From positions 1 through 48,395 of the forward strand of contig NZ_KB894710.1 in NCBI RefSeq assembly GCF_000374565.1: a DNA stretch of 48,395 nt, given 5' to 3'. Within the stretch, counting starts at the first letter, position 1. Each line of letters starts with the position of its first letter. A program made the position numbers and the translations under genes. Shown in pieces: positions 1 through 48,395 of this stretch. This DNA comes from Siminovitchia fordii DSM 16014 = CIP 108821. Its GTDB lineage: Bacteria; Bacillota; Bacilli; Bacillales; Bacillaceae_C. The notes under the pieces were generated by a model. The model had not been told where the DNA came from. It saw only the letters and a list, made by a program, of their open reading frames with translations, and did not search any database.

Positions 1-95
1 CACAAAGAATCATTACTCAATCATTAAAAAAGGGATGTTGGCAAGTAGCTACAATTTTAACTGCCAAATCATACATATTCTACTTGCCAAATACA
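1..95 (+). mobile_element. IS21-family element, right end (partial)
   Basis: This segment is the exact reverse complement of 48116-48210. Positions 1-27 encode the last eight residues of IstB (HKESLLNH) and its TAA stop. The rest is the terminal region of the element, which ends at the ACA of position 95. It contains the short repeats TTGGCAAGTAG and CTACTTGCCAA in opposite orientation, the usual layout of IS21 transposase binding sites. Only this end is inside the window, so the target duplication cannot be read. Confidence 0.85.
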
Positions 96-359
96 GTGGC
101 AGCAGTATGTGTTCTCGGAGTAAATAGATAATTACTGACAATAACACGAGGTTATTGCTTTGGATAAAAGAACTCATCATAATTTTGGGGTTATTTTTTT
201 TGCAATTATCTTGGGCACCAGTACCTTTGCTTTTCTTATTCATCTATATGGCAGGTTACTACAATAAGTGGTGAGGATCATTTTAGTATTAAGACGAAAA
301 ATGTGTAAAATAGGGCATAATGGAAGAAGTGATAGTAATCTGAAAGAGAGTTGAATCCT
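96..359. other. Intergenic, possible membrane-peptide remnant
   Basis: No convincing gene. On the plus strand a short open stretch, about 145-258, ends in TAA and translates to a hydrophobic segment followed by HLYGRLLQ. It could be the tail of a membrane protein cut by the IS21 insertion, or chance. It has no good start or ribosome binding site. Confidence 0.3.
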
Positions 360-803
360 ATGGATACTCAAGTAACTACGAAGTTTAAAATACTCAAGTC
401 AGCTAATGAGGTGTTTGAAGCGATAGTAGACCCTGTGAAAATCGGAAATTTTTGGTTCTCATCGAGTTCCGAAAGATGGGAACAAGGTAAGTCCGTTACA
501 TTAAGGTATGATGAATACGAGGCAGAAGGTGTTATAAATGTACTAGAAATCGAAGTAAACAAGAAGATCGTGTTTTCATGGGGTGGAGAATCGGATGAGG
601 AAACGGTCGTTACAATTACATTAAAAGAGCTGGATAAAGGGAGTACAATTATTGAAGTGAACGAATCAGGTCTTCATGAACACGACCCTGAAATAGTAAA
701 CAAAATGCTAGGGCAAAAAGAAGGCTGGGTATATATGTTAGCTTGTTTAAAGAGCTATTTGGAAAATGGAGTTAGTGATTTAAGAGCATCATTAATCCAT
801 TAG
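360..803 (+). CDS. SRPBCC (AHSA1-like) domain protein
   Basis: A 147-residue protein with the AHSA1/START-like layout: an N-terminal strand (TTKFKILKSANEVFEAI), a central beta-rich part (EGVINVLEIEVNKKIVFSW) and a C-terminal helix starting at GWVYMLACLKSYLE. These folds bind hydrophobic ligands in a cavity, and the ligand here is unknown. I chose ATG 360 over the upstream TTG 351 because GAGAG at 346-350 sits nine bases before it. It stands alone, with no partner gene in the same direction. It is one of four SRPBCC-type sequences in this window, one of them dead. Confidence 0.75.
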   Translation: MDTQVTTKFKILKSANEVFEAIVDPVKIGNFWFSSSSERWEQGKSVTLRYDEYEAEGVINVLEIEVNKKIVFSWGGESDEETVVTITLKELDKGSTIIEVNESGLHEHDPEIVNKMLGQKEGWVYMLACLKSYLENGVSDLRASLIH

Positions 804-1931
804 TTTTAAATAACATCTTATAAAAAAAGACTTTTTTAAAAAAACACTATACAACGATTACTTTTGCATTTCTTGTTGAACTGGTGCGTTGAATAAGGAT
901 TGATGAATATGATCCTCTTTTCAAAACAGTTTTTTGTTTAACGTAATTTGAGGGTTTGCGAGGTATTTTAATCAAACTTTAATTAAAACCTACAGTTGTT
1001 GTCTCTATATAAAATTAACTTTCCCAATCCGAAGGTTTTTCCGGTACTTTTCCCGGCAGGCCTTCGGTTATTTTATTCTAACATCGGAAAAAATCCAATC
1101 GTAAATCAATATCAGTCCAATCTCGTTTTCAATCAGTGTTTAATCCTAATCAAACAGTTTTTCTCTATTTTATTCTTATCCAATGATTGTCCTGTAAGGG
1201 AACAGGTGGATTTCAATTCCTTCCCCGTTGGTTTTATTAGGGTGCTAAATCGGTATTCTTTCTAGTTTCCTCACATTTTTGGCCCAAAAAGCTCCCCGAT
1301 ATCCATTCGGTATTTATTCGAAATGGAACGTAAGTTTTTTATCAAAAATGAATGTAAAATAGTTACAATTTTTAGCGGAAATTGGGGAAAATGCAGGACG
1401 TAATTTTTTAAAACAGAAATGGAGAGGAGCATGAAAGGGGCATGATCCCTTGGAAGAAAAGGGTTGAGAGGAGGGAGAAGGGCAAGTGGCGGTGGAACGT
1501 TAATTTTCGATAGGGACATGTTATAGCATTGAAATAAAATTGCGATATTTATTTAAAAGATACGATGTTTTGAAGAAAGTCACGATGTTTTTAAAAAAAG
1601 TGAAGGTTTACCCCTTTGGATATGTTTATCTAAAGGGGTATTCGTATAGTGGTAGGAAGAGTATTCCTGAACTAAAAAGTTGTAATAGTGATACCGTCTG
1701 GAAAATGCATTTACAACGATAAGTATTTTGATATGAGTCATATGAGACATTTGTGAAGTGCTAATTTAACCGTAATTGGATTATATATCAATAGACTTAC
1801 CCTATGATACTAACTTTATAAAAATAACAGCGTTTTGGAATGTTACCGTTGTAAATTGTCAAAATCCTGACGCTACTCCTATAAGAAAACTCAAGGTTTC
1901 TTTGAGTTTTCTTACCTAAAGTAGTCATAAC
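804..1931. other. Long intergenic region with degenerate repeats
   Basis: No supported gene in about 1.1 kb. Open frames here lack ribosome binding sites and family resemblance. Parts resemble other intergenic stretches of this window: 951-1002 resembles 15993-16045, and 1306-1333 plus about 1400-1440 resemble 14459-14525. The region looks like a decayed dispersed repeat. Confidence 0.45.
1882..1914 (-). terminator. Rho-independent terminator after the PaaX-type gene
   Basis: A 13-base inverted repeat, TAAGAAAACTCAA and TTGAGTTTTCTTA, lies 18 bases beyond the stop of the minus-strand regulator. The T-rich right arm acts as tail on the minus strand. Confidence 0.75.
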
Positions 1932-2756
1932 TTAGCTTCTTAAATCGGCAACAAATGAGGAATAATAAGAGTTCTCAGGGATTAAATCAACTAAAATTTG
2001 GATTAACTTATCTATTGAGAAAAGTACAGTTGTTCCTAGCCAACTACCAGGTAAGAATTCAGCTGGTAACATAGGGTCAGCTATTAATAGCTCATCTCTT
2101 TTCTCCTTTAGTGTTAAGAAGTTTGTAAATACCTGTAAAGGATTTCGATTATTATCTTTAATTAAACTATTAAATTTTGTTTTATACTCATTTTCTAGCC
2201 ATATCTGTATATTTTTGTAGTTAGTGTTGATTTCTTCTAAATTCCATAATGAACTAGCAGTGTTTGGACCTGCTCTTCCTTCAGGAACTATCCCATTTAA
2301 CAAGAACTCTTTACTTGAAATAATGGTTATATAATCCTCAAGTTCAAGTGAATCAATCAGATTTAGCACCTTATTTATTACATCCCACGGGTAAACATAA
2401 ACACTCTTATAGAGCATACCAAAGCCTAATTGTAGTAAACCTTTCCTAAAAGCATCTCTTTTCTTTCTTAATGTCTCAGGGATTTCCAATAACACTAAAT
2501 ACCATTTTCCGTCCCAATGTTTTGTGTAAAAGTTATCCTTTTTAGAATATAGACTATATGCGTCTAGACCATTTGGTGTAATTTTATAAATTCCTCGCTC
2601 TGATGACGCTATATAAGACATTCTTTTAAATTTAGATAAGATATTTCTTATTGATTGTGGAGTATAATTCATTTCCTTAAAAATATTAATGAGTTCTTTC
2701 CCTTCCATTTCAACCTTTTTAGATAATAAGTATAATAACTGTTTTTCAACCGTCAC
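1932..2756 (-). CDS. PaaX-family transcriptional regulator
   Basis: A 274-residue protein with the PaaX layout. The N-terminal winged helix spans about residues 1-70. The middle domain starts at WDGKWYLVLLEIPE and continues to LGFGMLYKSVYVYPWD. The C-terminal domain contains DPMLPAEFLPGSWLG, close to the family's DPxLPxELLPxxWxG. PaaX proteins repress phenylacetate-type catabolic genes and are released by the CoA thioester of the substrate. Here no paa genes are present. The gene is divergent from an orphan E1-alpha at 2956, which is the likely target. The effector is not predictable. Confidence 0.8.
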   Translation of the reverse strand: MTVEKQLLYLLSKKVEMEGKELINIFKEMNYTPQSIRNILSKFKRMSYIASSERGIYKITPNGLDAYSLYSKKDNFYTKHWDGKWYLVLLEIPETLRKKRDAFRKGLLQLGFGMLYKSVYVYPWDVINKVLNLIDSLELEDYITIISSKEFLLNGIVPEGRAGPNTASSLWNLEEINTNYKNIQIWLENEYKTKFNSLIKDNNRNPLQVFTNFLTLKEKRDELLIADPMLPAEFLPGSWLGTTVLFSIDKLIQILVDLIPENSYYSSFVADLRS

Positions 2757-2830
2757 CTATTTCACCTCTACATAGGATATAACGAATTAATCATGCTATT
2801 CAAGTGATCGATCTCTATAATTTAGATTAA

Positions 2831-2857
2831 TTGACACATTATTGTAAGTGATATAAT
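2831..2857 (+). promoter_or_regulatory. Sigma-A-like promoter of the orphan E1-alpha gene
   Basis: TTGACA at 2831-2836 and TATAAT at 2852-2857, both perfect hexamers but with a 15-base spacer, shorter than the usual 17. It lies in the divergent region between the PaaX-type gene and the E1-alpha gene, so it is a natural point for repression. Confidence 0.55.
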
Positions 2858-2925
2858 ATAAAAATCACCGAGCGTTGTATGATATATTATAAACATCGCA
2901 TTAAGGCTATTCAATTTAGTTTTAA

Positions 2926-4265
<1,340 letters not shown>

Positions 4266-4330
4266 TGCTGCCAACAACCAAGGCCTTCGCCTACATTAAT
4301 ATTAATATTGATCACGGCATAAAATACTAG

Positions 4331-4364
4331 CTTAAAAGCCCTCAACCAAAGAAAAGGCGAGGGC
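4331..4364 (-). terminator. Terminator of the Ltp-repeat gene
   Basis: A GCCCTC and GAGGGC stem (4338-4343 and 4359-4364). On the minus strand it is followed by TTTTAAG. It lies 14 bases beyond the minus-strand stop codon at 4378. Confidence 0.65.
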
Positions 4365-4377
4365 GTGTTTTGCGTTT

Positions 4378-5070
4378 TTATTTATCTAAATGCTCAATTG
4401 CGTAATCGGCTTCTTCTTGTGTAAATTTTTCACCGTGCTCAGAGGTTAATTGGTCTCTTATCGCTTCGGGTGACATACTCATAGTTTCCTGATAATTTTT
4501 TGCTTTTGCCAAGGCATTTTCATTAAAATCAGCTTTCAGATTGTCAATTGCGTACTGTGCTTCGTCTTCAGTAAATTTTTCGCCGTGTTCAGAAATAAGT
4601 TGTTCATAGATTCCTTGTTTTGACATGTGCATTTCTTTTGAATAGGATTCAGCCTTTTTCAAAGCGTTTGCTTTCCAGTCAAATTCGAGTTTACTCATTG
4701 CATACTCGGAGGCTTCTGTAGAAAACTTTTCGCCATGTTCTGAAGTTAATTGTTCAAAAATAGCACTTTTGGACATCTTCATTGTTTTTGCGTACGATTC
4801 AGCTTTTTTCAAAGCAGACTTATATTCGGTAGGAACGTCATCCTCTGCCTTCGTATCTTCTTTTTTCGGTTCCTCTTTTTTCTTTTCAGGTTCCTTATTC
4901 TCTTTTGGTTTATCTTTCGCTTGTTCGGTGGCAGCCGGCTTACTTTCCTTTTTGTTAGAGTCTGCTTCGTCATCCATGCCATTAACGGCCGCAGCGATAA
5001 CAATAATCGCAATTACCCATACCCACCATTTTTTATAAAATGGTTTTTTCTGCTTATCCCTTTTTCCCAT
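4378..5070 (-). CDS. Membrane-anchored Ltp-repeat protein (superinfection-exclusion-like)
   Basis: 230 residues. One membrane segment near residues 14-31 (WWVWVIAIIVIAAAV) is followed by a highly charged Lys/Glu linker to about residue 78. Three tandem repeats of about 47 residues follow, each with the pattern ALKKAESY, MSK, I-x-EQL-x-SEHGEKF, and EA-x-YA. These are the Ltp (host cell surface-exposed lipoprotein) repeats. In streptococcal phage TP-J34, Ltp blocks phage DNA injection. No lipobox cysteine is present here, so the anchor is a transmembrane helix rather than lipid. An AGGGGGAAAAT ribosome site precedes the start. There is no phage context, so a chromosomal role is possible. Confidence 0.8.
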   Translation of the reverse strand: MGKRDKQKKPFYKKWWVWVIAIIVIAAAVNGMDDEADSNKKESKPAATEQAKDKPKENKEPEKKKEEPKKEDTKAEDDVPTEYKSALKKAESYAKTMKMSKSAIFEQLTSEHGEKFSTEASEYAMSKLEFDWKANALKKAESYSKEMHMSKQGIYEQLISEHGEKFTEDEAQYAIDNLKADFNENALAKAKNYQETMSMSPEAIRDQLTSEHGEKFTQEEADYAIEHLDK

Positions 5071-5172
5071 TTCTATTTTCCCCCTTATAGATCGATTTGT
5101 GTAAAATTATACCATAAAACTATTGCTATAGTTATATAATCACCAAGGAATACCCAATTATCAACAATCTCA

Positions 5173-5316
5173 TTAATAGGTAATTATGCCTAATAATTCG
5201 CCAACAACATTTCTGAGCTTCTTCTTTGGTAAGATTGAGGTAGTTGGATGCACATAGAATAGTGTTTGTGGATTCCAAACTCTACCTGTAACAGACCAGG
5301 TTCCATCGTCAAAATC
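5173..5316 (-). pseudogene. C-terminal remnant of an unidentified protein
   Basis: The minus strand reads DFDDGTWSVTGRVWNP, then about 30 more residues to a TAA at 5173-5175. It has protein-like composition but no start, and two stops lie directly upstream. I do not recognise the family. It looks like the tail of a lost gene. Confidence 0.35.
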
Positions 5317-5549
5317 TTATTATTGTTGTTTGGGGGAGGGGAGAGTTACAGGTTAATAGAAATTTATTAAGTGACAAAAAAATTGTTTCATATACTATAA
5401 AGTCGTTTAAATGTGAGTCATTCTATTTAACGATCGAGCTGAGTAAATAAAGTAGACAATATAAAGAAACACCTATGCATCGTATCAAATTGACATAACA
5501 ATGCAGGATGTTTCTTTTCAGAAAACATATGAAATTAAGTTGTTTCTCC

Positions 5550-5691
5550 CGCAATAACGGGCAGTAAGACTCCCAACTCAAAACTTAAGATGAGTCGGAG
5601 TATTTTAGGTGGGAGATCAACTGCCCGTAAAAGCCCGATTCGTTCAACTAACAATCAGTAGGAGATAAAGAAAACCCCCACTGATCGAAGT
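5550..5691. repeat. Structured palindromic region, IS200/IS605-end-like relic
   Basis: Nested inverted repeats: ACGGGCAGT pairs with ACTGCCCGT about 80 bases later, CTCCCAACT pairs with GGTGGGAG inside it, and ATCAGT pairs with ACTGAT at the end. The arrangement resembles the right end and overlapping structured RNA of IS605/IS1341-type elements, but no tnpB or tnpA frame remains. It lies at the 3' end of the ACR3-type gene and may now serve as its terminator. The assignment is from memory of pattern, not alignment. Confidence 0.4.
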
Positions 5692-5697
5692 TTCACT

Positions 5698-6660
5698 TTA
5701 TTTACGTAAAAGTATATTGGGTACTAATCGAATATAAATTAGTTCACCTGCAAGTTCAACGATTGTTTGTGTCACAATGATAGTTGCTACTAATGTACTC
5801 AAATTATTTGGTAAGGCGAAAGCAAGAGGAAGAACTACAAGCGAATTACGTGTAGCGCTACTAAATATAAGTGCACGACCTGAACCAATATCAAGCTTGA
5901 ACCACTTTGAAATAAACTTAGAAATGATAGGCATAATGACCATAAAAGCAACATATATAGGAATGACTTTGATAATTAGGTCAATATATGTTGATACTTT
6001 TCCTATTTGAGACGATACAACAACAAAAAGAGTAAGAGCCATGAATGGAACGGGAAGCCATGCTGATATATTTATTATTTTATTACCAACAATTGATTTT
6101 TTTGCAAATATCTGTAGGGCAATAGCGAGTCCTAATGGGATAACGATAAGACCAAAAAATGCTTCAAGGAACGGACCTGGGTCTACAATGTTTGCCGCAT
6201 CATTCCCAATAAACAAAAATAAATATAAAGGTAATAGCAGCATTTGAGTAATAAAGAGAACAGGTGTAGAAATAAGAATAATCTTCTCATTTCCACGCCC
6301 GAGAGCCGTAAAAACAATTACATAATCAATACAAGGTGTAAGTAAAACTAAATAGACTCCAAGCAATAACGGTGGAGATTGGGGTAATAACTTTGATAGA
6401 AGCCATACCACTATAGGAACTGCAATATAGTTAACCGTTAATAATGCCCCAAAAAAACGACGATTAGCAAACGACTCTTTTAAAGAAGTAAAAGGAATTT
6501 GCGAAAACATACTATACATTAAAATAGCAATAATAAATGAAATTGTTGCATCTAATTGTGCTCCGAAATCAGGAATTAGTAATCCAAATCCAACTGCTAT
6601 CATTAGTACAATGACATATAGCCAAACCTGATTGTTTTCTAATTTTTCTCTAGAAGTCAT
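5698..6660 (-). CDS. ACR3-type / bile acid:sodium symporter-family transporter
   Basis: 320 residues with about ten hydrophobic helices. The ACR3-like motif LTPCIDYVIVFTALGRGNE near residue 108 contains the conserved cysteine used for arsenite export in that family. SSATRNSLVVLPLAFALP near residue 270 matches the other conserved family segment. The closest assignment is an arsenite efflux permease of the ACR3 branch. The substrate is not certain, because no arsR, arsC or arsD lies nearby and the bile-acid symporter superfamily is broad. It is monocistronic, with its own upstream region. Confidence 0.7.
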   Translation of the reverse strand: MTSREKLENNQVWLYVIVLMIAVGFGLLIPDFGAQLDATISFIIAILMYSMFSQIPFTSLKESFANRRFFGALLTVNYIAVPIVVWLLSKLLPQSPPLLLGVYLVLLTPCIDYVIVFTALGRGNEKIILISTPVLFITQMLLLPLYLFLFIGNDAANIVDPGPFLEAFFGLIVIPLGLAIALQIFAKKSIVGNKIINISAWLPVPFMALTLFVVVSSQIGKVSTYIDLIIKVIPIYVAFMVIMPIISKFISKWFKLDIGSGRALIFSSATRNSLVVLPLAFALPNNLSTLVATIIVTQTIVELAGELIYIRLVPNILLRK

Positions 6661-6931
6661 TATTTAGTTGCCCCTTTTTATTGCCTCACTAAATAGACTT
6701 TCTGCTAAGTAGATAAATAAGAGGCGTATGTAATAAGTGATATTTAATTTGATCTGGAATTCTCACTTTATATTATCATAATGATTGTTTAGACTAATGT
6801 AAAAACCTTCCATACATATCATATAGTGAGAACTTTATAAATGGGCAGCATCGATTTTCGTAAAAACCCATTCAAATTAAATAGTGTTAAAAACTAAAAC
6901 GTAATGTTTAACTAAGCAATAACCCTCAACA

Positions 6932-7045
6932 ACTACGGTGCTGAAACAGTAATTGGATAATGAAGGGGATTATACTTTACAGGTTCATGTCACGGCTTGA
7001 AGTATACATAATATGCCTAAAAAACCTATAAAAGTTGAGAAGTAA
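6932..7045 (+). pseudogene. YtkA/FixH-like C-terminal remnant
   Basis: One plus-strand frame reads DNEGDYTLQVHVTA, a TGA stop at 6998-7000, then SIHNMPKKPIKVEK and TAA. This matches the end of YtkA-like domains (YTxQVHVTARxxHxMPK-x-I). A second stop (TAA) lies just upstream. The TGA occupies the position of a conserved arginine codon, so it is probably a point mutation. YtkA-like proteins are extracytoplasmic and often occur with metal or copper genes. A ZIP transporter follows. Confidence 0.6.
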
Positions 7046-7113
7046 TAAAGGCTAATATTATTACTCTTACGTAGGAGCTCCAAATGTTATAAAAATATCT
7101 TGTATTTTTAAAG

Positions 7114-7146
7114 TAATGAGCCTTTCAAACGAGGGCTCATTTTTTA
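7114..7146 (+). terminator. Terminator after the YtkA-like remnant
   Basis: AATGAGCC (7115-7122) pairs with GGGCTCATT (7133-7141), followed by TTTTT. It is a strong hairpin with no intact gene before it, which supports a former gene upstream. Confidence 0.8.
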
Positions 7147-7264
7147 GATAAAGTTGCAGTTGCAAATACCTAAGAAAAGCATTCCAATAACAGAATAAAT
7201 TTCATAAAGTCTGCGTACATAAGATTGTATAAACCAAATTTATTATTGAAAGGATTTGGAATCC

Positions 7265-7972
7265 GTGTGGGTGCCTTTGCTTTTATCCGGCGTATCTGTA
7301 ATGGGGTTAGGTATTGGAGGGGTATTAACAAGTTCAATTAACCGATTTTTTCCGAAAAAATTACCTTACGTATATGTCATTTGTGGAGGGATTTTGATGG
7401 GGATTATTTCATTTGATTTAATCCCTCATACTCTAAAAAACTTTGATTTCAAAGGTGTACTTTTAGGTGCTCTAACAGGGTACATCGTTATGTTATTAAT
7501 TGGTCATTTTTTTCACCACAAAGAAGAGTTGAATGTTTCCGAAAGAACTTTAGGGTTTTTAGTTGCAGCTATATTCTTTCATCACATCATTATGGGTTTT
7601 TCATACGGGGCTGTTACCTTATTTAACAGCTATTCCTTTCTAACCGCTATTATTCTTCATCAAATTCCGGAAGGTATAGCTATAATGACTATTTTATTAA
7701 TCATAAGAATAAAAGGGATCACCTTTCTCTATATAATATCCATATTATCGGTTGTTTTCGGCGTAAGTGCTTTTTTAGGTGAATCAATAAAAGAAACAGC
7801 AAGGACAGTAGACACATTGTTGACAGGAACTGCTATTGGAACCCTTTTATTTGTAACACTTAATGAAATTATTGGAAAGTCAAAAAAACAATTTGGAAGG
7901 ATACCGTTGCTTCTTATGATAACTTTTGGAGCGATCATGATAAAAATTTATATATCCTTATTGCCAGATTAA
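7265..7972 (+). CDS. ZIP-family metal transporter
   Basis: 235 residues with about eight hydrophobic helices. The ZIP signature HQIPEGIAIMT, at about residue 135, carries the His and Glu that form the metal site, and FHHIIMGFSYG is the preceding helix. A His-rich loop (GHFFHHKEE) precedes them. ZIP proteins import Zn2+, Fe2+ or Mn2+, and the metal here is not predictable. I chose GTG 7265 because AAGGA at 7250-7254 gives normal spacing. TTG 7256 would leave only one or two bases. It stands alone downstream of a dead YtkA-like gene. Confidence 0.8.
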   Translation: MWVPLLLSGVSVMGLGIGGVLTSSINRFFPKKLPYVYVICGGILMGIISFDLIPHTLKNFDFKGVLLGALTGYIVMLLIGHFFHHKEELNVSERTLGFLVAAIFFHHIIMGFSYGAVTLFNSYSFLTAIILHQIPEGIAIMTILLIIRIKGITFLYIISILSVVFGVSAFLGESIKETARTVDTLLTGTAIGTLLFVTLNEIIGKSKKQFGRIPLLLMITFGAIMIKIYISLLPD

Positions 7973-8320
7973 TAAGTCAGCTTTATTGATGATAACTGCT
8001 ACGGAATAATCGCATGTAAGGTCACAAGTTCAGGTAGCTGAGCAAACAATAAAAACTGAACACATCTAGTGCTTAAACCCTTATTTTTAAATAGTGCAAC
8101 GCTAGTGATAGTAACTAAAAAATAAAAGGAATAACATAAGCAGGAAATAACCTACTCAATCTCCATCTCAATCTCCATAGAGAATATTTTAAGAGCCTGT
8201 TTTGAATAATTTTTTTCAAAAGCAGGCCCTGATCTTTTTGCTGAATTAGGCTTTTGTAAGCCTATTTTGATTTATTTTTGTTTTGAAGCTGCACCAGGTC
8301 TTCACGGTATTTTGTCTCTC
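7973..8320. other. Intergenic with terminator hairpins
   Basis: No gene. A perfect 12-base tandem repeat, CTCAATCTCCAT twice, lies at 8155-8178. Two hairpins follow at 8194-8280. Confidence 0.5.
8194..8280 (+). terminator. Double terminator hairpin
   Basis: The first stem is GCCTGTTTTGA with TCAAAAGCAGGC (one bulge). The second is TAGGCTT (8247-8253) with AAGCCTA (8258-8264), followed by a T-rich tail. It lies about 220 bases after the ZIP gene and before the convergent arsR-like gene. Confidence 0.6.
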
Positions 8321-8650
8321 TTATTTCTTATCGTTATTTTCCTCTACATATTTTTTAAGAGCTAATAGCTTTTTGTCCCAATATTGTTCAAAGAAGGTAA
8401 GCCAATCTTTTAGTTCAACCAAAGGTTCTGGACTAAGCGTATATCGGGTTTCGCGTCCCACCTTGCGACTTCTGACAAGGCCGGCATTGGAAAGAATATG
8501 CAGATGCTTATTCACAGCGGTACGACTTATCGGGTAGAATCTTACAATTTCAGTTATCGACATTTCCTTTTCAGCAAGCAATTTTAACATACTCCGACGA
8601 GTTGGGTCCGAAATTGCTTGAAAGATATCTTGCTTAGATTGGTCGACCAT
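8321..8650 (-). CDS. ArsR-family HTH repressor
   Basis: 109 residues, starting MVDQSKQDIFQAISDPTRR, the usual opening of ArsR-type winged helices of the SRPBCC-linked group. The recognition helix is around SRTAVNKHLHILSNAGLV, followed by the wing RKVGRETRYTLS. No metal-binding cysteine pair is visible, so it is probably not a classic metal sensor. The start ATG lies two bases after the stop of the upstream SRPBCC gene, so translation is likely coupled. A longer open frame upstream of this ATG is only overlap. The likely operators are the paired ACACC-N4-GGTGT sites at 9069-9111. Confidence 0.85.
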   Translation of the reverse strand: MVDQSKQDIFQAISDPTRRSMLKLLAEKEMSITEIVRFYPISRTAVNKHLHILSNAGLVRSRKVGRETRYTLSPEPLVELKDWLTFFEQYWDKKLLALKKYVEENNDKK

Positions 8651-8652
8651 TC

Positions 8653-9042
8653 TTATGCAGCAACATATTTTGAAAGTTTTTCTTTTACAATTTTTTCCCA
8701 TCCGCCGTTCATAGTTTCAAAAACACTCAATGTTTCTGCACTCCAACCAGAATGAATAAGGGTAAATTCAGTTTTTTCATCTTCTAATGATCTCAATTCA
8801 AATGTAAGGTGCCACTCTTTATCCCAGTCGAAGCCGACACGCTTCAGAGGTTCTAATTCAGTAACTTTACATGGGGAATCACCGTATGGACCTGCATGAA
8901 GGACAAAGTCCTTTCCCAAAACAGCTTCAAAAGTATTTGCCATCCACCATGCCGCAATACCTTCTGATGTTGAAACAGCTTTCCACACTTTTTCAATTGG
9001 AGCATCCAATATGATGGTTTTACGAATTTCAGGTGTTTGCAT
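8653..9042 (-). CDS. SRPBCC (AHSA1-like) domain protein
   Basis: 129 residues. It opens with IRKTIILDAPIEKVWKAVSTSEGIAAWWM, the AHSA1/ATPase-homologue pattern, followed by beta strands and a C-terminal helix (GGWEKIVKEKLSKYVA). It is the first gene of a two-gene minus-strand operon with an ArsR-type repressor. This pair is common in Bacilli, where the regulator controls its own SRPBCC partner. The ligand is unknown. Confidence 0.82.
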   Translation of the reverse strand: MQTPEIRKTIILDAPIEKVWKAVSTSEGIAAWWMANTFEAVLGKDFVLHAGPYGDSPCKVTELEPLKRVGFDWDKEWHLTFELRSLEDEKTEFTLIHSGWSAETLSVFETMNGGWEKIVKEKLSKYVAA

Positions 9043-9068
9043 AAGTTAATACCCCCAATACATTTTTA

Positions 9069-9111
9069 ACACCTTTTGGTGTCATAAGGTTATTGTAACA
9101 CCAAAAGGTGT
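9069..9111. promoter_or_regulatory. Paired ArsR-type operators
   Basis: ACACCTTTTGGTGT (9069-9082) and ACACCAAAAGGTGT (9098-9111) are reverse complements of each other, and each has ACACC/GGTGT arms. Their centres are 29 bases apart, close to three helical turns. They lie 27-69 bases upstream of the SRPBCC start, where a repressor would block the promoter. Confidence 0.75.
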
Positions 9112-9285
9112 TATTTAAAATGGACAAATAATTCCTATATAACCATAGTCTTACAATTACGCCCGGCGGACTATTGAATAAATTTGTACAAAAAATTTAA
9201 AGTTGGACAATACGAAAGATTCCACAATGACTTGTATAATAAAAAAGAATTCTCGTTTATCTAAATGGGCAGATGGAGGAAGAAA

Positions 9286-9972
9286 ATGAAGATATTAGAA
9301 TTACCAATTGAATTTGAATTTAATGGACAAAAAAATTACATATATCCTAGCTTAATTGTATCGAATAATGAATTAACATTGGTCGATACAGGATATACAA
9401 ATTTCTTGATTTTAATTGAAAATGAAATTCTAAAAAATGGATATGAAATGAAGAATTTAAAGAATATAATCATTACTCACTATGATGATGATCATATAGG
9501 TTCCTTACATGATTTCAAAGAAAAATATCCTTGGATTAACATTATAGCTAGTGAAATTGAATCAAAATACATTAGCGGTGAAATGAAGTCAGAGAGATTG
9601 GTTCAAGCCGAAGAAATGTTAGAAAATATGCCAAAAGAAGAAATAGAATTTGGTAAATGGTTTATACAGCAATTAAAAAATTTGAAGCATATTCCAATTG
9701 ATGAAAAGGTACATGATGGTGATATGATTCTAGATAACAAATGCAGAGTCGTAGCAACACCAGGGCATACTTCAGGACATATTTCATTATATATTCCGAG
9801 TTTAAAAAGTGTAATTACAGGTGATGCAGCTGTTCATAAGAATTATGAATTGGTCGTTGCTAATCCACACTTTTGTTTAAATGTTGAGAAGGCACAACAG
9901 TCCTTAAGAAACATTAAAAATCTTAAGGCTGAAACGTACTATTGTTATCATGGTGGGAAATTTACTTTATAA
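9286..9972 (+). CDS. MBL-fold metallo-hydrolase
   Basis: 228 residues of the metallo-beta-lactamase fold. Ligands visible are TH65YDDDH70 (the HxHxDH motif with Tyr-Asp in the second position), PGH161TSGH, GDAAVH, and YCYHGG near the end. The second metal-site histidine of the canonical HxH is replaced by aspartate (HYD), a known variation. ATG 9286 is preferred because GGAGGAAG lies seven bases before it. The upstream ATG 9265 has no ribosome site. It is a single gene with unknown substrate. The family includes lactonases and glyoxalase II-like enzymes. Confidence 0.8.
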   Translation: MKILELPIEFEFNGQKNYIYPSLIVSNNELTLVDTGYTNFLILIENEILKNGYEMKNLKNIIITHYDDDHIGSLHDFKEKYPWINIIASEIESKYISGEMKSERLVQAEEMLENMPKEEIEFGKWFIQQLKNLKHIPIDEKVHDGDMILDNKCRVVATPGHTSGHISLYIPSLKSVITGDAAVHKNYELVVANPHFCLNVEKAQQSLRNIKNLKAETYYCYHGGKFTL

Positions 9973-10581
9973 TAGGGAGCTAAACGTAAAGGCTCTCGAA
10001 TAAAAAATAATCGTGGAATACAAATAGCAATTATCCTTTAAGAGTGAAGTTTAAAAACAAGATGAGAATAACAGAGAAGGGAAACAAGAGATCAATCTAT
10101 GCTTTGGATTTAGGGAGTTTTCAACCACCCAATTTTTTCCAGTTTTAACTGTCAAAAACTCGATATTTGAAATTAAATTGGTACTCGGAGAAAAAAGTTG
10201 CTACCCTGCTGTTATTAACTTTTTTACCCAATTCTTATTCTGTAGGGAACAGGCTAGCTTCTGATTTTCCACAGTATAAAATATGGTAGTCTTCCGGGCT
10301 ATTTCAAATTGGAAGACCTCCTTCGGTATTTATCCAAGGGAACACACAATGGAGAAATGATTAATTTGCGATGAATAAAAGAGCTTGTTAAAATATGTAT
10401 AGGGGAAAACCCTACATTTTTATTCAATGGAGACCTTATTCATGATTATTCAATTTATGCGTTATAGATAATGAAAGGTATAGACATTTTTTTGCCTGAC
10501 TCATATTTTTTTGAACAATATGACAGGTTTATTTGTCTATGCCTTTTTCATTTATCAAAACGAATGAATGAGGTGTATTTT
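9973..10581. other. Intergenic, degenerate sequence
   Basis: About 600 bases without a supported gene. A hairpin with GTCTTCC and GGAAGAC arms lies near 10292-10318. CCTTCGGTATTTAT nearby resembles CATTCGGTATTTAT at 1304-1317. An open frame from 10471 joins the downstream gene but lacks a ribosome site. Confidence 0.4.
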
Positions 10582-11451
10582 TTGAATAAAAGAATCATGA
10601 GTGCAAATTATGTCAGTAATATCGAATCTATATTTAAGTGTCCAATTTGTGCTTCTTCAATGCAGGTACTAAACACGAAAAGTTTGGTCTGTAGTAATCG
10701 CCATACATTTGACTTTGCCAAGCAAGGGTATGTCAATTTAATCCCTCATACGGTCAAAACAAAGTACAGTAAAGAACTCTTCGAAGCAAGGAAACGGATT
10801 GCGGAATATGGCTTTTTTGAACCTTTGACAAAAACAATTGCTGAATTGATAAATAAACATGTCCTGAAAAATCAAATATATGTCTTGGATACAGGATGTG
10901 GTGAGGGGTCGCACCTAGCTAATTTGTGTAACATGATTGTAAAGGATAAAGAAAACGTTTCAGGCGTCGGAATTGATATTTCTAAAGAAGGAATATTAAT
11001 TGCTGCCAAAAATCATTCAAATAAGGTATGGGCTGTAGCTGATCTTGCGAATACTCCATTTAAAGAAAAGCAGTTTGATGTTATCCTAAATATCCTGTCG
11101 CCATCCAATTATTCTGAATTTACAAGAATACTGAAAAACAATGGTTTTATCGTGAAGGTGGTCCCGGAGACTGAGTATTTGAAGGAATTAAGACAAATCT
11201 ATTTCGATGAACCTGACAAGAAATCTTATTCAAATACAGATACTATTGAGCGGTTCGAGGAGCGTTTTCAGGTGATTGATCGTTCAAGGTTACGTTATAT
11301 AATAAATCTTGAAAAGCCATCCATTCCATCTTTAGTTCAAATGACACCCTTGAGTTGGAGAGCGATAGATGAACGAGTGGACAGCTTTTTAGAGAGAGAG
11401 TCAGTAGGCATAACCGTAGATTTGGTCATATTAATCGGAAAGGGAAAATAA
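10582..11451 (+). CDS. RlmA-type 23S rRNA (guanine-N1) methyltransferase
   Basis: 289 residues. An N-terminal zinc knuckle with Cys20, Cys23, Cys37 and His41 (FKCPIC...CSNRH) is followed by FAKQGYVNL, the RlmA hallmark. The SAM-binding motif DTGCGEGSHL is near residue 102, and the motif NILSPSNYSEF is at about 172. The family methylates G745 (RlmA-I) or G748 (RlmA-II, TlrB type) of 23S rRNA. In Gram-positives the second type is usual and affects tylosin-class binding. TTG 10582 is chosen because GAGGTG lies six bases upstream. ATGs further up have no ribosome site. A terminator follows at 11531. Confidence 0.82.
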   Translation: MNKRIMSANYVSNIESIFKCPICASSMQVLNTKSLVCSNRHTFDFAKQGYVNLIPHTVKTKYSKELFEARKRIAEYGFFEPLTKTIAELINKHVLKNQIYVLDTGCGEGSHLANLCNMIVKDKENVSGVGIDISKEGILIAAKNHSNKVWAVADLANTPFKEKQFDVILNILSPSNYSEFTRILKNNGFIVKVVPETEYLKELRQIYFDEPDKKSYSNTDTIERFEERFQVIDRSRLRYIINLEKPSIPSLVQMTPLSWRAIDERVDSFLERESVGITVDLVILIGKGK

Positions 11452-11530
11452 GAAATATAAATAAGGCAGTCCCATTTCGGTAAGGGTTCTCTTGGGTGAA
11501 AAAATTCAATCATTATATGAATTAGTATTC

Positions 11531-11573
11531 AAAAAGGCATGGAGATTCGCATTGAATTTCCATGCCTTTTTAT
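11531..11573 (+). terminator. Terminator of the RlmA-type gene
   Basis: AAAAAGGCATGGA (11531-11543) pairs with TCCATGCCTTTTT (11559-11571). The stem is 13 bases with a T tail. Confidence 0.85.
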
Positions 11574-11801
11574 TCAGTTTGAAACATCATTAATCATTAG
11601 GGGAAATTTGATTTGAAAAAAGAAATTTGGAAAAAGAGATGGGTATATTCAAATTAAAAGGGAAATCAGCTAGTGGTTAACATTTCAACGAAGAATAGTC
11701 AAAATGAGTATTTGAAGCCTTAAACAAGACGTTAAGCTCATCAACCACTAAAGGAAACTCCTTGTGGTAATGTAAAACGGACGCTTTAAGAGGATAACGA
11801 A

Positions 11802-11844
11802 AAAAACCCAATTTCTTAATGTTAGCTAAGAAATTGGGTTTTTA
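11802..11844. terminator. Bidirectional terminator
   Basis: AAAAACCCAATTTCTTA pairs with TAAGAAATTGGGTTTTT (11802-11818 and 11827-11843). It is a 17-base perfect stem. No intact gene lies between this and the preceding terminator, so a gene or small RNA may once have been here. Confidence 0.8.
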
Positions 11845-12073
11845 ATATGTAGATGTTTTTTTAGTCATTTTTTTGTAAAGCGGGGTTTTTCTTCCGTTGA
11901 ATTTACAATTTTTATGGTCGTGTAAACACATTGATAAAAATGAAAAACTATGTTACATTTATTTAGATACACTAAAAATATGATTTGTGATAAATATATA
12001 CCTATTATAATTGTACATCATAATATCCTTTTTAGTCAACCCCTATTTTTATTTTTTAAAAGGAGTGTTTGAT

Positions 12074-14410
12074 ATGGACATGGAACTTCGCCAGGAGCAA
12101 GAAAGAGTGAACCGTGTAATGGAGACAATTACAGAGCAAATCAAAAGGTTGGAGGGCGAAACTTCCGTGCGTCGGATGGAAGTGGTGAATATCCGCAAAC
12201 ATTTTTGGGATGAAGTAAAGGTTAATATTGATAGCTTCGACGATTATCTTGAAACGATTATTGGCTTGAGACAAGAGGCTCAAGCGCTGTCCGTAAGCCA
12301 GAGCACCCATAGGCATGCATCTAAGCGATTATCTTCGCTGCGGCGTATGCAAGAGGTACCCTATTTTGGACGAATTGATTTCATTGAGGAAGGAACTTCA
12401 ACTGCGGAACGAATCTATATCGGTACCTCTACGCTCACGGATGCAAGCGGAGAAAACTTCCTTATTTACGACTGGAGGGCACCGATCTCGAGTGTCTACT
12501 ACGATTATCAGCCTGGTCCCGCCAAGTATGCTACACCTGGAGGTGTCATCTATGGCACACTGGAGAAAAAGTGGCAATATCTCATCCGCGGCGGCATTAT
12601 CCAATCTATGTTCGATACTAGTCTAACGATTGGTGACGAGATTTTACAGCAGGTGCTTGGTAAAGGTACAGACAAACATATGCACAGTATAGTAGCTACC
12701 ATTCAACAGGAGCAAAACCGGATCATTCGGCAGGATCGCGGGCGGATGCTCATTGTACACGGAGCTGCTGGCAGCGGTAAGACATCAGCTGCCCTGCAGC
12801 GTGTTGCTTATTTACTGTATAAATATCGAGACACGCTGAATGCCGATCAAATCATTCTTTTTTCACCTAATTCGATGTTTAATAGTTATGTTTCCAATGT
12901 GTTGCCAGAACTCGGCGAAGAGAACATGCAGCAGGTCACATTCCAGGAATACTTGGATCATCGACTGAAAAGTGAATTTCAAGTTGAGAATCCTTACGAT
13001 CAATTGGAGTATGTTTTGACTGCAGCGGATAACCCATTATACAGAACAAGGATTGCGGGTATCCGATTCAAAGCTACCACTCATTTTTTTGAGGCGATCA
13101 AATCATACAGGGAGTCGCTGGAATTATCCGGAATGGTATTCAAAGGGATTAGCTTCAGAGGAAAGACTATTGTTACTGCTAAAAAAATTGCAGAAAAGTT
13201 CTATAGCTGCGACACCTCGCTTCGTTTTCATAGCAGACTTGAAAAATTGAAGGATTGGCTAATAAAGCAAATGGATGAAGCCGAGAAGCTTGAACGGAAT
13301 ATGCCATGGGTACAGGAGGAAATCGAACTGCTTAGCAATGAGGATTACTATAGGGCATATACCTACTTAGCGGAAAAACGCGGCTACAAAGGAGAGGCGA
13401 TTCATGATTATGAAATCGAGCATGAAGCGTTAGCCCGCTTGATTGTTCGCCGGAAATTAAAGCCATTGCGAAAACAGATCAAGGCGTTTCGCTTCATTAA
13501 CATGAAGGGTATATACAAACAGTTTTTTGCCGAACCCTTCCGGATTAAACAGTGGATGGGTTTTGAAGCACCTGAAGAGTGGGAAGATATTTGTCTGTTG
13601 ACTGTGAAAATGTTGGATGAAGGTAAACTATTTTATGAAGATGCTACTCCGTTTTTATTGATGAAAGAACTGATTCAGGGCTTTCAGACGAACAGCTCAA
13701 TCAAACATGTACTTGTTGACGAGGCGCAAGATTATTCTCCGTTTCAATTCGAGTTTTTGAAGCGTTTGTTTCCTTCGGCAAGAATGACTGTGCTCGGTGA
13801 CTTTAACCAAGCTATATTCGCCCATGCCAGTGAAATGGTCGATTTCCACACGCTTTCTGGCTTATACGGTCCGGATAAAACGGTTGCGATCAACTTGACC
13901 CGCAGTTATAGATCCACAAAACCGATTGTCGAATTAACACGCAAACTCATACCTGACGGTGAACGGATTACCGCTTTTGAACGTGATGGCGAGAAGCCTA
14001 AATTGACACAGCTGTCTAATCGAGCTGAATTGCATCGTTCCATAGCTTCCAAAGTTGCAGACTTACGCAAACGGCAATATAGCACAATAGCGGTTATATG
14101 CAAATCAGCAGTGGAAAGCACCGCTGCATACGATTCATTGAGCGGCATCGAAGAAATTAAGCTCGTGAAGAGTGGCTCGATTCAATATGAGCAAGGCGTT
14201 GTTGTTATACCGGTATATTTGGCCAAAGGTATCGAATTTGATGCGGTTATTATTTATGATGCATCAGCAGCAGTATACGGGGATGAGAGCCTGCGTAGAT
14301 TGTTTTATACTGCCTGCACCCGGGCCATGCATCACTTGCAACTATACAGTGTTGGCGAACCAAGTCCCTTTTTGCGCGATGTTGCGCCGGAGAGTTTAAT
14401 TTTGAGCTGA
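12074..14410 (+). CDS. helD: RNA polymerase recycling motor HelD
   Basis: 778 residues, a superfamily 1 helicase-like ATPase. An N-terminal coiled-coil arm (about 1-75, RQEQERVNRVMETITEQI) is followed by DWRAPISSVYYDY, typical of HelD. Walker A GAAGSGKT is at residues 230-237, Walker B VDEAQD near 549, RSYRST near 620, and LAKGIEFDAVI with YTACTRAMHHL near the C-terminus. HelD removes stalled RNA polymerase from DNA by inserting its arms into the enzyme, and some homologues protect against rifampicin. Start ATG 12074 follows AAAAGGAGTG. Locally higher GC and different codon choice from its neighbours may indicate transfer. It is a single gene. Confidence 0.9.
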   Translation: MDMELRQEQERVNRVMETITEQIKRLEGETSVRRMEVVNIRKHFWDEVKVNIDSFDDYLETIIGLRQEAQALSVSQSTHRHASKRLSSLRRMQEVPYFGRIDFIEEGTSTAERIYIGTSTLTDASGENFLIYDWRAPISSVYYDYQPGPAKYATPGGVIYGTLEKKWQYLIRGGIIQSMFDTSLTIGDEILQQVLGKGTDKHMHSIVATIQQEQNRIIRQDRGRMLIVHGAAGSGKTSAALQRVAYLLYKYRDTLNADQIILFSPNSMFNSYVSNVLPELGEENMQQVTFQEYLDHRLKSEFQVENPYDQLEYVLTAADNPLYRTRIAGIRFKATTHFFEAIKSYRESLELSGMVFKGISFRGKTIVTAKKIAEKFYSCDTSLRFHSRLEKLKDWLIKQMDEAEKLERNMPWVQEEIELLSNEDYYRAYTYLAEKRGYKGEAIHDYEIEHEALARLIVRRKLKPLRKQIKAFRFINMKGIYKQFFAEPFRIKQWMGFEAPEEWEDICLLTVKMLDEGKLFYEDATPFLLMKELIQGFQTNSSIKHVLVDEAQDYSPFQFEFLKRLFPSARMTVLGDFNQAIFAHASEMVDFHTLSGLYGPDKTVAINLTRSYRSTKPIVELTRKLIPDGERITAFERDGEKPKLTQLSNRAELHRSIASKVADLRKRQYSTIAVICKSAVESTAAYDSLSGIEEIKLVKSGSIQYEQGVVVIPVYLAKGIEFDAVIIYDASAAVYGDESLRRLFYTACTRAMHHLQLYSVGEPSPFLRDVAPESLILS

Positions 14411-14669
14411 GTTAAAAGGGAATGAAGTGTTTGGTTCAGAATTCCATCCAACATCTAGTTCGTATTTATTTGAAAAGGAATGTAATTTTTTTTATAACAG
14501 AAAATAGCAGGGAAGTGAAAGGAGCGTAAATCTTAGATGAGGTTGTGGAAGATAGAGAGGAAAGGCGATGACAAGGAATCTTCTCTGGCGACTTCCTATT
14601 CCGTTAAAAGGCAGATTAATTGAGAACACTTAACAAGCAAATTATAATTAATATATTAAAAAAAAAGGA
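14411..14669. other. Intergenic upstream of the yjdF riboswitch
   Basis: No gene. 14459-14525 resembles 1306-1333 plus about 1400-1440, a likely diverged dispersed repeat. The AT-rich part at 14600-14665 probably holds the promoter. Confidence 0.4.
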
Positions 14670-14785
14670 ATGAAAAAACACGATTCGGTTGGTAGTCCGG
14701 ATGCATCGATATTATAAAGATGCCAGTAACCTTCCCCTCCTCGGGATGTCCATCATCCCAAGACTTTACTGTTAAGAGGAGGGAT
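14670..14785 (+). ncRNA. yjdF-motif riboswitch (azaaromatic-binding)
   Basis: A leader with several conserved blocks directly upstream of yjdF: GATTCGGTTGGTAGTCCGGA, a GCATC/GATGC hairpin (14703-14707 with 14719-14723), CCAGTAACCTTCCCC, a GGGATG/CATCCC hairpin, and AAGACTTTACTGTTAAG. CCCTCCT near 14735 can pair with AGGAGGG at 14776-14782, which is the ribosome binding site, so translation can be switched. The yjdF RNA class lies upstream of yjdF genes in Firmicutes and binds azaaromatic compounds. The borders are approximate. Confidence 0.85.
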
Positions 14786-14789
14786 CGTC

Positions 14790-15200
14790 ATGATCTTGAC
14801 GGATTATGATGGTCAGTTTTGGGTTGGAGTAACTGAAATTCAAGAAAACGGAAGACTGAAAGCTTACCGTTATGTATTTGGTACAGAGCCTAGTGATACT
14901 GAGGTTTTAGAATTTGTAAATGATCGGTTATTTGCTGTCATTACAAAAAGTACGCAGTTAGGGATTAAAGAGAAGAGGAGAGTAAATAAAAGGATTAATC
15001 CTAAACGTCTTCAACGACAGGTAGCCAAGGAAATGAAACAGAAGGGAATTTCAACACAGGCACAAGAGGCGATTAAAGAAGATATTAAGAGACGGAAAAT
15101 GGAAGGGAAAAAACTTGAAAAACAGCGTGATGATGCTTTTAAACAAAAACAATGGGAAATCATAAAACAAAAAGCTAAGAAAAAGCATAAAGGGCGATAA
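14790..15200 (+). CDS. yjdF: YjdF-family protein (DUF2992)
   Basis: 136 residues. An N-terminal beta-rich part (DYDGQFWVGVTEI, RYVFGTEPSDTEVLEFV) is followed by a long, very basic helical tail rich in Lys, Arg and Gln (KRRVNKRINPKRLQRQVAKE and beyond). This is the standard layout of YjdF. Its biochemical function is unknown, and the tail suggests nucleic-acid or ribosome contact. Expression is probably induced by azaaromatic compounds through the preceding riboswitch, which covers the ribosome site. Confidence 0.9.
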   Translation: MILTDYDGQFWVGVTEIQENGRLKAYRYVFGTEPSDTEVLEFVNDRLFAVITKSTQLGIKEKRRVNKRINPKRLQRQVAKEMKQKGISTQAQEAIKEDIKRRKMEGKKLEKQRDDAFKQKQWEIIKQKAKKKHKGR

Positions 15201-15424
15201 ATTATTCAAGAATTGGAACTGTAAACTAAATCTGTTAGTGAGAGAGCGTACGTATGGTCAACAATGAGCCATTTAAAGCCTTGCTGAATGGATGGATAGA
15301 GTAATTTTCCATGACGGGATTTATCCTTTTCGGAACAGGGCTTTTGTCAAATGTTTGGGTAAGCTTGCAGCCAATTGTTAGCAGGGCACCATATATCGAA
15401 GATATCAAAGGAGATAAAAATAAT

Positions 15425-15808
15425 ATGAACATTATTATTACCAGTTTATTTGTACAAGATCAAAACAAGGCACTAGAGTTTTATACAGAAACGCTGGGCT
15501 TTGTAAAAAAGGAGGATGTTCCTGCCGGAGAATTTAGGTGGATAACGCTTGTTTCTCCCGATGATCAGGGCGGTACCGAGCTTTTACTTGAACCGAATCA
15601 GCATCCGGCTGCCAAAGATTATCAAAGTAAGATCTATGCCGATGGCATCCCGGCAACAATGTTTGGGGTTCCAAATGTTCAAAAAGAGTACGAACGATTA
15701 ATGAAGAAAGGCGTGAAGTTTACTAAAGAGCCGACAGAAATGGGCGAAGTAACACTGGCTGTCTTCGACGATACATGCGGAAACCTTATTCAGATAGTGC
15801 AAAAGTAA
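15425..15808 (+). CDS. VOC-family (glyoxalase/dioxygenase-like) protein
   Basis: 127 residues with two beta-alpha-beta-beta-beta halves: NIIITSLFVQDQNKALEFYTETLGF, then GGTELLLEPN, and DGIPATMFGVPNVQKEYERLM to TCGNLIQIVQK. Several usual metal ligands are replaced or unclear. The first ligand position is threonine or serine rather than His, as in many binding-type VOC proteins. ATG 15425 follows AAAGGAGAT, and the long upstream extension of the frame has no family match. Substrate unknown. Confidence 0.8.
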   Translation: MNIIITSLFVQDQNKALEFYTETLGFVKKEDVPAGEFRWITLVSPDDQGGTELLLEPNQHPAAKDYQSKIYADGIPATMFGVPNVQKEYERLMKKGVKFTKEPTEMGEVTLAVFDDTCGNLIQIVQK

Positions 15809-16322
15809 ATTAAAGAAGCAAATTTATACGCAGTTCCAGAGCGTTTGGAAAAGAATGGGGAGGATTTGCCTTTAATTATAACAACCTCGAATCACTAAAC
15901 GAGTTATTATTTAGAATGAAGATTATTTTTTACTTCTTCACAAAGGATGAATCCGTTTTGATCAAAATGGATTCATTTTATTTTCATAAAATCCGGGTTT
16001 GTGAGGTGTTTTTGATCAAGTTATTCCCCCTAAACCACTACTGTTATTTAGTTGGCAACTGAAAGGAAAATAAGGGAATAAGAACGGAGGACATTCAATC
16101 CAAAATCAATAGAATTTCGGGGCGGATCCAATCGGATTTCGCCTTTTTCTTTTGTTCCATATAGATTCAGTCCATTCGTGTTACTTCTAATTGCAATTCA
16201 GTTGTTTTTCATGCTGAGGATACCTTATGGACGAACTTAGTTCTAATCCCTTAAAAGAGGGGATGACAGGTAAATCAATGGTAACACTTATTTCATGGGT
16301 TCGGAAATTGAGTTAATACAGT
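15809..16322. other. Intergenic, terminator and sigma-54 control region
   Basis: No gene. It contains a terminator (15946-15980), a segment resembling 951-1002 (at 15993-16045), a shared TAAATCAATG block (16271-16280) that may bind the sigma-54 activator, and then the promoter at 16323. Confidence 0.5.
15946..15985 (+). terminator. Terminator downstream of the VOC gene
   Basis: GATGAATCCGTTTT pairs with AAAATGGATTCATT (one G-T pair) around a four-base loop, followed by TTATTTT. Confidence 0.7.
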
Positions 16323-16340
16323 TTGGCATGATTCTTGCTT
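16323..16340 (+). promoter_or_regulatory. Sigma-54 (-24/-12) promoter 1
   Basis: TTGGCATGATTCTTGCTT with GG at 16325-16326 and GC at 16337-16338, exactly ten bases apart. Transcription would start near 16350, about 20 bases before the VOC gene. TAAATCAATG lies 45 bases upstream and recurs in related form at the other two sigma-54 promoters. Confidence 0.85.
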
Positions 16341-16370
16341 CAAATAAAGATGTGCGAAAGGAGCGTAACA

Positions 16371-16829
16371 ATGAAAAAAGGAAAAGTGACTGGTTTCATC
16401 CATAACGGGATTACTGTGAAAAATTTGGAGGATGCTCTTGGTTTTTATGTGGATTTGTTAGGTTTTAACCTTTTATCAACTCAAGTAGCCAATAGTGACT
16501 ATATTTTCGACATTGTTGAAATACCTGGTTTAAAAGAGATTAAAATTGCCTTTGTGGAGATCCCAGGTGGACAAGTGATAGAGATTCTAGAGTATGTAGG
16601 GATTGAAACATATCCGGGAAGTGCACGATCTTGTGACTATGGAACTGGACACATTTGCTTGAGAGTTGAAAATCTAGAGTCTCTGTATGAAGAGTTGAAG
16701 GAAAAAGGAGTTAAATTTAAATCCGAAAAGGTGGCTCATATTACTGCTGGTACGAACAAAGGTTCAAAGGCTGTTTATATGCTTGACCCAGACGGATATA
16801 TTATAGAGCTAATGGAAAAACCAGAATAA
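16371..16829 (+). CDS. VOC-family metalloenzyme of the sigma-54 island
   Basis: 152 residues. Four candidate metal ligands are in the expected places: His11 (FIHNGITVKNLEDALGFYVD), Glu in VIEILEY, His in GTGHICLRV, and Glu in YIIELMEK. This is the pattern of active VOC enzymes such as glyoxalase I and methylmalonyl-CoA epimerase. ATG 16371 follows GAAAGGAGCG. The longer frame from 16335 would run through the promoter. It is first in a two-gene sigma-54 operon with an SDR 33 bases downstream. It may epimerise or isomerise an intermediate of the island's pathway. The substrate is unknown. Confidence 0.82.
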   Translation: MKKGKVTGFIHNGITVKNLEDALGFYVDLLGFNLLSTQVANSDYIFDIVEIPGLKEIKIAFVEIPGGQVIEILEYVGIETYPGSARSCDYGTGHICLRVENLESLYEELKEKGVKFKSEKVAHITAGTNKGSKAVYMLDPDGYIIELMEKPE

Positions 16830-16862
16830 CGCTGAAAAAATTCAATGAGAGGAGAAGAAAAA

Positions 16863-17615
16863 TTGAAAGACTTAAGTGGGAAAAAAGCAATTGTAACGGG
16901 CGGAGCTCAAGGTTTAGGTTTAGCGATGGTTGAGGGACTCAGCGAAAATGGTTTAGAAATTTGCATAGTGGACATCTCACCAAAACTAGCTCAAGTCGTA
17001 GAGGGTTTAAAGAACAAAGGGTATAAAGTAGAAGGAGTTTCAGCGGACCTTTCCGAGCAAAGCCGCCTTCCGGAAGTCTTTAAGGAGGCTCTTTCCTCAT
17101 TGGATAATGAAATTGATATTTTGGTCAATAGTGCTGGAATCCATCATCCGATGCCGGCAATGGAGTTACCTGCAGAGAGTTTTCAAAAGATATTGGATGT
17201 AAACGTTACGGCCATGTTCCAATTATGTCGGCTTGCAGCTAACGAAATGAAAAAGAGGGGCAAAGGCAAGATTATTAATATCGCTTCAGTTTTGGGGACA
17301 TTTGGCGGATTTAACGCTTCTGCCTATTCGGCGAGTAAAGGAGCAGTGGTTCAACTGACGAAGTCACTGTCGAACGAGTGGGCGGCAGCCGGCATAAATG
17401 TTAATGCAGTTGCACCAGGATACTATGAGACAGAATTGAATCGTCATATTCTTGGGGACAAAGAAAGATATGACTCTTTAGTGAGCCGTATACCAATGGG
17501 GCGTTTCGGGCAGCCTCAAGAACTGGCGGGGATAGTTGAATTTCTTTCTTCGGATAAATCTAACTATATTAGTGGGGCTGTTATTCCGGTAGATGGTGGG
17601 TTCTTAGGCAGATAA
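16863..17615 (+). CDS. SDR-family dehydrogenase 1
   Basis: 250 residues, classical short-chain dehydrogenase. It has the NAD(P) motif TGGAQGLG near residue 13, an NSAG variant of NNAG, the catalytic Ser in NIASVLG, and Tyr155/Lys159 in YSASK. It ends in GAVIPVDGGFLGR. The acidic residue in IVDIS after beta-2 suggests NAD. It resembles gluconate/KduD-type dehydrogenases. TTG 16863 is chosen because GAGAGGAGAAG precedes it. The second SDR at 27524 shares its length and many motifs (both end in IPVDGG-x-LGR), so the two are paralogues serving one pathway. Confidence 0.85.
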   Translation: MKDLSGKKAIVTGGAQGLGLAMVEGLSENGLEICIVDISPKLAQVVEGLKNKGYKVEGVSADLSEQSRLPEVFKEALSSLDNEIDILVNSAGIHHPMPAMELPAESFQKILDVNVTAMFQLCRLAANEMKKRGKGKIINIASVLGTFGGFNASAYSASKGAVVQLTKSLSNEWAAAGINVNAVAPGYYETELNRHILGDKERYDSLVSRIPMGRFGQPQELAGIVEFLSSDKSNYISGAVIPVDGGFLGR

Positions 17616-17669
17616 AGAGTAGGAATGAATTTTTCATTCTTAAGGAAAACAGTCCAACCTGATCAAGAA

Positions 17670-17697
17670 CTGCTAATGCTTATATTAGCAGTTTTTA
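17670..17697 (+). terminator. Terminator of the VOC-SDR operon
   Basis: CTGCTAAT (17670-17677) pairs with ATTAGCAG (17684-17691), followed by TTTTT. Confidence 0.8.
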
Positions 17698-17703
17698 CTT
17701 GTA

Positions 17704-17726
17704 TTTTTACATCAATGTTGTAAAAA
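17704..17726. promoter_or_regulatory. Inverted repeat upstream of sigma-54 promoter 2
   Basis: TTTTTACA-N7-TGTAAAAA is a perfect 8-base inverted repeat about 60 bases upstream of the -24 element. It contains TACATCAATG, similar to blocks upstream of the other two sigma-54 promoters. It is a candidate enhancer site for the local activator. Confidence 0.5.
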
Positions 17727-17784
17727 TGCATCAAAACATGATGAAATACTAACCATATGATCGGCAATTAAATAGAAATCAATT

Positions 17785-17802
17785 ATGGCATAGTTTTTGC
17801 AT
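17785..17802 (+). promoter_or_regulatory. Sigma-54 (-24/-12) promoter 2
   Basis: TATGGCATAGTTTTTGCATT with GG at 17787-17788 and GC at 17799-17800, ten bases between. It drives the TRAP transporter operon with a leader of about 190 bases. A hairpin TTGACC/GGGTCAA (17969-17990) lies directly before the dctP ribosome site. Confidence 0.85.
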
Positions 17803-18004
17803 TGTATTTTAAAGATAAATAAACAATGGCAGAAGAAGGTGAAATTAGATTTTAAAATTTAAATGATGTGGAAGCGAATACATGAAATGGATTTATTCAA
17901 ATTTATTCAATCAAGCAATCGCGTTAATTTGAAGAATTGTACTTGCGGTTTATCTAGCAATCTTGATATTGACCTGCTTTGACGGGTCAAAAAGGGGGAT
18001 TAAG

Positions 18005-19051
18005 GTGAAAAAATTAAGAATAAAGCCGATCTTGTTATCATTATGCGCTGTCATTTTAATTCTTTCGGGGTGCGGTACTACTAAAAAGAAGGGCACCGTG
18101 GGCGCTAATGGAGAAAAAGTGGTAATCAGAATGGCGAATCTTGTCTCAGATAACAACTTTTTGAATGTAGGTTACAAAAAATTTAAGGAAGTAGCTGAGG
18201 AAGAAAGCAATGGGCAAATCGAAGTCCAAATTTACAGTAATGGTACTCTGACGCCGTCAGAAGATATAGAATATGAAATGCTGCAGACGGGAGTAATAGA
18301 AGTTGTGACAAATGCAGCATTTGTCGTTGCGAACAACGCACAAGTGAATTCTTACAATATCTTTGACGTACCTTTTCTATTTTCTGATGAAACAGAGATG
18401 TATAAATTAACTGATGGCAAGTATGGGGAGATTTTAAAACGCGATTTAGAAAGCAAATCTAATGCCTACTATCTGGGGGCTTACAGTATCGGCTCCTTTG
18501 CGATTGCTAACAACAAAAGGGAAGTACACGAACCTAAAGATTTAAAAGGCTTGAAAATTAGAAGCACAACGACACCTCTTCAATCGGGAACAATATCTGC
18601 TATGGGAGCAAATCCTACCCCGATTTCTTATGGAGAGATTTTCACATCTTTGCAGCAAGGTACAATTGATGGTGTACAAACAACCACACCACTAATATAT
18701 GCTGATAGATTCTATGAGGCGGCTGATTATTTAACACTTACAAGGCATTTTCCACTACCTCATATTATGATGATCAATAAAGATTTTTACGATAGCTTAA
18801 CAGATGAACTGAAGGCGGTAGTCGATAAAGCTGCGTCAGAACAAATCGCCTATGCCAGAGAATTAGCAGTTAAAGCTGAAAAAGAAGCAATTGATTCGAT
18901 GAAAGAACAAGGGGTGCATGTTGTTGAACCGACGGAGGAGGAACTGGATTTATTTAAGAAAGCGGTTCAACCGGCAATTGACAAGAACATAGATAAAGTA
19001 GGATCAGAAAACTATAAAATGGCATTGGAGATTTTAAAGAAGGATAAATAA
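18005..19051 (+). CDS. TRAP transporter substrate-binding lipoprotein (DctP family)
   Basis: 348 residues. The signal peptide ends in a lipobox LSGC with Cys23, so the protein is anchored outside the membrane as expected in Gram-positives. The DctP fold is shown by EVEVQIYSNG-like and EMLQTGVIEVV segments, DLKGLKIRSTTTP around the conserved substrate-carboxylate arginine, and GTIDGVQTTTPLIYADRFYEAADYL. DctP proteins deliver carboxylates and related anions to the DctQM membrane part. GTG 18005 follows AAAGGGGGAT. It is first of three genes under a sigma-54 promoter. The ligand is unknown. Confidence 0.88.
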   Translation: MKKLRIKPILLSLCAVILILSGCGTTKKKGTVGANGEKVVIRMANLVSDNNFLNVGYKKFKEVAEEESNGQIEVQIYSNGTLTPSEDIEYEMLQTGVIEVVTNAAFVVANNAQVNSYNIFDVPFLFSDETEMYKLTDGKYGEILKRDLESKSNAYYLGAYSIGSFAIANNKREVHEPKDLKGLKIRSTTTPLQSGTISAMGANPTPISYGEIFTSLQQGTIDGVQTTTPLIYADRFYEAADYLTLTRHFPLPHIMMINKDFYDSLTDELKAVVDKAASEQIAYARELAVKAEKEAIDSMKEQGVHVVEPTEEELDLFKKAVQPAIDKNIDKVGSENYKMALEILKKDK

Positions 19052-19078
19052 AATTTGATGAAGATTGAAGGTGAGTGC

Positions 19079-19567
19079 ATGGACAAAAATAAAAGCATCT
19101 TTGCGATAGAAGGGCTATTTTGCGTTCTTTTGTTAGTAATAATGACGGTAATCATGTTCATTGAAGTCGTCGGAAGATATGTTTTTGGGACTTCTTTTAT
19201 GTGGATTGAAGAATTAACAAGATATTTATTCATCTGGCTGACTTTTATCAGCGCTGCCTACGTAACGGCCACACAATCTCATATTAAAATTGAGGCGGCA
19301 TTAGGCTTGTTTCCAGAGAAGATACAGCCAGTGATTACAACAATAGGCCTAGTTGTTTGGCTAGTCTTTTCTCTAATCATCACATATGTGGGATTTAATT
19401 ACTCTATTACGATGCTGAAGGTAGGAGGAAATTCGCCGGCAATGGGGTTGGCAAAAGGAATTATTTATCTTGGTATCCCGCTTGGTTATCTGCTCATGTC
19501 TATCCGGTTGGCCGTTTTGTTATTTAAAGCACGTCCCAAATTGATAAATAGAGATGTGAAAGAATAG
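19079..19567 (+). CDS. TRAP transporter small membrane subunit (DctQ family)
   Basis: 162 residues with four membrane helices. The DctQ pattern is RYVFGTSFMWIEELTRYLFIWLTFISAA and then TQSHIKIE. Together with DctM it forms the sodium-driven membrane unit that takes substrate from DctP. ATG 19079 follows AAGGTGAG. ATG 19058 just upstream is less well placed. The gene begins 27 bases after dctP and ends 12 bases before dctM. Confidence 0.87.
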   Translation: MDKNKSIFAIEGLFCVLLLVIMTVIMFIEVVGRYVFGTSFMWIEELTRYLFIWLTFISAAYVTATQSHIKIEAALGLFPEKIQPVITTIGLVVWLVFSLIITYVGFNYSITMLKVGGNSPAMGLAKGIIYLGIPLGYLLMSIRLAVLLFKARPKLINRDVKE

Positions 19568-19579
19568 GGGGGGATATCC

Positions 19580-20902
19580 ATGGGCACAGTTACGCTTATG
19601 TTGTTCATTATTTTGCTAGTTTTAGTCATTCTTCAGGTGCCGATTGCCATCGCATTAGCTGCGGCAAGTCTCCTGGTAGTTATTATTGAAGGTTCGGTTC
19701 CGCTCACGCTTTTTATTCAGACATCCTTCAGTTCAATGGATTCGTTCCCTTTAATTGCGATTCCGTTCTTCATCCTGGCGGGTGATATTATGAGTAAAGG
19801 AGGAATGGCAAGAAGACTTGTCGAGTTTATTCAAAGCTTTGTTGGTTCTTTGACAGGAAGCTTAGGGGTTATTACGATAATTGCCAGCTTTATTTTTGCT
19901 GCTATTTCAGGATCTGGAGCAGCTACAGTTGCTAGTATCGGAGCTATTCTTATTCCATATATGTTGAAAAACGGCTATGCTCCTGGTTATGCCGCTTCGT
20001 TGGCTGCGAGTGCTGGTGGGTTGGGGCCGATTGTCCCGCCAAGTATCGTGTTTATTCTTTACGGCGTGATGTCCGGCACTTCCATCAGTGATCTGTTTAT
20101 TTCCGGGATTATTCCTGGCATCTTAGTTGCTATTGCGTTGGTCATTGTTAACTTTATTATTTGTAAAAAAGAAGGATTTGGCCGTAACGAAGAAAAAGCG
20201 GTATTGGAAGCTGCGGCTTCTTCTGTAGAAAAAGAAAAAGTAAGTTTCTGGAAAGCTCTTAACGATGCAAAATGGGCACTTCTGGCGCCTGTTCTAATTC
20301 TTGGCGGAATTTACGGAGGGATTGTCACGCCTACTGAAGCAGCAGTTGTTGCTGTTGTTTATAGTCTAATCGTATGTATTTTCTTATATAAGGAAGTTAC
20401 TCTGAGCGGTTGTTTGGAAATATTTTTGCAATCAGCCCGTACATCAGGGTCTATATTGATATTTGTTAGTGCCGCTTCTTTTTTCGGACAGGTCCTATCT
20501 ATCGAAAGAATACCACAATTTTTGGCTGAAGCCATATCAAACCTGACAACCAATCCGCTGATTATACTATTGCTGATTAATATCTTTTTATTGATTGTCG
20601 GCATGTTTATGGAGACGGTAGCGGCCGTTTTAATATTCGTACCTCTTTTACTGCCTATTGTACTACCTTTAGGCATTGATCCGATTCACTTTGGAATGGT
20701 TGTTTGTCTGAATCTGAGTTTGGGATTGATTACCCCGCCATTAGGAATCAATTTATTTATCGGCAGTAATATCGCAAATATTCCATTTGAAAGAACGTTT
20801 AAATATGTACTGCCGATTTTTGGTGCATTGTTAATTGTATTATTAATTATTACGTATGTACCTTCCATTACGTTGTTCCTTCCGAATTTAATTGGAGGTT
20901 AA
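19580..20902 (+). CDS. TRAP transporter large membrane subunit (DctM family)
   Basis: 440 residues with about 12 hydrophobic helices. DctM landmarks are ISGSGAATVASIGAILIP, SAGGLGPIVPPSIVFILYG, GGIYGGIVTPTEAAVVAV and NLSLGLITPPLGINLFIGSN. It forms the transport domain that moves substrate with sodium. A GGGGGGGAT ribosome site precedes ATG 19580. It is the last gene of the TRAP operon, which ends at a shared terminator with the convergent regulator. Confidence 0.9.
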   Translation: MGTVTLMLFIILLVLVILQVPIAIALAAASLLVVIIEGSVPLTLFIQTSFSSMDSFPLIAIPFFILAGDIMSKGGMARRLVEFIQSFVGSLTGSLGVITIIASFIFAAISGSGAATVASIGAILIPYMLKNGYAPGYAASLAASAGGLGPIVPPSIVFILYGVMSGTSISDLFISGIIPGILVAIALVIVNFIICKKEGFGRNEEKAVLEAAASSVEKEKVSFWKALNDAKWALLAPVLILGGIYGGIVTPTEAAVVAVVYSLIVCIFLYKEVTLSGCLEIFLQSARTSGSILIFVSAASFFGQVLSIERIPQFLAEAISNLTTNPLIILLLINIFLLIVGMFMETVAAVLIFVPLLLPIVLPLGIDPIHFGMVVCLNLSLGLITPPLGINLFIGSNIANIPFERTFKYVLPIFGALLIVLLIITYVPSITLFLPNLIGG

Positions 20903-20906
20903 AAAG

Positions 20907-20940
20907 GCAAGCACCGCCAATTGTCGGCGATGCTTGCTTT
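20907..20940. terminator. Shared terminator between dctM and the regulator
   Basis: GCAAGCACCGCC (20907-20918) pairs with GGCGATGCTTGC (20926-20937) with one mismatch. It has a T run on the plus side and AAAAA on the other, so it serves both convergent genes. Confidence 0.8.
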
Positions 20941-22604
20941 TACTTCTCAATTTTGTACTTTTTCATTTTTCTGACCAGAGTCGATTGGTCCACCTTCAAT
21001 GCAGTAGCTGCTTTTCTAATGCTGGGAAAGTTTTTAACAACTTCCCGGATAATTTGCGCTTCGTATTCTTCTACATAGCTTTTCAATGGCTGCACTTGAA
21101 GACCGACTGTAAAAGAGTCAGAAGTCTTATCCTTTACTTCTGGTTTCAAATCATTATTAAATTGCAGCTCTTTTTTTAAATCATCAATCCCAATTTCAGG
21201 ATTTAGGCTCATCAAGGCTACTCTTTCCACTATGTTTTGTAATTCGCGAACATTTCCGGGCCATTCAAAATGTAGAAAAGCATTTAATGCTTCATTTGTA
21301 AATTTGCGGTTGATACCATATTGTTGATTCGTCTTATTTAAAAAGTGGAAAATTAATGGAATAATATCATCTTTTCTCTCTTTTAATGGAGGTATTTTAA
21401 TTGGAATGATATTTAAACGGTAGTATAGATCCTCTCTGAATGTCCCTTGGGCTATCATTTCAGATAAATCACGGTGAGTTGCCGCAATAACCCGTATATT
21501 AACAGGGATGGGCTTGGTTCCTCCTACTCTTGTAATTTCATGTTCTTGTAAAACCCGCAAAAGTTTAACTTGTAAAGGAAGAGGCATCTCACCAATTTCA
21601 TCTAAGAAGATCGTGCCATGATTTGAGGCTTCAAATAACCCAGCTTTTCCTTTTTTATTAGCCCCGGTAAAAGAGCCGGATTCATAACCAAATAGTTCAG
21701 ATTCCAATAGTGATTCAGGTATTGCCCCGCAATTAATCTTTATTAAAGGGTGATCCTTTCTGACACTATGGCTGTGAATCAATTCCACAATTTTTTCTTT
21801 ACCTACCCCGGAAGCCCCTTGGATAAGAACCCCTGAATCAATTTGGGCTACTCTTAAAGCCCTGTCCAAAACGTCTTTCATGACATCTGAATGGGCAATC
21901 AGCGACAGCTTTGGATCGCTCTGTTCTTTCAGCAACTCTAATTCCTGATGTATCTGTTGATTTTGCTGCTCTAAATGATGAATTTCTGATTCAAGAGAAT
22001 TTAATTGCGTTAAATCCCTGACATTGTTTACCACTTTTTCAATTTCACCATCCCTGTTACGAATGGGAACAGCAGAAACAAGGACAGTAGCGCCAGTATT
22101 TATTTTTTGGATGATCGTGACAGCTTTGTTTTCGTTCAATGCTTTCAAAGAAGCTGAAGCATCAATTACTCCTTCCTCCTCAAGCTCCTTTAAGCTGCGG
22201 CCAATACAGTCTTTTGTAGACAAACCAGTGATTTGCTCATAGGAAGGGTTTTGGTGAATAATAATTCCTTCTTTATCGGAAATAACGATGCCGTCAAAAG
22301 ATGAATTTATGACTTCATTCAATTCATTTCTCAGACTTTGCAAGGTATCTTTCTCTTTTTCCAGCCTTACTAATTGGTCAATCGGCTGAATTAAGACAAC
22401 CATTTGATTGTTATGAGGAAAAGCCATAAATTCTGCAGGAAAATTCAATAAACAAAAGGACTGTGCTCCTTTTAATACTGTTTTAATAATGGAATCAAAA
22501 TAGTATCTGTACTTTTGAGCTAATGGGTTCGAGTATAAAATATCACCATGTTTGCTTAACGTGAGAACACCAATGATATTGATTTTGGGCAGCAGATTAT
22601 CCAT
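20940..22604 (-). CDS. Sigma-54-dependent enhancer-binding regulator (PAS-AAA-Fis)
   Basis: 554 residues. An N-terminal region of about 85 residues is of unclear type. A PAS domain (about 95-200, NELNEVINSSFDGIVISDKE) and a coiled coil follow. The AAA+ domain has Walker A GASGVGKE near 263, GSFTGA near 310 (the sigma-54 contact loop, normally GAFTGA), and Walker B IFLDEIGEM. A Fis-type HTH lies at the C-terminus (IRKAATALKVDQSTLVRKMK). ATG 22604 follows AAGGAGGAG. It is the only activator in the island and is divergent from the dehydrogenase operon. It probably controls all three sigma-54 promoters. Ser for Ala in the GAFTGA loop is uncommon but found in active members. It differs from AcoR in lacking an obvious GAF domain. 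Confidence 0.9.
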   Translation of the reverse strand: MDNLLPKINIIGVLTLSKHGDILYSNPLAQKYRYYFDSIIKTVLKGAQSFCLLNFPAEFMAFPHNNQMVVLIQPIDQLVRLEKEKDTLQSLRNELNEVINSSFDGIVISDKEGIIIHQNPSYEQITGLSTKDCIGRSLKELEEEGVIDASASLKALNENKAVTIIQKINTGATVLVSAVPIRNRDGEIEKVVNNVRDLTQLNSLESEIHHLEQQNQQIHQELELLKEQSDPKLSLIAHSDVMKDVLDRALRVAQIDSGVLIQGASGVGKEKIVELIHSHSVRKDHPLIKINCGAIPESLLESELFGYESGSFTGANKKGKAGLFEASNHGTIFLDEIGEMPLPLQVKLLRVLQEHEITRVGGTKPIPVNIRVIAATHRDLSEMIAQGTFREDLYYRLNIIPIKIPPLKERKDDIIPLIFHFLNKTNQQYGINRKFTNEALNAFLHFEWPGNVRELQNIVERVALMSLNPEIGIDDLKKELQFNNDLKPEVKDKTSDSFTVGLQVQPLKSYVEEYEAQIIREVVKNFPSIRKAATALKVDQSTLVRKMKKYKIEK

Positions 22605-22712
22605 AAACTCTCCTCCTTCTGAAAAAACGATGATTTTTTGCATCGGTTCATCAATTATACATCAGTTTACCAAATAAACATACAAATAATCGCTAAAGTG
22701 CCGGGCTAAAAA

Positions 22713-22730
22713 TTGGCATGATAATTGCAA
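22713..22730 (+). promoter_or_regulatory. Sigma-54 (-24/-12) promoter 3
   Basis: TTGGCATGATAATTGCAA with GG at 22715-22716 and GC at 22727-22728, ten bases between. It has the same TTGGCATGAT start as promoter 1. It drives the five-gene dehydrogenase operon. TACATCAGTT (22658-22667) and the inverted repeat GTTTA-N5-TAAAC (22665-22679) upstream are candidate activator sites. Confidence 0.88.
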
Positions 22731-22778
22731 TATAGATTAATTGTAGGAGTTATTATGTGTAAATATAGGAGGTACGTT

Positions 22779-23759
22779 ATGTCCAACTTAAAAATATCTT
22801 CTTATTCAAAAGAAGAATTACAATCTATGCTGCACGATATGATGTTGATTAGAAGATTTGAAGAAACCTTGAAGAAACTTTATCAGCAAGGGGAAATCCA
22901 TGGAACCATGCATTTATGCATCGGACAAGAAGCAACGGCTGTTGGCGCATGTGTCCCTTTGACTAATGAAGATAAAATCACAAGTACTCATCGGGGGCAT
23001 GGCCATAGTATTGCAAAAGGGACGGATGTCAAAAAAATGATGGCTGAGCTGCTGGCCAAAGAAACGGGATATTGTAAAGGAAAAGGTGGATCCATGCATA
23101 TTGCGGATCTTGATGTGGGGAATCTTGGAGCAAACGGCATTGTAGCAGCCGGATTACCATTAGGTACAGGCGCGGCATTAACGTCCAAAATGAAAGAGCT
23201 GGGATATGTTGTTTTATGTTTCTTTGGAGATGGTGCGACTAATGAAGGTGCCTTTCATGAGTCATTAAATCTTGCTTCAGTCTGGGATCTTCCTATTATT
23301 TTCTTTTGTGAGAACAATCTGTACGGCATGTCGGGCTCTATAAAAGAAATGACAAATATAGAAAATATAGCGGATCGCGGTGTTGCATATGGTATACCTA
23401 GTGAAATCATAAATGGAAATAATGTATTAGAAGTTGTGGAAGCAACAACAAAAGCAGTGGAGAGGGCAAGAAACGGAAAAGGCCCAACTTTAATAGAGGC
23501 CCATACTTATAGATGGGAAGGCCACTCCCGCAGTGATGCCAGAAAATATAGAACGAGAGATGAAGAGAAAGAGTGGAAAAAACTTCGGGATCCGATTTCT
23601 TTATTTAAAGAACAATTAATCAATGAAAATATGATGACGGAAGAAGAATTTATCGAATTAGATAAAAAAGTTCAAGCTGAGATGGATGAAGCAGTTGAAT
23701 TTGCAAAAAACAGCAACGAGCCAAGTTTGGAAACTTTAACAACCGATATTTATGCATAA
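22779..23759 (+). CDS. ThDP-dependent dehydrogenase E1 alpha (acetoin/pyruvate type)
   Basis: 326 residues. It opens with LHDMMLIRRFEETLKKLYQQGEIHG, then HRGHGHSIAKG, GGSMHIADLDVGNLGANGIV, and the ThDP motif GDGATNEGAFHESLN near residue 150 ending in CENNLYGMS. The length and the GxxHxxxGxEA region fit AcoA-like and short PdhA-like E1-alpha rather than the longer orphan at 2956. With E1-beta it decarboxylates a 2-oxoacid, or cleaves an alpha-hydroxyketone such as acetoin, and passes the acyl or aldehyde unit to lipoate on E2. ATG 22779 follows TAGGAGG. Confidence 0.88.
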   Translation: MSNLKISSYSKEELQSMLHDMMLIRRFEETLKKLYQQGEIHGTMHLCIGQEATAVGACVPLTNEDKITSTHRGHGHSIAKGTDVKKMMAELLAKETGYCKGKGGSMHIADLDVGNLGANGIVAAGLPLGTGAALTSKMKELGYVVLCFFGDGATNEGAFHESLNLASVWDLPIIFFCENNLYGMSGSIKEMTNIENIADRGVAYGIPSEIINGNNVLEVVEATTKAVERARNGKGPTLIEAHTYRWEGHSRSDARKYRTRDEEKEWKKLRDPISLFKEQLINENMMTEEEFIELDKKVQAEMDEAVEFAKNSNEPSLETLTTDIYA

Positions 23760-23778
23760 GCGAAAGGTGATGAAAAAA

Positions 23779-24759
23779 GTGAGACAGATTACTTATTCAG
23801 AAGCAATCAAAGAAGCCATGTGCCAAGAAATGAGAAAGAATGACGATGTTTTTATTATGGGTGAAGATATCGGGGTCTATGGAGGTGCCTTTGGTTTAAC
23901 AAACGGAATGATCGAGGAATTCGGGCCTGAACGAGTTAGAAACACCCCTATTTCTGAAGCGGCCATCAGCGGGTGTGCAGTCGGAGCTGCGATGACAGGT
24001 ATGAGACCGATTCTTGAAATTCAATTCTCTGATTTTATCGTGATTGCTATGGACAATATCGTTAATCAGGCGGCAAAAATGCGGTATATGTTTGGAGGAA
24101 AAGCGAAAGTTCCTCTTGTTGTGCGTCTCCCGAGTGGTTCCGGTGCAGGGTTTGCTGCTCAGCATTCTCAAAGCCTGGAAGCTTGGATGACCCATATTCC
24201 TGGCTTAAAAGTAGTTCAGCCATCGTCAGCATATGATGCGAAAGGTTTAATGAAAGCTGCTATTAAAGACGACAACACCGTACTCTTCTATGAGCATAAA
24301 CTTCTTTACAATGCTAAAGGAGAGGTGCCGGAAGAAGATTATGAAATTCCATTGGGTGAAGCGGACGTCAAAAGGGATGGAACAGATATAACCATTATAG
24401 CAACCGGTATAATGGTCAGCCGATCTCTCGAAGCAGCAAAGCAGCTTGAAGAGGAAGGGATAAGCGTGGAAATAATCGATCCCCGTACGTTAGTGCCGCT
24501 TGATACAAAAACAATTTTGGAATCAGTGAAGAAGACAAGCCGTGTACTAGTTGTATATGAAGCAGTGAAAAGGGGCGGTTATGGAGCAGAAATCGCAAGT
24601 ATGATTGCTGAAAGTGACGTGTTCGATTATTTGGATGCCCCAATTAGACGCTTAGGCGGGGTAGCTACACCAATTCCATATAATCCGAAATTGGAACAGG
24701 CAGCGGTCCCGCAAATAGATGATATTGTACAGGAATGCAGAAAGATAATGAATAAGTAA
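23779..24759 (+). CDS. ThDP-dependent dehydrogenase E1 beta
   Basis: 326 residues. ITYSEAIKEAMCQEMRKNDDVFIMGEDIGVYGG is the standard E1-beta opening. RVRNTPISEAAISGCAVGAAMTG, LRLPSGSG-like MVRLPSGSGAGFAAQHSQS and ATGIMVSRSLEAAKQLEEEGISVEIIDPRTL-type segments follow. It forms the heterotetramer with E1-alpha and contributes half of the ThDP site. GTG 23779 follows AAAGGTGA with good spacing. ATG 23770 would be only one base from it. The start lies 20 bases after E1-alpha. Confidence 0.87.
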   Translation: MRQITYSEAIKEAMCQEMRKNDDVFIMGEDIGVYGGAFGLTNGMIEEFGPERVRNTPISEAAISGCAVGAAMTGMRPILEIQFSDFIVIAMDNIVNQAAKMRYMFGGKAKVPLVVRLPSGSGAGFAAQHSQSLEAWMTHIPGLKVVQPSSAYDAKGLMKAAIKDDNTVLFYEHKLLYNAKGEVPEEDYEIPLGEADVKRDGTDITIIATGIMVSRSLEAAKQLEEEGISVEIIDPRTLVPLDTKTILESVKKTSRVLVVYEAVKRGGYGAEIASMIAESDVFDYLDAPIRRLGGVATPIPYNPKLEQAAVPQIDDIVQECRKIMNK

Positions 24760-24771
24760 GGAGGCGAAGTC

Positions 24772-26106
24772 ATGGCATCAGAGGTAGTCATGCCTAAAAT
24801 GGGCGCAACAATGGAAGAAGGTACCATTGTCGCCTGGTTGGTTCAAGTAGGAGAAGCGGTTGAAGAAGGAGACCCGATTGCCGAAGTACAGACAGATAAA
24901 ATTACTTTGGAAATTGAAGCAGAAACAGCAGGCGTTTTGCTGAAAACATTATATGATACAGGGACGACTGTCCAGGTTCATGAGGTGATTGCTTATTTGG
25001 GTGAGGAAGGTGAAAAAGTCGAAAGCTTGGCAGGCAAGGAACAAAGTACACAAGATCCATTAAGTGAAGAGCAACACCCATCTACAGGAGTAGCTATTGC
25101 TGAAGAAAACTCAGTAAAACCGGGAGAAAAGATCAGAAGAACACCGGCTGCAAGAAAACTGGCCGAAGATAACCAGGTTAATTTAAAGGATGTTATTGGT
25201 TCAGGACCACTTGGTCGAATTCAAAAAATAGATGTTGAAAACTATTTAGTGGAAAATAAGAAAAAAATCACACCGCTGGCTAAAAAAATCGCTAAGGACC
25301 AGGGGATTGATCTTCGAGATGTACAAGGAACAAGACCTAGGGGCAAAATTGTAAAAGATGATCTAATAGCTTTGAGCTCTGAGAACAGCATAGAAGAACA
25401 GCCTGCAGACATTCAAGCCGCTAGACGTGTTCCTTTTAAAGATATGAGAAAAGTAATAGCTGATAGAATTAGCGAAAGTGCCTTTACCGCTCCGCATGTA
25501 ACGCTTGTATCAGAAATTGATATGACAAAATGTGTGTCTCTTCGTAAGGATCTATTGACGGTTATTGAAAAGATGGAAGGGCTGAGAATTTCCTTTAATG
25601 AAATTTTAATGAAAGCGGTAGCTCTTACGTTAAGTCAACAACCAGGCATTAATATTTCTTTAGAAGGAGAAGAGATCGTCTATCATTCAGATATTCATAT
25701 CGGAATGGCAGTAGCTGTACCGGATGGCTTGGTTGTACCTGTTCTTAGGAATGTCGATCAAAAAGGATTAGCGGCCCTTACAAAAGAAGCTAAAGATTTG
25801 GGCAAAAAGGCTCGAGAAGGCAAACTGTCTCCTGATGACATGCATGGCAGCACCTTTACTGTTAGCAATTTAGGGATGTATGCCATTGATGAATTTACAC
25901 CGATCATTAATGCTCCAAATGCAGCTATCCTGGGAATTGGACGGATTCAAGATAAACCGGTTATTTTAAACGGTGAAGTGGCTGTCCGTTCGATGATGAA
26001 AGTGAGTCTATCCTTTGACCATCGAATTATTGATGGGGCACCTGCAGCCGCCTTCTTGACCGAATTGAAAGATACATTGGAAAATCCATACAAATTGATG
26101 GTATAA
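24772..26106 (+). CDS. Dihydrolipoyl acyltransferase E2 with two subunit-binding domains
   Basis: 444 residues. A lipoyl domain (1-80) carries the lipoyl Lys43 in QTDKITLE. Two tandem peripheral subunit-binding domains follow, about 121-159 (RRTPAARKLAEDNQVNLKDV, GSGPLGRI) and 165-200 (ITPLAKKIAKDQGIDLRDV, GTRPRGKIVKDD). The catalytic acyltransferase domain spans about 212-444, with FDHRIIDGAPAAAF holding the active His and Asp. It transfers the acyl group to CoA. Bacillus AcoC has one such binding domain, so the duplication is notable. It could hold more E3 or both E1 and E3 at once. The start follows AAGGAGGCG. Confidence 0.9.
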   Translation: MASEVVMPKMGATMEEGTIVAWLVQVGEAVEEGDPIAEVQTDKITLEIEAETAGVLLKTLYDTGTTVQVHEVIAYLGEEGEKVESLAGKEQSTQDPLSEEQHPSTGVAIAEENSVKPGEKIRRTPAARKLAEDNQVNLKDVIGSGPLGRIQKIDVENYLVENKKKITPLAKKIAKDQGIDLRDVQGTRPRGKIVKDDLIALSSENSIEEQPADIQAARRVPFKDMRKVIADRISESAFTAPHVTLVSEIDMTKCVSLRKDLLTVIEKMEGLRISFNEILMKAVALTLSQQPGINISLEGEEIVYHSDIHIGMAVAVPDGLVVPVLRNVDQKGLAALTKEAKDLGKKAREGKLSPDDMHGSTFTVSNLGMYAIDEFTPIINAPNAAILGIGRIQDKPVILNGEVAVRSMMKVSLSFDHRIIDGAPAAAFLTELKDTLENPYKLMV

Positions 26107-26118
26107 GGTGGTGACCGT

Positions 26119-27501
26119 ATGAGTTTTTATGATGTGATAATTGTTGGCGGTGGTCCAGGAGGCTATGTCGCCGCACTAAGAGCAGCGAAAAGTGGAAAAA
26201 GGACAGCACTTGTAGAAGCTGATTATTTAGGAGGTACCTGTCTAAATAGGGGATGTATCCCTTCTAAAACTTTATTAAAGCATGCTGAAATTATCGAAAG
26301 TATTGAGAAAGCGAAAAGCTGGGGAATCAAAGCAGGTGATCTAGACTTTTCGCTGGAAGAGATGTTTGAGCATAAAGACCAAGTCATCGCTACTTTGAGA
26401 AACGGCATTGAACATTTATTAAATGCTGGAAAAATCGATGTTTATTATGGTATGGGGACTATCCATCACGATAAAAAGGTGACAGTAAAAACGGAAAGTG
26501 AAACAACACAAATTAGCGGAGAGAAAATCATCATTGCCACCGGAAGCCAGCCCGCTGTACCTCCGATTGAAGGGCTGGAGGCTGTACATTATCAAACAAC
26601 AGATACAATCTTTAATATTGAGAAGATTCCTCAGTCGATCGTGATTATCGGCGGTGGCGTTATCGGAGTAGAGTTTGCGAATATTTTTTCCAGCTTGAGG
26701 ACACAGGTTACGATTATTGAACTTGGGGACAGGATCATACCTACGGAGGATCAAGACGCCTCAAAAGAATTGCTGAACCACTTAAAGAGGAAGGGTGTCA
26801 AAGTTTTAACGAAACACCAAGTTACCTCCATCAAGGAAACGGATAACAGCAAGACAATCAGCATCACATCGGAAAAAGGGGACATAGACACTCTTACAGC
26901 CGATGAAGTCCTATTGGCTGTCGGACGACAGCCCAATCTATCAGCGGTTTCAGAGCTGGAGCTTGACATGAATGGCAAATATATTGCAGTAAATAATTAT
27001 TTGGAAACAAGCAAAGCAGGTTACTTTGCTGTTGGCGATGTAATCGGCGGGCTGCAATTGGCACATGTCGCCAGCGCAGAAGGGCTGACGGCTGTTAAAA
27101 ACCTTGATGAGAAACAGGAGAAAATGAAATACAATGTCATCCCTCGCTGTATTTATACGAATCCTCAAGTTGCCAGTGTGGGATTGAGTGAAGCAGAGAT
27201 AAAGAAAAAAGGCATTAGATATAAGGTAAATAAATATTCATTTTCAACTAATGGTAAAGCATTGGCCTCAGGTGAAACGGAAGGTTTTACCAAAGTTTTG
27301 GTAGATGAGAAATATGGTGAAATATTAGGTATAGTGATGATAGGTGCCCATGTTACAGAAATGATTAGCCAATCTTCTGCTTTTATGTATTTGGAAGGAA
27401 CCGTGGATGAACTTGCAGAAATGGTACAACCTCACCCATCTCTTTCAGAAGCATTAATGGAATCTGCAAATGCCCTGATTGGAAAGGGAATCCACACTTA
27501 G
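26119..27501 (+). CDS. Dihydrolipoyl dehydrogenase (E3)
   Basis: 460 residues. FAD motif GGGPGGYVAALRAAK near residue 10. The redox-active pair is Cys41 and Cys46 (GGTCLNRGCIPSK). The NAD motif GGGVIGVEFANIF follows, then YFAVGDVIGGLQLAHVAS and HPSLSEALMESA with the C-terminal His-Glu pair. It reoxidises dihydrolipoate on E2 and makes NADH. It starts 12 bases after E2. There is no N-terminal lipoyl domain, unlike some Gram-positive E3 proteins. Confidence 0.92.
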   Translation: MSFYDVIIVGGGPGGYVAALRAAKSGKRTALVEADYLGGTCLNRGCIPSKTLLKHAEIIESIEKAKSWGIKAGDLDFSLEEMFEHKDQVIATLRNGIEHLLNAGKIDVYYGMGTIHHDKKVTVKTESETTQISGEKIIIATGSQPAVPPIEGLEAVHYQTTDTIFNIEKIPQSIVIIGGGVIGVEFANIFSSLRTQVTIIELGDRIIPTEDQDASKELLNHLKRKGVKVLTKHQVTSIKETDNSKTISITSEKGDIDTLTADEVLLAVGRQPNLSAVSELELDMNGKYIAVNNYLETSKAGYFAVGDVIGGLQLAHVASAEGLTAVKNLDEKQEKMKYNVIPRCIYTNPQVASVGLSEAEIKKKGIRYKVNKYSFSTNGKALASGETEGFTKVLVDEKYGEILGIVMIGAHVTEMISQSSAFMYLEGTVDELAEMVQPHPSLSEALMESANALIGKGIHT

Positions 27502-27523
27502 ATCATAGAAAGAGGGCGAAACG

Positions 27524-28276
27524 ATGTTTGATATAACTGGAAAAAAAGCGATAATTACTGGTGGAGCCCAAGGTTTAGGTTTTTCGATGGTTCAGGCTTT
27601 TTACCAGGCGGGTGTCGAAGTGGCAGTAATTGATATTTCAGATGGGATATTTGAAATCTGCGATAAATTGGGGGCTGATGCTTCTAAAATCCATACAGTT
27701 CAAGCGGATTTGTTAAATATAGAAAGTCTTACAAAGTCATTTGAAGAGGCTTTAAGTAAATTGGGTGGGACTGTAGATATATTAATCAATAGCGCAGGCT
27801 TAATCCAAAGAAAACCAGCCTTTGAATTCTCTATAGAGAGCTGGAATAGAATAATGGGATTGAATGTCACTTCCGTTTTCGAACTGTCTCGATTAGCTGC
27901 GGTGGAAATGATGAAACAGGGATCGGGAAAAATTATCAATATGGGATCTATTCTTTCAGTATTGGGCGGTTTTAACGCAGCGGCCTACTCAACGAGCAAA
28001 GGGGCAATTTTGCAGCTGACGAAATCACTGTCAAATGAGTGGGCAGAACATGGCATTCAAGTGAATGCTATTGCACCAGGATATATGTTAACCACAATGA
28101 ATACAGATCTTATGAATGATCCAGTAAGATCTCCCCAGATAGAAGCAAGAATTCCTGCCAAAAGATGGGGGACACCTGAGGATGTTGCTGGTGTTGCCAT
28201 GTTTTTGGCTTCTCCTGCCTCTGACTATGTGACTGGCACCTTAATTCCAGTTGACGGCGGAGTATTGGGCAGATAA
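27524..28276 (+). CDS. SDR-family dehydrogenase 2
   Basis: 250 residues, paralogue of the SDR at 16863. It has TGGAQGLGFSM, VIDIS after beta-2 (acidic, suggesting NAD), NSAGLIQRK, Ser in NMGSILS, Tyr155/Lys159 in YSTSK, APGYMLTTMN and a PVDGGVLGR end. The NSAGxxxRKP segment resembles gluconate 5-dehydrogenase and KduD types, which act on sugar-acid hydroxyls. It starts 22 bases after E3 with GAAAGAGGGCG and closes the operon. The reaction probably feeds the dehydrogenase complex, or the SDR interconverts stereoisomers of the substrate with its paralogue. Confidence 0.87.
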   Translation: MFDITGKKAIITGGAQGLGFSMVQAFYQAGVEVAVIDISDGIFEICDKLGADASKIHTVQADLLNIESLTKSFEEALSKLGGTVDILINSAGLIQRKPAFEFSIESWNRIMGLNVTSVFELSRLAAVEMMKQGSGKIINMGSILSVLGGFNAAAYSTSKGAILQLTKSLSNEWAEHGIQVNAIAPGYMLTTMNTDLMNDPVRSPQIEARIPAKRWGTPEDVAGVAMFLASPASDYVTGTLIPVDGGVLGR

Positions 28277-28583
28277 TTGCAAAGCTTCGCAGAGGACCGC
28301 ACCTATATAGATGAATTCTATGCAGTTTGAGTAATTGGGCTAAAATTAATACAGAAAGAGTATTAAAGAGGGTACCCCTAGTGTGATGAATAGTTTCATC
28401 ATACATATGAACTCAAAGTGACCTCGTCCATAAGAGCAGAATCATGTTTATACATTTTACAAACAAAAATGGTTGAATAAATAGGGGACTGATAGGCTAT
28501 TCTCAGGAAAAGGCCGATCAGTCCCTGTTTAGTCATATATCTACGATATCATCATTAAATTTAAAATTTTAGATGTATAGTGC
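28277..28583. other. Intergenic with operon terminator
   Basis: No gene. It contains a GATGA/TCATC hairpin near 28385-28402 and the terminator at 28484. Confidence 0.5.
28484..28530 (+). terminator. Terminator of the dehydrogenase operon
   Basis: GGGACTGAT (28485-28493) pairs with ATCAGTCCC (28517-28525), with a GGC/GCC extension inside, followed by TGTTT. It lies about 200 bases after the last gene. Confidence 0.65.
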
Positions 28584-28742
28584 TTAATCGCGCATTGCTC
28601 CGGCCTCTCGTGAAGTCATTGCACCTTGTCCTTCGCTTATATCTTTCTGGATTTCCTGATTTACTTTTTTAGCATCGGTTCCAGCAAATCCTGGTTTCGT
28701 TCTAGCATTCAAATTCTTTTTAGCTTGTTGATCTTGTTGCAT
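28584..28742 (-). CDS. 52-residue hydrophilic protein, SASP-like
   Basis: A short gene on the minus strand with an excellent AGGAGG seven bases before ATG 28742. The product is polar and rich in Gln, Lys, Ala and Gly: MQQDQQAKKNLNARTKPGFA, then GTDAKKVNQEIQKD and GQGAMTSREAG. The GT-D-A-x-x-V-x-Q pattern recalls gamma-type small acid-soluble spore proteins, but the match is loose and I would not name it. It has no signal or membrane segment. It is monocistronic. Confidence 0.7.
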   Translation of the reverse strand: MQQDQQAKKNLNARTKPGFAGTDAKKVNQEIQKDISEGQGAMTSREAGAMRD

Positions 28743-29344
28743 GTTAGTCCTCCTAGATTTGTTGATTTAACAATTTTAGTATTAACCCAATATGCTCTAT
28801 ATAACCTGACATTTGAGGCTGTTAGCCAGAAGGTTAAATGTCAGCTGCTCAATTGGCCAACAAACGTTCCTAGTAGAACTGCTATTATTTCATGTATGAC
28901 GCGGAGGTATACATTTTTCGGAATCTGATCATTGATTTGACTAAGCCTGTCCGTGGTTTGTTTAAGTGAATCACCATTCTCGGCTCAAAGGGTATGGTAT
29001 TGAATCATGATTGATGGAAAGCTCCTCGCCTTCTGCATTGAAGATTCTTAATGTCTTGTTGGTTATGCTGGTTTAGAAAAGACAACTTTTTAGTTAATAG
29101 CAAGCATCCTCTAACCGTCTGATGACTTCAATTTGAGTTTTCATCCGCAGTAATTTTCGTCTTTGTGAAAGTATAACCTAACATGCTCTAAGAAGTTTAC
29201 ATTATTAATCGTTCGGAAGCCTCCTTATTCAGCAGAAGCATTTCTTGAATCAGAAAGTATTCGTTTAAAAAATGAAACAAATCCCTGCTTTGTGTGAAAT
29301 TAGGGATTTTTTCTATGAGGAGGGCTGTACCTAGTCAAAACGTT
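28743..29344. other. Intergenic, mostly unexplained
   Basis: About 600 bases. A plus-strand frame at about 28898-29010 reads AEVYIFRNLIIDLTKPVRGL with an in-frame TGA and protein-like composition, possibly a remnant that I cannot identify. A terminator lies at 29279-29314. Confidence 0.4.
29279..29314. terminator. Terminator of the RibD/DHFR-like gene
   Basis: AAATCCCT (29279-29286) pairs with AGGGATTT (29302-29309). T-rich sequence follows on both strands. It is 31 bases beyond the minus-strand stop. Confidence 0.65.
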
Positions 29345-29878
29345 TTACTTTTTAACTTCATAATGCAATTCAACAAATTGATTAAAATTCCTTGTTCCTT
29401 TCAATGAAAGGTCTAATTGATAATCACCCTCTTTAAATAAAGGAATTCCTTTGCCGATTATGGTTGGTGCAATTGTTACGATGAGTTCATCAACTACATT
29501 CTCTTTTATAAAAGAATGTAGTAGTTCTCCTCCACCAACAATCCAAATTTTTTTGCCGTGTTGGCTTTTTAGCTCATTAACAAAATCAGTTATATCAGGG
29601 CTGACAAATTTTACATCTTCAGTATCTTCAATAGTAGACCTTGTAAACACATAGCATTCTTTATTTTTATATGGAAATTCCTTTAAATCTTGTTTTATTA
29701 CCCAATCGTAAGTTTTTTTCCCCATTAAAACGGTATCAACCGTATCATAAAACTCCGAATACCCGTTATCCCCTTCACCTTCTACTTTAAATAACCACTC
29801 AAGTGACTCCTCTTTTGTAGCTATGTAGCCGTCTAAACTTGATGCAATGAATAAAATGACATTTCGATTTTGAGTCAT
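29345..29878 (-). CDS. Dihydrofolate reductase-family (RibD C-terminal domain) protein
   Basis: 177 residues. FIASSLDGYIATKEESLEWL is the standard opening, followed by VLMGKKTYDWV, WIVGGGELLHSFI for NADPH binding, and ELIVTIAPTIIGKGIPLF. This is the YyaP/YwjB-type stand-alone reductase group. True folate reduction is doubtful, and the substrates are unknown. AAAGGAGAT precedes ATG 29878. It is divergent from a WYL regulator across 108 bases, so regulation by it is likely. A second, IS-truncated member of the family lies at 48014. Confidence 0.85.
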   Translation of the reverse strand: MTQNRNVILFIASSLDGYIATKEESLEWLFKVEGEGDNGYSEFYDTVDTVLMGKKTYDWVIKQDLKEFPYKNKECYVFTRSTIEDTEDVKFVSPDITDFVNELKSQHGKKIWIVGGGELLHSFIKENVVDELIVTIAPTIIGKGIPLFKEGDYQLDLSLKGTRNFNQFVELHYEVKK

Positions 29879-29927
29879 GAATCTATCTCCTTTCCGTGTC
29901 TTTTAAATAAGTATATGATTGAAACAC

Positions 29928-29940
29928 GACATCTCTTGTC
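29928..29940. promoter_or_regulatory. Candidate operator of the WYL regulator
   Basis: GACATCTCTTGTC, an inverted repeat with four-base arms (GACA/TGTC) extended to TGACA on one side. It sits midway in the divergent region between the reductase and the regulator. TGACA-N5-TGTCA-type sites are plausible for YafY-type regulators. Confidence 0.45.
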
Positions 29941-29986
29941 ATATTAATAAAATTAATTTTTACTTTTATATGAAGGGATAGGTTTT

Positions 29987-30949
29987 ATGAGAGCAGATAG
30001 ATTAATGAATATTATGATTTTGTTGCAAAATAGGGGGAAAATGACAGCAAAAGAATTGGCTAATGAACTGGAGGTATCAGATAGAACGATCCTTAGAGAC
30101 ATGGATGCATTAAGTAATGCAGGGATACCCATTGTTTCTGATAGGGGAAAAGAGGGAGGATGGCGTCTGTTAGACAACTTTCGCAGTAAATTAAGTGGAT
30201 TAAACATAGATGACATAAAATCTCTATTCCTTTTCCCTTCAGGAAAATTACTCGAAGACTTAGGGTTAAATATCCAAGCATTAGATACTAGGCAAAAGTT
30301 ACTTGCAGCCATTCCTGGGACTTTTCGAGATGAAGCACAAGCGATCTGGGAAAGAATTCATATAGATTCGAGCACTTGGCGTCAATCCAAAGAAAAAGTA
30401 CATGCTCTGAAAACGGTCCAACAAGCAGTTTGGGAAAGTAAAAAGCTAAAAATTTTCTATGAACAGGCCGACGGGGAACAAAAAGAAAGACTGATTGAAC
30501 CATTAGGATTGGTAGCAAAAGGGAATAGATGGTATCTAGTGGCATCAAGAAATGGAGAACTTCGTAATTACAGGGTATCACGTATACACACAGCAAAGGT
30601 TGAAGACGAAACTTTTAAAAGACCGCTTAATTTCAATTTGGCGGATTACTGGGAGCAATCCAAGAAGGAGTTTATACAAAATTTACCCCAATATGATGTA
30701 CAGGTAGAAATACATCCGGCCATTATTCAAAGAATCAATTTTACAGGCAAGTTTGTTCAATTTATACAAAGAGAAAATCCTAACGAAGATAAATGGATAC
30801 CAGCGACTTTAAGGTTTAATGATCAGCAAGAGGCTGTCGAGTTCATCTTAGGATTTGCAAATAAAATCAGGGTGATTTCGCCGGAGGAACTTTCCGATAA
30901 AGTTGTATCGGCAGCAATGTCCGTAATTGAATTTTATAAAAATAAATAA
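29987..30949 (+). CDS. YafY-type HTH-WYL transcriptional regulator
   Basis: 320 residues. The N-terminal HTH (about 5-60) reads MILLQNRGKMTAKELANELE, VSDRTILRDMDALSNAGIP. The WYL domain (about 140-210) contains IEPLGLVAKGNRWYLVASR, and the C-terminal WCX extension follows. WYL domains sense small ligands or nucleic-acid pieces. A start with GAAGGGATAGG upstream supports ATG 29987. It is probably the regulator of the divergent reductase at 29345. Confidence 0.87.
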   Translation: MRADRLMNIMILLQNRGKMTAKELANELEVSDRTILRDMDALSNAGIPIVSDRGKEGGWRLLDNFRSKLSGLNIDDIKSLFLFPSGKLLEDLGLNIQALDTRQKLLAAIPGTFRDEAQAIWERIHIDSSTWRQSKEKVHALKTVQQAVWESKKLKIFYEQADGEQKERLIEPLGLVAKGNRWYLVASRNGELRNYRVSRIHTAKVEDETFKRPLNFNLADYWEQSKKEFIQNLPQYDVQVEIHPAIIQRINFTGKFVQFIQRENPNEDKWIPATLRFNDQQEAVEFILGFANKIRVISPEELSDKVVSAAMSVIEFYKNK

Positions 30950-31631
30950 AAATCTTAACTGTATGTTTATCATGGAGTTAATTCTATCTTAAATGAGGTC
31001 ATCCCAATCATTATCCACCAATTCTTTAATGTTTTTTTGGCTTAATAAACGGCAGCTTAATCGATTTATATGTATAACGCAATTTTTTATTTAAGTAGAA
31101 GTGTTAATCATCGTTATTAATCCAAAAAAGAAAATACAAACGTTATTAATTCTAATCTTCAGTAAGAAATGAAAATACTATTTTACTCGGCTTTTTCTTT
31201 TAGAAAAAGTGTAAGGGTTAAATCATCACAGTGTTTTTTTACAGTATGATGGTCGTGAACAATCATCCGCTTAAGGATAGGGTTTTTGAAAAAATCTGTC
31301 TTGGAAGCTATCCTCATTTCCGTAAATTTGCGAGTTTAGAAAAACAGATATTAGCACAAGAGGTACTGAATAATGAAGTAGGGATGACTTGTTGTAAGGA
31401 CGATGTTTTGTAAAGGAAACTCAGAAAATCGTGATTTATGAAATTGTATTACTTTTTATACATAATCGGGCGCGTTTATATTGGAACGCGTCTTTTTGAG
31501 ATTGGGCCAATAATTGCCTAATACAATAAGATAAAAAATGGATTTAAAACTTCAGTATTTTAACAACAATTTCACGATTTCCGGCAATAGGTATGGAGGG
31601 ATGTGTTACTTTATTAATAGAGGTGACATTT
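30950..31631. other. Intergenic with terminator
   Basis: About 680 bases without a supported gene. A 60-codon frame at 31231-31413 starts without a ribosome site and matches nothing. A hairpin lies at 31469-31497. AT-rich sequence before 31632 may hold the promoter of the next operon. Confidence 0.4.
31469..31497 (+). terminator. Hairpin terminator
   Basis: GGCGCGTT (31469-31476) pairs with AACGCGTC (31485-31492) with one G-T pair, followed by TTTTT. Confidence 0.65.
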
Positions 31632-32546
31632 ATGCAAGCCAAACCCATTTATGTGGAAATACCCATTCAGGCAACTATAGACGAAGTATGGGAGATGACT
31701 CAAAATCCTGAATTGCACGAACAATGGGATTTACGTTTTTCTTCTATTACCTATTTGCCGAAGAATTCAAATAATGAGCCGCAATCCTTTTTATATGAGA
31801 CGAAATTGGGATGTGGGGTAAAAGTTGCGGGCTGGGGTAAAAGCATCGGTATGCATAGTAAGAAGGATGGTACCAAAACATCTTCTCTTCACTTTGGTAC
31901 TGATCAAAAAATTTCTCCCATTTCTGAAGGGAAAGGATATTGGCAGTATATACCGACAAATAAAGGTACTAAATTTCTCACTCAGTATGACTATGATGTA
32001 CGTTTTGGTTCATTTGGGCGCATTTTAGACCTCGTATTTCGCCCCGTGATGGGATGGGCGACGGCTCTTAGTTTTGATGTACTGAAACGCTGGATTGAAA
32101 AGGGGGAGTTGCCACGTATACAATATATACGTCTCTTTATGAATGTTATAGTAACCATGCTCTTTTTCTTTGTTTGGCTTTATCATGGACTTGTTCCAAA
32201 AATCATTATTAAAAGCCCTGAGGAAGTATCTATGCTGTCTAGTTTAACTTCCTTGGAGGGGACTGCTGTTATAAAGGGTGTAGGAATAATAGGCATTCTT
32301 GAGGTTTTATTTGCGGGGGTTTGGGTTCTTTATCGTAAGAAAAGACATTTACATGCTCTGCAGATCATTGCTTTTCCGATATTAACGATCAGTGTATTAA
32401 TCGCCAGTCCTTCGCTTTCATTACATCCGTTTAATCCTGTGACCTTAAATGCTAGCCTTTGGATCCTTTCCATTATTGGTTTCTTAATATCGAGGGATTT
32501 GCCATCGGCAACCAGTTGCAAGAGGACAAGAAAGGATGTTACATAG
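31632..32546 (+). CDS. SRPBCC plus DoxX-like membrane fusion protein
   Basis: 304 residues. Residues 1-150 form an SRPBCC-type domain (IYVEIPIQATIDEVWEMTQN, then LTQYDYDVRF and ending GWATALSFDVLKRWIEKGE). Residues 165-295 hold four hydrophobic helices in DoxX-like order, including LFMNVIVTMLFFFVWLYHGL and GIIGILEVLFAGVWVLY. ATG 31632 follows AGAGGTGAC. It is first of three overlapping genes with a DUF4166 protein and YndJ. Its TAG stop overlaps the next GTG by one base, so translation is coupled. The function of the module is unknown. A lipid or quinone-like ligand is plausible for SRPBCC with DoxX. Confidence 0.78.
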   Translation: MQAKPIYVEIPIQATIDEVWEMTQNPELHEQWDLRFSSITYLPKNSNNEPQSFLYETKLGCGVKVAGWGKSIGMHSKKDGTKTSSLHFGTDQKISPISEGKGYWQYIPTNKGTKFLTQYDYDVRFGSFGRILDLVFRPVMGWATALSFDVLKRWIEKGELPRIQYIRLFMNVIVTMLFFFVWLYHGLVPKIIIKSPEEVSMLSSLTSLEGTAVIKGVGIIGILEVLFAGVWVLYRKKRHLHALQIIAFPILTISVLIASPSLSLHPFNPVTLNASLWILSIIGFLISRDLPSATSCKRTRKDVT

Positions 32547-33157
32547 TGACAATTTATAAAGATCTCTTGGGTGAGGATTTTCAAAGGCTTCATCCAAAGC
32601 TGCAATCCCGTTATTCACTTCAGATAGGTGAGTCGTTTTATGGGAGTGGGACGATGACAAAAATTGAATCGGGTGGTATCTGGCTAAAACCGTTTTTAAA
32701 ATTAGCAGCCCGCTGGCAATTTCTGTTTCCCGAAAACGGAAAGGATGTACCGTTTACAATCAAAAATACCTGTCGATCATTGCCGACCGGTGAAACGGAA
32801 TTATATTGGGAACGTACTTTTTATTTTGAAAAAGTTACTCGTCATTTTAATGCATTTATGACCCTTGATCCAAAGCGTAGAGTCGTAAAGGATTATTTAG
32901 GGGAACCAAGCTTATTTTATTCTGATTTAACATTTAGGGTGACATCTGAAGGGCGCATGCGTATTACCTCTGGTGCTCAACGTGTTGTGATGGGCAACCT
33001 AGAACTCCCAATTTTTCGCTTGTTAGAAGGCGTGGTGACTGTTGAGGAAGGATATGATGATGTCCAGGGAGCATTTACGATTCAAGTCGACATACATAAC
33101 CGAATTATAGGAAGGCTGATGGCTTATGAAGGCGAATTTAAAGCGCAGTCTCTTTAA
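32546..33157 (+). CDS. DUF4166 domain protein
   Basis: 203 residues, all soluble. It opens with TIYKDLLGEDFQRLHPKLQ and SLQIGESFYGSGTM. In the middle are LPTGETELYWERTFYF and a glycine-poor beta-rich core, ending FTIQVDIHNRIIGRLMAYEG, typical of DUF4166. GTG 32546 overlaps the stop of the preceding gene and has AAAGGA about ten bases before it. A longer frame into the preceding gene is only overlap. The end overlaps the next gene by 32 bases, which fits one operon. Confidence 0.78.
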   Translation: MTIYKDLLGEDFQRLHPKLQSRYSLQIGESFYGSGTMTKIESGGIWLKPFLKLAARWQFLFPENGKDVPFTIKNTCRSLPTGETELYWERTFYFEKVTRHFNAFMTLDPKRRVVKDYLGEPSLFYSDLTFRVTSEGRMRITSGAQRVVMGNLELPIFRLLEGVVTVEEGYDDVQGAFTIQVDIHNRIIGRLMAYEGEFKAQSL

Positions 33158-34694
33158 TCCAATCACACTTGCAGGTATGTTATTTTTCATAGCAAGCATC
33201 ATTTTTACAGCTAAATCTTACTTGTTAATGCTGACGGCTGCACAGTTGGTTTTCGTTCCTATCATGCTCCAATTAATATTTGAAGTAAAGAGGAAACATA
33301 TTATTTTCACCTGGATTGCAATGCTCTCTATCTTTTTATTGCAAGTTGTCCCGTCAAGTACAGGGCAGATGGTTCTCGCTTTTATTTATGTACTCTTCAC
33401 CTTTTTTGTAGCGTTTTATGGACTTAAGCGATTTTTTAACCGTGGCTTTACAAATTGGGCTGAAATTTCAATCGACATCGGCATGATGTATCTATTTATA
33501 GGGGGACTATGGTTCTTTGCTTATGTCGCAAAAATTGATACAGGTTTCAGTCCGTTGATCACTTGGTTAACAGCTATACACTTTCATTACTCCGCCTTTT
33601 TACTACCCATATCTCTTGGGTTTTTTGGACGCTTACATGATTCAAAATGGTACCGTTTGATTGTACCTATTATCTTAGCGGGTCCTATGCTCGTCGCGAT
33701 TGGTATCACAGCTTTGCCTTTACTTGAATTTATCTCTGTATTGCTATACATCTTTGCCATTTTCACCTTGATCGTACTTGCATACAGAACTAGTTTTGCT
33801 TCAACTGTGCAGGCAGTTTTGATAAGGACCTCATACAGTATACTTGGCATTACAATCTTTTTTTCATTGCTTTATGCAACACAAAACGCGTTTGGACATT
33901 GGTTTGTTAGTATTGATTTTATGCTAAGATTCCATGGCTTATTTAACAGTATTCTATTTGGAATGTTAGGCGTAGTCGGCTGGGTGTTGGCACCACCTGA
34001 AACGAAGCAGGAGATCTTTAACTTTCCAGTGAGTCAAATGCGAGGAACGCTAAAAGGAGCAGGTAAGCGAAAATCAGGATTAGTGGATGATTTAAGTGTT
34101 TTCGTAAATACAAAAACATTACCTAAAACGATTGTTGATTTTTATGAGCAAACCGATCAATATCAGTTATTTGCTTCTGTAAAATGGGCAACCTGGTTTA
34201 AGCCGTTAGCAAGTTGCTACAAAATAATAAGTACGCAACTTCAGCAGCTAAATTTACCCATTTCAAGTGACCTTACTGAGATGACATTTAAAATACAAGC
34301 TGTTGATCCAACAGTTGATGGAAGGAAAAATCCACGTGCATGGATTCGCCGGGTGAAGAATAATATCGTATTTGTAGCCATTTACTCTCAGCATGAAACG
34401 AAGGGCAGGACGTATATGAATATTGCACTTCCTCTGCCTTATTCATCAATGATAGGTATTTTACAGCTTGAAGTTGTTGATGGTATTCTGATACTCTCGA
34501 GCGAGGGAAAAGGGGACCCAGGTATTTATTTAGCAGTTGGCAAAACTCTTTTCAAGCTACCGTTATCCGAGCACTTCTTAATAAAAGAGACAGGTTCGGG
34601 ATCACTTATAGCACAACACAAAATGCGAATTTTTGGGATCCCTTTCTTACAAATAGAATACAAAATAATTCAAAATATCGTGTCGGCTGGTTAA
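33126..34694 (+). CDS. YndJ-family membrane protein
   Basis: 522 residues. Nine or ten membrane helices lie in the first 290 residues, including ITLAGMLFFIASIIFTA and HFHYSAFLLPISLGFFGRLH, which is typical of YndJ. A soluble C-terminal part of about 230 residues (from ETKQEIFNFPVSQMRG) resembles the START/DUF4166 kind of fold. Bacillus subtilis YndJ is uncharacterised. The start ATG 33126 overlaps the previous gene. GGAAGG lies upstream. The combination of YndJ, DUF4166 and an SRPBCC-DoxX protein suggests that the three act together at the membrane on a hydrophobic ligand. Confidence 0.8.
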   Translation: MKANLKRSLFNPITLAGMLFFIASIIFTAKSYLLMLTAAQLVFVPIMLQLIFEVKRKHIIFTWIAMLSIFLLQVVPSSTGQMVLAFIYVLFTFFVAFYGLKRFFNRGFTNWAEISIDIGMMYLFIGGLWFFAYVAKIDTGFSPLITWLTAIHFHYSAFLLPISLGFFGRLHDSKWYRLIVPIILAGPMLVAIGITALPLLEFISVLLYIFAIFTLIVLAYRTSFASTVQAVLIRTSYSILGITIFFSLLYATQNAFGHWFVSIDFMLRFHGLFNSILFGMLGVVGWVLAPPETKQEIFNFPVSQMRGTLKGAGKRKSGLVDDLSVFVNTKTLPKTIVDFYEQTDQYQLFASVKWATWFKPLASCYKIISTQLQQLNLPISSDLTEMTFKIQAVDPTVDGRKNPRAWIRRVKNNIVFVAIYSQHETKGRTYMNIALPLPYSSMIGILQLEVVDGILILSSEGKGDPGIYLAVGKTLFKLPLSEHFLIKETGSGSLIAQHKMRIFGIPFLQIEYKIIQNIVSAG

Positions 34695-35164
34695 GTAAAT
34701 GAATAATTATGAAGCAGACCGTCTGACTACATACTTAAAGACCGTCCATTATCTTTTTTTAAGACGCATATTTACACCACCCCAAATGAAACATTTAAAA
34801 AGAATCTTGGGATGAAATGTGATTGGGGAATCACCTTTAAAACAATGATCAAGGATGTTTCACGATTCAGATGACCGAGAATAAAAGTGAGATTAAATCA
34901 TTTTTTAATCTCTAATCAATGAAGAGCATTAAAAATTAAAAAACGTAGTGCGTTTTGATAAACATGAGTCCATATTTAAATCTCCACTCTGTCAAAGTTT
35001 GGTCAGGATTGTTGGACTAAAAGCCTAATCTGTTCTAGTTTGCAAAATAGGAATATGTGGCGCTTATAAAGATGTCGCGATTTTTTTGTCTGGGTATGAT
35101 CCTATGTTTTTTCATTCAACAAAACAAAATCCTTTCTTGATGCAATAGTAGATGTGAAACAAAC

Positions 35165-35203
35165 AGGATCGACTCCTGTATAAAAACGGAGTCAATCCTT
35201 TTT
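35165..35203 (+). terminator. Strong hairpin terminator
   Basis: AGGATCGACTCC (35165-35176) pairs with GGAGTCAATCCT (35188-35199) with one mismatch, followed by TTTTT. It insulates the TetR cluster from upstream transcription. Confidence 0.8.
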
Positions 35204-35341
35204 AGTATGTTTTAAGAATGTATTACGTAATGGATATATAAGGCCCCGGAAATCCGAACACTCCTCTTGGAATTCTGATTATTTATTTCAAGTGGAACTT
35301 TATTTTCAAAGAAGAATATGATAGGATGATTACATAAAAAT

Positions 35342-35358
35342 AGACCGATAGTCGGTCT
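35342..35358. promoter_or_regulatory. TetR-type operator
   Basis: AGACCGATAGTCGGTCT is a perfect 7-base inverted repeat (AGACCGA/TCGGTCT) around TAG, only 18 bases before the TetR start. This position fits autoregulation. AGACCG-type palindromes are usual for TetR regulators of this group. Confidence 0.8.
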
Positions 35359-35376
35359 GTTGAGGAGTTGTAAAAC

Positions 35377-36024
35377 ATGAGAGTTATAAAAAAAGCCGAG
35401 GAGCGCAGAAACGAAATACTTGATGCGGCGGATGAGCTTTTCGGCCAGAAAGGTTTTGACGCGACAACAACAAGAGATATTCTCGAAAAGGTCGGTATTG
35501 CGCGGGGAACATTGTATCACCATTTTAAGTCGAAGGAGGATATTATGGACGCGCTGATTGAGCGTTATAATATTCGTCTTTTGGGAGCGGCTCAGGAAAT
35601 TGCTGCAGACAAGAGCATGCCTGTAGTTGAGCGTATTATCCGCGTTGTTATGGCACTGAACATAAATGGAGAAAGCAGCACAGAAATTATGGAGCACATT
35701 CATCAGCCGCAGAACGCGCTTATGCATCAAAAAATACAAAAAGTCATCATCACTGATGTTCCGCCGATATTGACAGAGATCATCCGAGAAGGAATTGAGC
35801 AGGGAATGTTCAGTACGCCATTTCCATATGAGTGTATGGAAATGGTTGTTATTTATGCAACGACCGTTTTTGATGGCGATATGGTCTCTATGACAAACGA
35901 GGAACGCTTTTCAAGAATGCATGCCTTTATCTGCAATGTAGAAAGGCTGCTTGGTGCTGAAAGCGGAAGTTTGATGGATACTTTGAAGGTGTTTGGTATG
36001 GAAGAGGGAGACACCAATAAATAA
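35377..36024 (+). CDS. TetR-family regulator
   Basis: 215 residues. The N-terminal HTH reads RRNEILDAADELFGQKGFDA, TTTRDILEKVGIARGTLYHHF, followed by a helical ligand-binding part. The start is preceded by GAGGAG. It probably represses its own promoter through the palindrome at 35342 and the transporter genes downstream. Codon use (many GCG, GGA, CGC codons) differs from the chromosome around it and matches the ABC genes that follow, suggesting that the block was acquired together, probably from a Clostridia-like source. Confidence 0.87.
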   Translation: MRVIKKAEERRNEILDAADELFGQKGFDATTTRDILEKVGIARGTLYHHFKSKEDIMDALIERYNIRLLGAAQEIAADKSMPVVERIIRVVMALNINGESSTEIMEHIHQPQNALMHQKIQKVIITDVPPILTEIIREGIEQGMFSTPFPYECMEMVVIYATTVFDGDMVSMTNEERFSRMHAFICNVERLLGAESGSLMDTLKVFGMEEGDTNK

Positions 36025-36256
36025 CTCGGTGAAATCTTTCAAAAAACTGCTATGGTTGGATCATTTCATTTCCGCTATAGGAGGAGGTTTTACGTCATTT
36101 GGGTTAGGGATTTATGTTTTCCAGCAGACGGGAAAAGCATCGGCCATGGAGCTTGTCATCTTGCTTGTTGACAGTGTAGGAAGGAACCATCACTACGGGC
36201 AGCGGTGGAGGAGCAGGATTCCTGGAGCTTTATCATGTGTGACTTCTAGTCTTTAA
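36014..36256 (+). pseudogene. MFS transporter, N-terminal remnant
   Basis: The frame reads INNSVKSFKKLLWLDHFISA, GGGFTSFGLGIYVFQQTGKA, AMELVILL, the opening of an MFS drug-efflux-type transporter (motif around the first helix and second loop). After about 50 residues the sequence turns into unrelated residues and stops. The beginning overlaps the TetR stop. The natural start seems to be ATA at 36014, possibly a decayed ATG. A large internal deletion removed the other eleven helices. Confidence 0.65.
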
Positions 36257-36279
36257 AAACTAGAATAAAGAGGTGACTT

Positions 36280-38598
36280 ATGTATAAAAGAATAATCCGA
36301 AATGATATTTCAAAAAGCAAACTGATCACACTAACAACTACGATATTTGTCGCTGTAGCGGCTGCGCTTGTTGCTCTCTCGGCGATACTTGTTGTAAATC
36401 TTTCGGGTGCGATTGATACACTTATGAAGCAGGCGAAAACTCCGCATTTTATGCAGATGCATTCGGGCGATATTGATACTGTACGGCTTGCGGATTTTGC
36501 GGAACAGAATAGCCATGTCGATGAATTTCAGGTGAGTGAATTTCTCAATGTGGATGGTGCAAAGATTGTAATTGACGGAAACTCACTTGTGGACAATATT
36601 CAGGACAACGGTTTCAGCACACAAAGCGAAAAATTTGATTACCTCCTTGATCTTGGCGGAAACGTCATAAATGTATCCGACGGGGAGATTTATGTTCCGG
36701 TAGGTTATATGAAGGACGGCACTGCAAATGTCGGTGACAAAGTTGTGGTAGACGGAAAGAAATTTACCATTGCGGGATTTCTTCGTGATTCGCAGATGAA
36801 TTCGTTACTTGCTTCATCAAAGAGGTTTCTTGTGAGCGAAAATGATTACGCGGCAATAAAGGGTGTCGGAAGTACGGAATATCTGATTGAGTTTAGATTA
36901 AAGGACTTGTCTGAAATTAGCGCATTTGAAACTGACTACACCTCCTCAGGACTTGAAGCAAACGGACCGACAATCACTTATCCGCTATTCAAGATGCTTA
37001 ATGCGATTTCCGATGGTTTGATGATTGCGGTCATATTCCTTGTAAGTGTCCTTGTCGTTGCAATCGCATTTATGTGCATACGTTTTACACTTCTTGCGAA
37101 AATCGAAGACGACTACCGCGAAATAGGTGTTATGAAAGCAATAGGGCTACGTGTTTCCGACATAAAAAAGATTTATCTTGCGAAGTATACAGTGATTGCA
37201 GCAACTGGTTGTATACTCGGATTTGCACTTTCATTTGTGTACAGAGGTATGCTTCTTGAGAATATACGGCTTTATATGGGGGAAAGTGAAAATTCTTCTT
37301 TCGCCAATTTATTCGGAATAGTAGGTATACTACTTGTGTTCTTTGCAATTATTGCCTATGTAAACATAGTATTAAGACGCTTTCGAAAAATATCTGCCAC
37401 CGAAGCTATTCGATTTGGCACTTCACAGGAGAAAACCGTGGGAGTCAAGCGTTTTACTCTGAGTGGAAACAGACTGTTTAATACGAATATTTTTCTCGGT
37501 ATCAAAGATGTTCTTGTAAGGAAAAAGCTGTACGCCACAATGCTTGTAGTGCTGATGATATCAGCATTTATCATTATTGTTCCACAGAACTTGTATAACA
37601 CCATTTCTTCAAAAAGCTTTACCACATATATGGGGATAGGGAATAGTGATATGCGTATTGACATCCAGCAGACCGATAATATGTCTAAAAAGGCTGAGGA
37701 AATAATAAAAACAATGATCAGCGATAGTGCGATTTCGAAGTATGCTCTGCTGACAACAAAGACATTTAACATAAGGCTGGAGGATGGTACGGAGGAAAGG
37801 TTAAAAATAGAGCTTGGCGACCATTCCATATTTCCAGTCGATTATTCCGATGGCGCTGCACCCGGCTCAGTAGATGAAATTGCGCTTTCGGTAATGAACG
37901 CTGATGAGCTAAACAAAAAAGTTGGAGACATCATTACTTTAGTGAATGAGGGGGAGGAAAGGAATCTCGTAGTCAGCGGCATTTATTCCGACATAACCAA
38001 TGGGGGTAAAACAGCAAAGGCTGTTTTTACCGATAATTCGGCCGATATTATGTGGTATGTGATCTGTGCTAAGCTTTCAGATCAATCTCTTATCGGCAGT
38101 AAAGTTTTGGAATATACGGATAGATTTAATTATGCGAAGGTTTCGGACATTGATGAATTTATTGGACAGACATACGGATCGACTATAAACTCTGTCGGAA
38201 AGGCGTCTTATGCATCAATTGTCGTTGCACTAATAATAACAGTATTGGTTACACTTTTGTTTATGAAAATGCTTATCGCAAAAGATAGATACTCCATTGC
38301 CGTAATGAAATCGTTAGGTTTTACAAACTCGGATATTACCATACAGTATGTTTCGCGTTCGGTGTTTGTTCTGATTGTAGGAATTGTTTTTGGGACGCTT
38401 CTGGCAAACTCACTTGGAGAGGTACTTGCAAGCGCGGTCATCTCATGGTTTGGAGCGGCGTCGTTTAAGTTTGTTGTAAATCCGCTTTCTGCGTATCTAT
38501 TATGTCCATTGATGATGATATGTTCAGTACTTATCGCAACAATTATCGGTACATCGAGTGCGGGACAAATAAAAATATCCGAAAATATGAAGGAGTAG
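36280..38598 (+). CDS. FtsX-type ABC transporter permease
   Basis: 772 residues. The first helix near residue 20 is followed by a long extracytoplasmic domain (about 45-240). FtsX helices lie around 245-370 (MIAVIFLVSVLVVAIAFMCI, EIGVMKAIGLRVSDIKKIY), and a second half repeats the plan with a helix near 420, a second outer domain, and three C-terminal helices (DRYSIAVMKSLGFTNSDI). This duplicated layout is that of MacB/BceB-like permeases that export or sense peptides and antibiotics. AAAGAGGTGACTT precedes the start. The partner ATPase follows after three bases. Confidence 0.87.
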   Translation: MYKRIIRNDISKSKLITLTTTIFVAVAAALVALSAILVVNLSGAIDTLMKQAKTPHFMQMHSGDIDTVRLADFAEQNSHVDEFQVSEFLNVDGAKIVIDGNSLVDNIQDNGFSTQSEKFDYLLDLGGNVINVSDGEIYVPVGYMKDGTANVGDKVVVDGKKFTIAGFLRDSQMNSLLASSKRFLVSENDYAAIKGVGSTEYLIEFRLKDLSEISAFETDYTSSGLEANGPTITYPLFKMLNAISDGLMIAVIFLVSVLVVAIAFMCIRFTLLAKIEDDYREIGVMKAIGLRVSDIKKIYLAKYTVIAATGCILGFALSFVYRGMLLENIRLYMGESENSSFANLFGIVGILLVFFAIIAYVNIVLRRFRKISATEAIRFGTSQEKTVGVKRFTLSGNRLFNTNIFLGIKDVLVRKKLYATMLVVLMISAFIIIVPQNLYNTISSKSFTTYMGIGNSDMRIDIQQTDNMSKKAEEIIKTMISDSAISKYALLTTKTFNIRLEDGTEERLKIELGDHSIFPVDYSDGAAPGSVDEIALSVMNADELNKKVGDIITLVNEGEERNLVVSGIYSDITNGGKTAKAVFTDNSADIMWYVICAKLSDQSLIGSKVLEYTDRFNYAKVSDIDEFIGQTYGSTINSVGKASYASIVVALIITVLVTLLFMKMLIAKDRYSIAVMKSLGFTNSDITIQYVSRSVFVLIVGIVFGTLLANSLGEVLASAVISWFGAASFKFVVNPLSAYLLCPLMMICSVLIATIIGTSSAGQIKISENMKE

Positions 38599-38601
38599 AT
38601 T

Positions 38602-39360
38602 ATGAAGAAGATTATTATCGGTGATAATATAATGAAATCTTTCGGAGTAGGCGATGAAAAGAACTATGTCCTCGACGGTGTATCCATTGAAATAAACGAG
38701 GGAGAGTTTGTTTCGGTTATGGGTCCTTCTGGCTCAGGTAAATCGACACTGATGTATGCGATGAGTGGAATGGACGAAATTGACGGCGGAACAGTTTCTA
38801 TTGACGGCAGGGATCTATCAACACTTAATGAAAAGGAGCTTGCCGATATACGTAGAACAAAAATGGGTTTTGTTTTTCAGCAGCCGACTTTACTTAAAAG
38901 CTTGAACATTCTCGATAACATCATTCTACCTTCCATGCGGGATAACAGAAAAAACGTTGCAAAGATTACTGAAAAAGCAAGAACTCTTATGAAAAAGGTT
39001 GGTATTGCGGAACTGGAAAAGCGTGATATTACCCAGGTTTCGGGAGGACAGCTTCAGCGTGCGGGAATATGCCGCGCACTTATGGGCAGTCCAAAAATTA
39101 TCTTCGGTGACGAACCGACTGGTGCACTTAACTCAAAATCTGCACAGGAAATTATGGATATCATTTCTGAAATTAACACAGAAGGTACTACGATTATACT
39201 AGTCACTCACGACGCTAAGATTGCAGCTAGGACTGAGCGTATTATGTTTATGTACGACGGAAAAATCGTAAGCGAAATGCGGTTTAAGAGATTCAACGGC
39301 ACAGATATTGATGACAGGATGAAAAGAATCATGGGAAAAATGCGGGAAATAGGAATATAA
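38602..39360 (+). CDS. ABC transporter ATP-binding protein
   Basis: 252 residues. Walker A GPSGSGKST near residue 40, Q-loop FVFQQPTLL, signature VSGGQLQRAGICRAL, Walker B IIFGDEPTGAL, and H-loop VTHD. This is the MacB/LolD-like subfamily that pairs with FtsX permeases. It begins three bases after the permease. It couples ATP use to shape change of the permease for export or peptide detachment. No two-component system is near, so control is through the TetR regulator upstream. Confidence 0.92.
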   Translation: MKKIIIGDNIMKSFGVGDEKNYVLDGVSIEINEGEFVSVMGPSGSGKSTLMYAMSGMDEIDGGTVSIDGRDLSTLNEKELADIRRTKMGFVFQQPTLLKSLNILDNIILPSMRDNRKNVAKITEKARTLMKKVGIAELEKRDITQVSGGQLQRAGICRALMGSPKIIFGDEPTGALNSKSAQEIMDIISEINTEGTTIILVTHDAKIAARTERIMFMYDGKIVSEMRFKRFNGTDIDDRMKRIMGKMREIGI

Positions 39361-39942
39361 TATGTTAATCTGTCTGCTAAAAAATCGGTACCTACTGTTA
39401 AATAGTCTGTACATAAGAGGAAAGAGCATGGAGAAAAAAGAGTAGTCGAGCAATATATACTCAATCTTGGTTCAATCGCAAAATCAATCCAAATTCAGGC
39501 TGGATCTGTACGAGCTTCAATTTTTTATCACGCCATAATTCTGCGGGATTTCTAGGTTCTATTCAGTTCGTTTCCTCAGTTTAACCACTGCAATCCAGTC
39601 TTTTCTTTGAACTTCTTTTACGATTCCAGGGACAAATTTAGTATATAAGCCAAAGTGGAAAAAAGAGGATGAAAACGGGCATTTGAGGAGGGAATCCAGG
39701 GAAATAGATTGATTAAAATATGTGTTGTATTTGACCTAGAACCTTGATTACAATGTTTCATTTTTATTATGATCAGAATTTCAATAAGATCATACGTCTT
39801 TACATTTGAAGTGCCAGTGTTTTGAATTGATTAGATCAAACTAAATTTTAAAGCTATTTGTCAAGGATACTCTTGAACAAAAAATTATTGTTTTACAATT
39901 ATCTTTTATTGTTTTACAATAATTTAAGGAGGTGGGTTTCTA
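39361..39942. other. Intergenic, nothing recognised
   Basis: About 580 bases with no supported gene, terminator or family resemblance. The last 100 bases are AT-rich and include a near-repeat of TTATTGTTTTACAAT (39885-39899 and 39908-39921), which may lie in the promoter of the next gene. Confidence 0.4.
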
Positions 39943-40479
39943 ATGAATCTTTTTACCAAAACCGTTCTGAAATTTTTGTCAATTGCGTCTCTAATAGCTC
40001 AAGTTTTTTGTGCGTTTGCTGGATTAATGCTACTATTTGCTGCTGGTGCATTATTGTTGGTTCCGAACGGAGTCAAAAAACAATTGCTACAGTATGCGGA
40101 TTTAAACTCAAGCCCAAGCCTATCAGTATGGTTTTTAGTACTATCTTGCTTAGTTGCGCTAGCAATCATTGCTTGCTTATTTATTATTATGTACGCTCTT
40201 CATAAAATAATTGGTAATATTTATGAACAAAACTTCTTTGTTTCTCAAAATCTCACGTACCTCAAACTAATCTTAATCTCGATCACTAGCTTTACCATTT
40301 TGCAGTTCATTAGTCAGCTGTTCTTTGTACAAGCACATGCTTACAATGTCAGTGGAATTTTTTCAGATTCTTGGCCAAGTTTAATAGGAAACATTCTTCT
40401 GTTAGCCATCGTTTATACGCTTTATGTGGTTTTTAAACACGGCATATATTTGCAAGACGATTCTAACAACGTAATTTAG
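39943..40479 (+). CDS. DUF2975 membrane protein
   Basis: 178 residues with four membrane helices (near 12-40, 64-90, 102-122, 145-165), and the family motif ALHKIIGNIYEQNFFVSQN between helices two and three. AAGGAGG precedes ATG 39943. DUF2975 proteins are nearly always followed by a small XRE-type regulator, as here, 13 bases downstream. The pair is widespread in Firmicutes and has no proven role. A membrane sensor that sequesters the regulator is possible. Confidence 0.85.
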   Translation: MNLFTKTVLKFLSIASLIAQVFCAFAGLMLLFAAGALLLVPNGVKKQLLQYADLNSSPSLSVWFLVLSCLVALAIIACLFIIMYALHKIIGNIYEQNFFVSQNLTYLKLILISITSFTILQFISQLFFVQAHAYNVSGIFSDSWPSLIGNILLLAIVYTLYVVFKHGIYLQDDSNNVI

Positions 40480-40492
40480 GTGGGAGCTCCTA

Positions 40493-40705
40493 ATGATAAA
40501 AATTAATCTGGATCGAGTAATGCTGGAAAGAAAAATTACTTCAAAAGCGTTAGCAGAAAAAATTGGAATTACCCAAGCTAACTTATCGATACTAAAAACA
40601 GGTAAAGCACGTGGTATTCGTTTTGCCACTTTAGAAAAAATCTGTCAGACATTAAATTGTCAGCCTGGTGATATATTCGAATATGAAGAAAAAACTGACA
40701 TATAG
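40493..40705 (+). CDS. Small XRE-family HTH regulator (YozG-like)
   Basis: 70 residues, one HTH domain: INLDRVMLERKITSKALAEK, IGITQANLSILKTGKARGIR, ATLEKICQTLNCQPGDIFEY. This is the HTH_26 type that accompanies DUF2975 proteins. GGTGGGAG precedes the ATG. It is translated right after the membrane protein, in one operon. Confidence 0.88.
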   Translation: MIKINLDRVMLERKITSKALAEKIGITQANLSILKTGKARGIRFATLEKICQTLNCQPGDIFEYEEKTDI

Positions 40706-41132
40706 AAAAGCAATTGTTATAAGTCAGGTTTTTAATTGTTGACTTTTAAAGTAAACATGTTCGAGAATTTGTCTAATATTGATTTTGCAGTACATCCATG
40801 GAAGCGTTCAAAAAAAATTAATCGAAAAATAGGCACGTTTTTTAAAAGAAAGCAAGGTGCAACAGGTAATTGCAAAGAAAAAGGGGGGAGAAAAAGTTGT
40901 GAAAGAAAGCGGGAACGGTATGATTAGTTGGGGCTATAGCAGACGTTAAGGAGATGGGATATTAGAAAGATAATTCTTGTTATGGGTTAAGGTTAACTAT
41001 GATAAGGTTAGTATATCGAATGAGATTTTGAAACGTGTACTTAATCTAAAATACCCTTAGTTAAATGAGTGAATAAATTAGTACGGGTAGCAGTGAAATA
41101 GACATCGTACATATATTTAGGGAGAGAAAAAT
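40706..41132. other. Intergenic, nothing certain
   Basis: A 63-codon basic frame at 40736-40927 looks like low-complexity Lys/Arg sequence with no ribosome site. No other signal was seen. Confidence 0.4.
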
Positions 41133-41555
41133 TTGAAACCAAATTATACAGATCATGGATATTCAATTATTATGGGGCCTAAATTAAGAATGTTAGTGGA
41201 GCAACAACTTTGCGATGATCTAAAAGTGTATGGAATAGCAGGGAATCAGTTTAAATTTGACTGGTCTGAGAGTTGTATAGAGGGACACGAAACTGCTTAC
41301 TTAGATGGGCGTGTTGAAAACTTCTCAGGAATAAATGTATTTAATGAAAAAGATGAGCATATTGCGGAGGGATGGATGGAATTTATTCACGAGCCAGCAT
41401 GTGACTTCTTTATTACGTATTGGGAATTTCTTGATTTTATTGATTCTGGAAAAGAAATAAATATAAAGGATAATTTTGGAATTCCTTATCATATTTATCA
41501 TAAAATTCCTGAAAATATACGCTCAAACTATAAGGCTGGGTTATTCAAATCTTGA
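41133..41555 (+). CDS. Hypothetical 140-residue protein
   Basis: Starts at TTG 41133, six bases after TAGGGAGAG. Soluble, acidic and aromatic-rich: MKPNYTDHGYSIIMGPKLRM, DWSESCIEGHETAYLDGR, HEPACDFFITYWEFLDF and a C-terminal IPENIRSNYKAGLF. It has no signal peptide or membrane segment. I do not recognise the family. Composition and the good ribosome site support a real gene. It is monocistronic. Confidence 0.65.
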   Translation: MKPNYTDHGYSIIMGPKLRMLVEQQLCDDLKVYGIAGNQFKFDWSESCIEGHETAYLDGRVENFSGINVFNEKDEHIAEGWMEFIHEPACDFFITYWEFLDFIDSGKEINIKDNFGIPYHIYHKIPENIRSNYKAGLFKS

Positions 41556-41769
41556 AATTTCATTAATATATTTTGGTTTCAGTACATTGTTAATTCACAG
41601 GTATTGGTTAAGCGTATGTAAAGGTAGAACAACTTTAAAAGTGTCCTAGAAATTGACTCATTGTTTTGCAGTAAAAATCCCTGATATAAACTTGATTCTC
41701 GGCAGTTCCCCATACAAATAGAGCCACCTACACTTCAAACCAACAGTTATGGTGGTGGCATTCTGTTAA
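41556..41769. other. Intergenic with hairpin
   Basis: AGCCACC and GGTGGCA arms around a 27-base loop (about 41721-41760), just beyond the stop of the minus-strand MerR remnant. It may be an old terminator. Confidence 0.35.
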
Positions 41770-42057
41770 TTAAAAGCTCCCTATTTTATTGTTTTTATGA
41801 ATATCTTCTGTTCCTGCATCCAATGCAGTCTTGTAATATTCGCATTTATGATTTATGAGTTCCATTGTTTTATCTTTCAACTGTGCTTCTACAGCAGTTT
41901 TTCGCTCCAAAAACATGTCATATCTTTGTTGTAATGAGGAACCCCCTTCAGAGCACCAATCAATAATTTTTTTAATTTCTTTTATAGGCATTCCAGTGGA
42001 TTTTAGGCATTCAATTACTTTTAAAGCGTCTATATCTGATTCTTTAAACAATACTAT
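41770..42057 (-). pseudogene. MerR/AdhR-type regulator, N-terminally deleted
   Basis: From FKESDIDALKVIECLKSTGM, PIKEIKKIIDWCSEGGSSLQ to DMFLERKTAVEAQL and YYKTALDAGTED the frame matches the second half of MerR-family AdhR-like regulators. The first about 45 residues with the HTH are gone. The open frame continues upstream to 42195 only as antisense of the neighbouring dehydrogenase remnant. Without the HTH it cannot bind DNA normally. Confidence 0.75.
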
Positions 42058-42068
42058 GAGACAAATGA

Positions 42069-42257
42069 TCCGGACCATTTGCAGCTTCCATGATCGGAGG
42101 CATCCGTGAGACTCACGAAATGCTAGATTTCTGTGCAAAACATAATATTGTTCCTGAAATTGAAGTATTTTCGGCAGATCAAATTGATGAGGCATATGGA
42201 CGAGTATTAGCTTCCGATGAGAAATATAGATTCGTGATTGACATTAGTACAATGTAA
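42069..42257 (+). pseudogene. Zinc alcohol dehydrogenase (AdhA-like), C-terminal remnant
   Basis: Reads [49 protein letters not shown] and a TAA, the last 60 residues of NADP-dependent zinc alcohol dehydrogenases. A TGA stands just upstream, and the other about 290 residues, including all zinc ligands, are missing. It sits head-to-head with the MerR remnant, the arrangement of adhR and adhA in Bacillus, with the middle deleted. Confidence 0.8.
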
Positions 42258-42304
42258 ATTACGTATGTTTTTTATGGTAATGTTAAGGTTAAGGTGTCTT
42301 AAAA

Positions 42305-42330
42305 GTCCGACTTTTGGGACGTTTTTTTAT
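42305..42330 (+). terminator. Weak hairpin with T run
   Basis: GTCC and GGAC arms (42305-42308, 42317-42320) followed by seven T. The stem is short. It lies between the dehydrogenase remnant and the next gene. Confidence 0.4.
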
Positions 42331-42353
42331 CAATGTAGGAAAGGTGATGAGCA

Positions 42354-43445
42354 TTGAAAAAAATTGTAAGTGTATATATGGTGCTTATTCTCTTATTAGT
42401 TGGATGTTCTCCAAATCAACAACAAGATGCAGGACATAACAATAATGAGCAAAACTCTCCACCAAGTCAGCAAGAAAATGATGAATTAGAAGTGATTGCA
42501 GAAAATCTCGACGTTCCTTGGTCCATTGAAAAAAATAACAATACTTACTATCTGACAGAAAGATCTGGATCCATCGCGAAAATAGAAAATGGAGAAATGG
42601 AGAGGCATAGTGTAGAACTTGAGAAAGATCTTGCTACAGCTGCAGAAGCAGGGCTATTGGGATTTGTTCTTGCTCCCGATTTTCAGGAATCCAATCTAGC
42701 TTATGCTTACTATACGTATGTAGATAGTTCCGGACAATTTAATCGTATTATTACACTCCATTTGGAAGATAATGTTTGGAGGGAAGAGAGTGTACTTCTC
42801 GATAAAATCCCAAGTGGAGACTACCATCATGGAGGAAGGCTTAAAATTGGACCTGATGAGAAACTCTATGCAACAGCCGGTGACGCGTCTGAATCGGATA
42901 AGGCACAGGACCTTAATTCATTGGGCGGGAAAATTTTAAGAATGAATCTTGATGGAACGATACCAAATGATAACCCGTTTTCGGATTCATACGTCTATAG
43001 TTATGGACATCGAAATCCTCAAGGAATTACCTGGTTGCCTGATGGAACACTATATACCAGTGAGCACGGAAACAGTGCAAATGATGAAATAAATAAAATA
43101 GATCCCGGGCAAAATTATGGTTGGCCAATTATCGAAGGGATTGAAGAACAAGATGGGATGGTTTCACCGCTATTCACTTCTGGAGAGGATACAACTTGGG
43201 CACCATCTGGAATAGACAATTCTAATGGGAAATTGTACGTTGCTGCATTAAGAGGATCAGCCATTTTAGAATTTGACCTTGAAACAGGTAAATACCGTGA
43301 AGTTATAACTGGCCTGGGCAGAATTCGAGATGTGCAGATTGAAGATAATTACCTTTATTTCATTAGCAATAATTCAGATGGTCGTGGAAATCCACAGGAA
43401 AATGATGATAAATTATACCGCACCTCACTTTCCGAATTAAATTGA
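42354..43445 (+). CDS. PQQ-dependent sugar dehydrogenase-like lipoprotein
   Basis: 363 residues. A lipobox LVGC places Cys18 as the lipidated residue, then a Gln/Asn-rich linker to about 45. The beta-propeller of the glucose/sorbosone dehydrogenase family follows: LDVPWSIE, LTERSGSIAKIE, AEAGLLGFVLAPDFQ, DYHHGGRLKIGPDEKLYATA, YSYGHRNPQGITWLPDG, SEHGNSANDEINKI, NYGWPIIEG. The His, Arg and Glu of these motifs match the PQQ and active-site region of soluble glucose dehydrogenase-type enzymes. The substrate is unknown, and whether PQQ is available in this organism is unclear. TTG 42354 follows AAAGGTGATG. Outer face of the membrane. Confidence 0.85.
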   Translation: MKKIVSVYMVLILLLVGCSPNQQQDAGHNNNEQNSPPSQQENDELEVIAENLDVPWSIEKNNNTYYLTERSGSIAKIENGEMERHSVELEKDLATAAEAGLLGFVLAPDFQESNLAYAYYTYVDSSGQFNRIITLHLEDNVWREESVLLDKIPSGDYHHGGRLKIGPDEKLYATAGDASESDKAQDLNSLGGKILRMNLDGTIPNDNPFSDSYVYSYGHRNPQGITWLPDGTLYTSEHGNSANDEINKIDPGQNYGWPIIEGIEEQDGMVSPLFTSGEDTTWAPSGIDNSNGKLYVAALRGSAILEFDLETGKYREVITGLGRIRDVQIEDNYLYFISNNSDGRGNPQENDDKLYRTSLSELN

Positions 43446-43483
43446 TTCTAAACATTTGAATGTATTTGGTTTAATTTTTAAAA

Positions 43484-43591
43484 ACGAATAAAGAGGATGT
43501 ACAAGCAGTTGTAGATTTGGCGGTTGAAAGTGTAGATGTAATCTTTATCAACGCTGGAATCATGCCCCACGCTCCATTAGTAAAAAGATAG
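43484..43591 (+). pseudogene. SDR-family remnant
   Basis: The frame reads TNKEDVQAVVDLAVESVDVI, FINAGIMPHAPL and ends at TAG 43589-43591. It matches the segment around the NNAG motif of short-chain dehydrogenases (V-D-V-x-x-N-A-G-x-M-P). Everything before and after is missing, and several residues normally between AVE and VDV are gone. Confidence 0.6.
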
Positions 43592-43602
43592 GTGATTTTA
43601 AA

Positions 43603-43693
43603 ATGGATATGAAAGAGTTTATAGATTTTTGTAAAAAAAGGGAATCCAATTTCAGGTGAGGATAAAGAATTACATGGGTATGAAGCAATCTAA
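43603..43693 (+). pseudogene. Sugar O-acetyltransferase-like N-terminal remnant
   Basis: MDMKEFIDFCKK begins at ATG 43603. After the run of A and G at 43633-43641 the frame shifts, and the next frame reads GNPISGEDKELHGYEAI and TAA. K-E-F-x-x-F-x-K-x-G-x-PI-x-G is the opening of hexapeptide-repeat O-acetyltransferases of Bacilli. The body of the protein is absent. Confidence 0.5.
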
Positions 43694-43697
43694 ATTC

Positions 43698-43730
43698 GGA
43701 CTGGGTCCAATTCGAGGCCAGTCCTTTTTA
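43698..43730 (+). terminator. Hairpin terminator
   Basis: GGACTGG (43698-43704) pairs with CCAGTCC (43718-43724), followed by TTTTTATTT. It probably ended the now-decayed genes. Confidence 0.8.
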
Positions 43731-43871
43731 TTTGTTTCAATTTTCCCTTATCAATATCTTCTATTCACTACAGACGAACTTAGTTACATTGGGAGAATAG
43801 ACATAATACAGGGTGGCAAAAAGAGGGAGGGAAATTGACTATTATAAAGCTTCCGTTTGGAAGGTAACTAT

Positions 43872-44189
43872 TTATGAATAATTGGTTCCCTTCTTACTAT
43901 AAAATTTATAAGAAAAAAATCCGAATAAATATCCTATTCCAGCCCCTAAACTAACTGTATATAGTAAAGAGAGTGGGAAAAACATGCCCAAAATTACACC
44001 GATAGCACAACCAAAAAGCATTCCCATTGGTATTAAACTATCTAATAAATTTTGAGCACCTTCTGATTTTTTCTTACCTAGTGTCCCTTGATTATATTTA
44101 CGTTTAAGTCTATGAATTACATATACCACAATACTTCCCACTATTACAACAGGTATTACAGCAAGCATAATTTCCATGACTAACTCCAT
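43872..44189 (-). CDS. Small membrane protein, unknown
   Basis: 105 residues. A first helix (IMLAVIPVVIVGSIVVYVI), a basic loop (HRLKRKYNQGTLGKKK), then two or three helices (LIPMGMLFGCAIGVILGMFF, GAGIGYLFGFFSY). ATG 44189 follows GGAGGAGATT. An upstream ATG lies before that ribosome site. No family is recognised. It is monocistronic on the minus strand and transcribed in the same direction as the next gene upstream. Confidence 0.72.
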   Translation of the reverse strand: MELVMEIMLAVIPVVIVGSIVVYVIHRLKRKYNQGTLGKKKSEGAQNLLDSLIPMGMLFGCAIGVILGMFFPLSLLYTVSLGAGIGYLFGFFSYKFYSKKGTNYS

Positions 44190-44399
44190 GTAAGAATCTC
44201 CTCCCATTTTTTAATCAAATCATCACTCTACCTAAAACTTTATTCCGTTAAAGGGCTTTCTAGTGTAATAAACAACTTTATTGTATATTAAACGATTTTA
44301 AACATTAAAACGTATGCCTAATTCAAATCGCGCCGACCAGGGGAGATATATCTGTCCATTTGAAGAAAAATCTCTCTGGTCTCGGGAAGATCCGCTTTT

Positions 44400-45062
44400 T
44401 CATTCAATTTCTTCATACACCGTCCCGTCGGTATCCTTGATTTGGACAAATGGCTCCAGCTTATCAAGTAGTATAATGATCGTCGGGTTTGCTTCTTTCG
44501 ACTGGTTTGCAAACGTCCGGATATTGATATCTGTTCTTCCACTTTTCTTCTCTATGCCCAATACCTCTATATTATTTCCGCTCATTTCTCCTCCGAGAGA
44601 AAGGACAATTGCCTTGCTATCCTCATAGGTGTCAAATACCTTCCATCCTTTGATGTTTGGATCAGCCTGTAGTTGTTCATAGTATTTGTTTATATCGGGA
44701 TCCCATCTGTCATCTTTCGCGGCCACATTAAAACTGCTTCCATTCAACTGGTTGAAGCCAATATAGCTCAAGCCTCCAAGCGCACCTAATACAGTAAGTG
44801 TCAGCATCGCTTTTTTCCATAGGGGACCCCTTTCCCCGATCCACAATAAAAAAGCAACAGACAGGATACCTGCACCTATTAAACTGACCGGCATACCCGC
44901 GAAACCGCCTATCAACAGGCCGCCAACAACGGTGGTGAGGCTGACCACTACAAGGAAAGCGACTCTTTTGAATCCATCCATCTCTTTTGAAAAATAAAAC
45001 GTAAGGGCATAAAAGCCGATGCCCAACAGTAATCCGGTCAAGTACACAATCATAAGTCCCAA
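44400..45062 (-). CDS. YesK-like membrane protein with soluble tail
   Basis: 220 residues. Four N-terminal helices (about 1-115), including LTGLLLGIGFYALTFYF, VAFLVVVSLTTVVGGLLIGG, SLIGAGILSVAFLLW and MLTLTVLGALGGLSYIGF, resemble the YesK-like family. A soluble C-terminal part follows (WDPDINKYYEQLQADPNIKG, TYEDSKAIVLSLGGEMSGN). TTG 45062 is used as start because AGGAGGT lies seven bases before it. Function unknown. Confidence 0.68.
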   Translation of the reverse strand: MGLMIVYLTGLLLGIGFYALTFYFSKEMDGFKRVAFLVVVSLTTVVGGLLIGGFAGMPVSLIGAGILSVAFLLWIGERGPLWKKAMLTLTVLGALGGLSYIGFNQLNGSSFNVAAKDDRWDPDINKYYEQLQADPNIKGWKVFDTYEDSKAIVLSLGGEMSGNNIEVLGIEKKSGRTDINIRTFANQSKEANPTIIILLDKLEPFVQIKDTDGTVYEEIE

Positions 45063-45383
45063 TGCCGGTACCTCCTATGAGTTTTATCTCATTATATCAA
45101 AGCCGCTGAAAAGTGATATGCTGGTGAGATCCTCAACCACAATTAAATCAGTGATAGTCCAAGAGGCGGTTAAATTAAACGGCGTTATTCATGAGTGGGT
45201 TTGCGTTTTTTTATATGGTGTTATTTTAATTGATAAATTTTAATAATAGTTTGATCAACTAATGGGCACTTTTATTGATTTGTAGCTATTACTTGATGAT
45301 CGGATCAGATTCTGGAACAAAGAAGGTGTATCAACTAGAAATTGTAATCTATGCAGCTAAATTCATTTAAGTGGTATGGACTT
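45063..45383. other. Intergenic, nothing recognised
   Basis: No gene, hairpin or repeat that I can support in about 320 bases. Confidence 0.4.
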
Positions 45384-45848
45384 TGGTCCAAAACAAAATT
45401 TCAACACAAATAGGTGATGGTGAGATTGTGATCACCCGCGAATTTGATGCTTCACGCGATCTTGTATTTGAAGCTTAGACAAATGAGGAGTACCTGTCGA
45501 AGTGGTTGGGACTCGAGGTTTTACGTCAACTTTTCAGAAGTTTGATATGAAGCAAGACGGTACATGGCAGTTTATCATGTATGCTCCTAATGGGGGAGAT
45601 TATTCAAACACCAACGTCTTTGTTGAGGACGTTAAACCAGAGTGGATTGTTATCAAACATACTGTGTTTCCCCATTTTCTGGCGGGAGTAAACTTTGAGA
45701 ATCGGTTGGTAAGACCAAACTCTCTTATTGCACAGTTTTTGAAGAAAAGGCCGCTATATTCGATAAGGTGAAAACAAATGCGGTCCCAGGCGCCGAACAG
45801 ACCATGGATCGTCTTGAGGAACATCTGGCAAGTATGTCTTTAAAGTAA
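45384..45848 (+). pseudogene. SRPBCC (AHSA1-like) gene, frameshifted
   Basis: Opens ISTQIGDGEIVITREFDASR, DLVFEA, then TAG at about 45477, then TNEEYLSKWLG. After a frame change it reads GTRGFTSTFQKFDMKQDGTW, FIMYAPNGGDYSNTNVFVED, KPEWIVIKHTVFPHF. A final frame reads VFEEKAAIFDKVKTNAVPGA, EQTMDRLEEHLASMSLK and TAA. Together this is a full AHSA1-type protein of about 150 residues broken by one stop and at least two frameshifts, so it is dead. Confidence 0.85.
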
Positions 45849-46082
45849 GAGGTCATCCTTTAAAATAAACTTTCCCGGCCCGAATTTTTCCCCTTTTTAT
45901 TGAACTCATGTCTGATATAATCTATTTTAGCCACTCCCAAATATCTCTTAAATAGCCTTCTGTAGAACGTTTTTGGTACAACGTGCGGTAAATAGTTATT
46001 TTGGGAAGCGGGCAAACGGCCCTTTTTATTAATGCAGATAACAAAGTATTTAATGGAGAATAATAAAAGGAGACAAAAAGAA

Positions 46083-46484
46083 TTGAAGTTGATTGAAATA
46101 CCTAAGTGGGGAAACTATTTACGAGAGCAGTGGCGTGGAATCTTTGCAAATCATCTTTCAAAAGTAGAACAAAAATCAATTTATATGGACTCATTTCTAT
46201 GGCATCTATGCAGTTGGGAAAAGGTATTCTGCCTTGAAAAAGAAAAAGCAATTGAGGCTTTCGAAAGTCAGTTAAAAAATAAGTGCACTATTTTTTATCA
46301 AAATACTGATGAAGCTTATTTAGTACAACATGCTAAAAATCTTAAAATTAATGATTTACCATTTGAAGAGAATCACATGTATTATAGCGATATCTATGTA
46401 ATGGATTGGAATAATGGATGGACGTTTGTTATGACTCATGAAACGGAATCGGGAATAGGACCGTTTTTTATTCAGAAACCATAA
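46083..46484 (+). CDS. DUF4275-family protein
   Basis: 133 residues, soluble. The core HLCSWEKVFCLEKEKAIEAF, FYQNTDEAYLVQHAKNLKIN, SDIYVMDWNNGWTFVMTHE and GPFFIQKP fits the DUF4275 pattern known in Bacilli. TTG 46083 is preferred because AAAGGAGAC lies about seven bases before it. The upstream ATGs at 46032 and 46053 have no ribosome site. No function is known. It stands alone. Confidence 0.72.
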   Translation: MKLIEIPKWGNYLREQWRGIFANHLSKVEQKSIYMDSFLWHLCSWEKVFCLEKEKAIEAFESQLKNKCTIFYQNTDEAYLVQHAKNLKINDLPFEENHMYYSDIYVMDWNNGWTFVMTHETESGIGPFFIQKP

Positions 46485-46640
46485 CTATCCCTCATGTAAG
46501 TAAACTACCGGCCTTTTTGTTTGTAAGTCTTTAATCATCTTCCTCCATCGTATGCTTTCCGGAATGGCATTGCGCACATGTATCAACTTATTTTGTGGAA
46601 GATGGTACAAAGAAAAAACAGCTCAAACTTAGACCTGTTT
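46485..46640. other. Short intergenic
   Basis: Convergent region between DUF4275 and the NTF2-like gene. No clear terminator is seen. Confidence 0.35.
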
Positions 46641-47036
46641 TTAGTTAATTTTATCTTCATCATTCAATCCACTAATTTTAAATGCTTCTTCTTTCTTATC
46701 ATACCTTGCTAGGAAATGGACTTGTCCATCAACTACCTTAAATACTGTAAATACAATAGCCTGTCCCTTGATTGTATCATCATCATTTAGCCAAGTTCCT
46801 TGTTGCACTAATACAATGTAGTGATCTTTAGCATATTTCTCAATAGTTGCTAATTGTAAATTAGCACGTTCAATCCACTTACCTAATTCTTGATGATTTA
46901 TTACTCCTATACCTTTGGGGCCGATTAATTCTAGCTCATTAGACGTTATTTTTGATAAACCTTCTAGGTTTTTTTGATTAGAAAGTTCAACCCATTTCTC
47001 TGCGGTTTCAATAGTTTCAACAGTTTTATTATTCAT
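46641..47036 (-). CDS. NTF2-like (SnoaL-type) fold protein
   Basis: 131 residues. An N-terminal helix ETAEKWVELSNQKNLEGLSK followed by strands ELELIGPKGIGVINHQELGK, a helix WIERANLQL, and the sheet HYIVLVQQGTWLNDDDTIKG, QAIVFTVFKVVDGQVHFLAR, typical of NTF2-like cone folds. AAGGAGATG precedes ATG 47036. Such proteins bind small ligands or catalyse isomerisation. No catalytic residue set can be assigned. Monocistronic. Confidence 0.72.
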   Translation of the reverse strand: MNNKTVETIETAEKWVELSNQKNLEGLSKITSNELELIGPKGIGVINHQELGKWIERANLQLATIEKYAKDHYIVLVQQGTWLNDDDTIKGQAIVFTVFKVVDGQVHFLARYDKKEEAFKISGLNDEDKIN

Positions 47037-48013
47037 TATTGTTTCATCTCCTTCGGATTTATAATGCCCCTTTAAAAAATAGCTTTGCAGTAAGTTAGGT
47101 GTGTAACTCTATTGGCAATTTTCTTGTTACCACCATTTTCTGATATAAATGAGGTTCAAACAAGTTAATAAAAGCGGAAGACATCAACTAGACCGGCAAG
47201 TCGGGATTAAATAAACCTGCACTTTTCCCTGTATACGTAAAGGTTTGAGGGAAATTTGGGAGAGAGGAGGACGGAAAAGAATTTATTGAAATTATATACC
47301 ATCCATTTTTAAGAGAATCAATTATTAATATTTGTACAAAACGTCCGGTGAACTTTATTCATATAACATAGTTGGAGCTGCTTCAATAACTACCTTATAT
47401 ATAAATTTCCATGTTGAGCTATTAGGGCTAAATCAAAATTTTTTGTCGTAATTGTTTCGTTTCAATTATCAATAGCACAGACCTCATTCTTGTTACGTAA
47501 TTTCCTGTTTAATAAAGCAATTAAATCCTAATTGGCAAATATTCCCAATTACTTAACCTCATTGTTAGCACATTATTCCATCTGCCAGTTCATTTTTTGC
47601 TTGTAGTTTCCGATTTCCCGAACTCGCTGGTTGTAAAACTTTGAATGACTCCATTGGGGAAGATGGAGATCAGCCTATTAGCACGCATAACTATCCACCT
47701 AAATAAAAATATTTAATTATGACAATAGATGTCATCTTTAAGTATTATACTTGGTGTCTGTATAGCAATAGAAATGATTTACGCGATAAGTATAGTGGTC
47801 ATTGATTTTCGGATTCATTGTGTAAACTAGCTTTTGCTTTCGAAGTCCACTAGTATAACTGCGGGACATGAGTAATGAAGCCAAAATTTATCCTTGCATC
47901 CGGAAAAAATGAATGTTCACTATTTATTTTTAACGTCTGCTAATAGTTAACGTAATATTTGGTTCTATTGCTAAACACAGGCCATTTCTATCTGATTATA
48001 GGGAGGAAGAATT
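47037..48013. other. Long intergenic, nothing recognised
   Basis: Nearly 1 kb without an open frame of more than 60 codons, a convincing hairpin or a family match. The first 60 bases likely hold the promoter of the minus-strand NTF2-like gene. The end holds AGGGAGGAAG for the next gene. Confidence 0.4.
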
Positions 48014-48115
48014 ATGTCCAAGAATGTACGACCAAGAAAAATAATCTTAGATTTAGCAGTAACTATGGATGGTTTTATTGAGGGGGAAAATGGAGAAGTA
48101 GATTGGTGTATCATG
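48014..48115 (+). pseudogene. DHFR-family reductase, truncated by IS21
   Basis: Starts at ATG 48014 after AGGGAGGAAG and reads SKNVRPRKIILDLAVTMDGF, IEGENGEVDWCIM, the opening of a RibD/DHFR-type reductase. After 34 codons the IS21 end begins at 48116 and the reading enters the element. The rest of the gene, about 140 residues, is not in the window. It is a different member from the intact gene at 29345. Confidence 0.85.
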
Positions 48116-48395
48116 TGTATTTGGCAAGTAGAATATGTATGATTTGGCAGTTAAAATTGTAGCTACTTGCCAACATCCCTTTTTTAATGATTGAGTAATG
48201 ATTCTTTGTGTCGAAAACTTTCTCGATTGAACACCAGTAAATGTGAGTAATGAATTAAGCGATCAATAAACGCTTCCGTCAAGATCGGATCTCCGAATAT
48301 ATGATTCCACTGTCCGAACTGAAGATTTGTCGTAACGATTACACTTCGCCGTTCGTAACACAAATTAAGCACTTGAAATAGGAGCTCAGCTCCTT
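48116..48395 (-). mobile_element. IS21-family element, right end (partial)
   Basis: Starts with TGTATTTGGCAAGTAG at 48116, inside a reductase gene, and runs past the window end. Positions 48116-48210 repeat 1-95 in reverse complement without mismatch. TTGGCAAGTAG (48121-48131) and its inverse (48163-48173) are likely transposase binding sites. It contains the istB end. Confidence 0.88.
48184..48395 (-). CDS. istB: IS21 helper ATPase IstB, C-terminal part
   Basis: The partial frame reads ELLFQVLNLCYERRSVIVTT, NLQFGQWNHIFGDPILTEAF, IDRLIHYSHLLVFNRESFRH and ends KESLLNH. YERRS-x-I-x-T-x-N-x-x-F-x-x-W and DRL-x-H are the conserved C-terminal segments of IstB (sensor 1 region and box VII of this AAA+ family). 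The Walker motifs lie outside the window. IstB is needed with the transposase IstA for IS21 movement. Confidence 0.92.
   Translation of the reverse strand, partial: GAELLFQVLNLCYERRSVIVTTNLQFGQWNHIFGDPILTEAFIDRLIHYSHLLVFNRESFRHKESLLNH

Follow-up and report, generated by a model that had tools for sequence, protein, structure and literature searches.

Comparison with acetoin dehydrogenase loci

Acetoin is the textbook alpha-ketol for ThDP-lipoyl dehydrogenase complexes, and acetoin dehydrogenase is usually regarded as a one-substrate speciality. The cluster analysed here resembles the Bacillus acoABCL-acoR locus (B. thuringiensis HD73_3213-3217, in the available part of PMC4428206) in its ThDP-dependent E1-alpha and E1-beta, lipoyl E2, E3, sigma-54 promoter and activator, and the reaction proposed for it, in which an alpha-ketol is split into acetyl-CoA and an aldehyde, would also be shared. 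However, it adds a TRAP importer, two SDRs and a VOC protein, and its activator contains a PAS domain and no GAF match. Moreover, its E1 falls elsewhere in the tree and the same genome carries a separate acoR-like/E1/E2 locus, putatively acetoin-like; on both grounds the claim of an earlier, sequence-only reading that the gene set is unlike acoABCL-acoR finds in silico support. A search covering part of the literature found no paper on this gene set or on a pathway joining DRL to such an E1.

Composition of the cluster

The window, meaning the whole 48,395 nt stretch analysed (Siminovitchia fordii DSM 16014 = CIP 108821, GCF_000374565.1, NZ_KB894710.1:1-48,395), was scanned for ORFs and with Pfam and NCBIfam models. 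The cluster comprises eleven genes: VOC, SDR1, DctP, DctQ, DctM, the activator (minus strand), E1a, E1b, E2, E3 and SDR2. Together with motif scans, these searches confirmed the genes of the sequence-only reading, its single sigma-54 activator and its three promoters of -24/-12 type, at the following positions.

16323..16339, + strand, sigma-54 promoter of VOC-SDR1, TTGGCATGATTCTTGCT; without an RCATC-repeat operator upstream in the window
16371..16829, + strand, VOC-superfamily metalloprotein, probable isomerase (Pfam Glyoxalase; metal positions; fold match 1f9z)
16845..17615, + strand, SDR1, KduD-like dehydrogenase (Pfam/NCBIfam scans)
17665..17696, + strand, terminator-like hairpin 3' of SDR1
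17709..17732, + strand, putative operator, direct repeat ACATC-N14-GCATC, beginning 76 bp upstream of the dctPQM promoter
17785..17801, + strand, sigma-54 promoter of dctPQM, ATGGCATAGTTTTTGCA; counterpart only in loci L013 and L014
18005..19051, + strand, DctP solute-binding lipoprotein (TIGR00787, 198 bits against a cut-off of 175)
19079..19567, + strand, DctQ small permease (PF04290)
19580..20902, + strand, DctM large permease (TIGR00786, above cut-off)
20907..20937, no strand (.), terminator-like hairpin between the convergent dctM and activator genes
20940..22604, - strand, PAS-AAA+-HTH sigma-54 activator (PF00158, PF00989, PF18024; ORF from 22643)
22640..22663, + strand, putative operator in the activator/E1a gap, direct repeat GCATC-N14-ACATC, beginning 73 bp upstream of the E1a promoter
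22713..22729, + strand, sigma-54 promoter of E1a-E1b-E2-E3-SDR2, TTGGCATGATAATTGCA
22779..23759, + strand, E1-alpha, ThDP-dependent (PF00676; clade in tree)
23752..24759, + strand, E1-beta (NF006667, above cut-off)
24772..26106, + strand, E2 with lipoyl, E3-binding and acyltransferase domains (PF00364, PF02817, PF00198)
26119..27501, + strand, E3 dihydrolipoyl dehydrogenase (TIGR01350, 543 bits against a cut-off of 409)
27524..28276, + strand, SDR2, KduD-like dehydrogenase, in the conserved core (80-82% in six full-set relatives)

The activator probably starts at 22604 rather than 22643, judging from its relatives. It carries a PAS domain (PF00989), the Walker A motif GASGVGKE and a GSFTGA loop, a variant of GAFTGA. 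That it is the only sigma-54 activator is true within the window but valid just locally, because the AAA+ activator domain has 37 matches across the genome, 31 of them near-full. A contrast had also been drawn between PAS here and GAF in acoR. PAS was found, and no GAF at E 1e-3 in the Pfam scan; the contrast is nevertheless weak, since the genome's acoR-like activator likewise gave no GAF match at E 1e-5.

Conservation among relatives

Nine loci were retrieved through the VOC protein, and therefore joint gene presence among them is conditioned on VOC. When neighbourhoods were compared, the set was found to travel together, with the identical eleven genes in identical order in seven of the nine (Siminovitchia, Neobacillus, Sporosarcina). 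The notion of a single set stands for these seven; however, TRAP and SDR1 are missing from the other two and therefore constitute a variable module. All nine loci share a core of VOC, the activator, E1a-E1b-E2-E3 and SDR2, and a further relative (L075) has this core without VOC. DctP orthologues (73-80%) were sought in the whole genomes of eight relatives: six were positive, each at the cluster, and none was present in P. simplex or B. norwichensis. The two TRAP-less loci carry an MFS carrier whose best model, below cut-off, is a D-galactonate transporter. SDR1 has no orthologue in L019, and a 36% identical SDR occupies its position in L015. An aldehyde dehydrogenase (ALDH) gene directly follows SDR2 in six of the nine loci; it is not adjacent to SDR2 in the window, in S. 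thermophila (these being both Siminovitchia loci) or in P. simplex.

Sigma-54 promoters and a shared direct repeat

The bare GG-N10-GC pattern was discarded as evidence: its 185 matches in the window against approximately 150 expected are near chance and hence uninformative. The longer TGGCAYN5TTGC occurs four times against 0.16 expected under a first-order Markov model, three copies lying ahead of genes and the fourth within dctM. The promoters proposed at 16323, 17785 and 22713 ahead of three operons were thus borne out as -24/-12 sites. The genome-wide count of TTGGCAYN5TTGCW is 37 for exact sites, of which two lie here, and 169 when one mismatch is allowed, compared with 50 for a reversed control. 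Sigma-54 promoters of Bacillus thuringiensis have the same consensus (PMC4428206, in the part available). A sigma-54 site precedes both VOC and E1a in 9/9 loci. DctP has its own promoter in 3/7 DctP-bearing loci, and in the other four it directly follows SDR1.

A search of the upstream regions for inverted repeats as the activator site gave nothing convincing. On reading these regions we noticed direct repeats of the form RCATC-N14/15-RCATC, which stand ahead of 16 of 22 promoters and number 20 in all in 213 kb, as counted on the very loci from which the motif was derived. In nine genomes, operator and promoter are found combined 19 times, in 18 cases at this cluster (reversed pattern, 0). Both Neobacillus loci have the operator at all three promoter types; the window, B. 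norwichensis and Heyndrickxia lack it at the VOC promoter. Taken together, the 18/19 composite sites at the cluster and the Neobacillus promoters are good in silico evidence that the three operons form one regulon. The proposal of a sigma-54-controlled island is therefore supported at this level, with the exception that the window's VOC promoter has no operator. That exception is what would be expected if three separately controlled operons were adjacent by chance, which is scarcely credible given a gene order kept in 7/9 loci, the clustering of the composite sites and the complete Neobacillus arrangement.

The TRAP importer and the SDRs

The P, Q and M components of the TRAP importer, which is of DctP type, all scored above cut-off. 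By sequence, DctP belongs with IseP and the sugar-acid DctP proteins (8t9t, 7bbr) and shares their main carboxylate arginine, but the second arginine and the pocket asparagine are replaced. Specifically, the R173-equivalent is kept, whilst the R152-equivalent is F and the N213-equivalent T in 7/7 orthologues, so that of the Arg/Arg/Asn carboxylate pocket described in the part of PMC11668362 available only the main Arg was found. The case for a plain sugar-acid substrate is weakened by this altered pocket. A poor-quality AlphaFold model of DctP, with a mean pLDDT of 54.9, was left out.

In the PDB, the isethionate-binding protein IseP ranks second among the matches of DctP, which raises the question of a sulfonate pathway for isethionate, DHPS or a sulfosugar acid. 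SafD (sulfoacetaldehyde dehydrogenase) likewise ranks second among the models matched by the Heyndrickxia ALDH, and HpsO, a DHPS dehydrogenase, appears far down the list of matches to SDR2. However, IseP binds sulfonate via two arginines and Asn217 (PMC11668362, in the same part), and at two of the three corresponding positions the DctP orthologues have the F and T noted above. No sulfonate-cleavage gene was recognised among the cluster genes by the ORF, Pfam and NCBIfam scans, and we regard this pathway as highly improbable.

SDR1 and SDR2 are 51% identical to each other and stay below the KduD cut-off (TIGR01832, 338.85 bits) at 235 and 257 bits. They also match a meso-butanediol dehydrogenase model, again below cut-off. 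Acetoin being the textbook alpha-ketol, the SDRs could in principle be butanediol dehydrogenases and the VOC an acetoin racemase in a second acetoin/2,3-butanediol locus. Against this, a TRAP importer, or the organic-anion type MFS of two loci, is unfit for a neutral substrate, a further activator/E1/E2 locus (putative acoR-acoABC) exists in the genome, and the cluster's E1 is apart from that paralogue in the tree. A second acetoin locus is thus very unlikely.

The VOC protein

H11, E71, H94 and E146 of the VOC protein are invariant in 9/9 loci and align with the His, Glu, His and Glu of E. coli glyoxalase I (GloA), which we take to be metal ligands. Its best fold match is 1f9z and its nearest models are glyoxalase I; however, it reaches 57.9 of the 120 bits required by the lactoylglutathione lyase model (TIGR00068). 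We consider the protein a probable isomerase. It might instead detoxify a reactive dicarbonyl or aldehyde by-product, as the glyoxalase I resemblance in models and structure and the VOC-less core of L075 would allow. This seems doubtful, for the protein falls far short of the glyoxalase I cut-off, its gene is the first one downstream of a sigma-54 site in every one of the nine loci, and a VOC gene lies again beside E1, E2 and SDR on one Fuscovulum plasmid.

The plasmid search with VOC matched 76 records; neighbourhoods come from among the 25 matches listed, of which eight were fetched. The Fuscovulum blasticum plasmid, a single record among these eight, has LysR, fused E1, E2, SDR and VOC genes adjacent, and its VOC has the same four ligand positions. 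It differs in the fused E1, LysR control and a long tree branch, and the stretch shown contains no E3, TRAP or PTS; a TauE/SafE-family gene is nearby. Clusters in Agrobacterium and Bosea similarly have VOC and SDR genes next to those of a ThDP enzyme and a transporter (split transketolase, an L-idonate 5-dehydrogenase-like gene, and TRAP or sugar ABC), but the enzyme is of transketolase type, with an enolase-superfamily protein and GntR control. No E1 was found in five other plasmid VOC neighbourhoods, by blastp for two archaea and Sinorhizobium and by annotation only for Rahnella and Rhodococcus. An acetolactate-synthase-like ORF was recognised by eye in the Halostella stretch.

Position of the E1 complex

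The E1a-E1b-E2-E3 operon is arranged as in acetoin dehydrogenase systems. In the tree, where the putative acetoin-like paralogue served as the acetoin reference, the E1 is apart from that paralogue and adjoins E1s whose genes neighbour those of DRL (DXR-II) and a glucitol-type PTS, the DRL-linked Bacillales group having a support of 0.49. DRL lies near E1 in 12 of 20 Bacillales loci and 6 of 7 plasmid loci fetched, in clusters of DRL, glucitol-type PTS and E1-E2-E3 in Bacillales and with PTS or ABC transporters in rhizobia. The Bacillales clusters have E1s 60-65% identical to that of the window and, like it, an oxidoreductase step ahead of the complex. They differ in having DRL and PTS or a kinase in place of SDR, VOC and TRAP, with SorC-type regulators alongside, and a phosphorylated ketol would be expected. 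A tblastn search (E 1e-3) of the window and of 17 stretches from related loci detected no DRL. Pyruvate dehydrogenase can produce 1-deoxyketoses (PMC3424233, in the part available), and the available part of a paper on DXR-II evolution (PMC3847144) does not mention pyruvate dehydrogenase, "catabol" or transporter.

Pyruvate dehydrogenases head the PDB matches of E1a; E1a narrowly fails the pyruvate dehydrogenase E1-alpha model TIGR03182 (386.9 against 393.85 bits) and E1b passes NF006667. These matches suit an ordinary 2-oxo acid dehydrogenase, in which the SDRs make a 2-oxo acid that E1-E3 decarboxylate to acyl-CoA and CO2. Such a route would release no aldehyde, yet ALDH follows SDR2 in 6/9 loci; the neighbouring E1s sit with DRL, a ketol-handling enzyme; and an isomerase-type VOC would be superfluous. 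We therefore consider it unlikely.

Proposed pathway

Gene set, promoters, operator motif, conservation, E1 placement and ALDH linkage, all read from the sequence, suggest that the island is probably a single sigma-54 regulon for an imported organic acid used as carbon source, by way of uptake, SDR oxidation, a VOC step and ketol cleavage. We infer the scheme as follows, from activator binding and ligand to the substrate and every enzymatic step. The activator would sense a ligand through its PAS region and bind the RCATC-N14/15-RCATC repeats, driving the -24/-12 promoters. TRAP would import a carboxylate, an SDR would oxidise a secondary alcohol to a ketone, and the VOC metalloenzyme, via an enediolate, would shift the carbonyl or invert a centre to yield an alpha-ketol. 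Cleavage of this ketol by E1-E2-E3 would yield NADH, an acyl-CoA that is probably acetyl-CoA, and an aldehyde, the last to be oxidised by ALDH, which is perhaps encoded elsewhere in Siminovitchia. SDR and VOC together may do the job of DRL in the clusters neighbouring in the E1 tree. Of the full route proposed from the sequence alone, from uptake through SDR and VOC to acyl-CoA and NADH, ketol cleavage fits because of the ALDH genes and the neighbouring DRL-linked E1s, whereas TRAP and SDR1 are lacking in two loci.

More tentatively, both kinds of cluster could be read jointly as an undescribed ketol dehydrogenase group with two branches. In the first, DRL with a glucitol-type PTS or kinase would take 2-C-methylerythritol through 1-deoxy-D-xylulose 5-phosphate to acetyl-CoA and glyceraldehyde 3-phosphate. 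In the branch of the window, SDR and a VOC isomerase would replace DRL, and an unphosphorylated ketol acid would give acetyl-CoA and an aldehyde acid. The operator motif makes the regulon directly testable, and DctP offers a quick route to the substrate. If this two-branch reading is true, both branches would be new carbon-use routes, and related ThDP-lipoyl complexes would represent a wider toolkit cutting different ketols, each complex supplied by oxidation and rearrangement enzymes of its own.

Gene content and transcription units

Eleven genes, identified by ORF, Pfam and NCBIfam scans, occupy 16323-28276, confirming the island described in the sequence-only reading. They are arranged as follows:

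First gene group: VOC (glyoxalase-fold metalloprotein) and SDR1 (KduD-like dehydrogenase)
Second gene group: DctP, DctQ and DctM (TRAP importer)
Minus strand: sigma-54 activator gene
Third gene group: E1a, E1b, E2 and E3 (ThDP/lipoyl dehydrogenase complex) and SDR2 (KduD-like dehydrogenase)

Terminator-like hairpins (17 in the region vs 9.9 in shuffled sequence) include one 3′ of SDR1 and one between dctM and the activator gene, so the window probably has three transcription units in addition to the activator.

Distribution of the cluster

A single pattern-based scan of named genomes for VOC relatives with their neighbourhoods returned nine loci, one truncated. Counting the window, the full set is kept in order in 7/9 full loci: the window itself, S. 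thermophila, N. mesonae, N. kokaensis and three Sporosarcina loci, of which two come from metagenome bins. In the Peribacillus simplex locus, VOC is followed by a different SDR and a zinc alcohol dehydrogenase; next come the activator, E1-E3 and SDR2, and after these an MFS carrier. The Heyndrickxia locus comprises VOC, activator, E1-E3, SDR2, an aldehyde dehydrogenase (ALDH) and an MFS carrier (82% identity across the available part). DctP was searched for in the complete genomes of all relatives except Heyndrickxia (eight of nine); six have an orthologue at the cluster, and those of P. simplex and B. norwichensis contain only relatives of 31-35%. As VOC served to find these loci, the sample is conditional on its presence. 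VOC is present in 3/34 genomes of the family, one of them truncated, and among 397 evenly sampled Bacillales genomes neither VOC nor DctP turned up outside S. fordii, which is evidence of rarity more than of linkage. E1a relatives occur in 36 of the 397, S. fordii included, and E1 is thus the widespread part.

In B. norwichensis (L020:6250-6900) the VOC match ends after residue 53, beyond which the sequence resembles, by eye, a group II intron end. The upstream genes resemble those of the window, so this looks like the same locus, interrupted.

Sigma-54 promoters and a candidate shared operator

The three promoters originally proposed are exact or near-exact -24/-12 elements. The GG-N10-GC pattern by itself is no evidence of a promoter (185 in the window vs about 150 expected); TGGCAYN5TTGC occurs 4 times vs 0.16 expected, the fourth copy, at 20116 inside dctM, being taken as chance. 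A -24/-12 site lies upstream of both VOC and E1a in 9/9 loci, and upstream of DctP in three of the seven loci bearing it. The same form is found in Bacillus thuringiensis promoters shown to be sigma-54-dependent, according to PMC4428206, where eight activators are reported. In the S. fordii genome (4.5 Mb), a single Bacillales genome, 31 activators match AAA+ over nearly its full length, and exact -24/-12 sites number 37.

CATCA/TGATG words number 57 in 21 upstream regions (200 letter shuffles: mean 7.6, maximum 18), arranged as direct repeats RCATC-N14/15-RCATC with approximately two helical turns between copies. Across 22 promoters from the nine loci plus B. norwichensis, this repeat was found at 16, starting 64-76 bp upstream of the TTGGCA box, a count that is partly circular because the motif derives from the same loci. 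Both promoters of locus L017 are gained if an initial C or 16-nt spacing is permitted. Rarity elsewhere is not affected by this circularity: only 20 repeats occur in 213 kb on both strands, 16 of them at these promoters. A composite of operator and promoter, with spacing fitted to the cluster sites, gave 19 matches in nine whole genomes, 18 at this cluster and one elsewhere (G000:C10, in S. fordii); the reversed pattern gave 0 in the same genomes. The operator is absent at the Heyndrickxia VOC promoter and in B. norwichensis, whose whole genome also lacks the composite. The window's VOC promoter has no repeat either, the nearest within 370 bp having two mismatches and lying 220 bp off, which counts against a simple one-operator picture. 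The predicted operator strengthens the earlier proposal of a single regulon.

Substrate class and VOC protein

DctP keeps the main carboxylate arginine, and in 7/7 orthologues the second arginine is replaced by F and the asparagine by T. In the IseP paper (PMC11668362), these two residues are described as supporting the carboxylate, an exception being noted where the ligand lacks a hydroxyl next to the carboxylate. The changed pocket would make an ordinary 2-hydroxy sugar acid less likely as substrate than the MFS family alone suggests.

The nine loci, along with Fuscovulum, Agrobacterium, Bosea and two archaeal relatives, all keep four VOC positions that align with the metal ligands of E. coli glyoxalase I. 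The predicted model (mean pLDDT 85.9, weak around residues 81-90) best matches Ni-glyoxalase I (TM-score 0.61 by query). The Agrobacterium and Bosea clusters (L022, L023) combine VOC with an SDR, a split transketolase and an L-idonate 5-dehydrogenase-like gene, the former also with a semialdehyde dehydrogenase; they may encode a route through 5-ketogluconate to tartrate.

ALDH lies directly 3′ of SDR2 in six of nine loci having downstream sequence, the exceptions being the window, S. thermophila and P. simplex. The best model for the Heyndrickxia protein, lactaldehyde dehydrogenase, falls below cut-off (542 of 650 bits). A shikimate-dehydrogenase homologue is also present in two of the Sporosarcina loci. 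The closest ALDH in the S. fordii genome (64%) lies at L059:6156-14421 with a BCCT carrier, Rieske oxygenase, reductase, activator and tartrate/D-malate-type dehydrogenase. Carnitine use can proceed with malic semialdehyde as an intermediate, and this locus is perhaps such a pathway under sigma-54; that is a guess, since glycine betaine models match the Rieske protein and carrier best, both below cut-off. The neighbourhood hints at a carboxylated aldehyde.

E1 relatives and DRL-linked clusters

We examined E1a neighbourhoods for 20 of 36 further Bacillales matches. DRL (DXR-II) lies in the stretch in 12, each time alongside glucitol-type PTS genes; the remaining eight comprise four stretches that lack DRL, two that yielded no complete E1 pair, L076 and L075 (a relative with the cluster core lacking VOC). 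DRL was also found in six of seven plasmid E1 neighbourhoods (7 of 517 matching records), identified by similarity search and, in the two scanned with Pfam, as PF21135. A FastTree phylogeny of 37 taxa, in which six of the nine loci are represented, groups the window's E1 with L075, L076 and Heyndrickxia (support 0.998), and this group joins the Bacillales DRL-linked E1s (0.984), whose own support of just 0.49 leaves a sister relation uncertain. The putative acetoin-like E1 paralogue of S. fordii falls outside, likewise in a second tree of 19 taxa.

DRL acts between DXP and MEP, according to PMC3424233, making DXP cleavage the obvious guess for the DRL-linked complexes; the chemistry fits, as the same text describes purified PDH forming 1-deoxyxylulose from pyruvate and glyceraldehyde. 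By tblastn at E 1e-3, neither the window nor 17 related-locus stretches gave a match to DRL, and SDR and VOC could stand in for it here.

DRL, E1-E2-E3 and glucitol-type PTS clusters recur in 12 of 16 loci (L079-L094), and DRL with E1-E2-E3 also in L043-L047 and L049, with PTS, or ABC plus kinase, as the transport side. These possibly represent a 2-C-methylerythritol use pathway, which was not found in the literature searched. Within the window, an orphan E1-alpha paralogue (2947-4032, plus strand; 32% to the cluster E1a) is preceded by a regulator-like ORF on the opposite strand, and has no E1-beta ORF of at least 150 aa before the next long ORF. Elsewhere in the genome (L039:3345-9948), a further activator with a GAF domain lies beside another E1a-E1b-E2 set.

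The route first proposed, of uptake, oxidation, rearrangement and cleavage, is plausible with its core corrected and ALDH added.
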